The notes under the pieces were generated by a model. It ran no database searches. It was not told the origin of the DNA and saw only the letters and a program-made list of their open reading frames with translations. A program made the position numbers and the translations under genes. A stretch of 64,000 nucleotides of DNA from Halococcus qingdaonensis (GTDB lineage: Archaea > Halobacteriota > Halobacteria > Halobacteriales > Halococcaceae), in assembly GCF_024508235.1 (NCBI RefSeq), contig NZ_CP101943.1:1116001-1180000 (forward strand), given 5' to 3'. Numbering within the stretch: the first letter of the stretch is position 1; every line of letters starts with the position of its first letter. This document shows positions 1-64,000 of the stretch, piece by piece.

Positions 1-1782
1 CCCGAATCGCTCAGTGAAAGCGATCAGTCCTACTGCCCGTTCGAGGCCGACTGGTACGCCCGCGAGAAATCCGTCCCCGTGGCCTTCGACGACGACGAAA
101 ATCACGTCGTCACCACCGACGAACTGCTCGCCGGTGCGGTCCCCAGGGGAACCTGCCCACATCGTGCAATGGGCACGCTGCTCGACGACGCCGACGTGGT
201 GGTCGGCAACTACAACCACCTGTTCGACCCGCGAACACGCGCGCTCACCGACGGCGTGGTCGACGATCGCACGTTCGTCATCGTCGACGAGGCCCATCGA
301 CTGGAGGGGCGCGTCCGCGATCTCCTGAGCGATCGAATCGGGATCCAGTCGCTCCGGCGCGCGCGAAACGACGTCTCGCATCTCAGCACGCTCGCGGGCC
401 AGTCGCGCGAGCATCGCGAGGAGGTCGCCACGCAGCTCGCCAGCTACGAGGTCGGTACCGACGAACTCCAGCGGGCCAGCGAGTTCTTCGACGACGCCAT
501 CGACTGGCTCGATCGCCGCGTCGAACGCTATCTCGCGGACGAGTACGGCGATCTCGACCGCGCGGCCGAGGAGGGACGACTGCCCGAGAACGTCGAGATC
601 CCGCTGCGCGATCCCGAGACGGACGAGACCGACGCGTTCTCCGAGTGGGCAAACGAGCAGTATTCATCCGGTTTCTGCAAATCGCTCCACACCATCGGCG
701 CGGCCGTCGCGGACGCGCTCGATTCGCTCGATCCCCAGCGCTCGACGGTCTGTGGCGACGTCGGCCGCATCGTGACTCGCTGGTGGACGCGCGATCACGC
801 GAGCTACTTCCGGGAGATCACGCTCTCGCGGACCGATCGCGAGCGCGTCGAGGGCTGGGAGCGCCACTACACCGCCGGACTGGTCTGCTACGACTGCCTA
901 CCCGCCGAGGATCTCCGCGAGCGGTTCTCGGATCTCGGCGGCGGCGTCCTGATGAGCGCGACGCTCGAACCGATGGACGTCCTGCGCGAGTGCATCGGTC
1001 TCGATCGCCTCGTCGAGACCACGGACGACGAGAGCGACGACCGCGAGCGCCCGATCGCCACGCGGACCTACGATCTCGCCTATCCCGAGGCCAATCGGGC
1101 GAGCTGGATCGTCGACGCACCGGCCTTCACTGCGCGCAATCGCGGGCCGCCCAGCGAGGAAAGCGAGGTCCGGGAGACCTACGCCTACGCGCTCCGGGAG
1201 CTCGCCCGCAGCCCCGGCAACGTCCTGGTCTGTATGCCGAGCTACCGAGAGGCTGCGTGGGCGCACGACCGCCTCGCCGACGCGGTGGCGAAACCGGTGC
1301 TCCTCGACGAGCCGTCGAGCGACGAAGCCACCGAGGAACTCAAACAGGACTTTTTCGCCGGCGACGGCAAAGTCCTCGTCACCTCGACGCGCGGCACGCT
1401 CACCGAGGGCGTCGATTACGATGGCGAAAAACTGAGCGCGTGTGCGGTCGTCGGCGTCCCGCTCGTCAACGTGGCCTCACCGCGGATCCGGGCCGTGCGG
1501 CGGGCCTATGGTTCGGCCTTCGGCGACGAGCACGCCTTCGAGTACGCGCTCACGGTGCCCGCCGTGCGCCGCGCGCGACAGGCTATCGGCCGGGTGATCA
1601 GGGGGCCCGAGGAGGTCGGGGTGCGCGCGCTCGTCGACGAACGCTACACACCGGACGCACCCCGGTCGGTGTACGAGTATCTGCCGCCCGCCGAGCGTGA
1701 CGAGTGGCGCACGATGACCCCGATGTTTCTCGACTCACAGCTCGAACGGTTCTGGGACGATCACGAGCGACCGAACCAGTAA
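1..1782 (+). CDS. XPD/DinG-like superfamily 2 DNA helicase, 5' end missing
   Basis: ATP-dependent DNA helicase of the Rad3/XPD/DinG group, probably acting in repair. The reading frame is open to the left edge, so the gene begins outside the window. Visible motifs are the DEAH box (VDEAHR, about nt 284-301), a GTLTEGVD segment near nt 1393 and the motif VI region QAIGRVIRG near nt 1580. Two cysteines (codons at 34 and 154, the second in GTCPHRA) fit the iron-sulfur cluster of this family; the other two would lie upstream. The Walker A motif is also outside the window. The family call is firm; the exact paralogue is not. The frame ends in TAA and a convergent small gene follows 6 bp later. Confidence 0.88.
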   Translation, partial: PESLSESDQSYCPFEADWYAREKSVPVAFDDDENHVVTTDELLAGAVPRGTCPHRAMGTLLDDADVVVGNYNHLFDPRTRALTDGVVDDRTFVIVDEAHRLEGRVRDLLSDRIGIQSLRRARNDVSHLSTLAGQSREHREEVATQLASYEVGTDELQRASEFFDDAIDWLDRRVERYLADEYGDLDRAAEEGRLPENVEIPLRDPETDETDAFSEWANEQYSSGFCKSLHTIGAAVADALDSLDPQRSTVCGDVGRIVTRWWTRDHASYFREITLSRTDRERVEGWERHYTAGLVCYDCLPAEDLRERFSDLGGGVLMSATLEPMDVLRECIGLDRLVETTDDESDDRERPIATRTYDLAYPEANRASWIVDAPAFTARNRGPPSEESEVRETYAYALRELARSPGNVLVCMPSYREAAWAHDRLADAVAKPVLLDEPSSDEATEELKQDFFAGDGKVLVTSTRGTLTEGVDYDGEKLSACAVVGVPLVNVASPRIRAVRRAYGSAFGDEHAFEYALTVPAVRRARQAIGRVIRGPEEVGVRALVDERYTPDAPRSVYEYLPPAERDEWRTMTPMFLDSQLERFWDDHERPNQ

Positions 1783-1788
1783 ATTCCG

Positions 1789-1932
1789 TCAGTTGTCGTC
1801 GTCGCCGACGAACCGGAGCGCCACGCCCGCGATGATGACGCCGACACCGGCGACGGCGCTCAGAATGGGTGGCATGGGCAGGAAAAGCAGGATGACTCCG
1901 GCGAGGATCAACCACGTCGAACGAGCGACCAT
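1789..1932 (-). CDS. 47-residue hydrophobic membrane peptide
   Basis: Small protein MVARSTWLILAG..., almost entirely hydrophobic, with two predicted membrane segments separated by a Pro-rich turn (LPMPP) and a short acidic tail (GDDDN). No function is recognised. ATG is at 1930-1932 and the stop at 1789. It lies between the convergent helicase gene and the upstream CAP-domain gene on the same strand, so it could be the last gene of that unit. Similar tiny membrane proteins are common in haloarchaea. The call rests on composition and an intact frame. Confidence 0.55.
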   Translation of the reverse strand: MVARSTWLILAGVILLFLPMPPILSAVAGVGVIIAGVALRFVGDDDN

Positions 1933-1973
1933 ACCCGGAGTCCACGCGCGGCCCACATACCGTTTGTGGTCGC

Positions 1974-2774
1974 TCAACAGAAGTTCTGGGTGGCGTAGAC
2001 GCGCGTCCGGCCGTCGATCTGCTCGATGTGGACGCCGATGGCTTCGTTCTCCCAGTACGGTTTGAGCAGGTTCTTCCGGTGGCTCGTCGAATTCATCCAG
2101 CCATTGACGATGCCGCGGGCGAGTTCTTCTTGAGTGTCGTACTGCACCGTGCGATTGTCCATCGAGACCGGTGCGTCGTAGTAGGTGTAGAGGATGTTCT
2201 CGCCGCCGGTCGCGTACCGGAGGGTGCCCGTCTTGACGCGACACTGGTAGTCGAAGCGCCGGTAGCGATCCGCGAGCGTCTCGCCGTCGGGGCCCACGTG
2301 CGAGAAGTAGCTCCGATCGGCCATGTCGGTGCTGTGATAGCGCGCGACCGGCCGGAGATCGGTGTCGAACGACAGGTTCGACTTGCCGCGCTCGGCGCGC
2401 TCCTCGTTGACGTTTCGATGGACGAGATATTCGAGTTCGGTGCCGTTGAGCTCGCTCGTGTTTGATGCCGAAACGGTTGACGCGTTCGTGCCCGCACCGG
2501 CCGTTCCGCCCGATCCATCGGCTCCATCGTCGACGATGCTGCCGATACCGCCGACCCCGCCGGCGCTGTCGTTATCGACGGCACCGAGCGCGCCGATGTC
2601 GCCCACGTCGGCCGGCACGCCGAGATCGCCGAGCAGGCCGTTCACGTCCCCACCGGCCGGGAAACCACCGAACGCGATGCTGGCGGCGAAGACGACGACG
2701 GCGACCACGAACGCGACGCGGACGAGGAGCGACAGCAGCCACCCGAGCGTCCGGAACAACCACCGGAACATCAC
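1974..2774 (-). CDS. CAP (SCP/PR1-like) domain protein, membrane-anchored
   Basis: 266 residues. The first 35 are a strongly hydrophobic membrane segment. A Gly/Asp/Ser-rich linker follows (about 37-110), then a CAP domain from about 120 to the end. CAP hallmarks are the NEERAERG helix, the YHSTDMADRSYFSHVGPDG segment holding the cavity His and Glu-type positions, and a late STSHRKNLL segment. CAP proteins are extracellular; archaeal members have no settled activity. The domain is probably on the outer face of the membrane. A weak TATA-like sequence lies near 2797-2804. The hairpin element at 2819-2914 sits just upstream. Confidence 0.8.
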   Translation of the reverse strand: MMFRWLFRTLGWLLSLLVRVAFVVAVVVFAASIAFGGFPAGGDVNGLLGDLGVPADVGDIGALGAVDNDSAGGVGGIGSIVDDGADGSGGTAGAGTNASTVSASNTSELNGTELEYLVHRNVNEERAERGKSNLSFDTDLRPVARYHSTDMADRSYFSHVGPDGETLADRYRRFDYQCRVKTGTLRYATGGENILYTYYDAPVSMDNRTVQYDTQEELARGIVNGWMNSTSHRKNLLKPYWENEAIGVHIEQIDGRTRVYATQNFC

Positions 2775-2818
2775 TCACGGGTTGGCCCTCGGCGAGTATG
2801 TATCTGTCCCCCTGCTCA

Positions 2819-2914
2819 ACTGTCGGACAGAAGTACGTGCAGAATCGATTCCGAGAACCCACTGCAACGAGCGGATGTTCGTTCATGGGTTCTCGGCCAG
2901 TTCTGTCCGACAGT
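2819..2914. repeat. 96-bp nested inverted-repeat (hairpin) element
   Basis: The outer arms are a perfect 14-bp inverted repeat: ACTGTCGGACAGAA at 2819-2832 and its reverse complement at 2901-2914. Each arm contains a small palindrome of its own (CTGTC-G-GACAG). A second perfect 10-bp pair lies inside, CCGAGAACCC at 2851-2860 and GGGTTCTCGG at 2887-2896, and a short AACGA/TCGTT pair (2866-2870, 2879-2883) lies within that. The element begins one base after the Nudix stop codon and ends upstream of the CAP gene on the same strand. It could be a terminator or processing hairpin, a regulator site pair, or a small non-autonomous element. Confidence 0.75.
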
Positions 2915-2915
2915 A

Positions 2916-3425
2916 TCAGATGGCCAACACGCCGGCGTCGAGGCGGTCGGTCGGTCGGCTGCTCCGCCATCGGACGGGGCTCCCGCCACACTCGACGCGC
3001 TCGTCGGGGCCCGACGAGCCGACGAACCGCACGACCAGACAGTACACCTGTGAGCGTTCGCGGTCGGTTTCGTCGCCGACACCGATGATCGTGATTCGCT
3101 CGACGGACTCGATCGAACAGGTGATGCCGGTCGCTTCGCGGACGTTCCGCTTCGCGCCCGATTCGAGCGATTCGCCGGGTTCGACGGGCCCGCGCGGGCA
3201 AGCCCACTCGTCTTGGTCGTCGCGGATCAGGAGGACTTCGTCGGCGTCGTTAGTTACGTGGACGCCCGCGATCGCCCGCTCGATCCCGTCGGCGTCGGCC
3301 GCCCGCTCGTAGCGCGTCGGGGAGACGGTCCAGCCGAGCTGGTGGACCGGTGCGGAGCCGTAACTCTCCTCCAACCGGTCGAGCTGGTCCGTCACCCACT
3401 GTTCGGACCGTTCGGCCTCGTTCAT
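2916..3425 (-). CDS. Nudix-fold protein with a degenerate Nudix box
   Basis: 169 residues. The Nudix region runs from about 50 to 150. The box aligns as G79-x5-E85-x7-R93, but the expected REUxEE continues as R-N-V-R-E-A, so two of the three catalytic glutamates are Asn94 and Ala98; Glu97, Gly100 and Ile101 are kept. The N-terminal 45 residues look like a short helical extension (WVTDQLDRLEE). Either the protein is a non-hydrolytic Nudix-fold binder or catalysis uses other residues. ATG is at 3425 with a good TATA box 27 bp upstream. It follows the S9 peptidase gene on the same strand after a 104-bp gap, so it probably has its own promoter. Confidence 0.78.
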   Translation of the reverse strand: MNEAERSEQWVTDQLDRLEESYGSAPVHQLGWTVSPTRYERAADADGIERAIAGVHVTNDADEVLLIRDDQDEWACPRGPVEPGESLESGAKRNVREATGITCSIESVERITIIGVGDETDRERSQVYCLVVRFVGSSGPDERVECGGSPVRWRSSRPTDRLDAGVLAI

Positions 3426-3447
3426 ATCACGACACGACGTCGACTCA

Positions 3448-3456
3448 CAATAAAAA
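3448..3456 (-). promoter_or_regulatory. TATA box of the Nudix-like gene
   Basis: On the minus strand the sequence reads GTTTTTATTG, centred 27 bp before the ATG at 3425, which suggests a leaderless or nearly leaderless mRNA. A GTTCA-N8-TGAAC inverted repeat (3466-3483) lies just upstream and could bind a regulator. Confidence 0.5.
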
Positions 3457-3529
3457 CGGAGGTTCGTTCATCACTTTGTGAACACCTTTCACGCCGTTTT
3501 CAGCGATTTTATTCATCCCGTATGACTCG

Positions 3530-5317
3530 TCAGACGTGCTCGGCGAGGAAGTCGGCGATCGCGGTGTAGGCTTCGATGCGGTTGTCGCGCTTGACGATGC
3601 CGTGACCCTCGTCGTCGAAGATCAATGTTTCGACGGGGACGCGCTCGCCGACGCGCGCGGCGACCTGCTCGGCCTCGCCGACGGGCACTCGTGGATCGTT
3701 CTCGCCGTGCAGGACGAACAGCGGCGCGTCGATACGCTCGATGCTGGTGAGCGGACTGATCGACTCGAGGAGTTCGCGGTCGTCCGCCAGCGAGCCGTAC
3801 TCAGCCTCGCGCAGCGCGCGCCGCCAGGAGCCGGTGTTCTCGAGGAAGGTCGTGAAATCGGCGATGCCGACGATGTCCACGCCGGCCGCCCACAGGTCGG
3901 GATACTCGGTGAGCGACGCGAGCGTCATGAACCCGCCGTACGAACCGCCCATCACCGCGATACGTTCGGGGTCGACGGCCGGCTGCTCGTGGAGCCAGGC
4001 GACGCCGCGCTCGATGTCCGCGACCGAGTCCATCCGCTTGTCCCGGTCGTCGAGATGCGTGTAGGCCTTCCCATACCCCGTCGAGCCGCGCACGTTCGGC
4101 TCGAAGACCGCGTAGCCCACGTCGAGGAGATACTGCGTGACGGGGCTGAACGAGGGCCGGCGCTGGCTCTCGGGTCCGCCGTGGATGTCGACCACGACCG
4201 GTGTTTCGCCCTTTTCGACATCGGCCGGCAACGAGAAGAAGGCCGGGATCTCTCGACCGTCGAAACTCTCGTACCGGACGAGCTCCGGCATGCGGAACGA
4301 TTCGCGATCGAGACCTGCAGCCGAGGCGTTCGTCCAGCGCTCGCTCTCGCCCGTCTCGACGTCGACGACGTGGACGTTCGTATTCTCGCGGCGACCGGTG
4401 ACGGTGACGGCGAAGCGCTCGGCATCGGCGTCGAAGGCGACGCCGCCCGCGACGCCCTCCGGTAGATCGGGTGTGGGGAACTCCTCGATCCCGTCGTCGG
4501 CGAGCCTGCCGACGGTGAGGTCGGTGTAGCCGTCGACGTTGCGTGCGTACACCAGCCGGCCGGTGTCCTCGTCGAGCGTGATCCCCTCCACGTTCCAGCC
4601 GTCACCGTCGGCGACGATTTCGAGGTCGCCCGATCCGAGATCGAGTCTGGCGAGCGAGAGCGTGTCGTACTCGCGGTCGGTCACGAGATAGAGCGCGTCG
4701 CCGTCCGGGCTCCATGCCGGATCGAGAAATCGCACGTCGCCGTCGTGTGGCGTGACGTGGTCGATTTCCTGAGTGTCGAGATCGAGCACGTAGAGGTTCT
4801 GATCGAAGCTCGACTGCGATTCGCTCACGAGCAGCCGGTCGTCGCTCGGCGAGAACCCCGCGACCGTGAGCCAGCCGTCACCCTCGTGGACGCGCGTGGC
4901 GTCGTCACCGGTCTCTGTGCGTCCCTGCGTGTAGACGTCGAAGACGGATTTGTCGCGTCGGTTGGCGGCGAAGGCGAAGCGCTCACCATCGTGGCTCCAG
5001 CCGCCCCAGCGATGCTTCGTGTCGGGATCGTCGGTGAGCGGCTGGATCTCGCCGTCCGGGGCGAGCCGGAAGAGCTGTGCGCGCTCGTTGCCACCCTCGT
5101 CCATGCCGAAGATCAGCTCCTCGCGCTCGGGCGAGAACGCGGCGGCGGTGACGCGCTCGTCGGAGAAGGTGCGCTGATCGGGCCACCGGCCGGGTTCCGA
5201 GAGCGACCAGACCTGTGGCGTGCCCGTCGCGTCGAACAGGAAGGCGAGATCACCGGCGGGTGAGAAGCTCGCGCCGTAGGCGCTACGGATGTTGAGATAG
5301 CGTTCGATCGATCGCAT
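3530..5317 (-). CDS. S9 family prolyl-oligopeptidase-type peptidase
   Basis: 595 residues. An N-terminal seven-bladed beta-propeller (about 1-350, with repeats of the type FSPSDDRLLV and WSPDGDALYL) is followed by an alpha/beta-hydrolase domain. The catalytic triad is readable: Ser459 in GGSYGG, Asp541 in GENDPRV and His572 in DEGHG. The family cleaves short peptides at acyl or Pro sites (acylaminoacyl-peptidase/DPP-like). No signal peptide is seen, so the enzyme is probably cytoplasmic. The start is set at the ATG giving MRSIERYLNIRSA; an 18-residue upstream extension looks non-coding. The gene is divergent from the Thr/Pro-rich protein. Confidence 0.9.
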   Translation of the reverse strand: MRSIERYLNIRSAYGASFSPAGDLAFLFDATGTPQVWSLSEPGRWPDQRTFSDERVTAAAFSPEREELIFGMDEGGNERAQLFRLAPDGEIQPLTDDPDTKHRWGGWSHDGERFAFAANRRDKSVFDVYTQGRTETGDDATRVHEGDGWLTVAGFSPSDDRLLVSESQSSFDQNLYVLDLDTQEIDHVTPHDGDVRFLDPAWSPDGDALYLVTDREYDTLSLARLDLGSGDLEIVADGDGWNVEGITLDEDTGRLVYARNVDGYTDLTVGRLADDGIEEFPTPDLPEGVAGGVAFDADAERFAVTVTGRRENTNVHVVDVETGESERWTNASAAGLDRESFRMPELVRYESFDGREIPAFFSLPADVEKGETPVVVDIHGGPESQRRPSFSPVTQYLLDVGYAVFEPNVRGSTGYGKAYTHLDDRDKRMDSVADIERGVAWLHEQPAVDPERIAVMGGSYGGFMTLASLTEYPDLWAAGVDIVGIADFTTFLENTGSWRRALREAEYGSLADDRELLESISPLTSIERIDAPLFVLHGENDPRVPVGEAEQVAARVGERVPVETLIFDDEGHGIVKRDNRIEAYTAIADFLAEHV

Positions 5318-5456
5318 GCCGTTCGGTTCCGCACTCGAGCGCAAATCCCTTCGGGTCGCGGCGGCGCACACCTGTTCTCACGAAAAACTCGTCAGCAGAA
5401 TATCGGTAAACGAACGGAGAAGACAGATAAGGCAACGGTCCCTATTGACGGCGACC

Positions 5457-6434
5457 GTGATCGAACCGGGGCCGGAATCGGAGTCGGGGCTGCTCGACCG
5501 CGAGGGGCTCTCGAACGTCGAGAAGTGGTTAGCGCCCGCCGTCGGCGTCGTCGTCGTGCTCGTCCTGCTGGCGGGCGTGGGCTTTCTCGTCACCGACTAT
5601 CTCGGCGGCAGTCCGAGCGGCCCGAACGACGCCGACCGCGCCGGCGTGGCCGCTCCAGGGAACAACACGACGATCCCCGCGACCACCACGAACGCCACGG
5701 CGACGACCGCCCAGCCGACGGCAACGATCGTAGAGACGACCACGACGGCGACGCCGACTCCGACACCGACGGCAACCGACACGCCAACGGACACGCCGAC
5801 ACCGACCGATACGGACACCCCGACGCCGACCGAAACCGACACAGCAACGCCGACCACGACGCCAACGCCGGAACCGACGGCCACGGCGACGCCGACGTCC
5901 GAGGCGACCGAGACACCGACGGAGACGCCCACGCCGACCCCGACGCCGACCGAGACGGCAACCCCCACGGAAACGCCGACGGCAACCGAAACGCCGACGC
6001 CAACTGATACACCACCACCTGAAGCGGCCGCCCAGAGTGAGACGGAGACGACCACCCAAACGACGACCGACGAACCGACAACCGAAGCCGAAACCCAACT
6101 CACGACGGATTCTGCGACGACCACGACATCGACAGCGACGGCCACGGACACGCCGACAGCAGAGGCGGCCGAAACCCCTTCTTCGACGGAATCGTCGACC
6201 GCGACGCCGACTTCGACGCCAACCGCAACGCAGACGCCGACAGCTACCGTGACCGAGACGTCGACACCAACTCCAACTGACTCGGCAGCGACGGCCGCGA
6301 CCGCCGAGACAACGAGTCAGACGGCAGAACCGACGACGCAGACGGCGGAGCCAACGACAGAACGCACGACGACAGCAACGCAGACGGCAACCACGACCAC
6401 GACCGCGACGCGTCGTTCCGCAACGACGGCCTAA
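5457..6434 (+). CDS. Thr/Pro-rich mucin-like protein with one N-terminal membrane anchor
   Basis: About 325 residues from a GTG start (VIEPGPESESG). Residues 25-45 form one membrane segment (KWLAPAVGVVVVLVLLAG). The rest, about 270 residues, is low-complexity Thr/Pro/Glu/Ala with TPTPTPT-, TETPT- and TATAT-type runs. This looks like an extracellular stalk suited to O-glycosylation, held by a signal anchor. No folded domain and no PGF-CTERM are present. The repeated ACG-CCG/GCG codons also make long open antisense frames, which are artefacts. Its stop overlaps the stop of the convergent folCP gene. The start is uncertain because the frame extends further upstream. Confidence 0.7.
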   Translation: MIEPGPESESGLLDREGLSNVEKWLAPAVGVVVVLVLLAGVGFLVTDYLGGSPSGPNDADRAGVAAPGNNTTIPATTTNATATTAQPTATIVETTTTATPTPTPTATDTPTDTPTPTDTDTPTPTETDTATPTTTPTPEPTATATPTSEATETPTETPTPTPTPTETATPTETPTATETPTPTDTPPPEAAAQSETETTTQTTTDEPTTEAETQLTTDSATTTTSTATATDTPTAEAAETPSSTESSTATPTSTPTATQTPTATVTETSTPTPTDSAATAATAETTSQTAEPTTQTAEPTTERTTTATQTATTTTTATRRSATTA

Positions 6435-8878
6435 TCGTGTGATCCGTCGAATTCGTTCGGTGCGTTCGCTGCCTCGCTGACGCCGACGGCGGCGACGCTC
6501 TCGGCGACGTCGTGGACACGGACGATGTCCGCACCGCGCTCGGCGGCCAGTGCGCTCGCGGCCACCGTCGCCGACAGGCGCTCGCTCGCCTCGCTGCCGA
6601 CGAGATCGAACATCGACTTGTGCGAGTGGCCGAACAGGATCGGGCAGTCGAGCGCGCGGAACTCGCCCAGTCGGTCGAGGATCGCGAAGTTCTCCCGCTT
6701 GCTCTTGCCGAAGCCGATGCCGGGGTCGACGATGATCTGCTCGCGATCGAGGCCTGCCTTCTCGGCGAGCAGCACGCGCTCGCGCAGTTCGCGGATCGTG
6801 TCCTCGACCACGTCGTCGTATTCGATGTCGGCATCGGGATCGACGGGCGCGTCGATGCTGTGCATCACGACGAGCGGGCAGTCGTAGTCGGCGGCGACGA
6901 ACCGCATCTCCGGATCGTCGAGCCCCGTGACGTCGTTGATGATATCCGCGCCGGCATCGAGCGCTGCGCGCGCGACCGCCGCCTTCCGGGTGTCGATCGA
7001 GACGAGAGCGTCGAGTTCGGCGATGCGCTCGATGACGGGCACTACCCGATCGCACTCCTCATCGTCCGAGACGGGTTCCGCGCCCGGGCGGGTGCTCTCG
7101 CCACCCACGTCGATGATGTCGACGCCTTCGTCGATCATCGTCTCGGCCTGCTGGACCGCCTCTTCCGTAGTATCGAACTCACCACCATCGTGGAAACTGT
7201 CGGGTGTCACGTTGAGAATGCCCATCACCGCCGTCCCCTCCTCCCAGGGATAGCCGTGCTTTTCGGGTGCGACACCGATCGAGAGCGCCTCACGGATGTC
7301 GTTGGCGAGCGGTGCCAACCCGTAGGGCTGGCCGGCGAGCTTCTCGGTGAGGCGTTTGAACTGCGCGAGCGTGGCGAGCATGAGCACGTCGAGCGACTCC
7401 TCGTCCTGGTCGTTGAGCCCCGAGATCGAACACTCGCCGCCGAGTGAGAGCAGCTCTTCTTTGAGATACTGTGCCTGTCGCGGGCGCACGCGGGTCTTCA
7501 GCGCTCGATGGACGGCCTTGCCGCGCATCCGATAGGCCCCCGCGTCGGTGACGTGCGTCCCCTTGATCGCGCGCCGGGCGTCGTCGAGTCCGTCGATTTC
7601 CTTGGGCACGTCGAGGCGACTCCAGCGCGTCCGTGCCTCGCGAACGACGTAGAGCGAGCCACAGACGAGCACGCAGTCGTCCGGCTCGGCGTCATCGAGA
7701 GCGGTCTGGAGCGCGTCGGTGACGTCGCTGCGGGTATCGACGCGACTGTCGTCGAACACCTCCGCGAGAACCGCGTTGTCTTCGGCGCGCGGGACGTCCG
7801 GCCGGCAGGCGACGACGTGTTCGGGCGTCGGCAGTGCATCGACCATCCCCTGGTGATCCTTGTCCGCGAGCGCGCCGAACACGAGGTGGAGGTCCTCGAA
7901 ATCGAACTCGTCGAGCGTGTCGGCGAGGCGCTCGCACGCGCCGGGGTTGTGCGCACCGTCGAGCACGACCAGCGGATCGCGTTCGAGCACCTCGAACCGA
8001 CCGGGCCAGTAGGCCGCGCGCAGGCCGCGCGCAAGCGTTTCCTCGCCACACTCGATGTCGAATTCGCCGGCGACCTGTTGGGCGAGCGCCGCCGCGATGC
8101 CGGCGTTCTCGGCCTGATGGGCCCCAAGAAGTGAGAGTCGGGTTTCGACGGTCCAGTCCCGGCCGGAGAGCCGGATGGCGTTCTCGACGCCCGTTCGGCC
8201 CTCGTGTGTCACCGAGACGTCGCCGTCCGAGCCGACCGTCACGGCGTCGCCAGCGCTCTCCTCGATCGCCGCGCGCGCGTCGCCGGTCGCGGCGGTCACA
8301 ATGCTGTTTTCCTGGGGTGCGACGGTGGCCATGTCACGGCCGATCTCCGCAACTGTGTCGCCGAGCATGTCGGTGTGTTCGAGCGTGACGCTGGTGATGG
8401 CGCTGGCCACCGGATCGACGACGCTGGTCGCGTCGTAGCGCCCACCGAGACCGACTTCGAGCACGGCGACGTCGACCGACTGGCGGCGGAACTCCCACAG
8501 CGCCATCCCCGTGACGACCTCGAAGAAGGTGGGGGCATCGCCGTCGGCGGCCCGCTCCAGGACGTAGGGACGGATCGTTGCGACGTAGTCGGCGAGCGCG
8601 CTCTCGGAGATCATGCGGCCGCCGACGCGGACGCGCTCGCGAACGGAATCGAGATGCGGCGAGGTGTAGAGACCGACGTCGAGACCCGCTTCCCGGAGCA
8701 CCGATGCGACCATCCTCGCCGTGCTCCCCTTACCGTTGGAGCCGGCGATCTGGACGAACGCGATCCCCTCGTGTGGATCGTCGAGAACGGAGAGTAGGTC
8801 GTCGGTGGCGTCCAGGCCCGGGCGGGGCGGATACCGACGCAGGTCGAAGAGGAAGTTTGCCGCCTCGTGGAACTCCAT
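6431..8878 (-). CDS. folCP: FolC-FolP fusion: folylpolyglutamate/dihydrofolate synthase plus dihydropteroate synthase
   Basis: 815 residues with two enzymes in one chain. The N-terminal half (about 1-430) is the Mur-ligase-like FolC, with ATP loop GSNGKGST at 46-53, TSPHLDS, and GAHNPGA for the C-terminal ligase part. The last 264 residues (from 552) are dihydropteroate synthase, with MGILNVTPDSFHDGG, DVGGESTRPGAE and GFGKSK. A linker of about 110 residues (DVPKEIDGLDDARRAIKG onward) joins them. Haloarchaeal FolC-FolP fusions are known (Haloferax volcanii folCP). The role is to condense the pterin with pABA and add glutamate. The start is the ATG giving MEFHEAANFLFDL; 26 upstream in-frame residues look like leader. 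Confidence 0.93.
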   Translation of the reverse strand: MEFHEAANFLFDLRRYPPRPGLDATDDLLSVLDDPHEGIAFVQIAGSNGKGSTARMVASVLREAGLDVGLYTSPHLDSVRERVRVGGRMISESALADYVATIRPYVLERAADGDAPTFFEVVTGMALWEFRRQSVDVAVLEVGLGGRYDATSVVDPVASAITSVTLEHTDMLGDTVAEIGRDMATVAPQENSIVTAATGDARAAIEESAGDAVTVGSDGDVSVTHEGRTGVENAIRLSGRDWTVETRLSLLGAHQAENAGIAAALAQQVAGEFDIECGEETLARGLRAAYWPGRFEVLERDPLVVLDGAHNPGACERLADTLDEFDFEDLHLVFGALADKDHQGMVDALPTPEHVVACRPDVPRAEDNAVLAEVFDDSRVDTRSDVTDALQTALDDAEPDDCVLVCGSLYVVREARTRWSRLDVPKEIDGLDDARRAIKGTHVTDAGAYRMRGKAVHRALKTRVRPRQAQYLKEELLSLGGECSISGLNDQDEESLDVLMLATLAQFKRLTEKLAGQPYGLAPLANDIREALSIGVAPEKHGYPWEEGTAVMGILNVTPDSFHDGGEFDTTEEAVQQAETMIDEGVDIIDVGGESTRPGAEPVSDDEECDRVVPVIERIAELDALVSIDTRKAAVARAALDAGADIINDVTGLDDPEMRFVAADYDCPLVVMHSIDAPVDPDADIEYDDVVEDTIRELRERVLLAEKAGLDREQIIVDPGIGFGKSKRENFAILDRLGEFRALDCPILFGHSHKSMFDLVGSEASERLSATVAASALAAERGADIVRVHDVAESVAAVGVSEAANAPNEFDGSHD

Positions 8879-9007
8879 ATCTGACACCGGTGGGGCCGTG
8901 GTTTGAGCGTATCGGACGTTCCCGTTCACCGCTCGCACGACGACCGGAATCGACATGGAAACCGGTGTTCACCACGACAGGCCGTTTTCCGTCCTGACGC
9001 GCGAGAG

Positions 9008-9856
9008 TCAGCAGTACGACGACAGCGCCTCGTAGGCTTCGCTGGCGGCTCGATCCGGTTCGTCGGGATACGTGTAGAGTTCGAGCGTGGCGAATCCGCC
9101 ATACTCGATATCGTCGAGCGCGTCGAAGATCGCCCGGAAGTCAAGATCGCCCTCGCCGGGGATGCGGTGGTAGTGTTTGCCGCGGACGCCGCCGACGATG
9201 TCCTCCAGATGGACGCCGGTGATGTGACCTGCACACCGCCGGATCGTCTCCGCAGGATCTTCTCCGTAGACGGCCGCGTGGCCGACGTCAAGGTTGACCC
9301 CGAGCGCGTCGTGACCGACGTCCTGGATCAGTTCCAGGACTTCCTCGGTGCACTCGACGAGCAGCTCGGGCTCGTACTCGATGCCCACCTCGACGTCGCG
9401 CTCGTCTGCGTATTCACAGATCGTGTCGAGCGAGTCGAGCAGGTACTCGTAGGCCCGATTCGGCGGATTGCCGGGCAGCGGGCGACCGGTGGCGAGACAG
9501 ACCGCCGGCGCGCCGACCTCGTCGGCGAGGTCGATGGCTCGCTTCGTGTAGTCGATGCGCCACTCGCGTCCCTCGTCGTCGGCAGTGACGACGCTTGGAT
9601 CGAAGAAGGACGATGGCGGCACGTCGTCGTAGTAGCCCGTCGCGGTGTTCGCGTTGATGTTCGAGACCTCGATGCCCGTATCGTCAAGCACTGTTGACAG
9701 CTCATTTCGGTCGTCCTCGCCGAAATCGGGGAAGAAGGCGTGCGGCTCGTCGCCCAGGATCTCGACGCCGGCGTAGCCGTGGTCGGCGATGCGTTCGATC
9801 GCGTCCGGCAGCGCGTGGCGCGTGTAGGCGTTCGTCGAAAATGCCAGTTCGACCAT
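9008..9856 (-). CDS. TIM-barrel sugar phosphate isomerase/epimerase (EboE-like)
   Basis: 282 residues of the xylose-isomerase-like TIM-barrel superfamily. Likely metal ligands include the Glu in GIEYEPELL, Asp/His in LDVGHAAVYG and HLEDIVGG, and the late Glu in TLELYTY. It is the last gene of a minus-strand unit (TatD-like, TIM-barrel 2, UbiA, this gene), 42 bp after ubiA. It is clearly paralogous to the gene at 10827-11657 (shared EPD/ELLxExxEExLE and GHxxxxGEDP segments). The substrate is unknown; the context suggests a sugar-phosphate or cyclitol intermediate. The start MVELAFSTNAY is preferred over a version 10 residues longer. Confidence 0.82.
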   Translation of the reverse strand: MVELAFSTNAYTRHALPDAIERIADHGYAGVEILGDEPHAFFPDFGEDDRNELSTVLDDTGIEVSNINANTATGYYDDVPPSSFFDPSVVTADDEGREWRIDYTKRAIDLADEVGAPAVCLATGRPLPGNPPNRAYEYLLDSLDTICEYADERDVEVGIEYEPELLVECTEEVLELIQDVGHDALGVNLDVGHAAVYGEDPAETIRRCAGHITGVHLEDIVGGVRGKHYHRIPGEGDLDFRAIFDALDDIEYGGFATLELYTYPDEPDRAASEAYEALSSYC

Positions 9857-9898
9857 GACGAAGGCAGGGCCGGCCTCCCGAAACACCTTCCGACGGCG

Positions 9899-10840
9899 CT
9901 ACGAGACGTCGAACAGGCGGGAGAGGCCGACCGCGGGGATGAGAAAGGCGAGGACGGCGAGCGCCCAGCCGACGCCCGCGAGCGCCGCGAACGCCGCGTC
10001 GAGCACGACGAGCGCGAGGACACAGGTCCCGACCGCCGGGCCGACGGTATCCGGTCGAGGGGTCGCGTACGCCGGGCCGAGCGCGCGCCCGGTCCACACC
10101 AAGAAGCCGCCGGCGAGTCCGACGGCGAACGCGAACCGGACGAGCGACGGCCCCAGGGTTACGACCGCCGCGAGAACCCCGAGAACGGCCAGCAACACGC
10201 CGGCGGCTGCCGCCGCGACCGCGCCGCGCTCGGTCGTCGTCGCCTCGTTGTCAGCCATATACGTCACGGCAGCGATATACAGCGCGATGACGATCGGGAT
10301 CACGAGCGCCCACGCGGGGAGCGCGGCTGTCGATGCCGTCGCTCCCGCCGCCGTCCCGAGCAACACGTCGAGTCCGCGCGCGCTGCCCATCGCGAGAAAG
10401 CCGGCGGGACCACCCTTGAGAACGCCGTCGTAGAGTGCGATGACTGCCGCGAGCGCCGCCGCGAACAGGCCGGCTCGTGGGCCGGCCGTCCCGAGCGCGA
10501 CGAGCATGCCGCCGACCAGCAGCGCCGCGCCGAGCGCGCCCGCCGTCCGCCGTGGAACCCTGCCCGACGGGATCGGGCGTTCCGGGCGCTCGCGTGCGTC
10601 GATCGGCGCGTCGAAGTAGTCGTTCAGCGTCGTGCCGCCGGCGTACAGCAGCGTCGACGCGACCGCGAGTCCGACGAGCGCAGGTATCGAAATCCTTCCA
10701 CCGATGGCGGCGACGAGCGCACCACCGAGCAGGACGTCCGGCGGTGCGCTCGCGAGGTTCGGAACGCGCACCAGCGCCGCGTAGGCCGCGAGTTTCCCGC
10801 GCGATTCGGCCTCGCACGCGGGCCCCTCAGATCCACCCAC
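9899..10840 (-). CDS. UbiA-family prenyltransferase (EboC-like)
   Basis: Polytopic membrane protein of about 313 residues with roughly eight or nine hydrophobic helices. The first Asp-rich motif is N73-D74-x2-D77-x3-D81 (NDYFDAPIDARERPERPIP). A second region, YDGVLKGGPAGF then SARGLDVLLG, matches the other UbiA site loosely. Family members move an isoprenoid chain onto a polar or aromatic acceptor. Being next to a cyclitol-phosphate-type synthase and sugar isomerases, the acceptor may be a cyclitol or sugar phosphate. The start is ambiguous: GTG at 10840 (chosen, overlapping the upstream gene by 14 bp) or TTG at 10849. Confidence 0.85.
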   Translation of the reverse strand: MGGSEGPACEAESRGKLAAYAALVRVPNLASAPPDVLLGGALVAAIGGRISIPALVGLAVASTLLYAGGTTLNDYFDAPIDARERPERPIPSGRVPRRTAGALGAALLVGGMLVALGTAGPRAGLFAAALAAVIALYDGVLKGGPAGFLAMGSARGLDVLLGTAAGATASTAALPAWALVIPIVIALYIAAVTYMADNEATTTERGAVAAAAAGVLLAVLGVLAAVVTLGPSLVRFAFAVGLAGGFLVWTGRALGPAYATPRPDTVGPAVGTCVLALVVLDAAFAALAGVGWALAVLAFLIPAVGLSRLFDVS

Positions 10841-11657
10841 CGTCTTCAAGATAGGCCATCGCCTCGCGGGCGGTCTCGGCCGCCGTCTCCTCGTAGGGGT
10901 AGAGCTCGATCGTCACGAACCCGTCGTACTCCCGCGAATCGAGTGCATCGAGAAACTCGTCGATCGGTAGTGCGCCGTCACCGAGCTGGGTGTGTTCGTG
11001 GCGGCGGTCTGCGGGGATGTCCTCCAGATGGATGTGATCGGTGTACTCCGCGAGCCGGTCGAACGCTTCGATGGGATCTTCGCCGACGCTGAACAGATGG
11101 CCCGCGTCGAAGTTACAGCGAATTCGTGGGTGGTCGATGCGCTCGGCGAACTCCAAGAACTCCTCCGAGGTCTCGATGAGGAGGTCCGGTTCGGGTTCGA
11201 CGTGCAGGTCCACACCCACCTCCTCGGCGACCGGGAGGACCTCTTCGAGGCTCTCGACGAACGTCTCGACGGCCCACTCGCGAGATTTTTCGTCCGGGAT
11301 AGGGCCACCGGGTTCGATCGAGATATATCCATGTCCGAGCGCGGCTGCCGTCCGGAGGGCGGCTTTCGTGTAGTCGATGCGCTGCTGGCGGTAGTCCGTG
11401 TCCGGCTCGATGTAGGAGGGATGGTGGAACCCCTCGATGGCGGTCAGCATGAACGCGTTGCAGTTGCCGATGGCGAGATCGTTCGCGGCGAGCGCTTGAC
11501 CGATCTCCTCGATATCGTCCTCGCTCGCCTCGGGCGGGTAGAGATGTGGCTCGTCGAACAGCAGTTCGATGCCATCGTAGCCCGCGTCGGCGACGATCTC
11601 GATCGCCTCGCGCGCGTCGTACTCCCGAAAGGCGTTCGCGGAGAACCCGAACTTCAT
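10827..11657 (-). CDS. TIM-barrel sugar phosphate isomerase/epimerase, second copy (EboE-like)
   Basis: 276 residues, xylose-isomerase-like TIM barrel starting MKFGFSANAFREYDAREAI. Candidate metal and substrate residues lie in VEPEPDLLIE, NFDAGHLFSVGEDP, IHLEDIPADRRHEHTQLGDG and TIELYPYEET. It overlaps the upstream TatD-like gene by four bases (ATGA) and the ubiA start by 14, so the three are tightly coupled. It is similar to but clearly diverged from its paralogue at 9008-9856, so the two probably act on different intermediates. The specific reaction cannot be read from sequence. Confidence 0.84.
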   Translation of the reverse strand: MKFGFSANAFREYDAREAIEIVADAGYDGIELLFDEPHLYPPEASEDDIEEIGQALAANDLAIGNCNAFMLTAIEGFHHPSYIEPDTDYRQQRIDYTKAALRTAAALGHGYISIEPGGPIPDEKSREWAVETFVESLEEVLPVAEEVGVDLHVEPEPDLLIETSEEFLEFAERIDHPRIRCNFDAGHLFSVGEDPIEAFDRLAEYTDHIHLEDIPADRRHEHTQLGDGALPIDEFLDALDSREYDGFVTIELYPYEETAAETAREAMAYLEDGGWI

Positions 11658-12454
11658 CGCTCGTAGGTGAAGTTCGGCGACTGATCGAAGAACTCGTAGG
11701 GGTTGTCGAAGACGACCTTCTTCACGTCCTCGCGCTCCCAGCCCCGATCGAGCATCTTGTCGCGCGCCTTCGGCACCGCGAGCGGGTCAGAGGGGTCCCA
11801 GTCGGCGGCGCTGTTGAAGAGCATCTTGTCGGTGCCGTACTCCTCCAGGAGGTCGATGGCCGCCTCGTCCTCGATCTTGCCGGGGTAGAGCGTGAAACCG
11901 ACCCAGCAGTCCGTGGTGAGGGAGGTCTCGATCGTCTCTGCGGTGTTGTGATCGATGACGATGCGCTCCTGAGCGACACCTTCGTCCTCGATGATGTCGA
12001 CGATCCGCTCGGTGCCCGCGAGCTTGTCCGTGTGCGGCGTGTGGATGATGACGGGGAGTTCGCGTTCCTCGGCCATCCGCAGCTGGGTGCGAAACGCCCA
12101 CTCCTCGTCGTCGGTGCCTTGATCGAACCCGATCTCGCCGAGGCCGACGACGTTCTCGCGGTCGAGATACTCCGGCAGGCGGTCCAGAACTTCTTCGGCC
12201 ATCTCGCGGTAGTTCGCCTCCTTGGGTTCCAGCCCGATGGTGACGTAGTGATCCATCCCGCCGGCGCGCTCGGCACGCGCGGTCTCGAAGTCGATGATCT
12301 GCTCGAAGTAGTCGAAAAACGAGCCCGCGTGCTGTTTGTCCGTGCCGCTCCAAAACGCGGGTTCGATGCAGCACTCGATGCCAGCCCGACGCGCCCGTGC
12401 ATAGTCGTCGGCCGAGCGCGAGACCATGTGCATGTGCGGATCGATGATCTCCAT
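11654..12454 (-). CDS. TatD-like metal-dependent hydrolase (EboB-like)
   Basis: 266 residues, amidohydrolase/TatD fold. The HxH metal motif is at the N-terminus (DPHMHM, His7 and His9). Further ligand candidates are Glu in GLGEIGFDQG, His in VIIHTPH and IDHNTAE, and Asp in NSAADWDPSDP. Ordinary TatD proteins are nucleases or deacylases, but this one opens a prenyltransferase/isomerase operon and so more likely handles a small molecule, as EboB proteins do. First gene of its operon. A palindrome (12484-12500) lies 30 bp before the ATG and is a good operator candidate. Confidence 0.82.
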   Translation of the reverse strand: MEIIDPHMHMVSRSADDYARARRAGIECCIEPAFWSGTDKQHAGSFFDYFEQIIDFETARAERAGGMDHYVTIGLEPKEANYREMAEEVLDRLPEYLDRENVVGLGEIGFDQGTDDEEWAFRTQLRMAEERELPVIIHTPHTDKLAGTERIVDIIEDEGVAQERIVIDHNTAETIETSLTTDCWVGFTLYPGKIEDEAAIDLLEEYGTDKMLFNSAADWDPSDPLAVPKARDKMLDRGWEREDVKKVVFDNPYEFFDQSPNFTYER

Positions 12455-12483
12455 AGCCGCGAGTGGGTGCCGGACGCACTACT

Positions 12484-12500
12484 ATGTACTGATCGTACAT
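12484..12500. promoter_or_regulatory. Palindrome upstream of the TatD-like operon, candidate operator
   Basis: Perfect 6-bp inverted repeat ATGTAC-N5-GTACAT, 30 bp before the ATG at 12454 and therefore overlapping where the TATA element should be. It would suit a dimeric repressor. No regulator is encoded next to it. Confidence 0.45.
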
Positions 12501-12530
12501 TCTCGGGTCTCGATCCGGCATCCATTGCGG

Positions 12531-12611
12531 CGGATCGGCGTGCGAGGGATGAGCGAGGAGCGTAGCGACGAGCGAATCGGTTGGGGAGGTATGTGGGCTG
12601 TTGCGGTTCTC
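12531..12611 (+). repeat. Dispersed modular repeat, copy A (right half only)
   Basis: Contains the left box GGATCGGCGTGCGAGGGATG and the right box ATCGGTTGGGGAGGTATGTG around a short variable centre rich in GAGCG units. Copies B (21444-21631) and C (23209-23366, inverted) share both boxes and extend further left. Confidence 0.75.
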
Positions 12612-12848
12612 ACTTGAGTCAGATCCGTCGCGTCGGAGTTGGCTGCTACAAGGATTCAGTCGATCATCCTTCAAAAGATCAGGTCGATAATCGGACAGTT
12701 CGGTGCCGACATCACAAAGTAGGTGTGTCTCGGAACCCTGGTTTCAGGGGATGCAGCGACGGACTTCCGAGCCGATCGGAAAACAGGGGAGCGAATCGCA
12801 ATCGAGTCGGGATGGACGAGCGAACGTCACGACGGTCGGGTGGTCGCG

Positions 12849-14078
12849 ATGAGCGCGAGCATCGGCGTCTGGCTCGTCGGCGCGCGCGGGAACGTCGCCA
12901 CGACGGCGATGATCGGTGCGCGTGCCATCGCCCACGGCGCGACCGACACGACGGGGATGGTCTCCGAGCGCGCACCGTGTACGGGACTCGACCTCCCGAA
13001 AATCGACTCGCTCGTCTTCGGCGGTCACGACGTCCAGGACGGCAGCGTCGTCGAGACGGCCGAGCGCCTCGCGGAGCGCAACGGCATTCCCGATCGCGCG
13101 ACGCTCGACGCCGTTCGTGACGATCTCGACACGATCGACGAACGCATCGAGACCGGCACGGCACGCAACTGCGGGCAGGCGGTCACGGAAATTGCCGACG
13201 GGGGAATCGACGAGTCGCTCTCGTTGCGGGCGATCGTCGGGAATATTCAGGACGACTACGAGCGATTCCGCGAGGACAACGAGCTGGAGCGAGTAGTTGT
13301 GATCAACGTCGCCTCTTCGGAGCCGCTGCCGGCAGACCCCGAGAGATACGACTCGATCGAGGCCGTCGAACGTGCGCTCGACGAGGACGAACCGTTGCCG
13401 GCGAGTTCGCTGTACGCCTACGCCGCACTTGCCGGCGGCCATCCGTTCGTGAACTTCACGCCGAACGCCGCGAACGCGCTCGGTGGACTGCGCGAGCTGG
13501 CCGAGCGCGAGGGCGTTCCGCACATGGGCAAGGACGGCAAGACGGGCGAGACGCTGATGAAGTCCGCGCTCGCGCCGATGTTCGCCCAGCGCAATCTCCG
13601 GGTGCGCTCGTGGGAGGGTCACAACATCCTCGGAAACAAGGACGGCGAGGTGCTCGAAGACGATGCGAACAAAGCTGGAAAGTTGGCGAGTAAGGGCGGC
13701 GTGCTCGACGGCATCCTCGATCACGAGACCCACAACCGAGTCAGGATCGACTACACGCCCGCGCTCGGCGACTGGAAGACCGCGTGGGACGACATCCGTT
13801 TTCGGGGATTCCTCGATACCGACATGAAACTCCAGTTCACCTGGGAGGGCTCCGATTCGGCGCTCGCCGCGCCGCTCGTGCTCGATCTCGCGCGCTTGCT
13901 CGCGTTCGCCGACGAGCAGGGTGAGTCGGGATTGCAGCCCCAGCTCGCCTCCTTTTTCAAAGCGCCGCTCGGCGTCGACGAGCACGGTCTCTCGAAACAG
14001 TTCGGGATGCTCCAAGAGTACGTCGAAGCGCACGCCGCGCAGCCGACCGCCGTCGGCGCGGAGGGTGACGATGACTGA
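12849..14078 (+). CDS. myo-Inositol-1-phosphate synthase-family protein of the ebo-like cluster
   Basis: 409 residues. N-terminal Rossmann segment GVWLVGARGNVATTAMIGA. The catalytic domain of the inositol-3-phosphate synthase family is visible in GKDGKTGETLMKSAL (key lysines), SWEGHNILGNKDG, and FLDTDMKLQFTWEGSDSALA. Classical members cyclise glucose 6-phosphate with NAD. Since it is paired with sugar isomerases and a prenyltransferase rather than lipid genes, the substrate may be another sugar phosphate. It takes the place that the dehydroquinate-synthase-like EboD has in ebo operons. It overlaps the next gene by 8 bp. Start MSASIGVWLVG chosen by homology. Confidence 0.85.
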   Translation: MSASIGVWLVGARGNVATTAMIGARAIAHGATDTTGMVSERAPCTGLDLPKIDSLVFGGHDVQDGSVVETAERLAERNGIPDRATLDAVRDDLDTIDERIETGTARNCGQAVTEIADGGIDESLSLRAIVGNIQDDYERFREDNELERVVVINVASSEPLPADPERYDSIEAVERALDEDEPLPASSLYAYAALAGGHPFVNFTPNAANALGGLRELAEREGVPHMGKDGKTGETLMKSALAPMFAQRNLRVRSWEGHNILGNKDGEVLEDDANKAGKLASKGGVLDGILDHETHNRVRIDYTPALGDWKTAWDDIRFRGFLDTDMKLQFTWEGSDSALAAPLVLDLARLLAFADEQGESGLQPQLASFFKAPLGVDEHGLSKQFGMLQEYVEAHAAQPTAVGAEGDDD

Positions 14079-15423
14079 CGGCGACGCGGGGCGGGCGATC
14101 GTCCTCGACGTCATCGGTCTCGAACGCGAGCACGTCGCGGCGGGGCTCGCGCCGAACATCGCCGATCTCGTGGCCGACAGCGCGCGTGCGGACCTCCAGT
14201 CGCCGTTCCCAGCCGTCACACTCCCCGTCCAGAGCACGCTCGCGACGGGCCAGTCGCCCGAAAACCACGGCGACGTGGCCAACGGCGAGTACGACCGGGA
14301 GAACGATACGGCGGCGCTCTGGGAGCGCGACAGCGAGAGCCGGGATCGCCTCTGGGAGAGCGCGAGCGAGGCGGGGCTCACCACCGGCGTGCTCTGCTTT
14401 CAGCATCTCATCGGGACGACGGCGGACGTCGCGCTCACGCCCTCGCCGATCGAGGACGAGGAGAACAATATTTTAGAGATGAACTGCTGGACGAACCCCG
14501 ACGGGTTCTACGACGAGCTCGAAGCCGAGTACGGCCACTTCCCGCTCCACACCTACTGGGGTCCCGGCGCGAACGAGGAATCGACCGCGTGGATCCTCGA
14601 CGCCGCCCGCGAGGCCATCGACCGCTACGATCCCGACCTGCTCTGGATCTACATCCCGTATCTCGACTACGCGGGGCTGGCCCACGGCGCGAGCAGCGAC
14701 GAACTCCGCGAGGCGATCGGCGTTGCCGACGACCTCGTCGGCGATTTCCTCGACTTCCTGCGCGACGGCGAGCGCTGGGGCGAAACGGCAGTGAACGTCG
14801 TCAGCGAGTACGGCTTCCACGACGTCGACACACCCGTGTTCCCGAATCGCGCGCTGCGCGAGGCGGGACTGCTCTCGGTCCAAGACGACGGCGAGGGCGG
14901 CGAGGAGATCGACCTCCCGAACTCGCGGGCATTCGCGCTGGTCGATCACCAAGTGGCCCACGTTTACGCCGACGAGGACGTCGTCGACGAGGCGCGCGAC
15001 GCACTCACCGGACTCGATGGCGTCGAGCGCGTGCTCGACGAGGAAGGGAAAGAGGAGTACGGCGTCGCCCACCCGAACGCCGGCGAGCTCGTCTGCGTCG
15101 CCGAGCGATCGGGTTGGTTCCAGTATTACTGGTGGTTCGACGACGCGAACGCACCGTACTACGCCCGCGACATGGACATCCACGCGAAACCCGGCTTCGA
15201 CCCCGTCGAGCTGTTCTTCGGCGAGGAGGGGCTCGTCTCGCTCGATGCCTCGAAGGTCGGCGGCTCGCACGGCCGCGCCGACGTCGACGGGTTCTACGGG
15301 CTGGGCGGCCCGGCGGCTCCCGACTCGGTACCCGACGACGTGGACGCACGGGCGGTCGCGCCGACGCTCACCGATCTGCTCGATGTCGACGTCGAAACGG
15401 CGTTCGAACTCGACGCGCTGTAA
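14071..15423 (+). CDS. Alkaline phosphatase superfamily (nucleotide pyrophosphatase-like) protein, EboF-like
   Basis: 450 residues, phosphodiesterase/nucleotide-pyrophosphatase branch. The nucleophile region is FPAVTLPVQSTLATGQSPEN with HGDVANGEYD following. Further metal-site segments are WIYIPYLDYAGLAHG and SEYGFHDVD, with a C-terminal GGSHGRADVDGF. No signal peptide or anchor is seen, so it appears cytoplasmic, unlike many homologues. It overlaps the upstream synthase-like gene by 8 bp, so the two should be translated together. It probably removes a phosphate from, or cleaves, a cluster intermediate. It ends 7 bp from the convergent sugar dehydrogenase gene. Confidence 0.83.
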   Translation: MTDGDAGRAIVLDVIGLEREHVAAGLAPNIADLVADSARADLQSPFPAVTLPVQSTLATGQSPENHGDVANGEYDRENDTAALWERDSESRDRLWESASEAGLTTGVLCFQHLIGTTADVALTPSPIEDEENNILEMNCWTNPDGFYDELEAEYGHFPLHTYWGPGANEESTAWILDAAREAIDRYDPDLLWIYIPYLDYAGLAHGASSDELREAIGVADDLVGDFLDFLRDGERWGETAVNVVSEYGFHDVDTPVFPNRALREAGLLSVQDDGEGGEEIDLPNSRAFALVDHQVAHVYADEDVVDEARDALTGLDGVERVLDEEGKEEYGVAHPNAGELVCVAERSGWFQYYWWFDDANAPYYARDMDIHAKPGFDPVELFFGEEGLVSLDASKVGGSHGRADVDGFYGLGGPAAPDSVPDDVDARAVAPTLTDLLDVDVETAFELDAL

Positions 15424-15430
15424 AAACGAC

Positions 15431-17488
15431 CTATTCTTTGCGCCCGGACAGCAACCGGGCCGCACCGATCGTCAGCCCCGACAGCGCCGCCAAGACGCCG
15501 AACCCGGGGCCCGAGTCGCTGCTCGTCCCCGCCGAGACGCCGCCCTCGCCGCCCGCCTGCGTCCCCTCGGTCGCCGTCCGTGCGTTCGTCCCGTCTGTCG
15601 ACGATGGTGTGGCGTCTGTCCGACCGCCGATCCCGGTCGTCCCGGCGGCCGTCGTGTTCGTGGCGGCCGTCGCGTTCGAGGTTGTCGCCGAGCCGTTCGG
15701 GGCGGTCACGTTGCCGGTCGCGGTCGCATCCTGGGATTGAGGTGGCACGATCCGGTGGACCGCGCCGGTCGCCTCGCTGCCCGGGTTCGCGGTCGTCAAC
15801 ACGTAGAGTCGGTCGTCGTTGTCGCGGCCCATCGCGAGGATATAGCCGCCGACGAACCCGCTGTCGGTGTTCTCGACCGAGAGCTCCGCGACGTCCCAGA
15901 GACCGTCGTCCTCGGCGGGCGTGGCCGCCAGCAGCGATCCCGTCGGCGTCTCAGTCTCTTTCGATTTGCGGAAATCGCCGAAGACGTAGTCGCCCTGGAG
16001 GTCGGGGATATCATCGCGCTGGTAGAGATAGCCTCCCATGGCTGCCGAGCCGACACCCTGCCCGTCGGCGCTGTGTGGATACTCGATCACGGGATCGATG
16101 AGCCGTTCGCCGCCGCGTACGTCCGACGGGAGTTTGCTCGGGCAGTTCTCGGGCGGGTTGCGACTGCCTTCGGGACCGGGTTTGAAACAGTGGGTGCCCT
16201 CGCGAACGTTCCACCCGTAGTTCTTGTCTTTCTCGACGATATCGATCTCCTCGAAACCGTTCTGGCCGACGTCCGAGGTGAACAGCTTGCCGTCGGAAAA
16301 GCCCATCCGCCACGGGTTACGGAACCCCCAGGCGAACTGCTCGTTCAGTCCGTCCTCCCCCACGAGCGGGTTGTCGTCGGGAATCCCGTAGGCCTTGTCG
16401 CCCTCCTGGCTGTCGACGTCGATGCGCAGGATCGAGCCGAGCAGGTTCTCGGTGACGTCCTGGCCGTTGCCACCCTCGTTGCGATCGTACCAGTCGCTTA
16501 CGTGACCCAGATCGGTGTCGTGTGCGCCGCCACCGTCGCCCATCGCCACGTAGAGATAGCCGTCGTCGGGCCCGAAGACGATCGCGCCGGCATTGTGTGT
16601 GTCGTACGGCGAGGGGATCTCCAAGATCGTCCGTTCCGAGTCGACGTTCCCCGTCGAGCCGTCCTCGCTCGCCTCGAACTCGGAGAGCACCTCGGTGTGC
16701 GAGAACTCGTCGGGCGTTCCCTCGCGCGAGGGAGCGCTGTACCGCAGGTAGAACTTCCCGTTCTCGCCGTAGTTCGGATGGAACGCCATCCCGAGCAGCC
16801 CCATCTCGCCGGTGATCTCGGTCAGTTTGTCGCTCACGTCGATGAACGGCTCCTCGTTCAGGCTTCCCGACTCGTGGGCGTAGACCTGTCCGATGCGATC
16901 GACGATGAAGTAGCGACCGCTCTCGCCCGGCGGGACGCCGAAATCGAGCGGTGCGGTGAGCGTTCCCTCCGTCACCGTCTCGGTGCGCACCGTCGGACCG
17001 TCACCGAAATACGACGAGCCGCCGTCGCCGCTCTCGGTCGTGGTTTGGGTCGCCGTCTCCTCGCCGAAGGCGATCGAGCCGTGCATCGAGCTTCGGTGTG
17101 GCTCACAGATGTACTCGGCCATCTCCTCGCGCGCGGTGAACTCGATCGTCTGGGTCGCACCCTGCTCGTTCATCACCTCGGTGCGTTTCAGCACCTCGCC
17201 CTTCCCGTCGAGCAGCGCGATGTTGTGACCCTGGCCATCGATGTTCTTCCAGGTGATGCGGTAGTCGACGCCGGCGTCGAGCTGGAGCGTCGGGTTGCTC
17301 TCGTCGGCGATCGATTCGGGTTTGCGACCCTGCCAGCCGCCGATCTCGCCGCCGAGGCGGATCTCCGTCGGCTGGGACTGTGCACCCGCGATCCCCCCCG
17401 CACCGACGAGCGCACCGGCCGCTACGCTCGTGCGGAGGAATCGTCTGCGGGTCGTTGCGTGTCGGCCTGTCGCGGCGTTCGTTCTCAT
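15431..17488 (-). CDS. Secreted cupredoxin/PQQ-type sugar dehydrogenase fusion 1, PGF-CTERM-like
   Basis: 685 residues. Tat signal (RRRFLRTSVAAG, about 14-38). A cupredoxin domain follows (about 40-145) with type 1 copper ligands His88, Cys128, His131 and Met135 in HNIALLD and YICEPHRSSM. Then a PQQ-dependent aldose dehydrogenase beta-propeller (about 170-590; GLLGMAFHPNY, GYLYVAMGDGGG, GNGQDVTENLLGSILRIDVD, WGFRNPWR). A Thr/Asn/Ala-rich stalk and a C-terminus GPGFGVLAALSG...RKE resemble PGF-CTERM sorting signals. It probably oxidises sugars outside the cell and passes electrons to its own copper centre. An alternative ATG at 17557 would overlap the upstream gene by 4 bp. Confidence 0.87.
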   Translation of the reverse strand: MRTNAATGRHATTRRRFLRTSVAAGALVGAGGIAGAQSQPTEIRLGGEIGGWQGRKPESIADESNPTLQLDAGVDYRITWKNIDGQGHNIALLDGKGEVLKRTEVMNEQGATQTIEFTAREEMAEYICEPHRSSMHGSIAFGEETATQTTTESGDGGSSYFGDGPTVRTETVTEGTLTAPLDFGVPPGESGRYFIVDRIGQVYAHESGSLNEEPFIDVSDKLTEITGEMGLLGMAFHPNYGENGKFYLRYSAPSREGTPDEFSHTEVLSEFEASEDGSTGNVDSERTILEIPSPYDTHNAGAIVFGPDDGYLYVAMGDGGGAHDTDLGHVSDWYDRNEGGNGQDVTENLLGSILRIDVDSQEGDKAYGIPDDNPLVGEDGLNEQFAWGFRNPWRMGFSDGKLFTSDVGQNGFEEIDIVEKDKNYGWNVREGTHCFKPGPEGSRNPPENCPSKLPSDVRGGERLIDPVIEYPHSADGQGVGSAAMGGYLYQRDDIPDLQGDYVFGDFRKSKETETPTGSLLAATPAEDDGLWDVAELSVENTDSGFVGGYILAMGRDNDDRLYVLTTANPGSEATGAVHRIVPPQSQDATATGNVTAPNGSATTSNATAATNTTAAGTTGIGGRTDATPSSTDGTNARTATEGTQAGGEGGVSAGTSSDSGPGFGVLAALSGLTIGAARLLSGRKE

Positions 17489-17553
17489 TGGAGTCTCGTT
17501 GTCGTCGATCGGATCGTCGCGGTGCTGGGATGAGGGCGAACGGTCACGGCGGC

Positions 17554-19587
17554 TCATCGATCGTCACCACCCAGCAGGCGTGCGACGCCGAGTGCGATCG
17601 CGGCGAGCCCGGCAAGAATGCCGAATCCCGGCCCGTCGCCGCTCACGATACCGCCGCTCTCGCCCGTCCGTGCCGTGTCCGACTCGTTCGTCGTCTCGGT
17701 CGGCGTCGCCGTCGCCGTTGCGGTCGGTGTTGGCGTCGGTTCGGGGGTCGCCGTCGCGGTCGCCGGTCGGGCCGGCGTGTCTGTGGTCGCGGTCGAGCGT
17801 TCCTCGGCCTCCGGTGGCCGAAGACGATGGACGGCACCCGTCTCACCTTCGACGCCGAGATTGTCGGTCGTCAGCGCGTAGAGCTCGCCGTCGTTGTCGC
17901 GGGCGACACAGAGGAGATAGGAACCGAGCTCGCCGTTCTCGCCGTTGCCGATCGAGACCTCCTCGACCGACCACGAGTCGCCCTCGACGGGCGTGGCGGC
18001 GAACAGCGATCCACGTGGTGTGCCGTCCTTACTGTAATCGCCGAACACGTACTTGTTTCGAAGACCGGGAATGGTCGCGTTCTGGTAGATGTAGCCGCCG
18101 ATGACGGCGACGCCGACGCCGTTCGTCTCGTAGGTGTGCGGATACTCGATCACGGGATCGATGAGCGGCTCCCCGCCGCGGACGTCCGGCGGCGTCTTCG
18201 TGGGACAGTTGGAGCGATACGGGTCCGATCCCTGCGTGGCGACGAAACAGTGGCCGCCCTCGCGGACGTTCCAGCCGTAGTTACCGCCCTTGCGGACGAC
18301 GTTGACCTCCTCGTACCGGCGCTGACCGACGTCGGCGGCCATCAGCTTCCCGTCGGAGAAACCGATGCGCCACGGGTTGCGAAAGCCCCAGGCGTACTGT
18401 TCGTCAAGGCCTTCCTTGCCGACGAGCGGGTTGTCGTCGGGGATGCCGTAGGCCTTGTCGCCGTCGCGGCCGTCAACGTCGATACGCAGCACCGATCCCA
18501 TGAGGTTCTCGGTGACGTCCTGGCCGTTGCCGCCGAGGTTCGCACCGTACCAGTCGTCGGGCTGTTTCGACGATTTGAGCGCGCCGCCGCCGTTGCCGAT
18601 GCCGATATACAGGTAGTCGTCGGGGCCGAAGACGATCGCCCCGCCGTTGTGGGTGTAGTACGGCGAGGGGATTTCGAGCACCGTCCGCTGGGAGTCCGCG
18701 ACCGCCCCGGTCACGTCCTCGTTGGCCTCGAACTCCGCGATGACCTGCGTATGCGTGTAGTTTCCGGGCGTTCCGGGGCGCGATTTGGCACTGAAGTGGA
18801 CGTAGAACTTCCGGTTGTCGGCGAAGTTCGGATGAAAGGCCAACCCGAGCAGCCCGCGTTCGTCGATCGTCTTGATCTCGGGGAGGTTGTCGAAATCGAT
18901 GAGCTGATCGCGCACGTCGAGGAAGACGTCGCCACCGCTGCCGTCGGCTCCGTATCGACGGATGACGCCGATCTGATCGACGATGAAGAACGCGTCGCGC
19001 TCGCCTGGTGGGGCTTCGAGCCCGAGCGGGGCCGTGATGCCGCCGTCGATGACGGTGTCGGTCCTGACCGTCGGGCCCGTCGGGAAGAACCCCTCCGGCT
19101 CGCTCGACTCCGTCGTCGTCTCGGTCCCACCGCTTTCGCTCGACAGCGTGATGTCGCCGCGCATCGAGTTGAGGTGGGCCTGACAGACGTACTCGTCCAT
19201 CGCCTCGGTCGCCGTGAACTCCAGTGTCTGGGTCTGCCCCTCGTCGGACATGTACTGGGTGCGCTCGATGACGGCGTCGTCGGCATCGAGCAGGGCGACG
19301 TTGTGCTGTGCGCCGTCGACGTTCTTCCACGTCAGTCGGTAGGTCGTCCCGACGTCGAGTTCGAGCGTTGGGTTGGTCGTCCCCTGGATCCCCGATGGCT
19401 TCCGACCGACCCAGCCGGTCGTCTCGCCGCCGAGGCGGATCGGCGTCGGCTGGGACTGGGCACGTGCACCCGTAATACTTCCGACGCCGGCGAGACCGGT
19501 CACGCCGGCAGCGGTGGCAGCGAGAAAGCGCCGGCGGGAGGGCCGACCGGACGGAATGGAGGTCTCTCCGTTGGTTCCCTTCGTCAT
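17554..19587 (-). CDS. Secreted cupredoxin/PQQ-type sugar dehydrogenase fusion 2, PGF-CTERM-like
   Basis: 677 residues with the same layout as the next gene downstream: Tat signal (RRRFLAATAAGV), cupredoxin domain with His95, Cys135, His138 and Met142 (QHNVALLD, YVCQAHLNSM), sugar dehydrogenase propeller (LLGLAFHPNF, YLYIGIGNGGG, GNGQDVTENLMGSVLRIDVD), a Thr/Pro-rich stalk (TPTPTATATATP) and a PGF-CTERM-like end (GPGFGILAGLAA...GGDDR). It is first in a two-gene unit with fusion 1. The propeller sequences differ enough that different sugars are likely. ATG at 19587; the 170 bp upstream hold the promoter. Confidence 0.87.
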   Translation of the reverse strand: MTKGTNGETSIPSGRPSRRRFLAATAAGVTGLAGVGSITGARAQSQPTPIRLGGETTGWVGRKPSGIQGTTNPTLELDVGTTYRLTWKNVDGAQHNVALLDADDAVIERTQYMSDEGQTQTLEFTATEAMDEYVCQAHLNSMRGDITLSSESGGTETTTESSEPEGFFPTGPTVRTDTVIDGGITAPLGLEAPPGERDAFFIVDQIGVIRRYGADGSGGDVFLDVRDQLIDFDNLPEIKTIDERGLLGLAFHPNFADNRKFYVHFSAKSRPGTPGNYTHTQVIAEFEANEDVTGAVADSQRTVLEIPSPYYTHNGGAIVFGPDDYLYIGIGNGGGALKSSKQPDDWYGANLGGNGQDVTENLMGSVLRIDVDGRDGDKAYGIPDDNPLVGKEGLDEQYAWGFRNPWRIGFSDGKLMAADVGQRRYEEVNVVRKGGNYGWNVREGGHCFVATQGSDPYRSNCPTKTPPDVRGGEPLIDPVIEYPHTYETNGVGVAVIGGYIYQNATIPGLRNKYVFGDYSKDGTPRGSLFAATPVEGDSWSVEEVSIGNGENGELGSYLLCVARDNDGELYALTTDNLGVEGETGAVHRLRPPEAEERSTATTDTPARPATATATPEPTPTPTATATATPTETTNESDTARTGESGGIVSGDGPGFGILAGLAAIALGVARLLGGDDR

Positions 19588-19757
19588 ATTCTCTCCCGGA
19601 CCGCGCGTCGCGATGCGGCGGTGCCGGTGACTGTCTGAACGGGGGGTCGGTGCTCACTTAGGGGTTGTGATACGCCCACCAGCCGACGGAAATCACCCCG
19701 TTAAGAACTGAACGCCTCGATCGTCGAACGTCCTTCCGTCCGCCTACCCTCGCCCGT

Positions 19758-21344
19758 TCAATCGTGGCGGAACGCGCGCTGACCGGTGTGGACCATCGCG
19801 ATGCCCGCCTCGTCGGCGGCGGCGATCACGTCGTCGTCGTTGACCGACCCGCCGGGTTGGACGACCGCCTCGATGCCCGCGTCGACGGCGGCCTCGATGC
19901 CGTCGGGGAACGGGAAGAAGGCGTCCGACGCCATCACCGCACCCGCTGCGGATTTCCCCTCGGCGTGTTCGTCGGCCTTCATCGCGGCGAGTCGTACCGC
20001 ATCGACCCGCGAGACCTGTCCCATGCCGATGCCCACAGTTTCAGTACCGTCGGCGAAGACGATGGCGTTCGATTTGACGTGTTTGATGACCCACCACGCG
20101 AAGCAGATCGTCTCCAGCTGCGCGTCGGTCGGCTCGCGTTCGGTGACGATCTCCAAGTCTTCGGGGGCGATCGCCTGCTCGTCACGCTCCTGGATCAGTC
20201 GCCCACCGGCGAGCGGTTTTTCCACCAGCGGGGATGGATCGCTGTCGAACTCCTCGATGTCGAGCACGCGGAGGTTGTCCTCCCCGCGTAGCACCACGAG
20301 TGCGTCCTCGGTGTAGCCCGGCGCGAGGACGACCTCCTTGAACGACTCGACGATCCGCTCGGCGGTCGCCTCGTCGCACTCGCGGTTCAGCGCGACGATC
20401 CCCCCGAACGCGCTCATCGGATCGGTGGCGAGCGCGTCCTCGTAGGCCGCCGCGAGCGTGTCGGCGGTCGCACAGCCAGCGGGATTGGTGTGCTTTATCA
20501 CCGCGGCCGCCGGTTCGTCGAACTCGCGAACCAATCCGAGCGCGCCGTCGGCATCGTTGTAGTTGTTGTACGAGAGGTTTTTCGCGCCGGGGTTCAGCTG
20601 TGGCGCATCGACGACGCTCGCCCTCGTGTCCGCGTCGGCGTAGAGCGCGGCCGACTGGTGTGGGTTCTCGCCGTACCGGAGTTCCGCCGTGCGCTCGGTG
20701 CCTCGGACGCGCCGGGTCGGGAACACACCGTTTCGATCGCCCGCGACCCGTACCTCGCGCTCGTCGCCCTCGCCCTCGATGGTCAGCTTTCCCTCGGCAA
20801 ACAGCCTGACGGCGCGTGGATAGGCCGCGAACTCGGCCTCGTGGAGCACGCGCTCCTTCAGCGATGCCGAGTCGTCGTCCGTATAGACGGCGACCGGCTC
20901 CTGGGTGACGATCGGGCCGGCGTCGACCTCCTCGGTGACGAGATGGACGGTACAGCCGGTGACGTCGACGTCGGCGTCCAGGACCTGTTCGTGGGCATCG
21001 ATCCCCGGGAAGGCGGGCAGGAGGGACGGATGGATGTTGAACGTTGGCGGCGCAGCATCGACGAACTCCTCGGTGAGCACGCGCATGTAGCCGTCGAGAC
21101 AGACCAGTTCGGCGTCGTACTCGTCGAGTCTGTCGAGCAGTCGCCGTTCGTGATTCCCCCGGGATTCTCCATCCTCGGGTTCGACGACCTCGGTGGGAAT
21201 CCCGCGCTCGGTGGCTGCATCGAGCACCGGCGCATCGGCGTCGTTCGTCAGAACGACGCTCAGTTCCGCGCCGCCGGGCGCGCGGTCGGCGATCCGAACG
21301 AGGTTGCGGCCGCGATTACCCGCCAGTCCTGCGATCGGTGTCAT
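19758..21344 (-). CDS. purNH: PurN-PurH fusion: GAR formyltransferase plus AICAR formyltransferase
   Basis: 528 residues. Residues 1-195 are a PurN-type glycinamide ribonucleotide formyltransferase with the catalytic set Asn103, His105 (TFNIHPSLLP) and Asp141 (DAGPIV), spaced as in E. coli PurN (106, 108, 144). From about 218 onward is the AICAR formyltransferase domain of PurH (RYGENPHQSA, KHTNPAGCA, SFKEVVLAPGY, MASDAFFPF). The IMP cyclohydrolase domain of bacterial PurH is absent; archaea commonly use PurO for that step. Both fused steps use a one-carbon donor. The start MTPIAGLAGNRG is supported by the fold; the upstream extension overlaps repeat B. Confidence 0.92.
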   Translation of the reverse strand: MTPIAGLAGNRGRNLVRIADRAPGGAELSVVLTNDADAPVLDAATERGIPTEVVEPEDGESRGNHERRLLDRLDEYDAELVCLDGYMRVLTEEFVDAAPPTFNIHPSLLPAFPGIDAHEQVLDADVDVTGCTVHLVTEEVDAGPIVTQEPVAVYTDDDSASLKERVLHEAEFAAYPRAVRLFAEGKLTIEGEGDEREVRVAGDRNGVFPTRRVRGTERTAELRYGENPHQSAALYADADTRASVVDAPQLNPGAKNLSYNNYNDADGALGLVREFDEPAAAVIKHTNPAGCATADTLAAAYEDALATDPMSAFGGIVALNRECDEATAERIVESFKEVVLAPGYTEDALVVLRGEDNLRVLDIEEFDSDPSPLVEKPLAGGRLIQERDEQAIAPEDLEIVTEREPTDAQLETICFAWWVIKHVKSNAIVFADGTETVGIGMGQVSRVDAVRLAAMKADEHAEGKSAAGAVMASDAFFPFPDGIEAAVDAGIEAVVQPGGSVNDDDVIAAADEAGIAMVHTGQRAFRHD

Positions 21345-21784
21345 GGCTGAAGAGGATGCGCCGTGCGCAAAGTGCGTTCGGATTCGAGAACGGTGGCTAC
21401 GGGCCATCTTTCGATGAAATTCGTGAGAAATTCGATTGTCCACATGGCGCGCGCTCGCGTCCGGCGAGAGCCGAGCGGGACGAAGGTCCCGCTGACCGTG
21501 CGAACGGGCGGCGAAGCCGCCCGTGAGCAGACGATAGCGAGCGCCGGACGCGGATCGGCGTGCGAGGGATGAGTGAGCGACCAAAGGGAGCGAGCGAATC
21601 GGTTGGGGAGGTATGTGGGCTGTGCGGGATTCATTGTCGTCAGGTGTTGCGGTCGTAACTGCTCTGCTGACCGAGACTGATCTAATGACCTGAGTAAACG
21701 CTATGACATCCGAAATCGAATCGGACTCGCGAGAGCGATGGGCGATTCGACACCCATTTCACCGGACTCGGTTCAGTCGTACCC
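21345..21784. other. 440-bp intergenic region between divergent purNH and purB
   Basis: No gene supported. About 190 bp are occupied by repeat copy B (21444-21631). The remaining 150 bp before purB are less GC-rich and must contain the purB promoter, but I see no strong TATA box. Confidence 0.55.
21444..21631 (+). repeat. Dispersed modular repeat, copy B
   Basis: Starts ATGGCGCGCGCTCGCG and contains a middle module with a GGGCGGC-GAAG-CCGCCC hairpin (about 21508-21521), then the GGATCGGCGTGCGAGGGATG box and the ATCGGTTGGGGAGGTATGTG box shared with copies A and C. A 42-codon open frame crosses it, but the copies do not keep that frame. Confidence 0.75.
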
Positions 21785-23167
21785 ATGACAGACCGCGGTC
21801 CGCTTTCGGCTGTGTCGCCACTCGATGGCCGGTACGCACGCTACACCGAACCGCTCGTCGAGTACGCGAGCGAGGCGGCCCTGCTGCGCGCTCGCGTCCG
21901 CGTCGAGGTCGAGTATCTCGTCGCGCTCGCGGAACTCGACGCCACCCCGATCGAACTTGACGCCGACGATCAAAGACACCTCCGAGAGCTGTACGAGGAG
22001 TTCACCGAGGAGGACGCGGCCCTGATCAAGCGCATCGAAACCGAGGGCACGGCGGAGCACTCGGCGACCAACCACGACGTGAAGGCCGTCGAGTATTTCG
22101 TTCGTGACGGGCTCCCCGACCCGGATATCGCCCCGTGGGTCCACTTCGGACTGACGAGCGAGGACGTCAACAACCTCGCGCGCCGACTGCTGCTCAAGCC
22201 CGCCGTCGAGGAAGTGCTGGTGCCCGAACTCGACGCGATCCGGGAGTCGTTCGCGGGGATGGCGAACGAATACAGTGACAACCCGATGCTCGCGCGCACG
22301 CACGGCCAGCCTGCGACGCCGACGACGCTCGGCAAGGAGATGGCCGTCTACGCCGGTCGACTGGAGAGAGCTATCGAGCGCGTCGAACGTGCCGCCGGCG
22401 ATCTCGCGGGCAAACTCGCCGGCGCGAGCGGGACCTACGCCGCCCACCACGCCGCCTATCCCGACGTCGACTGGCGATCATTTGCCGAGGAATTCGTCCG
22501 CTCGCTCGGGCTCGCGCACGTCGAACCCGTCACACAGATCAACCCGTGTGACGATCTCGCGGCGCTGTTCGACGCGCTCCGCGGTGCGAACGCGATCCTG
22601 CTCGACGCCGACCGGGACATGTGGCGCTACGTCTCGGATGGCTATCTCGGCCAGGAGAGCGACGCGGGCGAGACGGGCTCGTCGACGATGCCGCACAAGG
22701 TCAACCCGATCGACTTCGAGAACAGCGAAGGCAACCTCTCGAAGGCCGACAGCGACCTCTCCTTCCTCGCCGAGACCCTCACGACCTCACGGCTCCAGCG
22801 TGATCTCTCGGACTCGACGGTCAAGCGGAACGTGGGCACGGCGCTCGCCCACAGCCTCATCGGCTATCGGAAGACCCAAACTGGTCTCTCGAAGGTCGTC
22901 CCGAACGAGCGGGTGATGCGCGAGGAGTTGGAGGAAAACCCCGAGGTCATCGGCGAGGCCGTGCAGACGATCCTCCGCCGTGAGGGCCACACCGACGCCT
23001 ACGAGCGGGTGAAGGAACTTACCCGTGGGCGACGCACCAGTCTCGACGATTTCCGCGAGCTGTTCGCCGAGCTCGACGTGAGCGAGGCAACCCGTGCGGA
23101 ACTGCGCGCGCTCGCACCTGCCGACTACACCGGGTTGGCAAGCGAGTTGGCTGATTCGGCCGAATAA
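21785..23167 (+). CDS. purB: Adenylosuccinate lyase
   Basis: 460 residues. Fumarase/aspartase-superfamily enzyme that splits adenylosuccinate and SAICAR in purine synthesis. Seen: SPLDGRYARYTEPL at the N-terminus, the TSEDVNN segment near 120, ARTHGQPATPTTLGKE, and the signature GSSTMPHKVNPIDFENSEGN near 300. Length is normal. It is divergent from purNH and flanked on both sides by copies of the dispersed repeat in opposite orientation. The start is the ATG giving MTDRGPLSAVSPLDGRY. Confidence 0.96.
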   Translation: MTDRGPLSAVSPLDGRYARYTEPLVEYASEAALLRARVRVEVEYLVALAELDATPIELDADDQRHLRELYEEFTEEDAALIKRIETEGTAEHSATNHDVKAVEYFVRDGLPDPDIAPWVHFGLTSEDVNNLARRLLLKPAVEEVLVPELDAIRESFAGMANEYSDNPMLARTHGQPATPTTLGKEMAVYAGRLERAIERVERAAGDLAGKLAGASGTYAAHHAAYPDVDWRSFAEEFVRSLGLAHVEPVTQINPCDDLAALFDALRGANAILLDADRDMWRYVSDGYLGQESDAGETGSSTMPHKVNPIDFENSEGNLSKADSDLSFLAETLTTSRLQRDLSDSTVKRNVGTALAHSLIGYRKTQTGLSKVVPNERVMREELEENPEVIGEAVQTILRREGHTDAYERVKELTRGRRTSLDDFRELFAELDVSEATRAELRALAPADYTGLASELADSAE

Positions 23168-23208
23168 ATCGATCGAGGAGCAGCCAGACCGGCCACTCGG
23201 GAACCGCA

Positions 23209-23366
23209 CGAACCGCACAGCCCACGAGCCTCCCCAACCGACTGCGCTCCTCGCTCGTTTCACTCGCTGTGGTGCTCATCCCTCGCACGCTGATCCACGC
23301 TCGGTGCTCGCCGGCGAGGCGCTCCGCGCCTCGCGACGCTCGCACACGAGCGTGAGCGCGCGCCAT
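23209..23366 (-). repeat. Dispersed modular repeat, copy C (inverted relative to A and B)
   Basis: On the minus strand it begins ATGGCGCGCGCTCACG, has a middle module with a GCGAGGCGC-GGA-GCGCCTCGC hairpin (about 23313-23333), then GTGCGAGGGATGAGC and CGGTTGGGGAGGCTCGTGGG. It fills the gap between purB and the convergent ferritin-like gene. Confidence 0.75.
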
Positions 23367-23393
23367 CGGTGGAAGAACAGCCGTCGTGCTGCG

Positions 23394-23855
23394 TCAGTTG
23401 TCGTATTCTTTGCGATAGCCTTCGAACTCGGTGAGATGCTCCTCCTCGTCGGCGAGCAGCTCCGTCGCGAGGTCCTCGGTCACGGGGTCGTCGGCTTCGT
23501 CGGCGACGGTGACGAGTTCGCGGTAGGTCTCGACCGCGCCCTTTTCGGCCTCGATGACGCCGTCGATCACCGCGAGTGTGTCGGTCGGGTCCTCGGGTGG
23601 CTGGAGGCTCTCCTGACCCATTTCGAGCTCGTAGGAGCCCTTCGGCTGATCGCCCAGCTGGACGATGCGTTCGCCGAGCTCTTCGGCGTGGCCGAGCTCC
23701 TCCTCGACGTCGGCGCTCAGGCTGTCGGCGACCTCCTCGGCGGCGACGCCTGCGAGCGCGATGGCGTCGGTCTGGTAGTTGATCACGGTCTCGAACTCGT
23801 CGTTGCGTGCCTCGTGCAGCAGGTCGAGCACCTGCTCGTCACCCTCCGTGCTCAT
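23394..23855 (-). CDS. Ferritin-like four-helix protein
   Basis: 153 residues, mostly amphipathic helix, very acidic. Ferritin-like ExxH pairs are visible: EEELGHAEEL near 60-70 and DEEEHLTEF near the C-terminus, with further Glu positions in RNDEFETVINYQ and EAEKGAVETYRELV, which fits a di-iron site. A role in iron storage or oxidative protection is likely but not shown; a rubrerythrin/bacterioferritin-like relative is the best description. ATG at 23855. A TATA box 27 bp upstream overlaps the end of dapE, so it can be transcribed apart from the lysine operon. Confidence 0.75.
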   Translation of the reverse strand: MSTEGDEQVLDLLHEARNDEFETVINYQTDAIALAGVAAEEVADSLSADVEEELGHAEELGERIVQLGDQPKGSYELEMGQESLQPPEDPTDTLAVIDGVIEAEKGAVETYRELVTVADEADDPVTEDLATELLADEEEHLTEFEGYRKEYDN

Positions 23856-23878
23856 ACTCCCGAATTCGGACGGCGCGT

Positions 23879-23886
23879 GCTTAAGT
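23879..23886 (-). promoter_or_regulatory. TATA box of the ferritin-like gene
   Basis: The minus strand reads ACTTAAGC, 27 bp before the ATG at 23855, overlapping the last codons of dapE. Confidence 0.45.
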
Positions 23887-24978
23887 GTGGGTCTTCCGGA
23901 AGAGCGATATGAGAACCTGACCGAGCAGCGCCGCCGCACGTTCGACTTCGGGAAGACGGACGTACTCGCGTTCGGCGTGGGCTACCGGGCCGTCCCCGTC
24001 CGCGAGGTCGCCCGGTCCGAACACCACGGTCGGAGCCTCGCGGGCGAAATACGACGCCTCGGTCGCGGCCGTGAACGGGCGAGCGTCACAGCCCGTTTCT
24101 CGAAACGCGTCGACCACTCTCGAATCGGCCGGCATCTCGAACGCTTCCAGGAACGGCGTTTCGCGTTCGGTGAGGGCGAACGACATGGTCGAGCCGAGCC
24201 GCTCGTGGAGGTAGTCGTCGAGATCGCGCTCGAAACCCGTCGCCGTCTCCGGCGGCACGCTCCGGCGATCGACGACGATCTCGCAGCCGGCGGGCACCTG
24301 ATTCGTCGCGGCCCCACCCTCGACGATCGTCGGCGTGAGCGTCGGCGCACCGAGATCGGGATGGACCGAGAGCGCGTCGGAGCGCTCGCCGAACTCGTCG
24401 ATGGCCTCGATGGCGGCCGCAGCCCCCGTGATCGCGTTCGTTCCGGTGTGTGGTTCGGCGGCGTGGGCACTCTCGCCCTCGACCCTTACCGTTCCCTCGA
24501 AACGCCCCTTGCCGGCGGTACAGACGTCCAGACCGGTCGGTTCACCGACGATGACCGCGTCACCGCGCTCACCATCGAGATCGAGGGTAGGAACGAGCGC
24601 CGCCGCCCCGTGCGATCGCAGCTCCTCGTCGGGTGTCACCGCGAGCGTGAGTCGTCCTCGACCAGGTTTACAGTCGAGAAACGCCGCCAGCATCGCCGCG
24701 AGCGGTCCTTTCGCGTCGCAGGAACCCCGGCCATGAAGTACGTCGCCCTCCCGTTCGGCGGGTACGTGCGGTGCGACCGTATCGAGATGGGTGTTCAAGA
24801 CGATGTGCGGCCCGGACGAATTACCCTTGCTCGCCAGCACGCTCCCGCCGTCGTGGACCGTCGGTTCGACGCCGTGGGCGGCGAGGTGGTCACACAGCAG
24901 CGCGCGCATCGGCTCGACGGTCTCGTGCGAGGGGGTTTCGACGGCCGTTTCGAGAAATTCGAGCGGGTCGAACTCCAT
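23881..24978 (-). CDS. dapE: M20-family deacylase, probable succinyl-diaminopimelate desuccinylase
   Basis: 365 residues. M20 zinc peptidase fold with metal and catalytic segments NTHLDTVAPH, GRGSCDAKGP and VTPDEELRSHGA, and the lid region GESAHAAEPHTGTNA. M20 members include DapE, ArgE and LysK; the position as last gene of a dap operon containing dapD (the succinylase branch) decides for DapE. Its ATG overlaps the dapF stop by one base (TGATG). Product: LL-diaminopimelate for DapF. Confidence 0.87.
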   Translation of the reverse strand: MEFDPLEFLETAVETPSHETVEPMRALLCDHLAAHGVEPTVHDGGSVLASKGNSSGPHIVLNTHLDTVAPHVPAEREGDVLHGRGSCDAKGPLAAMLAAFLDCKPGRGRLTLAVTPDEELRSHGAAALVPTLDLDGERGDAVIVGEPTGLDVCTAGKGRFEGTVRVEGESAHAAEPHTGTNAITGAAAAIEAIDEFGERSDALSVHPDLGAPTLTPTIVEGGAATNQVPAGCEIVVDRRSVPPETATGFERDLDDYLHERLGSTMSFALTERETPFLEAFEMPADSRVVDAFRETGCDARPFTAATEASYFAREAPTVVFGPGDLADGDGPVAHAEREYVRLPEVERAAALLGQVLISLFRKTHT

Positions 24979-25829
24979 CAGTCGCCGGCCGCCTCGACGG
25001 CCGGCGAGGCAGCCATCGAGACGGTCCCGGCGAACTCACGTTCGGTCGGACCGGCGAGCGCCGCGCCGCGCTCGGTGAAGCGGACGTCGAGCCGGCCGCC
25101 CGGCGGATGGACGGGGATCGAATCACGCTCGGTCAGGCCGAGTTCGCGGGCGACCGCCGCGATCGCCACGGCACCGGTCCCGCACGAGCGTGTCTCACCC
25201 TCGACACCGCGCTCGTAGGTGCGCTGATCGAACCCCTCGTCGCGCGGGCTGGCGAACGTGACGTTCGCCCCGCGCGGGAATCGGTCGGCGTGGCGCACCG
25301 GCGGCGCGAGCACGTCGAGATCAACGGTCGCAACGTCGTCGACGAATGCTACAGCGTGGGGAACGCCGGTGTCGACCGCCGTTACGGTCAGATCCTCCAT
25401 TGATTCGTCGAGCAACGGTTCGTCGCCGGCGAGCGGGACGGCGTCGGGTGCGAAGCTCGCTTCACCCATCTCGACGGTCACGCCTGCGTCGTCGACGGTC
25501 GCGCGCCGGGTGCCGGCCTGCGTGTCGACCATTACCGTCTCCGCGGCCGTTCGCTCGGCCGCCCACGCCGCCGCACAGCGCGCGCCGTTGCCACACATCG
25601 GCGCGGTCGAGCCGTCGGGCTGGACGAGCGTCATCACAACGCGCGGCGACGCGTAGCCGTCTTCGAGCGCGAGGAAGAGCACGCCGTCGGCACCCGTCCG
25701 CTCGCCGACCGCGAGCCCGTCGTCGCCGTCACAGAGCTCGATCGTGAGCGCCCGTCGGTCGGCGACGGGTTCGCTCGCGTCGATCACGAAGAAATCGTTG
25801 CCCGTACCGTGGTACTTCTCGACGTTCAT
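24978..25829 (-). CDS. dapF: Diaminopimelate epimerase
   Basis: 283 residues. Cofactor-free epimerase converting LL- to meso-diaminopimelate. Catalytic cysteines Cys79 (MCGNGARC) and Cys216 (RSCGTGAVA) are both present, as is the start motif KYHGTGNDFFVID. The start is the ATG at 25829, overlapping the lysA stop by four bases (ATGA). Confidence 0.95.
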   Translation of the reverse strand: MNVEKYHGTGNDFFVIDASEPVADRRALTIELCDGDDGLAVGERTGADGVLFLALEDGYASPRVVMTLVQPDGSTAPMCGNGARCAAAWAAERTAAETVMVDTQAGTRRATVDDAGVTVEMGEASFAPDAVPLAGDEPLLDESMEDLTVTAVDTGVPHAVAFVDDVATVDLDVLAPPVRHADRFPRGANVTFASPRDEGFDQRTYERGVEGETRSCGTGAVAIAAVARELGLTERDSIPVHPPGGRLDVRFTERGAALAGPTEREFAGTVSMAASPAVEAAGD

Positions 25830-27076
25830 CGTTCGAGCCCCCCGAGATCCGCGATCGTCTCGCGGCGCATGCACAGCTCGCTCCCGTCGCCATCGAGCGC
25901 GACGACCGCCGGCCGCGGTCGCGAGTTGTAGGTGCTCGCCATCTCGTAGCCGTAGGCTCCGGCATTGCCGACGGCGAGGAGATCGTCCCGCTCGGGCGCT
26001 GGCAGCTCGCGATCGCGCCCGAGCACGTCGCCGGATTCACAGACCGGCCCGGCGACCGTCGCCGCGACCGTCTCGCGACCCTCGGCAGCCGCCGCGAGCG
26101 AGCGAATCTCGTGGAAGGCGTCGTAGAGCGCCGGGCGGGCAAGGGTCGTCATCCCGGCATCGACGCCGACCACGGTCGTCTCGGGCGTCGGCTTCACGGT
26201 GGTCACTTCCGAGACGAGTACGCCCGCATCGGCGACGAGATAGCGCCCCGGCTCGATCCCCAGTCGGGCATCGGCCGAAAACGCTTCGCGGGTCGCGCTG
26301 GCGAGAGCGTCCACGTCGAGCGGAGCCTCGGTATCGTGATAGGGAACACCGAACCCGCCGCCGACGCTCACTGTATCGAGGGCGATCCCCGCGTCGGCGA
26401 TTTCGTCGGCGAGGGTGCTCATTCGTTCGACAAGTGTTCGGTGAGCCGTGAGATCGTCGGTTTCCAGGATACCGCTGCCGGCGTGGGCGTGGAGACCCTC
26501 GACCGCGAACCCGCGCCGTTGGGCCTCCGCTACGGCCGCCGCGGCGCGATCGATCGGGATCCCGAACTTCGGATCCGCGCCCGTCCGGACTTTCTCGTGG
26601 TGGCCAGCACCGACGCCGGGGTTCACGCGCACGTAGATCGCCCCGGACCAGTCGCGCTCCGCGAGCGCATCCAAGACGTCGAGCGCGCCGACCGTGATCG
26701 TGATCTCGTGTTCGTCGGCGACCTCGACGACTCTGTCGAGATCGCGGGCGGGCGGATTGACGGCCGTATAGCGCACGTCGGAAAACCCCGCTTCGCACGC
26801 GCGGACGACCTCGCCGGCCGACGCGCACTCGGCACCGAAGCCCGCCGCGGCGATCGCACCGAGCACCGGTCTTCGAGCGTTTGCCTTCACCGCGTAGTCG
26901 ATGGCCGCCTCCGGGAACGATTCCTGGAGACGCGCGGCGTTCTCGCGCACCCGCTCGACGTCGACGACGTACAGCGGCGTCCCGTGCTCGTTGGCGAGAT
27001 CGCGCAGACGGTCCGCCGACCAGTCGGCGAGCCGTCGGACGGGCGGGTTCGCCGTCGTTACGGCAGCGCCCGTCAT
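25826..27076 (-). CDS. lysA: Diaminopimelate decarboxylase
   Basis: 416 residues, PLP enzyme of the alanine-racemase-like barrel fold. The PLP lysine is in DYAVKANARRP; also HAHAGSGI, SVGGGFGVPY, EPGRYLVADAG, and the late active-site Cys in GPVCESGDVLG. Last step to lysine. It overlaps dapD by four bases (ATGA) upstream and dapF likewise downstream. Confidence 0.95.
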   Translation of the reverse strand: MTGAAVTTANPPVRRLADWSADRLRDLANEHGTPLYVVDVERVRENAARLQESFPEAAIDYAVKANARRPVLGAIAAAGFGAECASAGEVVRACEAGFSDVRYTAVNPPARDLDRVVEVADEHEITITVGALDVLDALAERDWSGAIYVRVNPGVGAGHHEKVRTGADPKFGIPIDRAAAAVAEAQRRGFAVEGLHAHAGSGILETDDLTAHRTLVERMSTLADEIADAGIALDTVSVGGGFGVPYHDTEAPLDVDALASATREAFSADARLGIEPGRYLVADAGVLVSEVTTVKPTPETTVVGVDAGMTTLARPALYDAFHEIRSLAAAAEGRETVAATVAGPVCESGDVLGRDRELPAPERDDLLAVGNAGAYGYEMASTYNSRPRPAVVALDGDGSELCMRRETIADLGGLER

Positions 27077-27900
27077 CGAAGCACGTCCTCACGCTCGGTC
27101 GCTTCGAGAGTTCGGTCCTCGACGGCCGTCGCCACCACCGCCGGCTTGTACGCCCCGCCATCGAAGAGGTCATGCTCGCCGACCGACGATTCGACGAAGC
27201 GGGTGAACGCACGGCGTTCGGGCGGGAGCTCGCCGTAGACGACTTCCTCCTCGACGAGATCGTAGACCGGAATCCGCGGCGTGAGCAGCGTGTTCTCGCC
27301 GACCACCGAATCGTGGCCGACGACGAACCCGGAGGTGACGCGACAGCCAGCGCCCAACGAGACGCCCTCCTCGACGATCACGGGCGTGTCCTCGACCGGT
27401 TCGAGCACGCCACCGATGAGCGTGTTCGCTCCGAGCTTCACGTCCGCGCCGATCTGCGCACAGGACCCGACCGTATCACAGGAGTCGACGAGCGTGCCGT
27501 CGCCGACGTACGCGCCCGCGTTGACGAAACTCGGGCTCATCATGATCGCATCGTCGCCGAGATGTGCCCCACGTCTGATAACCGTCCCGTCGGGCGTGTT
27601 CCGGGTGCCGCGCTCGCCGAGATCACTCGTGGAGCGGAGCGGAAGCACATCGTGGTAGCCGACGTCGCCGTACTCCCGGCGCTCGGTCTCGCGCAGGCTG
27701 AAATTGAGCAAGATCCCCTGCTTCACCCACTCGTTGGCCACCCATTCGTCGCCACTCCGCTCGGCGGCGCGCACCTCGCCGGCTTCGAGCGCGTCGAGGA
27801 ACGCGTCGAGCGTCGCCCGCTCGTCCGACCCCGCATCACTCGCCGTCAGACCGCCCTCCGAGCGCTGCCAGAGGGTTTCGACGTCCGACTGGAGACTCAT
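27073..27900 (-). CDS. dapD: Tetrahydrodipicolinate N-succinyltransferase
   Basis: 275 residues. Left-handed beta-helix acyltransferase with hexapeptide repeats (about 100-210: VIRRGAHLGDDAIMMSPSFV, YVGDGTLVDSC, IGADVKLGANTLIGG). It commits the pathway to the succinylase branch. Translation is coupled: the ATG overlaps the dapB stop by four bases. Confidence 0.94.
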   Translation of the reverse strand: MSLQSDVETLWQRSEGGLTASDAGSDERATLDAFLDALEAGEVRAAERSGDEWVANEWVKQGILLNFSLRETERREYGDVGYHDVLPLRSTSDLGERGTRNTPDGTVIRRGAHLGDDAIMMSPSFVNAGAYVGDGTLVDSCDTVGSCAQIGADVKLGANTLIGGVLEPVEDTPVIVEEGVSLGAGCRVTSGFVVGHDSVVGENTLLTPRIPVYDLVEEEVVYGELPPERRAFTRFVESSVGEHDLFDGGAYKPAVVATAVEDRTLEATEREDVLR

Positions 27901-28661
27901 GCGAGCACCTCCCCGAACTCGTAGAATCCCGGATCGCGCCCGGCGAGCCAGACCGCCGCATCGAGCGCGCCCGAGGCAAACACCGCCCGGCTTTCGGCGC
28001 GATGGGTGAACGTGAGCACCTCGTCGTTGCCCGCGAACAGCACCTCGTGCTCGCCACGGATACCGCCCGCACGGCGGACGTGAACGCCGATCTCGCCGTC
28101 CGCGCGTGGCTGGTCGCCCTCGCGACCGTAGGTTCGGTCGTGCTCGCCGCCGCTCGCGTCGTCGATCCCGTCGAGCAGCGTCGTGGCCGTCCCGCTCGGT
28201 GCGTCCCGCTTGCGATTGTGATGTGTCTCAGTCATCTCGATGTCGTACTCCGAAAGCGTCTCCGTGATCTCGCCGAGTGCCTCGCCCAGCGCGTGGATCC
28301 CCTGCGAGAAGTTCGTCGCCCACAGCAGGGGCACCCGCTCGGCGCTCGTTTCCAGTGCCTCGCGACCGTCCGCGTCGAAACCCGTCGTCCCCGTGACGAA
28401 GCCGACGCCCGCCTCCGCACAGGCCGCGGCGTACTCGATCGCCGACTCGGGACCGGTGAAATCGACCACCACGTCGGTGGGTCGATCGGCCAGCAGCGTC
28501 GGCAGGTCGGCCGCGTCGTGGATCTCTCGGCCGGCGACGCGCTCGCCGTCGGCCCCGCGATCGACCGCGACGCTCACGTCGACGTTCTCACGGTCGGCGG
28601 CCGTCTCCAGGACCGCGGTCCCCATCGTTCCCGTCGCACCCGTGACACCGATCGCCGTCAT
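27897..28661 (-). CDS. dapB: 4-Hydroxy-tetrahydrodipicolinate reductase
   Basis: 254 residues. N-terminal nucleotide-binding motif GVTGATGTMG, and the signature ETHHNRKRDAPSGTA that holds the catalytic His and Lys; FTGPESAIEYA and GTTGFDADG are also typical. Its ATG overlaps the dapA stop by four bases. Confidence 0.95.
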   Translation of the reverse strand: MTAIGVTGATGTMGTAVLETAADRENVDVSVAVDRGADGERVAGREIHDAADLPTLLADRPTDVVVDFTGPESAIEYAAACAEAGVGFVTGTTGFDADGREALETSAERVPLLWATNFSQGIHALGEALGEITETLSEYDIEMTETHHNRKRDAPSGTATTLLDGIDDASGGEHDRTYGREGDQPRADGEIGVHVRRAGGIRGEHEVLFAGNDEVLTFTHRAESRAVFASGALDAAVWLAGRDPGFYEFGEVLA

Positions 28662-29569
28662 CGTTCAGCCTCCAAGAGTCGGTCGGCATCGTCGAGATCG
28701 GCGAGCACGGATTCGAGCTCCCCGCGATGGTCCGACGAGAGCCGTGACAGCGGCGAGCGCATCCGTGGCGAGACGTGCCCGCGGATCGAGAGCGCCTCCT
28801 TCAGCGGGATCGGGTTGGTCTCCCAGAACAGCGCCCGAAAGAGCGGCCCGAGTGCGAGATGGTGCTCGCGTGCTCGCTCAAACTCGTCGTCGAGAGCCGC
28901 GTGAACCATCTCACCGACGCGTTCGGGTTCGACGTTCGCCGCGACGCTGATCGTGCCGCGCGCGCCCGCCGCGAGCGCCGGTAGCGTGAGCCCGTCCTCG
29001 CCCGACAGAACGGCGAACTCCGCCTCGCGCGTCCGTTCGACGAGCTCGCTCAACCGGCCGAGATCGCCGCTCGCCGACTTGTAGCCGACGACGTTCCCGT
29101 GATCGGCGAGCGCCGCCGCCGTGTCGATCTCGATCGTGCGCCCCGTGCGTCCAGGAACGTTGTAGACGATCTGCGGGAGATCGACGGCGTCGGCGATCGT
29201 CCGGTAGTGTTCCTCCATCCCGGCGGGTTCGGGCTTGTTGTAGTACGGTGAGATCAGAAGGAGGGCGTCCGCGCCGGCGTCGCGCGTGCGTTCGGCGAGG
29301 GCGAGCGCCTCGTGAGTGGCGTTCGAGCCGGCCCCCGCGATCACGGGGATCGAGGCCGTCTCGACCACCGTCTCGACGACCGAGACGTGTTCGTCGTGTG
29401 AGAGGGTGGCGCTCTCGCCGGTGGTGCCGACGGGAACGAGCCCGTCGACGCCCGCCCGTTCGAGTCGCTGGGCTTCCGCTCGTACTCCGTCGAAGTCGAT
29501 ACTGTCGTCCGCTTCCAGCGGCGTGACCATCGCGGGGAACACGCCGTCGAGGTCGATATCGTGTGTCAT
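28658..29569 (-). CDS. dapA: 4-Hydroxy-tetrahydrodipicolinate synthase
   Basis: 303 residues, class I aldolase fold. Seen: GTTGESATLSHDEH, SPYYNKPEPAGMEEHY, YNVPGRTG and the Schiff-base lysine in VGYKSASGD. First gene of the lysine operon. The 279 bp between it and the divergent NYN gene must hold the promoter; I see no convincing TATA box on this side. Confidence 0.95.
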   Translation of the reverse strand: MTHDIDLDGVFPAMVTPLEADDSIDFDGVRAEAQRLERAGVDGLVPVGTTGESATLSHDEHVSVVETVVETASIPVIAGAGSNATHEALALAERTRDAGADALLLISPYYNKPEPAGMEEHYRTIADAVDLPQIVYNVPGRTGRTIEIDTAAALADHGNVVGYKSASGDLGRLSELVERTREAEFAVLSGEDGLTLPALAAGARGTISVAANVEPERVGEMVHAALDDEFERAREHHLALGPLFRALFWETNPIPLKEALSIRGHVSPRMRSPLSRLSSDHRGELESVLADLDDADRLLEAER

Positions 29570-29819
29570 GTGGGTGGTGTCGCTACTCGGTGAACGGTGC
29601 CGGTCGAAAACAGCGCGCGACGGGGACGCTACGCCCGCCGCGAGCTACCCGCCGCCCGTTTGGTCGCACGAACGGGACCGTCACACCCGTTGCTCGAACC
29701 GCTCGCCCGCTCGGGTGTGACGCGTCGCATATCCGATCAACCGCACCCGGCACACTTAGGAATTGCGTCGTACGCGATACCTGCCGGGCGATTCCTCCTC
29801 TTCTTTCGGTGACGAAACG

Positions 29820-29826
29820 CTTTAGC
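29820..29826 (+). promoter_or_regulatory. TATA-like box of the NYN gene
   Basis: CTTTAGC centred about 26 bp before the ATG at 29849; consistent with a leaderless mRNA. Confidence 0.35.
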
Positions 29827-29848
29827 GGACACTCCGAGGAATGCCCGC

Positions 29849-30349
29849 ATGTCGAACGTCGTTCAACCGGGTCAGCGTGTCGCGGTTCTCGTCGATTCAC
29901 AGAACCTCTATCACACCACCCAGAGCGTCTATTCGCGCAACATCGACTACGAGGAACTGCTCGACGAAGCCGTGGCCGGGCGCGAGCTGACCCGTGCTAT
30001 CGCCTACGTCATCCGAGCGAACTCGCCGAACGAGGAGAACTTCTTCGAGGCGCTTCAGGAGATCGGCTTCGAGACCAAGATCAAAGAGATCAAGACCCAC
30101 GCCGACGGCTCCAAATCGGCCGACTGGGACGTCGGCATGATCCTCGACGCAGTGACGCTCGCGCCGAACCTCGACAGCGTCGTCATCTGTACGGGCGACG
30201 GTGATTTCTCCAGACTCTGCTCACATCTGCGCCACGAGGGCGTCCGCATCGAGGCGATGGCGTTCGGCGAATCGACCTCCGAAGAACTCGTCGACGCCGC
30301 TGACGCCTTCACCGACCTCTCGGCGCGCTCGGAGCGGTTCCTGCTCTAA
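29849..30349 (+). CDS. NYN/LabA-like (DUF88) PIN-fold protein
   Basis: 166 residues. NYN domains are PIN-like nucleases that usually act on RNA. Conserved acids are visible: the first in VLVDSQNLYH, then SADWDVGMILDAV, and ICTGDGDFSRLCSHLR near 110-125, followed by GVRIEAMAFGE. The metal-site aspartates are intact, so nuclease activity is plausible. The target is unknown. It stands alone, divergent from dapA, with its 3' end overlapping a convergent small membrane gene. Confidence 0.85.
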   Translation: MSNVVQPGQRVAVLVDSQNLYHTTQSVYSRNIDYEELLDEAVAGRELTRAIAYVIRANSPNEENFFEALQEIGFETKIKEIKTHADGSKSADWDVGMILDAVTLAPNLDSVVICTGDGDFSRLCSHLRHEGVRIEAMAFGESTSEELVDAADAFTDLSARSERFLL

Positions 30350-30531
30350 ACCGTTCCTTCGGAGGTGCCGATGAGCAGCGAGCCGACGGCCATCGCGAGC
30401 GCCGCGACGACCGCCAGCGGGATCGGCACCGCAAAGCCGAGCGTCGAGGCGGGAAACGCGAACAGCATGACGATTATCGCCCCGACCACCAGGAGTACGC
30501 CCCCCGCACTGATCTGCGTCCGTTCGTTCAT
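30346..30531 (-). CDS. 61-residue membrane protein, two helices
   Basis: MNERTQISAGG start, then two hydrophobic segments (about 10-30 and 36-55) and a short tail. Function unknown. A TATA-like ATTTATACC on the minus strand at 30553-30561 lies about 26 bp before the ATG. The 3' end overlaps the NYN gene by four bases. Confidence 0.6.
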   Translation of the reverse strand: MNERTQISAGGVLLVVGAIIVMLFAFPASTLGFAVPIPLAVVAALAMAVGSLLIGTSEGTV

Positions 30532-30631
30532 AACTCCCACTGTGACCTACGGGGTATAAATGGCTTCGAAAGCCTCGCGCCGATCGGCACGGGATGGGCG
30601 CGTTTTTGCCGACCGACGCACGAACGGGCGT

Positions 30632-31114
30632 ATGGACGATTTCACACGGCTGCGCACGGTCGCCGACTACCAGTTCGGCGCGGGCGCTGGCGTGGCACTC
30701 TTTCCATCCGACGGCTCGTTTTCGGTACGACGATCGCGCACCGGCCGACCACAGCAGATCTTCGCCGACGGCGAACGCCTCGTCTCCTACGGCACCGACG
30801 GCCGCTTCACACTCGGACTGGCCGGCGGCGAACGGCTCCGAACGGCGCTCGCCGCCCCACTGGCGCGCGTCGTCGTCGGCACGGAGAGCGGCCCGTTCGT
30901 CAGGGAGGGAAAGAACGCCTTCGCGAAGTTCGTTCACGATGTCGATCCGACGGTCAGGCCGGGCGACGCGGTCTGTATCGTCGGCCCGGACGACGGTCTC
31001 TTCGGCGTGGGACGCGCGATGCTGTCGGCCGACGCGATGGCGGATTTCGAGACGGGTGTCGCCGTCAAAACACGAGAGGGAGCCGATACGGCGGATCAGT
31101 TGGATCGATCGTAG
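30632..31114 (+). CDS. PUA-domain protein
   Basis: 160 residues starting MDDFTRLRTVADYQFG. The C-terminal half (about 78-150; LARVVVGTESGPFVREGKNAFAKF..., VRPGDAVCIVGPDDGLFGVGRA) matches the PUA RNA-binding domain found at the end of archaeosine tRNA-guanine transglycosylases. The N-terminal part resembles the preceding domain of those enzymes but lacks a catalytic barrel. It probably binds RNA or assists tRNA modification; unproven. It ends 11 bp from the convergent PAN gene. Confidence 0.72.
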   Translation: MDDFTRLRTVADYQFGAGAGVALFPSDGSFSVRRSRTGRPQQIFADGERLVSYGTDGRFTLGLAGGERLRTALAAPLARVVVGTESGPFVREGKNAFAKFVHDVDPTVRPGDAVCIVGPDDGLFGVGRAMLSADAMADFETGVAVKTREGADTADQLDRS

Positions 31115-31125
31115 CGACGCGGGCC

Positions 31126-32337
31126 TCAAGCGAACGTCTTCGAGACGTCCGCGTCGGCCTCGTCGGTGTCGATCTTCGTCCACGCCTCGTGGAAGTCCTC
31201 CATCCGCACCTCGGTCCGGTCGTCGCGGATGGCGAACATGCCGGCTTCGGTACAGATCGCCTTGATGTCGGCCCCGCTGGCCTCGGCGATATCGGTGGCG
31301 AGCTCCTCGAACGTGACGTCGTCGGCGAGGTTCATCCCGCGCGTGTGGATCTCGAAGATCTTCTCACGGCCCTCGGCGTTCGGTTTCGGCACCTCGATGA
31401 GGCGATCGAACCGGCCGGGACGGAGGATCGCCCGATCGAGCATGTCGAAGCGATTCGTGGCGGCGATGATTCTGACCTCGCCGCGTTCCTCGAAGCCGTC
31501 CATCTCCGAGAGCAACTGCATCATCGTCCGCTGGACCTCGGCGTCGCCGGAGGTCTTGGAGTCCGTTCGTTTGGAGGCGATGGCGTCGATCTCGTCGATG
31601 AAGATGACGGCGGGCTCGTGCTCGCGGGCGACCTCGAAGAGATCGCGGACGAGCTTCGCGCCCTCGCCGATGAACTTGTGGACGAGCTCGGAGCCGGCCA
31701 TCTTGATGAAGGTCGCATCGGTCTGGTTGGCGACGGCTTTGGCGAGCATCGTCTTGCCCGTGCCGGGCGGGCCGTGCAGCAGGACGCCCGAGGGCGGCTC
31801 GATGCCGACGTCGGAGAACATCTCCGGTGATTCGAGCGGGAGTTCGACGGTCTCGCGCACCTCGTTCATCTGCTCTTCGAGCCCGCCGATGTCCTCGTAG
31901 TTCACACCGGGGCTCTCCTCGACCTCCATCACACGAGCCCGGACATCGGTCTCGTCCGAGAGATCGGTGACGACCGACAGCGAGTTGTTCACCGCCACAC
32001 GGGAGCCGGGCTCGATCTCCTCGCGGGTCTCCGGCGTGACCTCGGTGACCGCCTCCTGGTTGTTGCCGTGCTGTTTGATGATGACGCCGTCGTCGGTGAT
32101 CTCCTGGACGGTGGCGACGAACAGCGGCGACTGTTTCAGCTTCTTGTTCTCGTGGGTGAGCCGCTCGAGTTTCTGTTTGTACTTGTTGTTCTCGGCGTTC
32201 GCGTCGAGCAGCTTGTCGCGCATCTCCTCGTTCTGGCCGTCGAGGATGTCGATGCGCTCTTCGAGCGATTCGATCTTCTCCTGTTGTGAGGCGTCGGTAT
32301 CGTACGGTTGGTCCACGTCGTCGACCGTATCGGTCAT
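31126..32337 (-). CDS. pan: Proteasome-activating nucleotidase (PAN)
   Basis: 403 residues, AAA+ ATPase that unfolds proteins for the 20S proteasome. Domains: N-terminal coiled coil (about 16-70, [20 protein letters not shown]), OB domain (about 72-140), AAA domain with Walker A GPPGTGKT, Walker [13 protein letters not shown], and arginine-finger segment RPGRFDR. The C-terminus reads SKTFA; the proteasome-opening HbYX motif would normally have Tyr where this has Phe. ATG at 32337 with a TATA box about 25 bp upstream. Confidence 0.95.
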
Positions 32338-32358
32338 TGGCCTCGGTAGGGCACACTT

Positions 32359-32365
32359 TCATAAG
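32359..32365 (-). promoter_or_regulatory. TATA box of pan
   Basis: The minus strand reads CTTATGA, about 25 bp before the ATG. Confidence 0.45.
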
Positions 32366-32422
32366 AGCGTTCGGGTCGTCACGGACGATCGACTGCCGGC
32401 GTGATGGCCGTGACAGCCCGAC

Positions 32423-33640
32423 TCAGCGCCCGTCGTAGCGGATCGGCAGCGACTCGACACCGTAGATGAACGAGCTCCGCGTCGGCGAGAGGTCGGCGTC
32501 GGCGAGCGCCAGCCCGTCGAGCGAGAGCAGCTCCGAGAGGGCGACACGGGCTTCGAGACGGGCCAGCGGCGCGCCGAGACAGTAGTGGGTGCCGTGGCCG
32601 AAGCCGAGATGGCCCGTCGGCGCACGATCGACGACGAACTCATCGGCGTTGTCGAAGGCACGCTCGTCACGGTTCGCCGAGCCGAGCCACGCCACGACCC
32701 GATCGCCCTCCTCGATCGTCGCGTCGCCGAGATTCACGTCGCTGCGCGCGATACGCGTCATCGCCTGGACGGGCGCGCGGTAGCGCAGCGCCTCCTCGAT
32801 CGCCGGCCCGACGGCGTTGTCGTCGCCGGCGAGTTCGGAAAGGACGCCCTGATTGCCGAAACAGCGCACGGCGTTCGTGATGAGATTCGTCGTGGTGATG
32901 TTGCCGGCGATGAGCAACAGCATACACATCCCGAGCGCCTCCTCCTGAGGAAGCTTGCTCCCGTCGTCGAGCTCGGCGGTCGCGATCGTCGAGAGGAGAT
33001 CGTCGCGGGGCTCCTCGCGGCGCTGCTGGAGCTGATCGAGGAAGTACATCGCCATCTCCTGCTGGCTCTGCTGCTGGCGCTCGGCGATCTCCTCGTCGCT
33101 CGCGGCTGCGACGAGCGAATCCGACCACTCCTTGAACTGCGCGCGGTCCTCGGCGGGAACCCCAAGCAACTCGGCGATGACGATGACCGGGAACGGGTAG
33201 GAGATCTCCTCGACGAGGTCCATCTCGCCGTCGTTGGCCGCGAGCGCGTCGTCCAGAAGCTCACTCATCAAGTCGCGCAGGCGTGGCTCCATTTCGGCGA
33301 CCGTCCGCGGGCTGAAGGCGTCGTCGACGACCGCGCGGAGCTCGTCGTGACGCGGCGGGTCCTGGAACAGCATCGTATCGAGAATCAGCCCCTCGCCCTC
33401 GCCGCTCAGTCCCTCGAAATCACTCGCCGTCCGCGGGTTCACCGAGAACGCCTCGTCGTCGCTGATGACCCGTTTGACGTCGGCGTGGCGGAAGACGTCC
33501 CAGGAGCCGCGCGAAGCGTCGTACCGGACGGGCGAGTCGTCGCGCATCTCGCGATACCAGTCGAACGGTTCGAGCCACGCGTCGGGTTCGGAGAGCGCTT
33601 CGGGGAACGCCTGCAGTCCCTGCGGGTCGGCGGAACTCAT
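32423..33640 (-). CDS. Cytochrome P450
   Basis: 405 residues, soluble P450. Haem-ligand Cys354 in GFGHGTHYCLGAPLARLEA; K-helix ExxR in EEALRYRAP. The I-helix reads AGNITTTN, so the acidic residue of the usual AGx(D/E)T pair is Ile, although Thr is kept. This may change oxygen activation or point to an unusual reaction. Substrate unknown; no ferredoxin partner is adjacent. ATG at 33640 (MSSADPQGLQAF); a 10-residue extension is possible. Confidence 0.92.
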   Translation of the reverse strand: MSSADPQGLQAFPEALSEPDAWLEPFDWYREMRDDSPVRYDASRGSWDVFRHADVKRVISDDEAFSVNPRTASDFEGLSGEGEGLILDTMLFQDPPRHDELRAVVDDAFSPRTVAEMEPRLRDLMSELLDDALAANDGEMDLVEEISYPFPVIVIAELLGVPAEDRAQFKEWSDSLVAAASDEEIAERQQQSQQEMAMYFLDQLQQRREEPRDDLLSTIATAELDDGSKLPQEEALGMCMLLLIAGNITTTNLITNAVRCFGNQGVLSELAGDDNAVGPAIEEALRYRAPVQAMTRIARSDVNLGDATIEEGDRVVAWLGSANRDERAFDNADEFVVDRAPTGHLGFGHGTHYCLGAPLARLEARVALSELLSLDGLALADADLSPTRSSFIYGVESLPIRYDGR

Positions 33641-33751
33641 AGCTGTTAGTAGTCGCCTACTGACTATCAATCTTTCCCGTCGGCGAACCCGGGCGAATCG
33701 GGTCGCTGAGCGACGCTCCGCCGTGGTTCTCCGACGTGCTTATCCGCTGGG

Positions 33752-33758
33752 TTTAAGT
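33752..33758 (+). promoter_or_regulatory. TATA box of the TFB gene
   Basis: TTTAAGT, 24 bp before the ATG at 33776, supporting that start and a leaderless mRNA. Confidence 0.45.
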
Positions 33759-33775
33759 GCCTCCATCCCTTACCT

Positions 33776-34843
33776 ATGGGTGAACACCGACCCGTTGTAC
33801 CGACGGTCAACTACCCATCCGAGCACGCGCTCACCCACCCGATATTGGAAGGCACTACCCACATCCGACAGCGAGAACCGAGCGAACAGGACGAACGAGC
33901 CACCGAGGACGCCCAGACGGACGAATCCGAGCGAGTCTGTCCCGAGTGCGGCGGCCGACTGGTCGAGGACGAGAGTCACGGCGAGACCACCTGCACGGAG
34001 TGCGGGCTCGTGGTCTCGACCGACGAGATCGACCACGGCCCCGAGTGGCGGGCGTTCGACAGCGCCGAACGCGACCGGAAGAAGCGCACCGGCGCGCCCA
34101 CCACCAAGATGATGCACGACAAGGGGCTGTCGAGCCAGATCGGCTGGCAGAACAAGGACGCCTACGGCAACACGCTGAGTTCGCGCAAGCGCCAGCGGAT
34201 GCAGCGCCTGCGAACCTGGGACGAACGGTTCCGCACGCGTGACTCGAAGGAACGGAACCTGAAGCAGGCGCTCGGCGAGATCGAGCGCATGGCGAGCGCG
34301 CTCGGCGTCCCGAAGGACGTCCGCGAGACCGCATCGGTCATCTACCGTCGCGCGCTCTCCGAGGATCTCCTGCCCGGACGATCGATCGAGGGCGTCTCGA
34401 CCGCCGCGCTGTACGCGGGCATCCGCCAGATGGGGCTGCCCCGCAGCGTCGAGGAAGTCGGAGCGGTCTCGCGGGTCGACGAGATGGAGTTCAAGCGCGC
34501 CTACCGCTACATCAATCAGGAGCTCGATCTGGAGATCGGCCCGCCGAACCCGAAACAGTACGTCTCACGGTTCGCCTCCGATCTCGACGTGAGCGAGGAG
34601 ACCGAACGCCGTGCACGCGACCTGCTCGAAACGGCCGAGCGACAGGCCGTCCACAGCGGCAAGAGCCCCGTCGGGCTGGCCGGCGCGGCGCTCTACGCCG
34701 CCGGCATCCTCACCAACCGCAAGCTCACCCAGGACGAGGTCAGCGAGGTCGCCGAGGTCAGCAACGTAACCATCAGAAACCGCTATCACGAGCTGATGGA
34801 GGTCGCCGAGGACGGGAGCGGCCAGTCCGCGGCGGCCCTCTAG
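33776..34843 (+). CDS. tfb: Transcription initiation factor B (TFB)
   Basis: 355 residues. N-terminal zinc ribbon with Cys55, Cys58, Cys73 and Cys76 (CPECGG and CTECGL), B-finger/linker (EWRAFDSAERDRKKRTGAPTT), then two cyclin repeats (about 160-345). It recruits RNA polymerase to TBP-bound promoters. Haloarchaea carry several TFBs; which one this is cannot be told. The first 25 residues are unusual (a Pro/His-containing lead before THIRQREPSEQ), and a TTG near 33845 is a second possible start. Confidence 0.95.
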   Translation: MGEHRPVVPTVNYPSEHALTHPILEGTTHIRQREPSEQDERATEDAQTDESERVCPECGGRLVEDESHGETTCTECGLVVSTDEIDHGPEWRAFDSAERDRKKRTGAPTTKMMHDKGLSSQIGWQNKDAYGNTLSSRKRQRMQRLRTWDERFRTRDSKERNLKQALGEIERMASALGVPKDVRETASVIYRRALSEDLLPGRSIEGVSTAALYAGIRQMGLPRSVEEVGAVSRVDEMEFKRAYRYINQELDLEIGPPNPKQYVSRFASDLDVSEETERRARDLLETAERQAVHSGKSPVGLAGAALYAAGILTNRKLTQDEVSEVAEVSNVTIRNRYHELMEVAEDGSGQSAAAL

Positions 34844-34894
34844 TCGGAACGCGACGACAGCAACCGTTTAGTAGCCCGGGAGCAACGTTTTCGT

Positions 34895-35584
34895 ATGCCG
34901 AGTTCGAAGGCCGAGGACTATCTCAAAGCGATCTACCAGCTCCGCGAGGGCGAGGAGCCGGTCGCCACCTCGACCATCGCCGAGGCGCTCGACGTGACGG
35001 CCCCGACAGTGACCGCGACGATGAAGCGCCTCGAAGGCCACGGACTCGTCGATCGCGAGGAGTACAAGGGTGTCCGTCTCACCGAAGACGGCGAACTGGT
35101 CGCGCTCGAAACGATCCGCCACCACCGCCTGCTCGAACTGTTCCTCGCCGAACACCTGAACTACGACTGGGCGGAGGTTCACGAAGAGGCCGATCGGCTC
35201 GAACACCACATCAGCGAGCGCCTCGAAACCGAACTCGCCGCGAGCCTCGGCGACCCCAGCGCCGACCCCCACGGCGCGCCGATCCCGACCGAGGACCTCG
35301 AACCCACCGAGGCCGACGACGAACCGCTCACCGAGTACGCGGCGGGCGAGACGCTCGTCGTCGCCCAGGTCGCCGACAGCGATCCCGAGGTGCTCTCCTA
35401 TCTCGCCGACGCCGGCATCACGCCCGACACCCGCCTCACCGTCCGCGAGGTCGCACCGTTCGGCATGCTTACCGTCGCGCCGGAGGGCGAGGACGAGACC
35501 GTCTCGCTGCCGGCCGAGATCGCCGCCGAGGTGCGGGTACGGGCCGACGACGAGCGCTCGACGGACGAACTTGCCGCCGACTGA
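34895..35584 (+). CDS. DtxR/MntR-family metal-dependent regulator with FeoA domain
   Basis: 229 residues. Winged helix (about 1-65; STIAEALDVTAPTVTATMKRLEGHGLV), metal-binding and dimer domain (about 66-130; RHHRLLELFLAEHL, EEADRLEHHISE) and a C-terminal FeoA/SH3-like domain (about 145-225). Such proteins repress metal uptake when Fe or Mn is abundant. TATA-like GTTTAGT lies at 34866-34872. The ABC importer operon starts 99 bp downstream on the same strand, so it may be a target, which bears on the importer's substrate. Confidence 0.9.
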   Translation: MPSSKAEDYLKAIYQLREGEEPVATSTIAEALDVTAPTVTATMKRLEGHGLVDREEYKGVRLTEDGELVALETIRHHRLLELFLAEHLNYDWAEVHEEADRLEHHISERLETELAASLGDPSADPHGAPIPTEDLEPTEADDEPLTEYAAGETLVVAQVADSDPEVLSYLADAGITPDTRLTVREVAPFGMLTVAPEGEDETVSLPAEIAAEVRVRADDERSTDELAAD

Positions 35585-35651
35585 TCACCGGTTTTCTGGA
35601 GCCGCGTTTCCCGTCATCACTCCGTCACGCGCCGGCGAGCCGTGACGACAG

Positions 35652-35659
35652 TTTTAATT
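35652..35659 (+). promoter_or_regulatory. TATA box of the importer operon
   Basis: TTTTAATT, about 28 bp before the ATG at 35684. A short CGTGACG...CGTGACG direct pair near 35625-35647 (CGTCACG/CGTGACG) lies just upstream. Confidence 0.45.
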
Positions 35660-35683
35660 GCCACTCCATGAAACCACCCGGTA

Positions 35684-36829
35684 ATGGATAGACGGCAGTT
35701 CCTTCGACGGTCGAGCGCAGGCGTCGCCGGGCTGGCGATGCTGGCGGGCTGTACGGGGGCAGGCGATAGCGGAAGCGGTTCCGAAGCAAACGGGTCGAGC
35801 AATGGAACGAGGACCACCAGCGCAGGGAGTGACAGCACGGCGACGACCGGCAGCGCGTCGTCCGGCGGGACGCTGCGGGTCGCGACCTACTCGTCGTTCA
35901 CCGGCGAGGACACGGCGGGCAACTGGCTCAAATCCGCCTTCGAGAAAGAGAATTCGGGAACGACCGTCGAGTTCCTCACGCCGGAGAACGGCGTCAATCA
36001 GTACGTCCAGCGGGCCAAACAGGGTGCGCCGATCGACGCCGATATCTACCTCGGACTGAACACGGCCGAACTCGTCCGTGCGCGGAAGAAGCTCGACAAG
36101 CCGCTGTTCCAGTCGGTCGGTGAGGATCTCGACGGTGCCGACGGGCTGAAGAAGCCGTTGCGGATCGATCCCAAGAAGCGCGCCGTGCCGTACGATACAG
36201 GCTACATCTCGCTCGTCTACAACGAGAACGAGGTCGAGGAGCCGAAGACGTTCGACTCGCTGCTCGAATCGCGTTACGAGGGCGATCTCATCACCGAGAA
36301 CGCCCAGCAGTCCGATCCCGGGCGGGCGTTCCTACTCTGGTCGATCATCGCCAAGGGTGAGCAGAACTACCTCGACTACTGGAAGCAGCTCGTCGGCAAC
36401 GGCGTGAAGGTGCTCTCGGACTGGGAGCCGGCCTATCAGGCCTACTCGGACGGCGAAGCGCCGATGGTGGTCTCGTACTCGACCGACCAGGTCTACTACC
36501 ACGGTCCCGACGTCGATATCTCGAAACACCAGATCGGTTTCCTCAACGATCAGGGCTACGCGAACCCCGAGACGATGGCGCTGTTCGAGAGCGCGAACGA
36601 CCCGCAGCTCGCCCGGACGTTCATGGAGTTCGTGCTCACGAAGAACGCACAGTCGAAGATCGCGGTCAAGAACGTCCAGTTCCCGGCGGTAAAGGGCGTC
36701 ACGCCGAGCAAGGAGTTCGACAAGTACGCCAAGGAGCCGCCCGAGACGGTCACACACTCCTACGACGAGCTCGCCGGCTCGGTCGAGTCGTGGGTCGAGG
36801 AGTGGTCGCGGCTGGTCGCGAGCGGGTGA
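35684..36829 (+). CDS. ABC importer substrate-binding lipoprotein, ThiB-like
   Basis: 381 residues. Tat-lipobox signal (RRQFLRRSSAGVAGLAMLAGC, lipid Cys about 24), a Ser/Thr/Gly-rich linker to about 60, then a periplasmic-binding fold. The motif order (ATYSSFTGE, DADIYLGLN, VPYDTGYISLVYNEN, FLLWSI, VLSDWEPAYQAYSDGEAPMVVSYST, WVEEWSRLV) follows E. coli ThiB closely as I remember it. Thiamine is therefore the first guess; ferric iron is the alternative because the fold is shared and a DtxR regulator is upstream. The stop overlaps the permease start (GTGA). Confidence 0.82.
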   Translation: MDRRQFLRRSSAGVAGLAMLAGCTGAGDSGSGSEANGSSNGTRTTSAGSDSTATTGSASSGGTLRVATYSSFTGEDTAGNWLKSAFEKENSGTTVEFLTPENGVNQYVQRAKQGAPIDADIYLGLNTAELVRARKKLDKPLFQSVGEDLDGADGLKKPLRIDPKKRAVPYDTGYISLVYNENEVEEPKTFDSLLESRYEGDLITENAQQSDPGRAFLLWSIIAKGEQNYLDYWKQLVGNGVKVLSDWEPAYQAYSDGEAPMVVSYSTDQVYYHGPDVDISKHQIGFLNDQGYANPETMALFESANDPQLARTFMEFVLTKNAQSKIAVKNVQFPAVKGVTPSKEFDKYAKEPPETVTHSYDELAGSVESWVEEWSRLVASG

Positions 36830-38613
36830 ACGCGCAGCACTGGGGCGAGCGACTCGCCGTCCCGACCGCGTTCGTCCTCACCGTCGCGATTCTGGCAGTC
36901 GTCTTCTACTACCCCGTTCTGAGTGTGCTCCGCGAGGCGGTCGTCCGAGCCGGCTCGCTGACGGCCGCCCCGCTGGTCGACGTGCTCGGCGACCCCTTCT
37001 ACACCGGCGTCGCCCACCATCTGTTCACTGCACCACTCTCGATTCCAGCCGGCGTGCTCGAATGGGTGCAATCCGGGTTCCCACCGGTCGAGTTCGGTCT
37101 GTTCGGCTTCACCGCCTATCAGGCGTTCCTCTCGACGCTGGCGAGCGTCGTCATCGGGCTGCCGGGAGCGTATCTGCTCGCTCGCTTCGAGTTCCGTGGC
37201 CGGCGGACGCTCCGCTCGCTCACCATTCTCCCCTTCGTGCTGCCGTCGATCATGGTCGCGGTCGGTTTCCTCGCCATGTTCGGCCAGAACGGTCTGCTCA
37301 ACGACGTGTTGGGTGCGCTCGGTCTCGGGCAGGTGAATCTGCTGTTCACGCTCGAAATCATCGTGCTCGCGCACGCGTTCTACAACGCGCCGCTCGTGAC
37401 GCGGCTCGTGACGACCGCCTGGGAGGGCGTCGATGCTCGGCGCGTCGAGACGGCTCGCGCACTCGGTGCCGGCCCGTTTCGTGCCTTTCGCGACATCGTG
37501 GTGCCACAGCTCCTTCCCGCACTGCTGACCGCCGCGTTGCTCACGTTCGTCTTCACCTTTCTCTCCTTCCCGATCGTGCTCGCGCTCGGGGGGTTGCGCC
37601 TCGCCACCGTCGAGGTCTGGCTCTACGCGCGCGTCCAGGACCTCGAACTCGCCGAGGCCGCGACGCTCGGGACCATCGAGACGGTTCTCTCGCTCGCGCT
37701 CACCTATCTCTATCTCCGATACGAGGCCCGACAGACGACCGCGAGCGGCGGAACGACGCTCCCGCGGCGCGCGCTCGCGGTCGGCTGGCGAACGCTGCGT
37801 GACCCGGTTCGGATCGGGCTCGCGATCTACGGCGTCGCGATCCTCGTCCTGTTCGTCGGCCCGCTCGTGAGCATGATCGTCGAGAGCGTCACCGGGCCGA
37901 ACGGGCTGACGAGTGCGTACTACGAGTTCCTGCTCGACCAGCAGGCGACGACGGCGGCCGGCACGACGAAACCGCTGCCGGCGATCGCGAACTCGCTGGC
38001 CTTCGGCGTCGGCACGCTCGCGCTCGCGGTGCCGATGGGGATCGTCGTCTCGCTGATGGCGACCCGCGGCGGGACCGGCTCGCGGCTGGCCGAGACGCTG
38101 ATGAGCGCGCCGCTGGCGGTCAGCGGCGTCGTCGTCGGCCTCGGACTGCTCCAGACGCTCGTCTTCGGGACGACGATCGCCGGCTATCGGTTCACCGCCG
38201 GCGGCGCGCTCGCCATCGTCGTCGCGCACGCAGTCGCGGCCTACCCGTTCGTGACGCGCAACGTCACCCCGGCGCTCGCCGGCATCGACTCGCAGCTCGT
38301 CGATTCGGCACGCTCGCTCGGCGCGAGTCGGTTTCGCACCCTGCTCGACGTCGAGCTCCCGCTCGTGTGGACGGCGGTGCTCGCCGGCGGGGCGTTCGCC
38401 TTCGCCATCTCGATCGGCGAGTTCGATACGACGGTTTTACTCGCCGAGGGCGTCGAGAGCTACACGATGCCGGTCGCGCTCGAACGGTACATCGGCAATC
38501 GCTCGCTCGGGCCGAGCCTCGGACCAGCGACCGCGATGGGCACCGTCCTCCTGCTGGTGACGGCCGCGAGCTTCCTCGTCATCGAGCGCCTCGGCGGGCG
38601 GTGGGAGCCATGA
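36826..38613 (+). CDS. ABC importer permease with two fused membrane units, ThiP/FbpB-like
   Basis: 595 residues, about 12 membrane helices. Two copies of the permease EAA-type loop are visible, ETARALGAGPFRAFRDIVVP near 205-225 and DSARSLGASRFRTLLDVELP near 490-510, so one chain supplies both halves of the channel as in ThiP and FbpB. The start is the GTG at 36826, overlapping the upstream stop by four bases; the ATPase gene follows with another four-base overlap. Confidence 0.9.
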   Translation: MNAQHWGERLAVPTAFVLTVAILAVVFYYPVLSVLREAVVRAGSLTAAPLVDVLGDPFYTGVAHHLFTAPLSIPAGVLEWVQSGFPPVEFGLFGFTAYQAFLSTLASVVIGLPGAYLLARFEFRGRRTLRSLTILPFVLPSIMVAVGFLAMFGQNGLLNDVLGALGLGQVNLLFTLEIIVLAHAFYNAPLVTRLVTTAWEGVDARRVETARALGAGPFRAFRDIVVPQLLPALLTAALLTFVFTFLSFPIVLALGGLRLATVEVWLYARVQDLELAEAATLGTIETVLSLALTYLYLRYEARQTTASGGTTLPRRALAVGWRTLRDPVRIGLAIYGVAILVLFVGPLVSMIVESVTGPNGLTSAYYEFLLDQQATTAAGTTKPLPAIANSLAFGVGTLALAVPMGIVVSLMATRGGTGSRLAETLMSAPLAVSGVVVGLGLLQTLVFGTTIAGYRFTAGGALAIVVAHAVAAYPFVTRNVTPALAGIDSQLVDSARSLGASRFRTLLDVELPLVWTAVLAGGAFAFAISIGEFDTTVLLAEGVESYTMPVALERYIGNRSLGPSLGPATAMGTVLLLVTAASFLVIERLGGRWEP

Positions 38614-39710
38614 GCGACACGATTCCCGAGCGCGACCGCACCACAGCGGACGCTGGCGTGGCGCTCGACGACATCACCGTCGATTTCGGTGGCGTCACCG
38701 CGCTCGAAGACGTCTCGCTGTCGGTCGACGAGGGCGAGTTCTTCACGCTCGTCGGCCCGTCGGGCTGTGGGAAGACCACCACCCTTCGAGCCATCGCGGG
38801 CTTCGAGGAGCCGAGCGCGGGCGAGGTCCATATCGACGGCCGGCGCGTCACCGACCTCGCTCCCGAACGGCGCGACGTCGGCGTCGTCTTCCAGCACTAC
38901 GCGCTCTTTCCCCACATGACGGTCCGCGAGAACGTCGCCTACGGGCTCCGCTTTCGCGATCCGCCTGGCGACGTCACCGACGACGAGCGTGTCGACGAAC
39001 TGCTCTCACTGGTCGATATGGCGGGGATGGGCGAGCGTGAACCCGAACAGCTCTCGGGCGGGCAACAGCAACGCATCGCGCTCGCACGGGCGCTCGCACC
39101 CGGCCCCGACGTACTCCTGCTCGACGAACCGCTGTCGGCGCTCGACGCCCGCCTCCGCGAGCGCCTCCGGGTGACGATCCGCGAGATCCAGCAGGAGTTG
39201 GGGATCACCACGATCTACGTGACGCACGACCAGAGCGAGGCGCTCGCCATCAGCGATCGCGTCGCCGTCGTCAGCGGGGGGCGCATCGAACAAGTCGCCC
39301 CACCCGAAACCGTCTATCGAGAGCCCCGCTCCCGGTTCGTCGCGGAGTTCGTCGGCGAGAACAACCTCCTCGATGGCGAGGTGACGGAATCGGCCCCGCC
39401 GCGCGCGATCGTCGACGGCACCGCGATCGGACTGCCCGAGAGCGCCGCGGTCGATGTCGGCAATTCTGTGACGCTCTGTGTGCGGCCCGAGGTCCTCTCA
39501 CTCGGCGAGCACGAAACGGCCTCGAACGCGACGACGCTGACAGCGACCGTCGAGCACCGCGAGTTCCTCGGCGACGCCTACCGTGTCCACTGCTCGTGGA
39601 ACGGGCGGTCGCTGCTCGTCAAGACCGATAGCCGGGAGCCGCCCGAAGGGACCGTGACGCTGACCGTCGCTGCGAGCGACATCCATCTGTTGTCCGATAG
39701 CGGGCGCTGA
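38610..39710 (+). CDS. ABC importer ATPase, ThiQ/FbpC/PotA-like
   Basis: 366 residues. Walker A GPSGCGKTT, Q-loop VVFQHYALFPHMT, signature LSGGQQQRIALARAL, Walker B VLLLDEPLSALD, and His switch VTHDQSEA, followed by a C-terminal TOBE-type domain (about 250-366). It powers the importer encoded upstream. ATG at 38610 overlaps the permease stop. The last 19 bp before the convergent MobA-like gene hold no visible terminator beyond a short T/C stretch. Confidence 0.93.
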   Translation: MSDTIPERDRTTADAGVALDDITVDFGGVTALEDVSLSVDEGEFFTLVGPSGCGKTTTLRAIAGFEEPSAGEVHIDGRRVTDLAPERRDVGVVFQHYALFPHMTVRENVAYGLRFRDPPGDVTDDERVDELLSLVDMAGMGEREPEQLSGGQQQRIALARALAPGPDVLLLDEPLSALDARLRERLRVTIREIQQELGITTIYVTHDQSEALAISDRVAVVSGGRIEQVAPPETVYREPRSRFVAEFVGENNLLDGEVTESAPPRAIVDGTAIGLPESAAVDVGNSVTLCVRPEVLSLGEHETASNATTLTATVEHREFLGDAYRVHCSWNGRSLLVKTDSREPPEGTVTLTVAASDIHLLSDSGR

Positions 39711-39729
39711 ATTTCCCGAACAGCTCGGT

Positions 39730-40377
39730 TCACCGGACGCGTTCGAGATCGTCCTGCGTGTCGATATCCGTGACGACGCCCGCGTCGTCGGTGTCGAGCA
39801 GCACGCCGTCATCGAGCAGGATGTCTCTGCCACCGACGTCACCCTCGACCACGCACAGCGCGTCGAAGTGATCGGCACCGAACAACACCGGATTGCCGCG
39901 CTGGCCCTCGTAGGTGGCGGCCACGGCATCGGCGACGCCGCCGGCGAAGCAGTCGACGAGCAGATCGACGGTCGCGCTCTCGACGAACGGCATGTCCCCG
40001 GGGAGGAAGATCGCAGCGTCCGCGTCGCCGTCGGCAGCCACACGCGCGCCACGCTCGACGGAGGTCGAGAGTCCGCGCTCATAGGCGTCGTTCGCGACGA
40101 ACGCGACGTCGAAGTCAGCGAGCGCGTCGCTGACGGTGCTCGACTGGTGGCCGAGCACGGCGACGACGCGCGATACCCGCGAGTCGAGCAGCGTGCGGGC
40201 GGCGCGGCGGACGAGCGGTTCTCCGTCGATCTCGGCGAGGAGCTTGTTCCGCTCGCCGAAACGGCTGCTTCCGCCCGCGGCGAGCAGCACGCCGACGACC
40301 GTCGGCTCGTGGCCCGCTCGTTCCGAAATCGATTCGTGGATCGTGTTCGGGTCGACGTGACGGAGCTCCTCGCTCAT
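39730..40377 (-). CDS. MobA/MocA-like molybdopterin nucleotidyltransferase
   Basis: 215 residues. Signature VGVLLAAGGSSRFGERNKLL near 27-46, LPGDMPFV near 125 and GNPVLFG near 165, all typical of the MobA/MocA/IspD-like family. It transfers a nucleotide to a small acceptor; next to moeA, molybdenum cofactor (CTP or GTP form) is likely. Its ATG overlaps the moeA stop by four bases. MobA versus MocA cannot be decided by eye. Confidence 0.8.
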   Translation of the reverse strand: MSEELRHVDPNTIHESISERAGHEPTVVGVLLAAGGSSRFGERNKLLAEIDGEPLVRRAARTLLDSRVSRVVAVLGHQSSTVSDALADFDVAFVANDAYERGLSTSVERGARVAADGDADAAIFLPGDMPFVESATVDLLVDCFAGGVADAVAATYEGQRGNPVLFGADHFDALCVVEGDVGGRDILLDDGVLLDTDDAGVVTDIDTQDDLERVR

Positions 40378-41564
40378 GCGAGCACCCGATAGGGAACGAC
40401 CGCGACCGGCTGGCCGGCATCGAGCGAGCGCTCGGCGAGGACGATCCCGTTCGCAGTCGTCGTCCTCGTGTTGGCGGAAACGAGCCCCGGTGCGAACTGC
40501 TCGTCGTAGATCGGCAGCGACGAATCGGCGTGGCCGAGTGGGATGGCCTCGTTGCCGTCGAGGACGACCGGTACCGCGTACTCGCGGTCGTCGTCGGGGA
40601 TCTCGACGGCACTGGTCAGCCCGGCGGTGATCGAGGGCAGTCGCCACTGGCCGGTGAAAAATGGCCGGGCGACGAGCACGGCGGCGGTGTGGGCAGCGAG
40701 CGGCTTGCCCGGTAGCGCGACGACGAGCGCGCCGTCGATGATCGCCGCCATCACCGGCCGTCCGGGCCGGAGGCGGACGCTCTCGAACAGCGGATCGTGG
40801 GCTTCGAGCACCGTGGCGACGTGGTCGGCGCTCCCGACGCTCGTCCCACCCGTCGTGAGCACCACGTCGTGGGTCGCGGCGGCGCTCTCGATGGCGCTGC
40901 GCACGGCTGCGGAGTCGTCGGGAACGCTCTCGCGGATCGTTGGCTCGTGGCCCCACTCCCGGACGAGCCCGGCGAGGAATGCCGAATCGCGGTCGGGCTG
41001 GCGACCCTCGTGGATCTCGGTGCCGGTCGCCACGATCCCAACCGAGAACCGCTCGTGGACGGTTACGGACTCGATGCCGACATCGCGCAGGAGCGCCGCG
41101 TGCCGGGCGGCGAGTCGCGTCCCGGCGTCGAACAGCGTCTCGCCCGCCTGCGCCGTCCCACCGCGTGGCGAGACGTTCGTGCCCGGGGCGAGCTGTGGGC
41201 CCGAAACCTGTTCGTTCTCGACGGTCGTGTCCTCGACTTTCAGCACGGCATCGGTCCGGGCGGGCAGCGGCGCGCCGGTGGCGATGCGGGCAGCTTCCCC
41301 CTCGTCGAGTGCCGGTGGCTCGTCCTCGGGGAACACTTCAGCGGCGATCGCCGGCGACTCGTCGTCGGTGGCGATCGCGAACCCATCCATCGTCGCGTAG
41401 TCGTGCGGCGGCACGGCGGTCGGGGCGTACACGTCCTCGGCGAGCGTGCGACCGGCGAGCGCGTCGAGGGAGACGGGTTCGCCGGGAAGGCTGTCGAGCG
41501 CCCTGTGGCGGTGATCGAGCAGTCGCTCGACCGCGTCCGTGCGGGCGAGATCCGTTCTGGCCAT
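40374..41564 (-). CDS. moeA: Molybdopterin molybdenumtransferase MoeA
   Basis: 396 residues. Inserts molybdate into adenylylated molybdopterin. Seen: PPHDYATMDGFAI near 55, PRGGTAQAGE, IVATGTEI, TTGGTSVGSADHV and ALPGKPLAA. Domain order is that of standard MoeA without a C-terminal periplasmic-binding-like domain. First of a two-gene unit with the nucleotidyltransferase. Confidence 0.93.
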   Translation of the reverse strand: MARTDLARTDAVERLLDHRHRALDSLPGEPVSLDALAGRTLAEDVYAPTAVPPHDYATMDGFAIATDDESPAIAAEVFPEDEPPALDEGEAARIATGAPLPARTDAVLKVEDTTVENEQVSGPQLAPGTNVSPRGGTAQAGETLFDAGTRLAARHAALLRDVGIESVTVHERFSVGIVATGTEIHEGRQPDRDSAFLAGLVREWGHEPTIRESVPDDSAAVRSAIESAAATHDVVLTTGGTSVGSADHVATVLEAHDPLFESVRLRPGRPVMAAIIDGALVVALPGKPLAAHTAAVLVARPFFTGQWRLPSITAGLTSAVEIPDDDREYAVPVVLDGNEAIPLGHADSSLPIYDEQFAPGLVSANTRTTTANGIVLAERSLDAGQPVAVVPYRVLA

Positions 41565-41663
41565 GGGCCATCGTGGGACGAACGCGGCATATTCCTTCCC
41601 CCGATCCGCGGCGCTCCGAAACAGTGTCAGGGAGTTTTTGCCGGACGGATGCGAACGTCGACC

Positions 41664-42338
41664 ATGTCCAACGCCTGTATCGTTCGGGGGGAGATCCCGG
41701 CCCAGGAGTTCGCGCTGTACGAGGCGCTCGACTCGCTGCCAGACGTCGAGTTCGAGGTCGAGCGCATCGTCCAGAGCGGCGACAAGGCGGCCATGCCGCT
41801 GATGTGGATCCGCAACGCCACGGTCGAGGCCGTCGAAGAGGCCTTCGCGGACGACCCGAGCGTCGATGAACTCGAACTGCTGTCGGCGTTCGACGAGGAA
41901 CAGCTCTACCGCATGCAGTGGATCTCCGAGGTCGAGGTGGTGCTCCAGATGCTGACGAACTCGCGGGCGACCATCACCGACGCCTACGGCACCGATGGGC
42001 GATGGTATCTCCGCGTGCTCTACCCCAACCGCGAATCGCTCTCGAAGACCGTGCAGTTCGCCGACGACAACGGACTCACCTTCGACGTCAGGGCCATCCG
42101 GCAGCTCGAAGGCGAGCCCGCCGGCCGCTTCGGACTCACCGAGGCACAGTTCGAGGCGCTCGAAACCGCGGTCGAAGCGGGTTACTATCAGGTCCCGCGC
42201 GAGACCGACCAGAGCGAACTCGCCGACCAGTTGAATATCTCCCATCAGGCGCTCTCGGAGCGGCTCCGCCGCGCGACGGGCGCGCTCATCGAGGACGCGC
42301 TGTTGGTCGGTGCGGTGGAGGCACGGCGCGAGGACTGA
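41664..42338 (+). CDS. Bat-like HTH regulator
   Basis: 224 residues, haloarchaeal bacterio-opsin-activator-type protein without PAS or GAF domains. The C-terminal HTH (about 160-220; FGLTEAQFEALETAVEAGYY, LADQLNISHQALSERLRRA) is the typical HTH_10 form. The N-terminal part is the usual beta-rich region of this family. Target unknown; it is divergent from moeA and 49 bp upstream of a tetR gene on the same strand. A start five codons earlier (41649) is possible. Confidence 0.85.
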   Translation: MSNACIVRGEIPAQEFALYEALDSLPDVEFEVERIVQSGDKAAMPLMWIRNATVEAVEEAFADDPSVDELELLSAFDEEQLYRMQWISEVEVVLQMLTNSRATITDAYGTDGRWYLRVLYPNRESLSKTVQFADDNGLTFDVRAIRQLEGEPAGRFGLTEAQFEALETAVEAGYYQVPRETDQSELADQLNISHQALSERLRRATGALIEDALLVGAVEARRED

Positions 42339-42387
42339 CGCACGCAAGCGACAGGATATAACCGTCCGCCGCCGAATAGTCAGTCAA

Positions 42388-43002
42388 ATGAGTTCGTCAG
42401 AGGGTGGATCGGAGCCGACCGACACCCGCGAGGAGATCATGGAGGCGACCTACCGTGCGCTCTGCGAGCACGGCTACGCCAACCTCACGATGCAGGCGAT
42501 CGCCGACGAGTTCGAGAAGACCAAGGCCGTTCTGCACTACCACTACGACACGAAAGACGAACTGCTCGCCGCCTTTCTGGAGCATCTCCTCGACCGATTC
42601 ACGAGTCGTCTCGATGTCGACAGCGACGACCCGAACGCACGCCTCGACGCCCTCGTCGACGAACTGCTGCTCGGGCTCGGCGACGAACGCGGCGAGGATC
42701 ACGAGTTCCATACCGCATTGCTCGAACTGCGCGCGCAGGCACCGCACAACGCCGCCTTCCGCGAACAGCTCGCGGCGAACTACGATCTCCTGCACGACAT
42801 GCTCACGACCATCATCGACGACGGCATCGAACAGGGCGTCTTTCACGACGTCGATGCCGAGCGGCTGTCGGCGCTGATCATGGCGACGATGCTCGGCGGG
42901 CGCGTCCACCAGATCACCCTCGATCGCGAGGCGATCGCGCTCGACGTGCGCGAGGCGCTCGAAGACGAGATCCTCGCCGATCTCCGCAACGAAGCGGAAT
43001 AA
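42388..43002 (+). CDS. TetR-family regulator
   Basis: 204 residues. N-terminal HTH (about 13-60; ATYRALCEHGYANLTMQAIA, TKAVLHYHYDTKDELLAAF), then an all-helical ligand domain. No adjacent transporter or enzyme suggests the ligand. A TATA box (GATATAA, 42355-42361) lies about 28 bp upstream, and AATAGTCAGTCA between it and the ATG may be an autoregulatory site. Convergent with the third sugar dehydrogenase fusion, 6 bp apart. Confidence 0.9.
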   Translation: MSSSEGGSEPTDTREEIMEATYRALCEHGYANLTMQAIADEFEKTKAVLHYHYDTKDELLAAFLEHLLDRFTSRLDVDSDDPNARLDALVDELLLGLGDERGEDHEFHTALLELRAQAPHNAAFREQLAANYDLLHDMLTTIIDDGIEQGVFHDVDAERLSALIMATMLGGRVHQITLDREAIALDVREALEDEILADLRNEAE

Positions 43003-43008
43003 CCGCTC

Positions 43009-45036
43009 TCAGTGCCGGAGGCGGCGCGCGGCGAGACCACCGATGCCGGCGAGCGCGGCGAGCACACCGAAGCCCGCCCCGTCACCGCTCGTTTCGGTTC
43101 CGCTTGCGTTGCCCGATCCGTTCGTCCCGTCCGATCCGTTCGTTCCACCCGATCCGCTCGCCGTGCCGTTTCCAGCCGCCGATCGAACGCCCGCCGTCGC
43201 GTTCGCGTCGGTATCGGTCGCATCGGTATCGGCCGTATCGGTTCCCAGTGCGCTCGTGGCGGAACCCGTTGCGTTCGCGGTCGCGTTCGTCCCGTCCGGG
43301 GTCGTCACGGTGCCCGTCGCCTCGGTCGCCGTGATCCGGTTCACCGCGCCGCCGAGCTCGCCGGCGGAGGTCAGCGCGAACAGCTCGCCGTCGGCGTCGC
43401 GGGCGATGGCGATGAGATAGCCCTCGACCGCGCCGCCCTCTGCGCCCGCGACCTGAAGCCGTTCGAGATCCCAGAGCCCGTCGTCGGTAGGGGTGGCCGC
43501 GAACAGCGATCCGCGCGGATCGCCCTCCTTGCTGTAGTCGCCGAAGACGTATTTCCCATCGAGAGCGTCGATCGAGCCGTCGTAGAGATAGCCACCGATG
43601 ACCGAGATGCCGATGGTCTCGCCGTTGCGGGCGTGGGGATACTCGATGACGGGATCGTGGAGCGGCTCGCCACCCCGGACGTCCGGCGGGGTTCGACTCG
43701 GGCAGTTCTTCGGCATGTCGCTCAGGCTCTCGGTGCCGTAGCAGTGGGTGCCCTCGCGGACGTTCCAGCCGTAGTTGCCGCCCTTCACGACGCGATCGAT
43801 CTCCTCGTAGCGGTTCTGGCCGACGTCGGCGACGTAGAGCTCGCCGTCGTTGAAACTCATTCGCCAGGGGTTGCGAAAGCCCCACGCGAAGTGTTCGTCC
43901 AATCCGTCCTTGCCGACGAGCGGGTTGTCGTCGGGGATCGCGTAGGGTTTCTCCCCATCTTGGTTGTCGACGTCGATGCGCAGGATCGATCCGCGGAGGT
44001 TCTCGGTGACGTCCTGGCCGTTGCCGCCGCGATTGCGATCGTACCAATCGCTCGCGTGACCGGGACCCGTGTCCCGTGGGCCGCCACCGTCGCCGTAGGA
44101 AGTATAGAGATAGCCGTCGGGCCCGAACGCGACCGCGCCGCCGTTGTGGACTTTGCGTGGTTCGTCGACTTCGAGCAACACTCGTTCGGAGTCGGGACGC
44201 GCGCTCGTTCCATCCTCGTTCGCCTCGAACTCCGAGAGGATCTCCGTGTGCGAGAACTCGTCGGGTGCGTCGTCGGCCGGCGGGGCGCTGTAGCGCACGT
44301 AGAAGCGCCGGTTCTCCTCGTAGTCGGGATGTGGTGCGAGGCCGAGAAAGCCGCGCTCGCCGGTGATCTCGGCGAGGCGATCGCGCAGATCGAGAAACGG
44401 CTCGTCGCGCAACTGATCGCCCTCGTTGAGCTGGGCGACCCCGTAGAGATCGACGACGACTCGCTGGTCGTCGCCCGGCAGTAGCGCCATGTCGGTCGGT
44501 ACCTGGAAGCCGCCGACGAGCCGTTCGAGGCCGATCGTCGGCCCGGTCGGGATGGCCTGCTCGGTGGTCGCGGCGTCCGTCGTGGCCGACGCTCCGGAGC
44601 CGAAGCGTACGCTCCCGCGCATCGACGACCGGTGTGGCTCGCAGATGTATTCGGCCATCTCCTCGCGGGCGGTGAACTCGATCGTCTGGGTCGCGCCCTG
44701 CTCGCTCATCACCTCGGTCCGTTCGAGGACTGCGTCGTTCTCGTCGACCAGCGCGATGTTGTGGCCCATTCCGTCGAGGTTCGTCCAGGTGATGCGGTAG
44801 TCGACGCCGGCTTCGAGGGCGAGCGTGGGATTTTCTTCGTCGGCGATCGAGTCGGGTGCATGACCCTGCCAGCCGGCGATCTTCCCGCCGAGTTCGATCG
44901 TTCGGGTGCTCTGTGCACGCCCGTGTCCGGCGGTGGCGACGCCCGCGAGCGCGCCGGCCGCCGTCAGCGAGAGAAAGCGTCGTCGGCTGGCGACCGCCCG
45001 ACTTCCGTCGTCCTGTGTGTGCTGTATCGGGTTCAC
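43009..45036 (-). CDS. Secreted cupredoxin/PQQ-type sugar dehydrogenase fusion 3
   Basis: 675 residues from a GTG start. Tat signal RRRFLSLTAAGAL; cupredoxin domain with His92, Cys132, His135 and Met139 (GHNIALVD, YICEPHRSSM); propeller of the soluble aldose dehydrogenase type (FLGLAPHPDY, GYLYTSYGDGGG, GNGQDVTENLRGSILRIDVD); an Asp/Thr/Ala/Asn-rich stalk with many NAT-type segments; and a C-terminal hydrophobic helix ending RRLRH. The end motif reads GAGFGVLAALAG rather than PGF, so processing may differ from the two copies at 15431-19587. It is closest to fusion 1 in the cupredoxin part. Confidence 0.87.
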   Translation of the reverse strand: MNPIQHTQDDGSRAVASRRRFLSLTAAGALAGVATAGHGRAQSTRTIELGGKIAGWQGHAPDSIADEENPTLALEAGVDYRITWTNLDGMGHNIALVDENDAVLERTEVMSEQGATQTIEFTAREEMAEYICEPHRSSMRGSVRFGSGASATTDAATTEQAIPTGPTIGLERLVGGFQVPTDMALLPGDDQRVVVDLYGVAQLNEGDQLRDEPFLDLRDRLAEITGERGFLGLAPHPDYEENRRFYVRYSAPPADDAPDEFSHTEILSEFEANEDGTSARPDSERVLLEVDEPRKVHNGGAVAFGPDGYLYTSYGDGGGPRDTGPGHASDWYDRNRGGNGQDVTENLRGSILRIDVDNQDGEKPYAIPDDNPLVGKDGLDEHFAWGFRNPWRMSFNDGELYVADVGQNRYEEIDRVVKGGNYGWNVREGTHCYGTESLSDMPKNCPSRTPPDVRGGEPLHDPVIEYPHARNGETIGISVIGGYLYDGSIDALDGKYVFGDYSKEGDPRGSLFAATPTDDGLWDLERLQVAGAEGGAVEGYLIAIARDADGELFALTSAGELGGAVNRITATEATGTVTTPDGTNATANATGSATSALGTDTADTDATDTDANATAGVRSAAGNGTASGSGGTNGSDGTNGSGNASGTETSGDGAGFGVLAALAGIGGLAARRLRH

Positions 45037-45109
45037 GTGAGCGTTCGCTCGAAGCGAGTGGTGCTCGGGTCAAAATCGTGACGACTCGCCGGCCATCGAG
45101 ATAGCATGA

Positions 45110-45712
45110 TTACTGGCGAACCGATCCCCATAGATAGAGGACAGCCCGAGCGGATGTGTAGCCAGCAATACTGCCGACTCCCACCGCCAGAAACACGATA
45201 ACGAACACTATCGCTGCAAACGCGAATCCGACAAGCAAGGCCAACAAGACAAGGCCCATTGCCGCTATCACGACCAGAGGAGTCTCGATTGGGCCGCTGA
45301 ATGTGATTACGAGTGCCATCCCGACGGCAGCAATCACGTAAGTGGCAAACGCCATCAACAGTGGGACACCATTGATCCCGCCGACGATCACAACGTCGTC
45401 CCATGTAGAATCCAGTCCCCACTGTCGAGCCCAAACGATTCCGCCGAACGTGACCAACCACGACGGCATTGTCAGAATCAGCATGTGGTATCCGAGCGAC
45501 TTACTCATCGCACTCGTAACAATGCGAGTGAGGTCCGTAAATTCACCCGTGGCTAACGGGAGAACGATATATCCGAGAAACCCGGAGAGAGCGACAATGC
45601 CACCACAAACGAGACTTATCCTCACATCCCGATCCATTTTGCGCTCAGTTAGTGGCATTCGACGTACTTGTACGTTCGTCCCATCCAATTGCGCTCCTGA
45701 TTCACTACTCAC
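45110..45712 (-). CDS. Membrane protein of unknown function, about five helices
   Basis: 200 residues. After a polar N-terminus (about 1-28) there are about five hydrophobic segments, the last ones rich in Val/Ala/Phe (LLALLVGFAFAAIVFVIVFL). No family recognised. Base composition is clearly more AT-rich than its neighbours, with codons such as AAT, ATA and AGA, and the flanking 190 bp upstream are also AT-richer, which suggests recent acquisition or relaxed constraint. Start set at the ATG at 45712; later ATGs (MPLTERKMDRDV) are possible. Confidence 0.62.
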   Translation of the reverse strand: MSSESGAQLDGTNVQVRRMPLTERKMDRDVRISLVCGGIVALSGFLGYIVLPLATGEFTDLTRIVTSAMSKSLGYHMLILTMPSWLVTFGGIVWARQWGLDSTWDDVVIVGGINGVPLLMAFATYVIAAVGMALVITFSGPIETPLVVIAAMGLVLLALLVGFAFAAIVFVIVFLAVGVGSIAGYTSARAVLYLWGSVRQ

Positions 45713-45901
45713 GTCAATTTAGATCAGCGATGATTGTTCAGATGTGATATACCTCAGTAGCCAAGCAAGCAGTGTTTTACATCGCAGATCTGCTATCCGC
45801 AAAAATCGGTCGTCACTTCCTTGCTGGGATAGTTCCCACTCATCACACCGGTCACGTCCAATTCCGATTGTTTCAACAGAGCCACGGAAAGGGAGAGTGG
45901 C

Positions 45902-47380
45902 TCAGTCGCCGTTCAGCCGTTTGCGGATCGCATCGGCAATATCCGTGTTGTCGACGGTGCCGTCGAAGAACTCGGCGTTCGGGCCGGTGGCGAAGGTCGG
46001 GACGTTCTCGGCGGTGTGACCGGTCGACGTCCAGCCGAGCCGTATCCGGTGGTTGAGGATCTCGGCGACCGGTGTGTTGTACGCGCGCAGTTCGTCGAGT
46101 TCGGTGTCGAGCAGTTCGACACCCATCTGCTCGGTCATGATCGAGGCGACCTCGTCGCGCGATTCCGCCTCCTCGATCTGTGGGACGACCGTGGCCGTGC
46201 TCGCGTTCATCCCGTCGAGCACGTCGAAGTTCACGTCGTACGGCCCCCCAGTACCGAGCGAGAGACCGCCCGTCTCGTGGTCGGCGGTCGTGATGACCGA
46301 CGTCTCGCCGTGGGAGTCGTCGGCGTAATCGAGCAGCCGACCGATCACGTCGTCGGCTTCGAGCTGTTCGTGAGCGACGACCGGGTAGTTCGAGTGGCCC
46401 GCGTGGTCGATGCGGCCGGATTCGACCAGCAGGAAGAACCCCTTTCGCCCGCCGCGGGCTTCGAGCAGTTCGATCGCCGTCTCGGCCATCGCGCCGAGTC
46501 CCGGCTGGGTCGAGTCGTCGTTGTCCTGCCGATCGAGCGTGTAGCTCAGGTGGTCGGACTCGCTGAACAGGCCGAGTGCTGGCGCGCTGTCGAGCGAATC
46601 GAGTTCGCTCGCGGTCGTGACGTAGTTGTAGCCGTTGCGTTTGGCCTCGGCGACCAGGTTCGCGCTGTCGTTCTCGCGGCCATCGGGCAGGAAGTACGAG
46701 CGCGCGCCGCCGAAGAGCACGTCGACGCCGCTATCGCGGACGTACTGTTTGGCGATCTTCTCCTCCTCGTCGCGGGACGGGACGTGGCTGGCGAACGATG
46801 CTGGTGTCGCGTGCGTCATCCGCGCCGTCGTTACCAGCCCGACGGCGTAGCCCATGTCGCGGGCCTGCTCCAGTACCGTCTGCTTGGGGACGAATTCGCC
46901 CGCGTCGTTCTCGACGCCAGCGATCGCACCATTGTAGGTCTTGTGGCCGGTCGATATCGCGGTCGCCGTCGCCGCCGAATCGGCGACGAATTCCTCGGGA
47001 TCGTCCGGATACGTCATCGCCGAGCCGTGCGCGTCGTGGCGATCGACGTTGTAGGTCACGTCGGCAGTGTTGAGTGGGAACTTCTCGGAGTTCTTCCGAT
47101 AGGCCTTCAGATATCGACCCAGATCGAGCTGTGCGCGACCCTGACCGTCGCCAACGAACAGAATGACGTTCGTCGGCCCGTCGTCTCCCCCGCTATCGTC
47201 GTCCTCGTCGGTACCATCAGTATCGTTCGCGTTCGCTTGCTCGGTCCCCTGGAATCCGAGCGCCGCCATGCCGGCCGCCGCACTCGATCCCTTGAGGAAC
47301 GTTCGGCGCGTCGTGTTCGGGCCGTCATCGGCATCGTCGTCGGTGCTACTCGCCCGTTCCGTCGATGGTCTCTCCGACAT
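45902..47380 (-). CDS. Secreted PhoA-type alkaline phosphatase
   Basis: 492 residues. Tat signal (NTTRRTFLKGSSAAAG, about 27-50), an Asp/Gly-rich linker, then the alkaline phosphatase domain: first metal Asp in VILFVGDGQG, nucleophile Ser in VADSAATATAISTGH, metal ligands in VESGRIDHAGHSN and ITTADHETGG, and a late His in TSTGHTAENVP. It releases phosphate from organic esters outside the cell. ATG at 47380 preferred over one five codons upstream. A TATA box and a palindrome lie just upstream, which fits phosphate-controlled expression. Confidence 0.93.
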   Translation of the reverse strand: MSERPSTERASSTDDDADDGPNTTRRTFLKGSSAAAGMAALGFQGTEQANANDTDGTDEDDDSGGDDGPTNVILFVGDGQGRAQLDLGRYLKAYRKNSEKFPLNTADVTYNVDRHDAHGSAMTYPDDPEEFVADSAATATAISTGHKTYNGAIAGVENDAGEFVPKQTVLEQARDMGYAVGLVTTARMTHATPASFASHVPSRDEEEKIAKQYVRDSGVDVLFGGARSYFLPDGRENDSANLVAEAKRNGYNYVTTASELDSLDSAPALGLFSESDHLSYTLDRQDNDDSTQPGLGAMAETAIELLEARGGRKGFFLLVESGRIDHAGHSNYPVVAHEQLEADDVIGRLLDYADDSHGETSVITTADHETGGLSLGTGGPYDVNFDVLDGMNASTATVVPQIEEAESRDEVASIMTEQMGVELLDTELDELRAYNTPVAEILNHRIRLGWTSTGHTAENVPTFATGPNAEFFDGTVDNTDIADAIRKRLNGD

Positions 47381-47404
47381 CGGACAAATCCCCATCCACC
47401 GGCA

Positions 47405-47446
47405 TCATAAAACTTGTTACATGTGTCAAAATTCAACATGGTGTTG
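47405..47446 (-). promoter_or_regulatory. Promoter region of the alkaline phosphatase gene
   Basis: The minus strand has AGTTTTATGA (TATA box, 47405-47414) about 27 bp before the ATG. Further upstream is a palindrome CAACA-TGG-TGTTG (47434-47446), a candidate regulator site. Confidence 0.5.
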
Positions 47447-47518
47447 TAGGGGATTACCATGTAGACATTCCAATAGGGGCCGCTCGGATGGCACCGATTT
47501 ATGCGAGCCGCGTTCGAC

Positions 47519-48559
47519 TCAGCGTTCGCTGTCGGGGATCACGACGACCTTGCCGAACCCCTCGCGATCTTCGAGCATTCCGTGGGCACGGGTGGCCTCG
47601 CTCATCGGCAGCGTCTCGCGGATTCGGGGTTCAAAGGTGCCGTCCCAGACCAGCGAGAGCACGTCGTCGACCTCGCCGAGGGTGGCCATCGTCGATCCCA
47701 GGATGTCGATCTGTTTCCAGAAGACGCGGTTGATGTTCGTCTCGGCCTTCGGGCCGGTGGTCGCCCCGCAGGTGACGAGCCGACCACCCTTGGCGAGACA
47801 CTTCGTCGAGTCGTCCCACGTCTCCGGGCCGACGTAGTCGACGACGACGTCGACACCACGCCCGTCGGTGAGCTCGCGCATCTCGCTCGCGAAGTCGTTC
47901 TCGGCGTAGTTGATCGTGTGATCGGCCCCGCACTCCTCGGCGTATTCCAGTTTCTCGTCGGTGCTCGCGGTCGCGTAGACCTCCGCACCGGCGTAGTCGG
48001 CGATCTGAACCGCCGCCTGGCCCACTCCCCCGGAAGCGCCGAGCACCAGGATTGATTCGCCGGCCTTGATGTCGGCGCGGGTCATCAGCATGCGCCACGC
48101 GGTCTGGAAGGTCAGCGGCGCGGCCGCCGCCGTCACCCAATCGATGTCGTCGGGAACGTGGACGAGGTTCGCGGCGGGAACGGCCGCCTGCTCGGCGTGG
48201 ACCCCACGAACGTGCTCGCCGATGAGGTGGTAGCTCTCACAGAGCGAGTGTTCGCCGTGGCGGCAGAACTCGCACTCGCCACAGGAGACGCCGGCGGTGA
48301 CGGCGACGCGATCGCCGACCTCGACGCGCGTGACGTCCTCGCCGACGTCGGTGACGACACCGGCGGCGTCGCTGCCAGGGATATGTGGCATCTCCAGGTC
48401 GACGCCCGGCAGTCCGCGGCGCGTGAAGACGTCGAGGTGGTTCAACGCGCCGGCTTTCACGTCGACGAGCGCTTCGTCCTTCCCGGGTTCGGGATCGGGG
48501 AAGTCGCCGTACTCGATGACGTCGCGGTCGCCGTGCTCGGTGAACTGGACTGCCTGCAT
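47519..48559 (-). CDS. Zinc-type alcohol dehydrogenase/quinone oxidoreductase family (MDR)
   Basis: 346 residues. Structural-zinc cysteines in GVSCGECEFCRHGEHSLCE (near 90-108), catalytic-type region PGSDAAGVVTDVG, and NAD(P)-binding motif LVLGASGGVGQAAVQ near 175. The mix of quinone-reductase-like N-terminus and zinc loop is common in haloarchaea; the substrate is unknown. ATG at 48559 giving MQAVQFTEHGD. It sits downstream of the DUF4010 gene on the same strand (71 bp gap). Confidence 0.88.
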   Translation of the reverse strand: MQAVQFTEHGDRDVIEYGDFPDPEPGKDEALVDVKAGALNHLDVFTRRGLPGVDLEMPHIPGSDAAGVVTDVGEDVTRVEVGDRVAVTAGVSCGECEFCRHGEHSLCESYHLIGEHVRGVHAEQAAVPAANLVHVPDDIDWVTAAAAPLTFQTAWRMLMTRADIKAGESILVLGASGGVGQAAVQIADYAGAEVYATASTDEKLEYAEECGADHTINYAENDFASEMRELTDGRGVDVVVDYVGPETWDDSTKCLAKGGRLVTCGATTGPKAETNINRVFWKQIDILGSTMATLGEVDDVLSLVWDGTFEPRIRETLPMSEATRAHGMLEDREGFGKVVVIPDSER

Positions 48560-48630
48560 GTCACCGGATGGCAGCGACGCGCGCATAGCGGTTTCGGTCG
48601 TTGATGACAGATCGTTCGGGTCGCCATTGT

Positions 48631-49893
48631 TCACAGCGTCACGAGAACCGCCACCGCGAGCGAACCGGCCAAGAGAACGGCGCTCCAGAACGCGACTCGG
48701 GAGGCGAACGACCGACTCGGCCCGGCGGCGGTCAGCGCGGCCTTGACGACGATGCTCGACGCGGTGGCGAGCAGGACGGCGATGACGGCCGTCTCGCCGG
48801 CCAGGCTCCCGGTGCGATAGAGCGAGACGGTCGATGCGGTCGCGCCCGCACTGGAGACGAGCCCCGATAGCACGGCGGTCACGTAGAAGCCCACCTCGCC
48901 GAACTCCGACTGGGCGATGCCGCCGGCCAGAATGATGACGGCGAACATCGCGCCGAAGGCGAGCACGTTGCGTAGCGAGAACGGGCTGTCAAGTTCCATC
49001 TCCACCGGTGTATTCCAGTCGGCAGTGATGGCGGCGATGGCGACGCTCCCGACGACGACCACGACGAGCGGGACGAGCGCGCCCACGAGCACGTCCGGGA
49101 ACGTGAACGCGAGCACGATGGCGAGGTTGCGCAGCGCCATCGCGGCGTCGGCGAGCAGGACGGCCGCTACCGCGTAGGAGGTCGCCGCGGGTCGCTGGCG
49201 CACCGAATCGAGCATCGTCCCCACCACCGCCGTCGAGGAGGCCAGCCCGCCGAAAAAGCCCGTGACGGCGATGCCCCGACCGCCATACGTCCGCACGATG
49301 GCGTAGTTGACGATGCCGATGGCGGCGACCGCGACCACCATCAGCCAGACGACGCGTGGTTCGAGTTCGACCGCCAGCGGGCCGGAGCCGAGCGTGACGT
49401 CGCCGGTCGGGAGCAGCGGGTAGATGACGAACGCGAGGATGGCGAACTCGGTCGTCGAGCGGAGCTCCTCGCGCGAGAGCGCGCCGGCGAACGTGTGGAG
49501 TTCGCGTTTGAGCACGAGCAACAGCGAGGAGAGCACGGCGACGGTGATGCTCTCGATGACGAAGCCGGCGGCGGTCAGCGCGCCGACGCCGTAGGCGACC
49601 AGCATCGACACCGAAGTGGTGAGCGAGAGGCCGAGATCCTCGTCGCGCAGCCCCTGGATCGCCAGAACGGTTCCTTGAACGATGACGAGCACGCCGCCGA
49701 CCGCCAGCAGTCCGTCGCGCCCCAGCGTGGTGAAGACGGCCCCAAGCAGGCTAATGAGTGAGAACGTCCGGATGCCCGCGGGCTTGTCAGACCACTCGCG
49801 TTCGAGCCCCAAGAACAGCCCGAGCGCGCCCGCGAGCGCGATCCTGATGACGGGGCCGTCGAGCGGGACGGCCAACTGGACGACGGGGCTCAC
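48631..49893 (-). CDS. MgtC/SapB plus DUF4010 membrane protein
   Basis: 420 residues, about 12 membrane helices. The N-terminal part (about 12-140; RIALAGALGLFLGLEREWSD, GIRTFSLISLLGAVF) matches the MgtC/SapB domain, the rest DUF4010 (GFFGGLASSTAVVGTMLD, LSGLVSSAGATASTVSLY). Members have been linked to Mg or phosphate stress, but the activity is unknown. GTG start at 49893. Confidence 0.85.
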   Translation of the reverse strand: MSPVVQLAVPLDGPVIRIALAGALGLFLGLEREWSDKPAGIRTFSLISLLGAVFTTLGRDGLLAVGGVLVIVQGTVLAIQGLRDEDLGLSLTTSVSMLVAYGVGALTAAGFVIESITVAVLSSLLLVLKRELHTFAGALSREELRSTTEFAILAFVIYPLLPTGDVTLGSGPLAVELEPRVVWLMVVAVAAIGIVNYAIVRTYGGRGIAVTGFFGGLASSTAVVGTMLDSVRQRPAATSYAVAAVLLADAAMALRNLAIVLAFTFPDVLVGALVPLVVVVVGSVAIAAITADWNTPVEMELDSPFSLRNVLAFGAMFAVIILAGGIAQSEFGEVGFYVTAVLSGLVSSAGATASTVSLYRTGSLAGETAVIAVLLATASSIVVKAALTAAGPSRSFASRVAFWSAVLLAGSLAVAVLVTL

Positions 49894-49986
49894 GCTTCGG
49901 GGTTCTCCCGCTCACGTATAAACGTCCGTCGTCCTCGCTCGGGCGATCCGCCCGACTATCACCGACCGTTGCCGTCGGTCGCCAAC

Positions 49987-50015
49987 TTTATAATCTGGTA
50001 GTATAACTAGATTAT
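49987..50015 (+). promoter_or_regulatory. thiC promoter with overlapping palindrome
   Basis: TATA box TTTATAAT (49987-49994) about 27 bp before the ATG at 50018. A palindrome spans it: ATAATC (49990-49995) pairs with GATTAT (50010-50015), and TAGT (49999-50002) with ACTA (50006-50009). A protein bound here would block both the TATA box and the transcription start, so this is a likely repressor site. There is no room for a leader riboswitch. Confidence 0.55.
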
Positions 50016-50017
50016 CG

Positions 50018-51463
50018 ATGGCGCAGACACAGCTCCAGTCCGCCCGCGAGGGTATCGTCACGCCGGCGATCGAGCGCGTCGCCGAGCGCGAGAACCGCGA
50101 CCCCGAGTTCGTCCGCGAGCAGGTCGCCGCGGGCGAGGCGGTGATCCCCACGAACCACGCCCACGAAGGGCTCGACCCGATGATCATCGGTCGCGAGTTC
50201 GCGACGAAGGTCAACGCCAACATCGGCAACAGCGAGACGACGAGCGACCGGACCGAGGAGCTCCGCAAGCTCCACGCGGCGGTCCACTACGGCGCGGACA
50301 CCGTGATGGATCTGAGCACCGGCGACGAACTCGACACGATCCGCGAGGCGAACGTCGAGCACTCGCCCGTGCCGATCGGGACGGTCCCGATCTACGAGGC
50401 GGTCAAGCGCGCCGAGAGCCCCGAGGAGATCACTCACGAGCTCCTGCTCGACGTGATCGAAAAGCAGGCCGAACAGGGCGTCGACTACATGACAATCCAC
50501 GCTGGCGTCCTGATGGAACACCTCCCGCTGACCGACGGCCGGGTGACGGGGATCGTCTCGCGTGGCGGCTCGATCCTCGCCCAGTGGATGGAGGAGAACG
50601 CGATGCAGAATCCCCTCTACACCGAATTCGAGGCGATCTGCGAGATTTTCGCCGAGCACGACGTCACCGTCAGCCTGGGCGACGGGCTCCGACCCGGAAG
50701 CCTCGCGGACGCGAGCGACGAGGCCCAGTTTGCCGAGTTGGACACGCTCGGCGAGCTCACCCGAACCGCGTGGGATCACGGCGTCCAGGTGATGGTCGAG
50801 GGACCAGGCCACGTGCCGATGGACCAGATCAAGGGCAACGTCGAGCGCCAGCAAGAGGTCTGTGACGGCGCGCCGTTCTACGTGCTCGGGCCGCTCGTGA
50901 CCGACATCGCGCCGGGCTACGACCACATCACGAGTGCGATCGGCGCGACCGAGGCCGCCCGCGCGGGCGCGGCGATGCTCTGCTACGTCACACCGAAGGA
51001 GCATCTCGGGCTGCCCGATGCAGAGGACGTCCGTGAGGGGCTCGCGGCCTACCGGATCGCGGCCCACGCCGGCGACGTGGCGAACGGGCTGCCCGGCGCG
51101 CGCGACTGGGACGACGCGCTCTCGCAGGCCAGATACGATTTCGACTGGCGCGAGCAGTTCGACCTCGCGCTCGATCCCGACCGCGCCCGGGACTCGCACG
51201 ACCAGACCCTGCCGGGTGACAACTACAAGGAAGCGCGCTTCTGCTCGATGTGCGGCGTCGAATTCTGCTCGATGCGGATCGATCAGGACGCCCGCGACGC
51301 CGACGGCGAGATGGACGCGCTCGATACGGGCGTCGATCTCGATGCCTCGCCCGCAGCGGCGGTCAATCTTCCTCCAGTTGGTACCCACGACACGAGCGCC
51401 ATCCCCGAACTCCCCGAGATCGACGGGGCGGTCCACGGCGAGGGCGAACCCGCCGACGACTGA
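50018..51463 (+). CDS. thiC: Phosphomethylpyrimidine synthase ThiC
   Basis: 481 residues. Radical SAM enzyme converting aminoimidazole ribotide to the thiamine pyrimidine. The iron-sulfur motif CX2CX4C is Cys409, Cys412 and Cys417 (CSMCGVEFC). Also [33 protein letters not shown] and [15 protein letters not shown]. Length is that of the shorter archaeal/bacterial type. A ThiBPQ-like importer is encoded elsewhere in the window. Confidence 0.96.
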
Positions 51464-51533
51464 CCTCTCTTTTCGCTCCATTCTCGCGGTGTGTGGGCTG
51501 TCCGTTTGCGGTGGGATCGAGCAGTTCGACGGG

Positions 51534-51540
51534 GTATAAG
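51534..51540 (+). promoter_or_regulatory. TATA box of the adenosyltransferase gene
   Basis: GTATAAG, about 27 bp before the ATG at 51564. Confidence 0.5.
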
Positions 51541-51563
51541 TCGCTGCCGGGCGCACGGTCGGT

Positions 51564-52097
51564 ATGACGATCTACACGGGTCGTGGCGACGAAGGTCAGA
51601 CCGATCTCCGGACGATGGATCGGGTCTCGAAGGCGAACTCCCGGATCGAAGCCTACGGTACTGTGGATGAAGTGAACGCCACGGTGGGGCGGGTCCGCCC
51701 GACGGGTCACGAGGACGTCGACGAGCAGCTCCGCGCGATCCAGAACCACCTCCACGTCGTGCAGGCCGACCTCGCCAACCCCGAGCCCGACGCGGACGAC
51801 CCGCGGATGACCCACGAGCGCGTCGAGCAGCTGGAGGAGTGGATGGACGCCCACGACGAGGAGCTCGACCCCCTCCAGTCGTTCATCCTTCCGGGGGGTG
51901 GCGACAGCGGTGCGCGCCTCCATCACGCCAGAGCTGTCTGTCGGCGGGCCGAACGTCGCGCGGTCGCGCTCGCGAGTGAGGAGGCAATCAACGAGCAGAC
52001 CGTGACCTACCTGAATCGGCTCTCCGATGCGCTGTTCACCCTCGCGCGCGTGGTGAACCAGCGCGATGGGGTGAGCGAGGAAGCGCCCGACTACTGA
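51564..52097 (+). CDS. Cob(I)alamin adenosyltransferase, PduO type
   Basis: 177 residues. Trimeric PduO-type enzyme that makes adenosylcobalamin. Seen: IYTGRGDEGQTDL at the N-terminus (ATP site), RIEAYGTVDEVNA, and RAVCRRAERRAVAL with YLNRLSDALFTLAR near the C-terminus. The gene has its own TATA box, so it is separate from thiC. The tRNA-Val gene follows 40 bp downstream. Confidence 0.94.
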   Translation: MTIYTGRGDEGQTDLRTMDRVSKANSRIEAYGTVDEVNATVGRVRPTGHEDVDEQLRAIQNHLHVVQADLANPEPDADDPRMTHERVEQLEEWMDAHDEELDPLQSFILPGGGDSGARLHHARAVCRRAERRAVALASEEAINEQTVTYLNRLSDALFTLARVVNQRDGVSEEAPDY

Positions 52098-52137
52098 AGG
52101 CAACGTTTATCTTTCGCGGTCGGAAATCGTGGGCACG

Positions 52138-52212
52138 GGGTCGGTGATCTAGGCCGGTTATGATACCTCCTTCACACGGAGGAAGTCGGCGGTTCAAATC
52201 CGCCCCGACCCA
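52138..52212 (+). tRNA. tRNA-Val(CAC)
   Basis: Cloverleaf read by eye: acceptor stem GGGTCGG/CCGACCC, anticodon stem CCTCC/GGAGG around loop TTCACAC (anticodon CAC), T-arm GGCGG-TTCAAAT-CCGCC, discriminator A. No intron. CCA is not encoded. A hairpin and T-run begin one base after the 3' end. Confidence 0.95.
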
Positions 52213-52262
52213 CTTTTGCGCCGCAACGCCGTGAGCGAAGTGAACGGCCAGCGTCGCAAAAG
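52213..52262 (+). terminator. Hairpin directly behind tRNA-Val
   Basis: CTTTTGCG (52213-52220) and CGCAAAAG (52255-52262) form an 8-bp inverted repeat, with GCCGT/ACGGC pairing inside. It starts one base after the tRNA and could act in 3' processing or termination, or be part of an element boundary. Confidence 0.45.
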
Positions 52263-52345
52263 TTGTTACGAAGGATTTGAGTCCAGAGAACGAGCGTAGC
52301 GAAGTCCTCGTGGTTCAAATCTACCCTGCTCCACACACTTTTTGC
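52263..52345 (+). other. tRNA-like 3' fragment downstream of tRNA-Val
   Basis: GTGGTTCAAATCTACC followed by CTGCTCCA and CAC looks like a decayed T-arm plus acceptor end. GATTTGA (52274-52280) and TCAAATC (52315-52321) form an inverted repeat across it. It is not identical to the neighbouring tRNA. It may be a remnant left by an integrating element or a dead tRNA gene. No gene is seen between here and 52413. Confidence 0.4.
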
Positions 52346-52413
52346 TGTGCTCGGCCACGAAGCGATCTAGTTAGCAAAACCAAGATGGTCATTTGCAGCC
52401 GATCCCGTCTTTG

Positions 52414-53223
52414 CTATTCACTCTCAAATCCGTTCCGAACGAATTCTTCTGTATCGTTGAGTAGCCGTTCTACACTCTCCGAATTCGGTTCATCGCCAGG
52501 ATGGGCACAGTCACCGCGTACACCACCCAGATGTTTCAGACGCTTCATCGGCGAGTTTCGGATCTCATCAGCCTCATATAGGGATTGAGCTAGCCTATCA
52601 ATACTGTGAGTAGCGTCATACTCGATTTCTTTGTCGGATGTTTCACACATCGTGAGAAGATGTCGTTCAAGTGCCACACCAGCAATCACACCGCTTTCCC
52701 TAACTAAACCGTTTTCAAATAATTGCTTTGCACGTAGTAGTTCGTCTGCTTCTACATCAGCAGATATCTCTTTTCGGGCGTTGAACTGTTCAGCAGCGAC
52801 TCGGTTTGGCGCTGCCTTTGCGATACTTCTCTGTCCATCCAGTATGCTGATGATTTCAACCGCTCTCTCCATTGGGTCTGCTGGAGCAGATTTCGTAATT
52901 CCTGAGTTGAGGTTGAGATATTTTATTATTTTTGAGTGTGTATCCTCGAATTCCTCGTATCTTCGAGGAAGATATTCGTACACTAATGGTTCTACGGAGT
53001 TGTACCATTGTTCGTATTTCTCACGTGCCCTCCTCTGTGCAGGGTTGATCTCTGTTCGTGGTGCCCATTCGTATGTAGATAATGCATCACTGTCCGCTTC
53101 CTTTGAAAACGGATTCTCCTGTGTCTCAAGATCCGAAAAGAATGCTTCGACATCATCTTCAATTCCAGCAAGCGTTTTCTCTACCTCACAGAGATACTCC
53201 TCCATTTCTTCTTGAAGCCCCAT
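52414..53223 (-). CDS. HEPN-like protein in an AT-rich island
   Basis: 269 residues, soluble, helix-rich. The first 120 residues have long charged helices (EEYLCEVEKTLAGIEDDVEA; AREKYEQWYNSVEPLVYEYL). The C-terminal part (about 155-265) resembles HEPN/DUF4145-type domains: GVIAGVALERHLLTMCE is a typical helix, and Arg236-x4-His241 (RGDCAH) fits the R-x4-6-H RNase motif. HEPN proteins are often toxins or antiviral RNases. Composition is clearly AT-richer than all neighbours, with many AAT, ATA and TCT-type codons, and the gene lies directly behind a tRNA. Horizontal transfer is likely; the function is inferred. Confidence 0.68.
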   Translation of the reverse strand: MGLQEEMEEYLCEVEKTLAGIEDDVEAFFSDLETQENPFSKEADSDALSTYEWAPRTEINPAQRRAREKYEQWYNSVEPLVYEYLPRRYEEFEDTHSKIIKYLNLNSGITKSAPADPMERAVEIISILDGQRSIAKAAPNRVAAEQFNARKEISADVEADELLRAKQLFENGLVRESGVIAGVALERHLLTMCETSDKEIEYDATHSIDRLAQSLYEADEIRNSPMKRLKHLGGVRGDCAHPGDEPNSESVERLLNDTEEFVRNGFESE

Positions 53224-53289
53224 TACGATTTGTTACGCGACTATGGTTTATAAACGTCATTTTTCCAGCGGCAAATAGATTTAAATCTC

Positions 53290-54945
53290 TCACAGCGGCG
53301 TCTCGTCCACTTCCTTGTCGGATTCGTACGGATCGACCACGCCACGATTCTGCTCTTCGTGCCACGACTCCCAGCTGTCGCGCCACTCGCTGGTCGCATC
53401 GAGACTCTCGGCCCCGTGGTTCGTGTGGCGCTCCCGAATCCGGGTCAGTACGGGCGTGTTCATCGCGTCGCCGGCGATGACGGCCTGGCCGGGCGTCAGC
53501 CCCGGGAGCTCGTCAAGCACGTCCTCGCCGGCGCTCTCGACCGATTGGCGGATCGCCTGCTGGTCGTTCGGGTTCTGAATCTGCATGATGATCTGCGTGC
53601 CACACTGCGAGAGTACGTCGGCGTCGAGCTTCGAGGGCCGCTGGGAGATGATACCCACGCCGAAGCCGAACTTCCGACCCTCCGAGAGGATCGTCCGAAG
53701 GATCGGCAGCGAGCGCGCGCTGCCGTCCGGCGCGAAGCGATGGCCCTCCTCCAGCAGCGTGAACAGCGGGAAATCGAGGTCGTCACCGTCGCCGCGCATC
53801 GCGTCCTTGCGCGCCTCGTAGAGCTTGCGCAGCAGCGCAGCGGCGAGCATCTGCTGGTCGTCCTCCGAGAGCCGGTTCAGCTGGAGGACCGTCACCTGGC
53901 CCGGCGCGACGAGATCGGTGAGATCGTTGCGCGCCGCGCTGGCGAACAGATCCCGGTTGAGCGCACGATTGAGCCGCCAGGCGAGCGCGCTGGCGGTCCC
54001 GTGATCGCCCTCGTCGAGCGCCTCACACTTGCTGATGATGTCGCGAACGCCGATCTCGTTCGATTCTTTCTGGAGGTCGCGCCACGCCCTGTCGAGCAGT
54101 TCCTTCATCCGCTCGCTCGGCTCGTCGAGCAACGCGAGTAGATCGCCGTAGTTCAGGTCGGGGATCGCGACGGTGATCTCGTCGGGCGTGACGACGTTGA
54201 CTTCGGGTGTGTACGCCCCGTCCTGAAACACCGAGGCGTGCTCGTCCTTTCGCATCCCGTCGAGGGTGTCGTACTCGCCGTGCGGATCGAAGACGCACAT
54301 TGCGGCCCGCGACTGTGGGCGCAACATCTCCTCGATGACGACACTCGCGGTATAGGATTTGCCACTCCCCGTCGAGGCGAGCACCGCGAGGTGAGTCGCG
54401 GCGAACGCGTCGATCGGCATGAAGACGTTCGCGGCCTTCGTCTCGCGGTTGAGCAGCCAGCCGACGTGGGCGGTGGCGCTCTCGCTCTCCCAGTCCGCGC
54501 TCGGGAGCACCGCTTCGAGGAACTCGTCGCTCGCAAGCGAGACTCTGGAGCCGGGATCGGGCAACGAGCGCGGGTTGGCAAAGGTCTCCATCTCCGTGTC
54601 GAAGTAGCCGACCACGCGCGCGCTCACACGATCGATCTCGATGTCGCCGCTCGGCACGCCGAGCGCGTCGGCGACGGCCTCCGACTCCACACCCGGATCG
54701 GCGAGGAACTCGCCGGGAAGTCCACGCTCCTGTTCGGCGTTCGTCACTCGGGCGAGCACGTCACAGGAGTCGCCCTCGACAGTCGTCTCGTAGACGACGA
54801 ACTCCCCCGTCCGGACGTCGACGGCATCCGGCGCGACGAACACGAACTCGTCGGCGCGCTCGCCGGGTTCGGCCACCGTGCCGACCACCGTCTCGGAGGC
54901 GGCGTCCATCTCGCGGCCAGTAGGCGGCTCGGGCACGTCGTTCAT
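53290..54945 (-). CDS. herA: HerA bipolar DNA helicase/translocase
   Basis: 551 residues. N-terminal HAS-barrel (about 20-150), then a FtsK-like ATPase with Walker A LASTGSGKSYT at 189-199, Walker B segment FTLLEEGHRF, and late SQRPSKLDADVLSQCGTQI and RIRERHTN. HerA is a hexameric motor that works with the NurA nuclease to resect DNA ends with Mre11-Rad50. Last gene of a five-gene unit; its ATG overlaps the stop of gene X by four bases. Confidence 0.93.
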   Translation of the reverse strand: MNDVPEPPTGREMDAASETVVGTVAEPGERADEFVFVAPDAVDVRTGEFVVYETTVEGDSCDVLARVTNAEQERGLPGEFLADPGVESEAVADALGVPSGDIEIDRVSARVVGYFDTEMETFANPRSLPDPGSRVSLASDEFLEAVLPSADWESESATAHVGWLLNRETKAANVFMPIDAFAATHLAVLASTGSGKSYTASVVIEEMLRPQSRAAMCVFDPHGEYDTLDGMRKDEHASVFQDGAYTPEVNVVTPDEITVAIPDLNYGDLLALLDEPSERMKELLDRAWRDLQKESNEIGVRDIISKCEALDEGDHGTASALAWRLNRALNRDLFASAARNDLTDLVAPGQVTVLQLNRLSEDDQQMLAAALLRKLYEARKDAMRGDGDDLDFPLFTLLEEGHRFAPDGSARSLPILRTILSEGRKFGFGVGIISQRPSKLDADVLSQCGTQIIMQIQNPNDQQAIRQSVESAGEDVLDELPGLTPGQAVIAGDAMNTPVLTRIRERHTNHGAESLDATSEWRDSWESWHEEQNRGVVDPYESDKEVDETPL

Positions 54946-55628
54946 CGCACCACCCCGCGATCCGTGCTGGCCTCCCAGCGGACCTTCCGTTCGATCACGT
55001 CGAGCATCGCTTCCCGATCGGTCTCCGCGCGCAGTCGCTCGATCAACGAGAGCGTCACCTCCGCCCCGAACCGCTCGGCGGCAGTGATGAGCCGATCGTA
55101 GTAGCGCAGCGCGAGCTGGCCGTCCGGTCGGTGGAATCGCCGGAAGCCAGCGCCCGAGAGCTTCGACACCGGATCGTCGATGTCGAGCGTCCACCGTGGC
55201 AGCTCCTGGGACACCGACGTGAACCCCTGCCCGCTGTCGGCCGGCGCGAGCTCGGCGAACCCGAGCAGCGCGATGCCGAGCAGCGTCTGCTTCTCGTCGA
55301 CGTAGCCCGGCACGAACAATTCCTGATCCGGCGTCGAGAGCCGCGGCCCGTCGCGCCCCTGATCGGGGTTGACGAGCCGTGACTCGTAGACGACGCCGAC
55401 GAGCGCGCGCTTCTCGCCGCGCACCGTCGTTTTGACGTACACCGGCTGGCCGAACTCGTAGTCCTGCTTTTCGGGTACGGTCGCCTTGTCGTGATCGCGG
55501 TACACCTCGGCGACGTAGTCCATCTGACCGTTCGATTCGACGATGCTCGCGATCGTGAGGTCATCGTCGCCGATGACCGGTTCGTGGGCTGTCATAGCTG
55601 TCTGATCTCCATCGGTCTCACTGCTCAT
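54942..55628 (-). CDS. Unrecognised protein encoded between NurA and HerA
   Basis: 228 residues, soluble, no membrane segment. The first 90 residues look beta-rich (LTIASIVESNG, YVKTTVRGEKRALVGVVYESRLVNPDQG), resembling a HAS-barrel or OB-like fold as in HerA; the C-terminal 120 are helical and acidic. I do not know the family. The gene overlaps nurA by four bases upstream and herA by four downstream, so it is translated with them and is probably a physical partner: a HerA or NurA adaptor is the simplest idea. The start MSSETDGDQTAM coincides with the overlap. Confidence 0.8.
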   Translation of the reverse strand: MSSETDGDQTAMTAHEPVIGDDDLTIASIVESNGQMDYVAEVYRDHDKATVPEKQDYEFGQPVYVKTTVRGEKRALVGVVYESRLVNPDQGRDGPRLSTPDQELFVPGYVDEKQTLLGIALLGFAELAPADSGQGFTSVSQELPRWTLDIDDPVSKLSGAGFRRFHRPDGQLALRYYDRLITAAERFGAEVTLSLIERLRAETDREAMLDVIERKVRWEASTDRGVVR

Positions 55629-56854
55629 CGGCGGCGTCGCTCCTTGCTGAGCGTCTTCGCGTCCCAGTCGATCGGCAGGTCCTCCTCGTCGGCGAACTCC
55701 TGGACGAGCGCGAGAAATCGCTCCTTCGCACCGGTGTCTAGGACGGCGTTGGCGTCGGCCTGCTGGAGGATCTCGGGATAGCCGCGTCCGACGCCGGTTT
55801 CGGCGCGAACGACGTCGAGAACGTCGTCGACGAGACCCGCACGCTGGATCCACTCCGGAAATTCGAGGTAATCCATCGCGTCGCCGCCCGGGACGTCGAG
55901 ATACGTGAACAACACTTCCTCGGCGAAACCGTACTCCGTTCCTTCGTAGGTCGTCGCCAGTTCGTCGACGGTCTCGCCCCAGCGGTTGACGAACGCCAGT
56001 GACCGATCGCCCCAATTCTCGGTGAACCCGTCGAGAACCCGCGCGTCGGCGATCAGCGGCTCGTCGCCGAGACGTTCGCTGTAGGCCTGCTGAAGCATCT
56101 TCGCCAGGTTCGTCCGTTTGGTGCCGGCGGTGTAGCCGACGACCGGTACCTCGTGATGCTCGCTCGCCGCCAACACCCGCGCCATCGTCTCGCGGTAGTA
56201 CTCGTCGCGCACCGCCGGCGCGTACGTGTTGGCGAACAACGGGACGAGCGGTCCGTCGTAGACGACGACCGGCGTCGGATCGCGGTCGGCGAACCGCCGG
56301 ATACACTCGACGACCGCACGGCCTTCCGCACGGTACCGCTCGTGACCCGGCACGCGACCGTCGACGTAGCGCATGCCGCCTTCCTCGGCCTGTTCGGTGA
56401 CCGTCCGTGGGCCGAGCACGTGGCTCGACACGTCGCCGTCGTAGTCGCCGTCGGGATCGTGATGGTTGGCGGTCCACGCGACCTGAACGAGACCGAATGG
56501 AACGGTGAACTCCTCCGTCGGACCGATCTCGGAGCCGTCGGCGGCGATCGTCGTCGTCCCCTCCAACGCTTCCTTCGCGAACCGGTTGACGGCCTCGTGG
56601 CTCTCCCACGACGCCGACTGCTCGAACTCCACTACTGGTTCTTCGGACTCGTCCCACTCGTCGGTCGGTGCCGCACCGGGCTGGGGATGGGGTCCGATCT
56701 CCGCGGCGAGTCGGTCGGCGTCGTAGTCGGCGAGCGCGTCACGGAGCGCGTCGCGATAGCTCGCCACGACGTGTTCGTCGTCACTGGCGTACTCCCGGAT
56801 TTCCTCGGTGAAGTTCTGGAGCTTGTTCGCCACTTCGCCGGGGTAGAACGGCAT
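55625..56854 (-). CDS. nurA: NurA 5'-3' nuclease
   Basis: 409 residues. Metal-binding aspartates of the NurA RNase H-like fold are visible in TIAADGSEIGP near 102 and VVVYDGPLVPL near 200; the later segment ENWGDRSLAFVNRWG also fits. NurA degrades the 5' strand at ends under HerA control. ATG at 56854 overlaps the rad50 stop by one base (TGATG). Longer than crenarchaeal NurA, as usual for haloarchaea. Confidence 0.88.
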   Translation of the reverse strand: MPFYPGEVANKLQNFTEEIREYASDDEHVVASYRDALRDALADYDADRLAAEIGPHPQPGAAPTDEWDESEEPVVEFEQSASWESHEAVNRFAKEALEGTTTIAADGSEIGPTEEFTVPFGLVQVAWTANHHDPDGDYDGDVSSHVLGPRTVTEQAEEGGMRYVDGRVPGHERYRAEGRAVVECIRRFADRDPTPVVVYDGPLVPLFANTYAPAVRDEYYRETMARVLAASEHHEVPVVGYTAGTKRTNLAKMLQQAYSERLGDEPLIADARVLDGFTENWGDRSLAFVNRWGETVDELATTYEGTEYGFAEEVLFTYLDVPGGDAMDYLEFPEWIQRAGLVDDVLDVVRAETGVGRGYPEILQQADANAVLDTGAKERFLALVQEFADEEDLPIDWDAKTLSKERRRR

Positions 56855-59577
56855 CAGTCGCTCACCACCCGTGTCATCTCCCGATCCTCGTCCTTTTCGA
56901 GCTCGATCGCGCGCTCGGTCATCGATTCGAAGGTCCGGTCGTGGCTGACGACGAGCAGCTGGTTCAGTCGGTCAAACTCCTCCAGCTGGTCGACGAGGTT
57001 TCGTTTCTTGTGCTCGTCGAGGTTCGCGGTCGGCTCGTCGAGAAACGCCATCCCGACCGCAGCGAGCCGTTCGAGGATCGCGAGACGTACCGAAAGCGCG
57101 GCGGCCATCTTCTCACCGCCCGAGAGCGTGTCGAACGGCTTGTTCTGCCCGCGCACGCGGACCCGGAGGTTGTACGTCCGATCCCAGACCAGCGTCTCGG
57201 TCGGGGCGGCGCGCAGCGCCTGATAGATATCGTTCGCCCGATCGCCGATCTCGCTCGTCGTGAGATCACGGAGGTCTTCGGCACCCTGCTGGAGGCTGTC
57301 GCGCGCCCATCGCGCGAACTCCCGATCGCGTTCGAGTTCGGTCATCTCCGCCTCCAGCGCCGCCTTCCGCTCGCGTTTCGCTTCGAGCTCGTCGAGGCGC
57401 TCGCGCGCGTCCGCGATATCCGCTTCCCTGTCCTCGCGCTGCTGTTCGCGCTTGGCACGGGTCGTCCTCCGTTCGCTCAGCTCCTCCTCGATCTCGTCGA
57501 GTCGCGCCGCGTCGAACGCCTCGTCGAGCTCCGCAACCCGTTCTTCGACCGCCTTCCGCTCGGCGCGCAGCCGCGCCAGCGCCTCGCCCTCCTCGTCGAC
57601 CACGGCCTGGCGCTCGTCGAGGCTCTCGGCGACGGGTTCGTGCTGAATGTAGGTCCGGTGAGCTTCCTCGGTTGCGGCGATCGTCTCCTTCGTCGTCTCG
57701 ATCTCACGGTCGAGCCCGTCGAACTCGTCCAGCTCGTCGTCGAGCTCCCGGTAGGCGACGAGTCGCTCACCGAGCTCACTGCGCGCTTCGCGGAGGGTCG
57801 CTTCTACCCCGTCGGCGCTCTCGACCGTCGCCTTCGCGGTGTGATATTGCTCGGCTACACCGTCGAGCTCGGCCACTGCCTCGCGTTTGTCCGACAGTTC
57901 CTCGAGCCGTTCTTCGAACTCGTCGCGTTCGGTCTCGTACTCGCTCTTTTCGGCCTCCAGGTCGGCGATCCCTCCTTCGATCGAGTCATGCTCACGTTCG
58001 AGCTGCGGGATCCGGTCGGTCGCTTCCTTCGCCTCCCGAGCGGTCTCGATGCGCTCCTCGACGACCTCAATCTCTTCTTCGATCGCGGGTAGTCGCTCTT
58101 CTGTGAGTTCTTCGATACGCTCGCGGTTGCGCTCCAAGACGCTCTCGCGGTGGTCTGCGGTCACGGGCTGATCGCAGGTCGGACACGAGACCGCCGACTC
58201 GCCACCGATCTCGATGGCTTGCAGCTCCTCGTTCTGTTCGCGGAGTTCCTCGTGCTCGGCTTGCAGGGCTTTTCGCTCGGCGAGCAAGTCCTGTCGGTCG
58301 TCCTGGCGTGTGGCGAGCGTTTCGGCCTCGTCGCGCTGCGCTTCGGCCTCCTCGATCTCCGCTTCGAGCTCCGTGGCTTCGGCGCGCAGTTCCTCGATCT
58401 CGTCGTCGACATCCGCGAGTTCGTCCACGAGTTCGTCGCGGCGCTCGGCATCGTCCTCCAGCTGCGAGACCTCCTCCTGAAGCGCCTCGTAGCGCTCCTT
58501 TTCGGGTTCGAGCTCGCGCACCCGTTCGCGCGCTGTCTCAGCCGCATGGAGGTCGTCCTTCGAGCTGGCGACCCGATGTTTGAGCAGGTCGATCTCACTG
58601 CCGAGATCGGTGCGCTCGTCGTCGATCCCGTCGCGTTCGTTCCGTCGTTCTTCCAGTTCGTCGAGGCGTTCCTGAGCGCTCTCGTGGCGTTCGTACTCCT
58701 CGCGGACCGCCGCGAGCGTCTCGCCGGCCGTTCGGGCCTCGTCACGGTGCTCTTTGGCCGTTTGGAGGCTCTCTTCCTGGGCCGGGATCTTCGTCTTTTC
58801 GAGCGTCGTCAGATCCTGCTCGGCATCGTCGAGCTCGTCCTCGATCCCTTCGAGCCGCTCGCGCTCGCTATCGAGCTCCTCGATCGTCCCGGTCAGCGCC
58901 TCGATCTCGTCGTCGAGCTTCGCGATGGTCGCCTCGTGCTCCTCGACGCGCTCTTCGACGTCTGGAAGCTCCTCCAGTCTGGCGTCGAGAGCGATGATCT
59001 CGTCGCGGTGGTCCTGGATGTCCGCGTCGAACTCCTCGTCGAGCCCGCCGAGGGATTTGTAGGCTTCGCGATAGCGCTCGATGTCGAACAGCGGGTCGAA
59101 CGTGTCGATGCGCTCGGTCTCGGTCTTCGTGAAATCCGCGAGGAAGTCCGTCTGGGCGACGCCGACGCTTCGCTCCCACACCTCCGAGAGATCGCCGGGA
59201 TCGTCGACGCCGAGCTGCCCGCAGAGCCAGCCCTTGATCTCGCTCGTTCCGTCGAGCGAGAGGTTGTCGCCGTTCCCGTCGAGCACCTCGTACTTCGACC
59301 GGCCGGCCCACCGACGGACCGTGTATTGCGCGTCGCTCGTCCGGTTCGTGAACGTCACGCCGATCACGCCCGAGGATTCGCCCTCGCGCACGAGCCGATC
59401 CTGCTTGCTGAACGGATGGCTGTCGAACAGCGCGTAGCCGACGGCCTCCTGGATCGTGCTCTTGCCGGCCCCGTTGTCGCCGAGGATCGCCGTTACGCCC
59501 TCGCCGAGATCGACGGTCGTCTTCTCGCCGTAGCTCTTGATATCGTCGAGCGTCACCGACTCGATGACGATGCTCAT
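56854..59577 (-). CDS. rad50: Rad50 ATPase
   Basis: 907 residues. N-terminal ATPase half with Walker A GDNGAGKSTI near 35, a long coiled coil (about 190-720) interrupted by the zinc hook Cys465-P-T-Cys468, and a C-terminal half with signature LSGGEKMAAALSVRLA and Walker B AFLDEPTANLD. Tethers DNA ends and regulates Mre11. It overlaps mre11 by four bases (ATGA). Confidence 0.97.
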   Translation of the reverse strand: MSIVIESVTLDDIKSYGEKTTVDLGEGVTAILGDNGAGKSTIQEAVGYALFDSHPFSKQDRLVREGESSGVIGVTFTNRTSDAQYTVRRWAGRSKYEVLDGNGDNLSLDGTSEIKGWLCGQLGVDDPGDLSEVWERSVGVAQTDFLADFTKTETERIDTFDPLFDIERYREAYKSLGGLDEEFDADIQDHRDEIIALDARLEELPDVEERVEEHEATIAKLDDEIEALTGTIEELDSERERLEGIEDELDDAEQDLTTLEKTKIPAQEESLQTAKEHRDEARTAGETLAAVREEYERHESAQERLDELEERRNERDGIDDERTDLGSEIDLLKHRVASSKDDLHAAETARERVRELEPEKERYEALQEEVSQLEDDAERRDELVDELADVDDEIEELRAEATELEAEIEEAEAQRDEAETLATRQDDRQDLLAERKALQAEHEELREQNEELQAIEIGGESAVSCPTCDQPVTADHRESVLERNRERIEELTEERLPAIEEEIEVVEERIETAREAKEATDRIPQLEREHDSIEGGIADLEAEKSEYETERDEFEERLEELSDKREAVAELDGVAEQYHTAKATVESADGVEATLREARSELGERLVAYRELDDELDEFDGLDREIETTKETIAATEEAHRTYIQHEPVAESLDERQAVVDEEGEALARLRAERKAVEERVAELDEAFDAARLDEIEEELSERRTTRAKREQQREDREADIADARERLDELEAKRERKAALEAEMTELERDREFARWARDSLQQGAEDLRDLTTSEIGDRANDIYQALRAAPTETLVWDRTYNLRVRVRGQNKPFDTLSGGEKMAAALSVRLAILERLAAVGMAFLDEPTANLDEHKKRNLVDQLEEFDRLNQLLVVSHDRTFESMTERAIELEKDEDREMTRVVSD

Positions 59578-61013
59578 TCGTCGCCCCGCGCGTCGAGCGT
59601 CTGCTGACTCGTTCGTCGGTTAGTCTGTTCGTCGCTCATCGAAGTGGCCTCGTCGTCCGCCTCCCCTGCGCCGTCGGGGAACAGTTCGCGTCGGCGTTCG
59701 CCGAGATAATCGGCGACCTCGCTCACGCCCTGCTCGTCCTCGGTGACGAGCCCTTCGAGCTCGTCGAGCGTCCGGGCCACGGCCTCGGTTTCGGCGCTGT
59801 AACGCGATTCGCCAGCGATAGTGTCGAACACCCGTTCTTGGAGCACATCGGTGTTGACGGTGCCGTCGGCGTCGAAGGCCTCGTCGCGCTCGATGTCGCC
59901 GAGCAGTTCCGCGATCGCCTTGCGCTCGGTGTTGTTCGTCGGCTGGACGTGCAACGCGTCGAGCCGGTCGACGGCGAACGCGCGCAGCGCCTCGACGTCG
60001 AAACTCCCGTGATCGAGGAGCAGCGTGCCGACGAATCTGATGTTCACGACCGGCGCACGACGGTCGCCGTTGCCGTCGCGGTGGATATCGCGCTCGCAGG
60101 TCCGCTCGACTGCCGCGCGCTCGTCGTCGAGCGCGTCCGCGAACTCACCACGGAGATCCTCGAAGGTGCGATAGCCCGATACGTCGAAGTTCATGGTGTG
60201 GTACGGCCGGCGCTTCGAGAGGTGATGTTCGGCGGTTCCCTCCCTCGTATCGAGGAGGTAGTAGCCGTGGCTCTCGTCCCACCGGCCTTCCTGGATATCG
60301 AGCGCTTCGAGACTACCCGGATTCCGGCCGACGTCGCCGGTCTCGTACTGTTTGTGGATGTGACCGAGCGCGAGGTAGTCGACGTGCTCCTCGATCGGCG
60401 TCAGCCACGCGCGCTTGACGGTCGCGCCGAGATCCGGCACCGCGTCGTCGACGCCGAAGTGAGCGAGCAGCACGGTCGTATCGGCCGGCCCGTCGCGCTC
60501 CTCGACCGCCCGGATTCCCTCGGCGATCCTCGGGAGGTCGCTCTCGATGTACGCGCCCCGGTACGGCACGCCGAAACAGCGCACCGTCTCCCCTTCGTCC
60601 TCGATATCGACGAACCCACCGCCGCCCCGTCGTGGATCGTCGAGGTCGGTTCTGACGAACACCGGGTCGTCCCCGGGATCGCCCGACAGCAGCGTGATGA
60701 GACCGGTGTCGTTGAGATACTGCAGCCACGTCAGCTCCCGGCGAGCACCCATGCTCTGATCGTGGTTGCCGGGCGAGACAATCACCGGTACGTCGACGTC
60801 GGCGAGGACGGACTCGGCCTCGCTGAGTGTCTTCGGACTCACGTCCCTGGAGTCGAAGAGATCGCCCGGGAGCAGGATGGCGGTCACGTCGTGCTCGCGA
60901 ACCTTTCCGAGAAAATGCTCGAAGGCGAGTTTGACGTCCGCCTCGCGCTGCTCGCGACCGTACTGTCTGTGGCCGAGATGGACGTCGGCGACGTGTGCGA
61001 GCCGCACGCTCAC
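59574..61013 (-). CDS. mre11: Mre11 nuclease
   Basis: About 479 residues. Metallophosphoesterase motifs: ADVHLGHRQYG, GDLFDSRDV, SPGNHDQSM, LLAHFG and LGHIHKQYE. The C-terminal 100 residues are acidic and helical (Rad50-binding side) with a disordered tail rich in Thr/Gln/Arg. Start codon is uncertain: GTG at 61013 (VSVRLAHVADVH) is chosen, GTG at 61007 or 61016 also fits; there is no ATG. First gene of the repair operon. A TATA box at 61108-61116 would give a leader of about 70 nt. Confidence 0.94.
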   Translation of the reverse strand: MSVRLAHVADVHLGHRQYGREQREADVKLAFEHFLGKVREHDVTAILLPGDLFDSRDVSPKTLSEAESVLADVDVPVIVSPGNHDQSMGARRELTWLQYLNDTGLITLLSGDPGDDPVFVRTDLDDPRRGGGGFVDIEDEGETVRCFGVPYRGAYIESDLPRIAEGIRAVEERDGPADTTVLLAHFGVDDAVPDLGATVKRAWLTPIEEHVDYLALGHIHKQYETGDVGRNPGSLEALDIQEGRWDESHGYYLLDTREGTAEHHLSKRRPYHTMNFDVSGYRTFEDLRGEFADALDDERAAVERTCERDIHRDGNGDRRAPVVNIRFVGTLLLDHGSFDVEALRAFAVDRLDALHVQPTNNTERKAIAELLGDIERDEAFDADGTVNTDVLQERVFDTIAGESRYSAETEAVARTLDELEGLVTEDEQGVSEVADYLGERRRELFPDGAGEADDEATSMSDEQTNRRTSQQTLDARGDE

Positions 61014-61107
61014 CACCCCGACGCACGCGGGACTGTGCGATCGATCGAACGATGCGACGTGAAGGGCGGGCGAAGCGACACGATACAGGAACTCGCCACG
61101 CGACGAC

Positions 61108-61116
61108 GCATAAATC
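61108..61116 (-). promoter_or_regulatory. TATA box upstream of mre11
   Basis: The minus strand reads GATTTATGC, about 95 bp before the GTG start, so this operon would have a leader unlike most genes here. Confidence 0.4.
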
Positions 61117-61238
61117 TGAGCAAAGCGGAGCGAAAGTGGAACTGGCGATCGCCCGACGGGCGTGCATGCCGGCGCGAACGTACGTGGTCGAGACGGCGGG
61201 CCGGAACGGTTTTGCCGCGGGCGCGAGAGGGAGGCCGT

Positions 61239-62081
61239 ATGATAGACGAGACGGTCGAGGAGATCCGCGAGATGCAGACCCACAGCTCCTCGGTGGTCGC
61301 CGTCAAAGCCGCCCGCGCGCTCGAATCGCTCACCGAGCGCGAGTTCCGGAGCCTCGACGACTATCTCCGTGACGTCGAGCGCAACTCGACGACGCTCCGA
61401 CAGGCCAACCCCTCCCACGCCTCCCTCCAGAACACCCAGCGCGAGATCGTCGCCGCGCTCGACGATGAGTTCCCGGACATCGAGGCGGCCAAGGCCCGCA
61501 CGCGGGAGGCGGCCCGGAACGTGATCGAGCGCGTCGAGATGGCCAAACGCCGCGCGGCCGAGTACGGCGCGATGGCGCTCGACGACGGGATGACGGTGCT
61601 CACGCACGACTACTCCTCGACGGTGCTCGAAGCGATCGAACTCGCCGGGCGCGAGGGGGCCGATCTCACCGTCTACGTGACCGAGGCGCGACCGCGCTAT
61701 CTCGGGCGCAAGAGCGCGCGCACGCTCGCGGCGATCGACCGCGTCGAGACACACCTCGTCGTCGACAGCGCCTGCGGCCACTTCCTTCCCGAGTGCGATC
61801 GTGTGCTCATGGGGATGGACTGTATCGTCGGCGAGACCCTCTACAACCGCATCGGCAGCCTCCCGATCGCCGCGACCGCCGCCGAGACCGACACGCCGGT
61901 GACGGTCGTCGGCTCCGGCGCGAAGATCATCGACGACGGGTTCGTCTTCGAGAACGAGTTCCGATCGAGTAGCGAAGTGATGCGCGAGCCCGCCGAGGGG
62001 TTCTGGATCGAGAACCCGGCCTACGACGCGACGCCGCTCTCGCTCGTCGATTCGGTCATCACCGACGAAGGCATGCGCTGA
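61239..62081 (+). CDS. aIF2B-like (eIF-2B alpha/beta/delta family) protein
   Basis: 280 residues. Helical N-terminal half and Rossmann-like C-terminal half of the eIF2B/MTNA/R15P-isomerase superfamily: LTHDYSSTVLEAI, TEARPRYLGRKSA, VLMGMDCIVGE and NRIGSLPIAATA. Relatives act in translation or as ribose-1,5-bisphosphate isomerases; which applies is not settled from sequence. A GGAGG-type ribosome site sits 7 bp before the ATG. Divergent from mre11, and its stop abuts the stop of the zinc ribbon gene. Confidence 0.83.
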   Translation: MIDETVEEIREMQTHSSSVVAVKAARALESLTEREFRSLDDYLRDVERNSTTLRQANPSHASLQNTQREIVAALDDEFPDIEAAKARTREAARNVIERVEMAKRRAAEYGAMALDDGMTVLTHDYSSTVLEAIELAGREGADLTVYVTEARPRYLGRKSARTLAAIDRVETHLVVDSACGHFLPECDRVLMGMDCIVGETLYNRIGSLPIAATAAETDTPVTVVGSGAKIIDDGFVFENEFRSSSEVMREPAEGFWIENPAYDATPLSLVDSVITDEGMR

Positions 62082-62282
62082 CTACGCGTAGACGACTTCT
62101 CGGGGGCGGTTCGCGATCGTCGCGCCACAGTCGGGACAGCGGTAGACGACCCGATCTGGGTCGTCCTCGGCGGGTTCGACCCGCCAGTCGCCGTCGATCG
62201 GACTTGCGTGACCGCACGTGGGACAGAAGAGCGTGCCCTTTCGCGGTGCGCCGCTGGTTGTGGATTGTCGTGCTGTTCTCAT
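62082..62282 (-). CDS. Small zinc-ribbon protein
   Basis: 66 residues with two CxxC knuckles (FCPTCGHAS and YRCPDCGAT) spaced about 30 apart, a classic zinc ribbon. Short basic N-terminus. Function unknown. Convergent with the aIF2B-like gene with no gap between stops. Confidence 0.75.
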   Translation of the reverse strand: MRTARQSTTSGAPRKGTLFCPTCGHASPIDGDWRVEPAEDDPDRVVYRCPDCGATIANRPREVVYA

Positions 62283-62364
62283 CGGTTTCGGCTACGGGCG
62301 CGAGAGCAATAGTATTGGCGGCTGACGGTGTTTAATGGTGTTCGTTCCCGGTCGATAGTGGGAG

Positions 62365-62700
62365 TCAGTACTGATAGCGGCGGACGTCGTCCTGGTTCTG
62401 GGATTGACCCTGCATCTCCATCCCGCCAGTCATCTCGTCGAACGTCATCCCCGAGAGATACTCGTCGTAGGTCACGTCGTAGCCGCCACGGAGGTGGAAG
62501 TCGAGCCGGCCGGTCTCGACGCTGGTCTGGAAGAGCATGTGGACCGCCCGTCGGAGCAGTTCGTCGGTCTCCTCGGGGCCGAGCGCGCAGGTGAGCAGCG
62601 CGAGTTCGTTGCGCGTCTCGCGGTCGAGATCCATAGCTACCTCGTCGCCGAGATCGGTGTAGCGCGATTCGACGTCGGCGGAGAGATCGTCGAGACTCAT
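62365..62700 (-). CDS. Conserved acidic protein of unknown function
   Basis: 111 residues, MSLDDLSADVESRY start. The first 65 residues are helical and acidic; the C-terminal part has HLRGGYDVTYDEYLSGMTFD then a Met/Gln-rich tail (GGMEMQGQSQNQ). No known domain recognised. Divergent from mutY. The clean frame and coding bias support a real gene. Confidence 0.68.
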   Translation of the reverse strand: MSLDDLSADVESRYTDLGDEVAMDLDRETRNELALLTCALGPEETDELLRRAVHMLFQTSVETGRLDFHLRGGYDVTYDEYLSGMTFDEMTGGMEMQGQSQNQDDVRRYQY

Positions 62701-62793
62701 GGCCGGTCTGGGTCTGCCGCCCGCAAACCGCTTTCGGGTCGATTCCCTGTCGAACCGCCACGCGTATGACGTCCACGGCCGAACGAACGACGA

Positions 62794-63708
62794 ATGAGCG
62801 AGTCCGCGTTCTCGTTGCCGGACGACCCCGATACCGTCCGCCGTGCGCTCGTCGAGTGGTACGAGGCGGACCATCGCGGGTTCCCGTGGCGCGAGACGAC
62901 CGATCCGTACGAGATCCTCGTCTCGGAGGTGATGAGCCAGCAGACTCAGCTCGAACGGGTCGTCGAGGCGTTCGACGGGTTCGTCGAGCGCTGGCCCGAC
63001 GCCGAGCGCCTCGCGGCCGCCGATCGCTCGGCCGTGGTCGGTTTCTGGAGCGATCACAGCCTCGGCTACAACAATCGGGCGCGCTATCTCCACGAGGCCG
63101 CCGGACAGGTGATGACCGAGTTCGACGGCGAGTTCCCCGAGACGCCCGGCGAACTCCAGGAGCTCCAGGGCGTCGGTCCCTACACCGCGAACGCGGTGGC
63201 GAGCTTCGCCTTCAACAACGGGAACGCGGTCGTCGACACGAACGTCAAGCGTGTGCTCCACCGGGCGTTCGACATCCCCGACGACGATGACGCCTTCGCG
63301 GATGCTGCCGGGGAACTGATGCCCGCTGGCGAGTCGCGAACCTGGAACAACGCGATCATGGAACTGGGTGGTGTGGCGTGTACGAAAACGCCCGCCTGCG
63401 ACGACGCATCCTGCCCCTGGCGCGCGTGGTGTGACGCCTACGCAACCGGCGATTTCAGCGCACCCGACGTACCCACGCAGTCGCCGTTCGAGGGGAGTCG
63501 TCGGCAGTTCCGCGGGCGCACCGTCCGGATTCTCGGCGAGTACGACGAGCTGGCGCTCTCGGAGCTCGGCCCGAGAGTCCGTGTCGACTACACGACTGAC
63601 GGCGAGCACGGCCGCGAATGGCTGCAGGAACTACTCGCCGATCTCGAAGACGACGGACTGGTCGCTGTCGATACCGACGGCGAGACGACCGTCAGACTAC
63701 AACGCTGA
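62794..63708 (+). CDS. mutY: A/G-specific adenine glycosylase MutY
   Basis: 304 residues. Removes adenine opposite 8-oxoguanine. HhH-GPD motif LQGVGPYTANAVASF with catalytic Asp in AVVDTNVKRVL, and the Glu of SEVMSQQTQ. Iron-sulfur cysteines are Cys196, 202, 207 and 213, spacing C-x5-C-x4-C-x5-C instead of the usual C-x6-C-x2-C-x5-C. The C-terminal part (about 215-304) is shorter than the bacterial MutT-like domain and ends in a winged-helix-like segment. ATG at 62794. Confidence 0.93.
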   Translation: MSESAFSLPDDPDTVRRALVEWYEADHRGFPWRETTDPYEILVSEVMSQQTQLERVVEAFDGFVERWPDAERLAAADRSAVVGFWSDHSLGYNNRARYLHEAAGQVMTEFDGEFPETPGELQELQGVGPYTANAVASFAFNNGNAVVDTNVKRVLHRAFDIPDDDDAFADAAGELMPAGESRTWNNAIMELGGVACTKTPACDDASCPWRAWCDAYATGDFSAPDVPTQSPFEGSRRQFRGRTVRILGEYDELALSELGPRVRVDYTTDGEHGREWLQELLADLEDDGLVAVDTDGETTVRLQR

Positions 63709-63739
63709 CGATCGCCGGAAACAGGTTCGCTCGCCCCGA

Positions 63740-63934
63740 TCAGAGGATGAGCGAGATGATGGCGAGAATGACGAAGATGATGATGAGAATGCGGGCGATT
63801 CCGGCCGACAGCCCTGCGATGCCCTGTGCACCGGCGAGGTAGGCGACGATCGCGAGGACGATGAAGACGACTGCCAGGTAGAGGAAGTCGCCGGAGAACT
63901 GCAGCGCCGCTCCGGTGAGGGCGAGCGGGTTCAT
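63740..63934 (-). CDS. DUF1328 family small membrane protein
   Basis: 64 residues with two hydrophobic segments (LYLAVVFIVLAIVAYLAG and ILIIIFVILAIISLIL), and AGLSAGIARIL between them, matching the DUF1328/YtjA pattern. Role unknown, possibly stress related. The last 66 bp of the window beyond it hold nothing I can call. Confidence 0.78.
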   Translation of the reverse strand: MNPLALTGAALQFSGDFLYLAVVFIVLAIVAYLAGAQGIAGLSAGIARILIIIFVILAIISLIL

Positions 63935-64000
63935 CGGAACGCTCCGACGGCCGCGGTCAGTCGGTGGCGATGACGATTGGAGGCTGTTTCGAACATCACG

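Follow-up and report, generated by a model that had tools for sequence, protein, structure and literature searches.

Does a six-gene neighborhood in the haloarchaeon Halococcus qingdaonensis belong to ebo, a gene cluster described from bacteria and algal plastids (PMC5133447, PMC6092422, PMC6282210), and if so, what might it make? The window analyzed was a 64,000-nucleotide stretch of contig NZ_CP101943.1 (positions 1,116,001 to 1,180,000), and all positions below are counted from its first nucleotide. ORF coordinates and Pfam matches (PF01261 twice, PF01040, PF01026, PF07994 plus PF01658, and PF01663) bore out the original prediction of six ORFs with the folds listed in Table 1. They form two transcription units, EboB-TIM1-EboC-TIM2 on the minus strand (12454 to 9008) and INO1-EboF on the plus strand (12849 to 15423), within which genes lie close together or overlap (EboB/TIM1 by 4 bp, TIM1/EboC by 14 to 23 bp, and INO1/EboF by 8 bp). 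The prediction spoke of two divergent, overlapping gene sets; they are indeed divergent, but the sets do not overlap each other, as an intergenic region separates EboB from INO1 and presumably contains both promoters.

Table 1. Features of the Halococcus qingdaonensis locus, in window coordinates
Feature	Position	Strand	Description
EboB	11654..12454	-	TatD/amidohydrolase-fold hydrolase, 266 aa; leads the minus-strand operon
TIM1	10827..11657	-	xylose-isomerase-like TIM barrel, 276 aa
EboC	9899..10849	-	UbiA-superfamily prenyltransferase, 316 aa; start TTG 10849 or GTG 10840
TIM2	9008..9856	-	xylose-isomerase-like TIM barrel, 282 aa; ATG 9856 is the corrected start
Divergent intergenic region	12455..12848		394 bp, from the coordinates of the flanking starts
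INO1	12849..14078	+	L-myo-inositol-1-phosphate synthase, 409 aa; ATG 12849 is the corrected start
EboF	14071..15423	+	type I phosphodiesterase/nucleotide-pyrophosphatase fold, 450 aa; ATG 14071 is the corrected start
Two tandem copper-domain/GSDH proteins	15431..19587	-	secreted-type; accessory neighbors outside the core

The resemblance to ebo was upheld for three proteins, EboB, EboC, and EboF, which group with Ebo proteins and not with housekeeping enzymes and whose relatives are located in bacterial ebo clusters. EboB shares 40 to 46% identity with EboBs from bacterial ebo clusters (Streptomyces, Azospirillum, Aureibacter, Gloeothece, Mycetohabitans, and Deinococcus, where the annotated neighbors are other ebo genes) and 22 to 28% with other haloarchaeal TatD proteins; H9, E107, H138, H169, and D218 are invariant across 14 EboBs, and the 15 haloarchaeal EboBs form a single clade in the EboB tree. 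The top NCBIfam model for EboC is EboC itself at 175 bits, a score under the curated cut-off of 250, and the next UbiA paralogue in the genome reaches 68 bits against the same model. In the EboC tree the protein sits with EboCs; of the genome's six other UbiA paralogues, five fall elsewhere and one is a very long branch. EboF matches PF01663 at 155 bits and is 40 to 42% identical to actinobacterial EboF; its E246-Y247 and W163-G164-P165 motifs are nearly invariant in 92 sequences, and the E246-Y247 position is D-H in solved nucleotide pyrophosphatases. We consider it almost certain that the haloarchaeal six-gene cluster belongs to ebo, and because EboA, EboD, and EboE were not found, we classify it as a variant and not as canonical eboABCDEF.

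Two TIM-barrel sugar isomerases had been set in a comparison that included EboE; the folds are confirmed (PF01261 at 165 bits for TIM1 and 154 bits for TIM2), but the identity with EboE is not. Both were rejected as EboE by their scores against the EboE model NF035939 (at most 31 bits, with TIM1 at 30, for a cut-off of 250) and by a tree that separates them from EboE, although they are nonetheless the highest scorers for this model in most cluster-bearing genomes. TIM1 and TIM2 are paralogues, about 37% identical, with orthologues of TIM1 in two bacterial clusters (L052 and L058) and of TIM2 in three (L050, L052, and L058). Searches of 13 cluster-bearing genomes returned no EboE, no EboA over the cut-off, and no PF01761 match over the cut-off that would mark EboD, most of these genomes having INO1 in its stead, and EboG had no match in the haloarchaeal loci. 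The predicted absence of EboA is thus correct in all 13 genomes, but it is not a local feature: the EboB tree contains a fully supported split with EboA in 0 of 37 rows on one side, where all 15 haloarchaeal rows lie, and in 60 of the 66 on the other. EboA is missing from the haloarchaeal cluster because its EboB lineage is generally without it, in agreement with the EboA/EboG divide already described (PMC5133447); loss or relocation of EboA within haloarchaea was rejected on the same two observations, no above-cut-off match in 13 genomes and lineage-wide absence. The EboB and INO1 trees are quick trees with SH-aLRT support only and no bootstraps.

Across haloarchaea, the six genes are neighbors, as the original prediction required: 43 of 59 haloarchaeal loci contain all of them, which excludes a chance grouping of six ORFs. 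Individual counts over these loci are EboB 59, TIM1 57, EboC 57, TIM2 56, EboF 51, and INO1 46; they are counts of loci and not of independent events, as the loci are phylogenetically non-independent and a few share one genome, and several incomplete loci run into a contig edge. The order EboB-TIM1-EboC-TIM2 is almost constant, and the divergent arrangement is kept in most of the 59. When the search was widened to 394 haloarchaeal genomes from 86 genera, 55 genomes and 19 genera proved to have the EboB gene. Of 117 haloarchaeal genomes, 10 had EboC; INO1, searched for independently, was present in these 10 and no others, and 107 had neither. Four copies of the cluster, complete or partial, lie on plasmids, and the patchy spread matches the expectation for a mobile accessory trait.

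The INO1 protein, the cyclase of the cluster, has the PF07994 plus PF01658 fold. It matches the myo-inositol-phosphate synthase (mIPS) of Archaeoglobus fulgidus, 1u1i, at a phmmer E value of 1.3e-94 and conserves the equivalents of its catalytic lysines (K274, K278, K306, and K367), although its fold is common to related cyclitol-phosphate synthases, e.g., 6k96. Because all four lysines are kept, inositol 1-phosphate is likely to be the first intermediate. To see how this enzyme relates to EboD, 80 genome loci were collected by EboB similarity, plasmid and haloarchaeal loci were added, neighbors were scored by tblastn, and the 92 archaeal and bacterial loci that held two or more of EboB, EboC, and EboF were counted. 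INO1 alone was present in 41, EboD alone in 34, both in none, and neither in 17, many of the last on short contigs; selection by an EboB query biases this sample, in which related species are entered individually. Replacement of EboD by a cyclitol-phosphate synthase-like enzyme is thereby supported, the two being mutually exclusive in the 92 loci. At a stricter threshold and with duplicates removed, a 280-aa TIM barrel was present in 38 of 40 loci with INO1 and in 0 of 33 with EboD. The swap had, however, been presented as an archaeal version of ebo, and this did not stand, since Actinomycetota and a few proteobacterial ebo clusters likewise have INO1 and not EboD. Holders of INO1-type ebo are Haloarchaea, Actinomycetota, a Gemmatimonadota plasmid, and rare proteobacterial or unassigned metagenome-assembled genomes (MAGs); the Actinomycetota clusters that are otherwise recognized as ebo lack EboD too.

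A single clade of INO1-type EboBs opposed to EboD-type ones was rejected (AU test, P = 1.7e-6), and the EboB tree indicates that the swap of INO1 for EboD took place at least twice; the most economical interpretation is that ebo lineages acquired the INO1/TIM module on two or more occasions or that it moved between lineages. In the INO1 tree, cluster INO1s from haloarchaea, Actinomycetota, and Proteobacteria lie on one side of a branch with SH-aLRT 96 and archaeal housekeeping INO1s lie apart, with the cluster INO1 of Gemmatirosa outside the group; the tree gives no support to local capture of an archaeal housekeeping gene. Three non-ebo haloarchaeal INO1s are nested inside the haloarchaeal cluster INO1s, which suggests that INO1 may have been reused later outside ebo. 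Nor is INO1 exclusive to ebo in haloarchaea: Halomarina plasmids carry INO1 without nearby ebo genes, there is a second copy in Halorussus aquaticus, and an INO1 of Haloferax volcanii may be another such case. Conversely, INO1 is absent or fragmentary in several haloarchaeal loci that keep the other five genes (L048/L234, L215, L216, and L230, with fragments in L228 and L238), so inositol made by the cell itself is not needed in every case. Such clusters would need imported inositol or another substrate; by ORF inspection of four of these loci, no substitute for INO1 was recognized beside them.

Comparison with known systems places the cluster more closely. It has orthologous EboB, EboC, and EboF in common with canonical eboABCDEF of Bacteroidota, Cyanobacteria, and eustigmatophyte plastids (PMC5133447, PMC6282210), and both cluster an NAD-dependent sugar-phosphate cyclase with one or more TIM barrels of the xylose-isomerase fold; unlike the canonical cluster, it has no EboA, EboD, or EboE, INO1 in place of EboD, two short TIM barrels, and two divergent units. 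INO1-type ebo of Actinomycetota (with an SCO3242-family prenyltransferase; e.g., Streptomyces L028 and L029) likewise combines INO1, a short TIM barrel, EboB, EboC, and EboF, but it keeps EboA and EboE, has one short TIM barrel, and has its EboB on the EboA side of the tree. The EboG-type operon of Deinococcus and others (PMC5133447) has an EboB in the same EboA-less clade as the haloarchaeal EboB, but also EboD, EboE, and a small EboG, none of which the haloarchaeal cluster contains. The same six orthologues, with no EboA, EboD, or EboE, are present in L052, a proteobacterial MAG, and in L058, and four of them in the partial L050 (INO1, TIM2, EboB, and EboC only); their gene order and spacing differ from those of the haloarchaeal cluster, and they are known only from rare MAGs.

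What such a cluster would make is less certain. To our knowledge, no compound or activity has been assigned to any complete ebo pathway. We think it reasonably probable that this is an ebo cluster of the EboA-less lineage that uses INO1 as its cyclase and whose product is a prenylated cyclitol lipid, as was conjectured for ebo generally in 2016 (PMC5133447). In the route that we infer, from its individual reactions and their order to the product and its role, INO1 would convert glucose 6-phosphate to L-myo-inositol 1-phosphate, TIM1 and TIM2 might isomerize, epimerize, or dehydrate the cyclitol, and membrane-bound EboC would add a prenyl group, probably C20 geranylgeranyl; EboF may remove the phosphate and EboB may carry out a metal-dependent hydrolysis. 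The membrane-anchored prenylated cyclitol could then aid export or extracytoplasmic oxidation, as ebo does in scytonemin producers; in Nostoc the cluster is required for scytonemin precursors to reach the periplasm (PMC6282210). The solved structure closest to EboC is an archaeal DGGGP synthase, an enzyme that prenylates a polyol phosphate on a hydroxyl. Two further observations count against a cyclitol product, namely, the EboC score below the curated cut-off and the several haloarchaeal clusters without INO1.

Most UbiA-superfamily enzymes use aromatic acceptors. An EboC from flavobacteria has been shown in vitro to farnesylate aromatic quinolines, and the excerpt of that report makes no mention of a cyclitol acceptor (PMC9235831); this activity fits an aromatic acceptor and counts against a cyclitol product. 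It is possible, if unlikely, that the TIM barrels and EboB instead dehydrate the cyclitol to an aromatic ring and that EboC prenylates the result to give a membrane redox carrier or a quinone-like cofactor for extracytoplasmic oxidases such as the neighboring copper-domain proteins. A candidate client lies next to EboF, where each of the two tandem proteins has both a plastocyanin-like copper domain and a glucose/sorbosone-dehydrogenase (GSDH) propeller (PF00127 plus PF07995). About 21 of the 59 haloarchaeal loci have relatives of these sugar dehydrogenases close to the cluster, where roughly 1 would be expected at 4.5 copies per genome; in three more loci the only match is to a different quinoprotein query, and in a separate clustering of neighboring ORFs the family occurs in 16 loci and is among the commonest non-core families. 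A search of 13 genomes for PqqC, run without a positive control, returned no match, which also favors a cofactor of this kind. However, the conserved core contains no oxidase or aromatase, most clusters have no GSDH neighbor, and the loci are phylogenetically non-independent; because related genomes share synteny, the proposal that the copper/GSDH proteins are clients of the ebo product is only suggestive.

The cluster might also make no dedicated lipid, its proteins directly aiding small-molecule export. In Nostoc punctiforme, the ebo cluster takes part in the movement of scytonemin precursors to the periplasm (PMC6282210), and NCBIfam names EboE a "metabolite traffic protein." Against this, the six proteins have enzyme folds with no transporter among them, and retention of an NAD-dependent cyclase, whether EboD or INO1, across phyla is a better fit to synthesis; a trafficking role of this kind is quite improbable. 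Less probable still is ordinary inositol metabolism, yielding an archaetidylinositol head group or an inositol osmolyte with the UbiA gene a neighbor by chance. PF01658 is matched only once in the genome, making the cluster copy its sole INO1, and inositol phospholipids can occur in haloarchaea (PMC8305020), but INO1 is missing from the 107 haloarchaea noted above and its 10 holders are exactly the EboC holders, the cluster INO1s fall with ebo-linked actinobacterial ones and not with archaeal housekeeping ones, and the EboB and EboF subfamilies are ebo-specific.

A broader extension of the prenylated-cyclitol reading is distinctly unlikely as a whole: EboD and INO1 plus TIM would be interchangeable, non-homologous routes to the same ring type, all ebo clusters from archaea to plastids would make one class of prenylated-cyclitol membrane cofactor, and the haloarchaeal version would serve secreted copper/GSDH sugar dehydrogenases. 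In the openly accessible literature searched, we found no description of an archaeal ebo cluster or of an inositol-phosphate synthase replacing EboD, and we know of no product identified for ebo since the cluster was named in 2016. The haloarchaeal cluster extends ebo into Archaea. The recurrent swap of two unrelated cyclases that never co-occur provides genomic evidence for a cyclitol core in the product, and because the substrate and product of INO1 are known, the starting compound of the INO1 variant can be guessed.

INO1, the inositol-phosphate synthase that stands in for the usual cyclase EboD, was absent from the haloarchaeal loci L048/L234, L215, L216, and L230, with the remaining ebo cluster intact, and persisted only as a fragment at L228 (13397-13504) and L238 (6017-6253), where the other cluster genes were likewise intact. 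Among bacteria, the Paenibacillus loci L090 and L099 group EboC, EboF, and EboB; neither EboD nor INO1 was recognised in these two clusters, which may carry a third kind of cyclase. The hybrid cluster on a Gemmatirosa plasmid (L032) lies between the known ebo types, combining EboE, EboG (weak), EboB, EboF, and EboC with INO1 and a short TIM barrel.

Tandem copper-domain/glucose/sorbosone-dehydrogenase proteins often lie near haloarchaeal ebo clusters, and an additional copy matched near window positions 43018-44500. A Mur-ligase/pterin-binding fusion adjoins the xylose-isomerase-like TIM barrel TIM2 and is kept as a neighbour within the genus.

Coordinates of ebo neighbours and plasmid INO1 genes
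Feature	Locus	Position	Strand
Plastocyanin-like copper domain + glucose/sorbosone-dehydrogenase propeller, tandem protein	window	15431-17557	minus
Plastocyanin-like copper domain + glucose/sorbosone-dehydrogenase propeller, tandem protein	window	17554-19587	minus
Mur-ligase (FolC-like) + pterin-binding (FolP-like) fusion protein	window	6431-8956	minus
INO1, Halomarina plasmid	L139	10001-11188	
INO1, Halomarina plasmid	L140	10001-11191	

Residues E-Y at 246-247 of the window EboF (14071-15423) are near-invariant across 92 EboFs and occupy the position of the metal-binding D-H in solved nucleotide pyrophosphatases; judging from these residues, the metal site or chemistry of EboF may differ from theirs.

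No ebo genes were found near the two Halomarina plasmid INO1s, which share ~66% identity with the window INO1; in L139, a GT4 glycosyltransferase gene adjoins. Because these INO1s and a second Halorussus copy (L132) are placed inside the haloarchaeal ebo INO1s, their position suggests reuse of INO1 in a different pathway.
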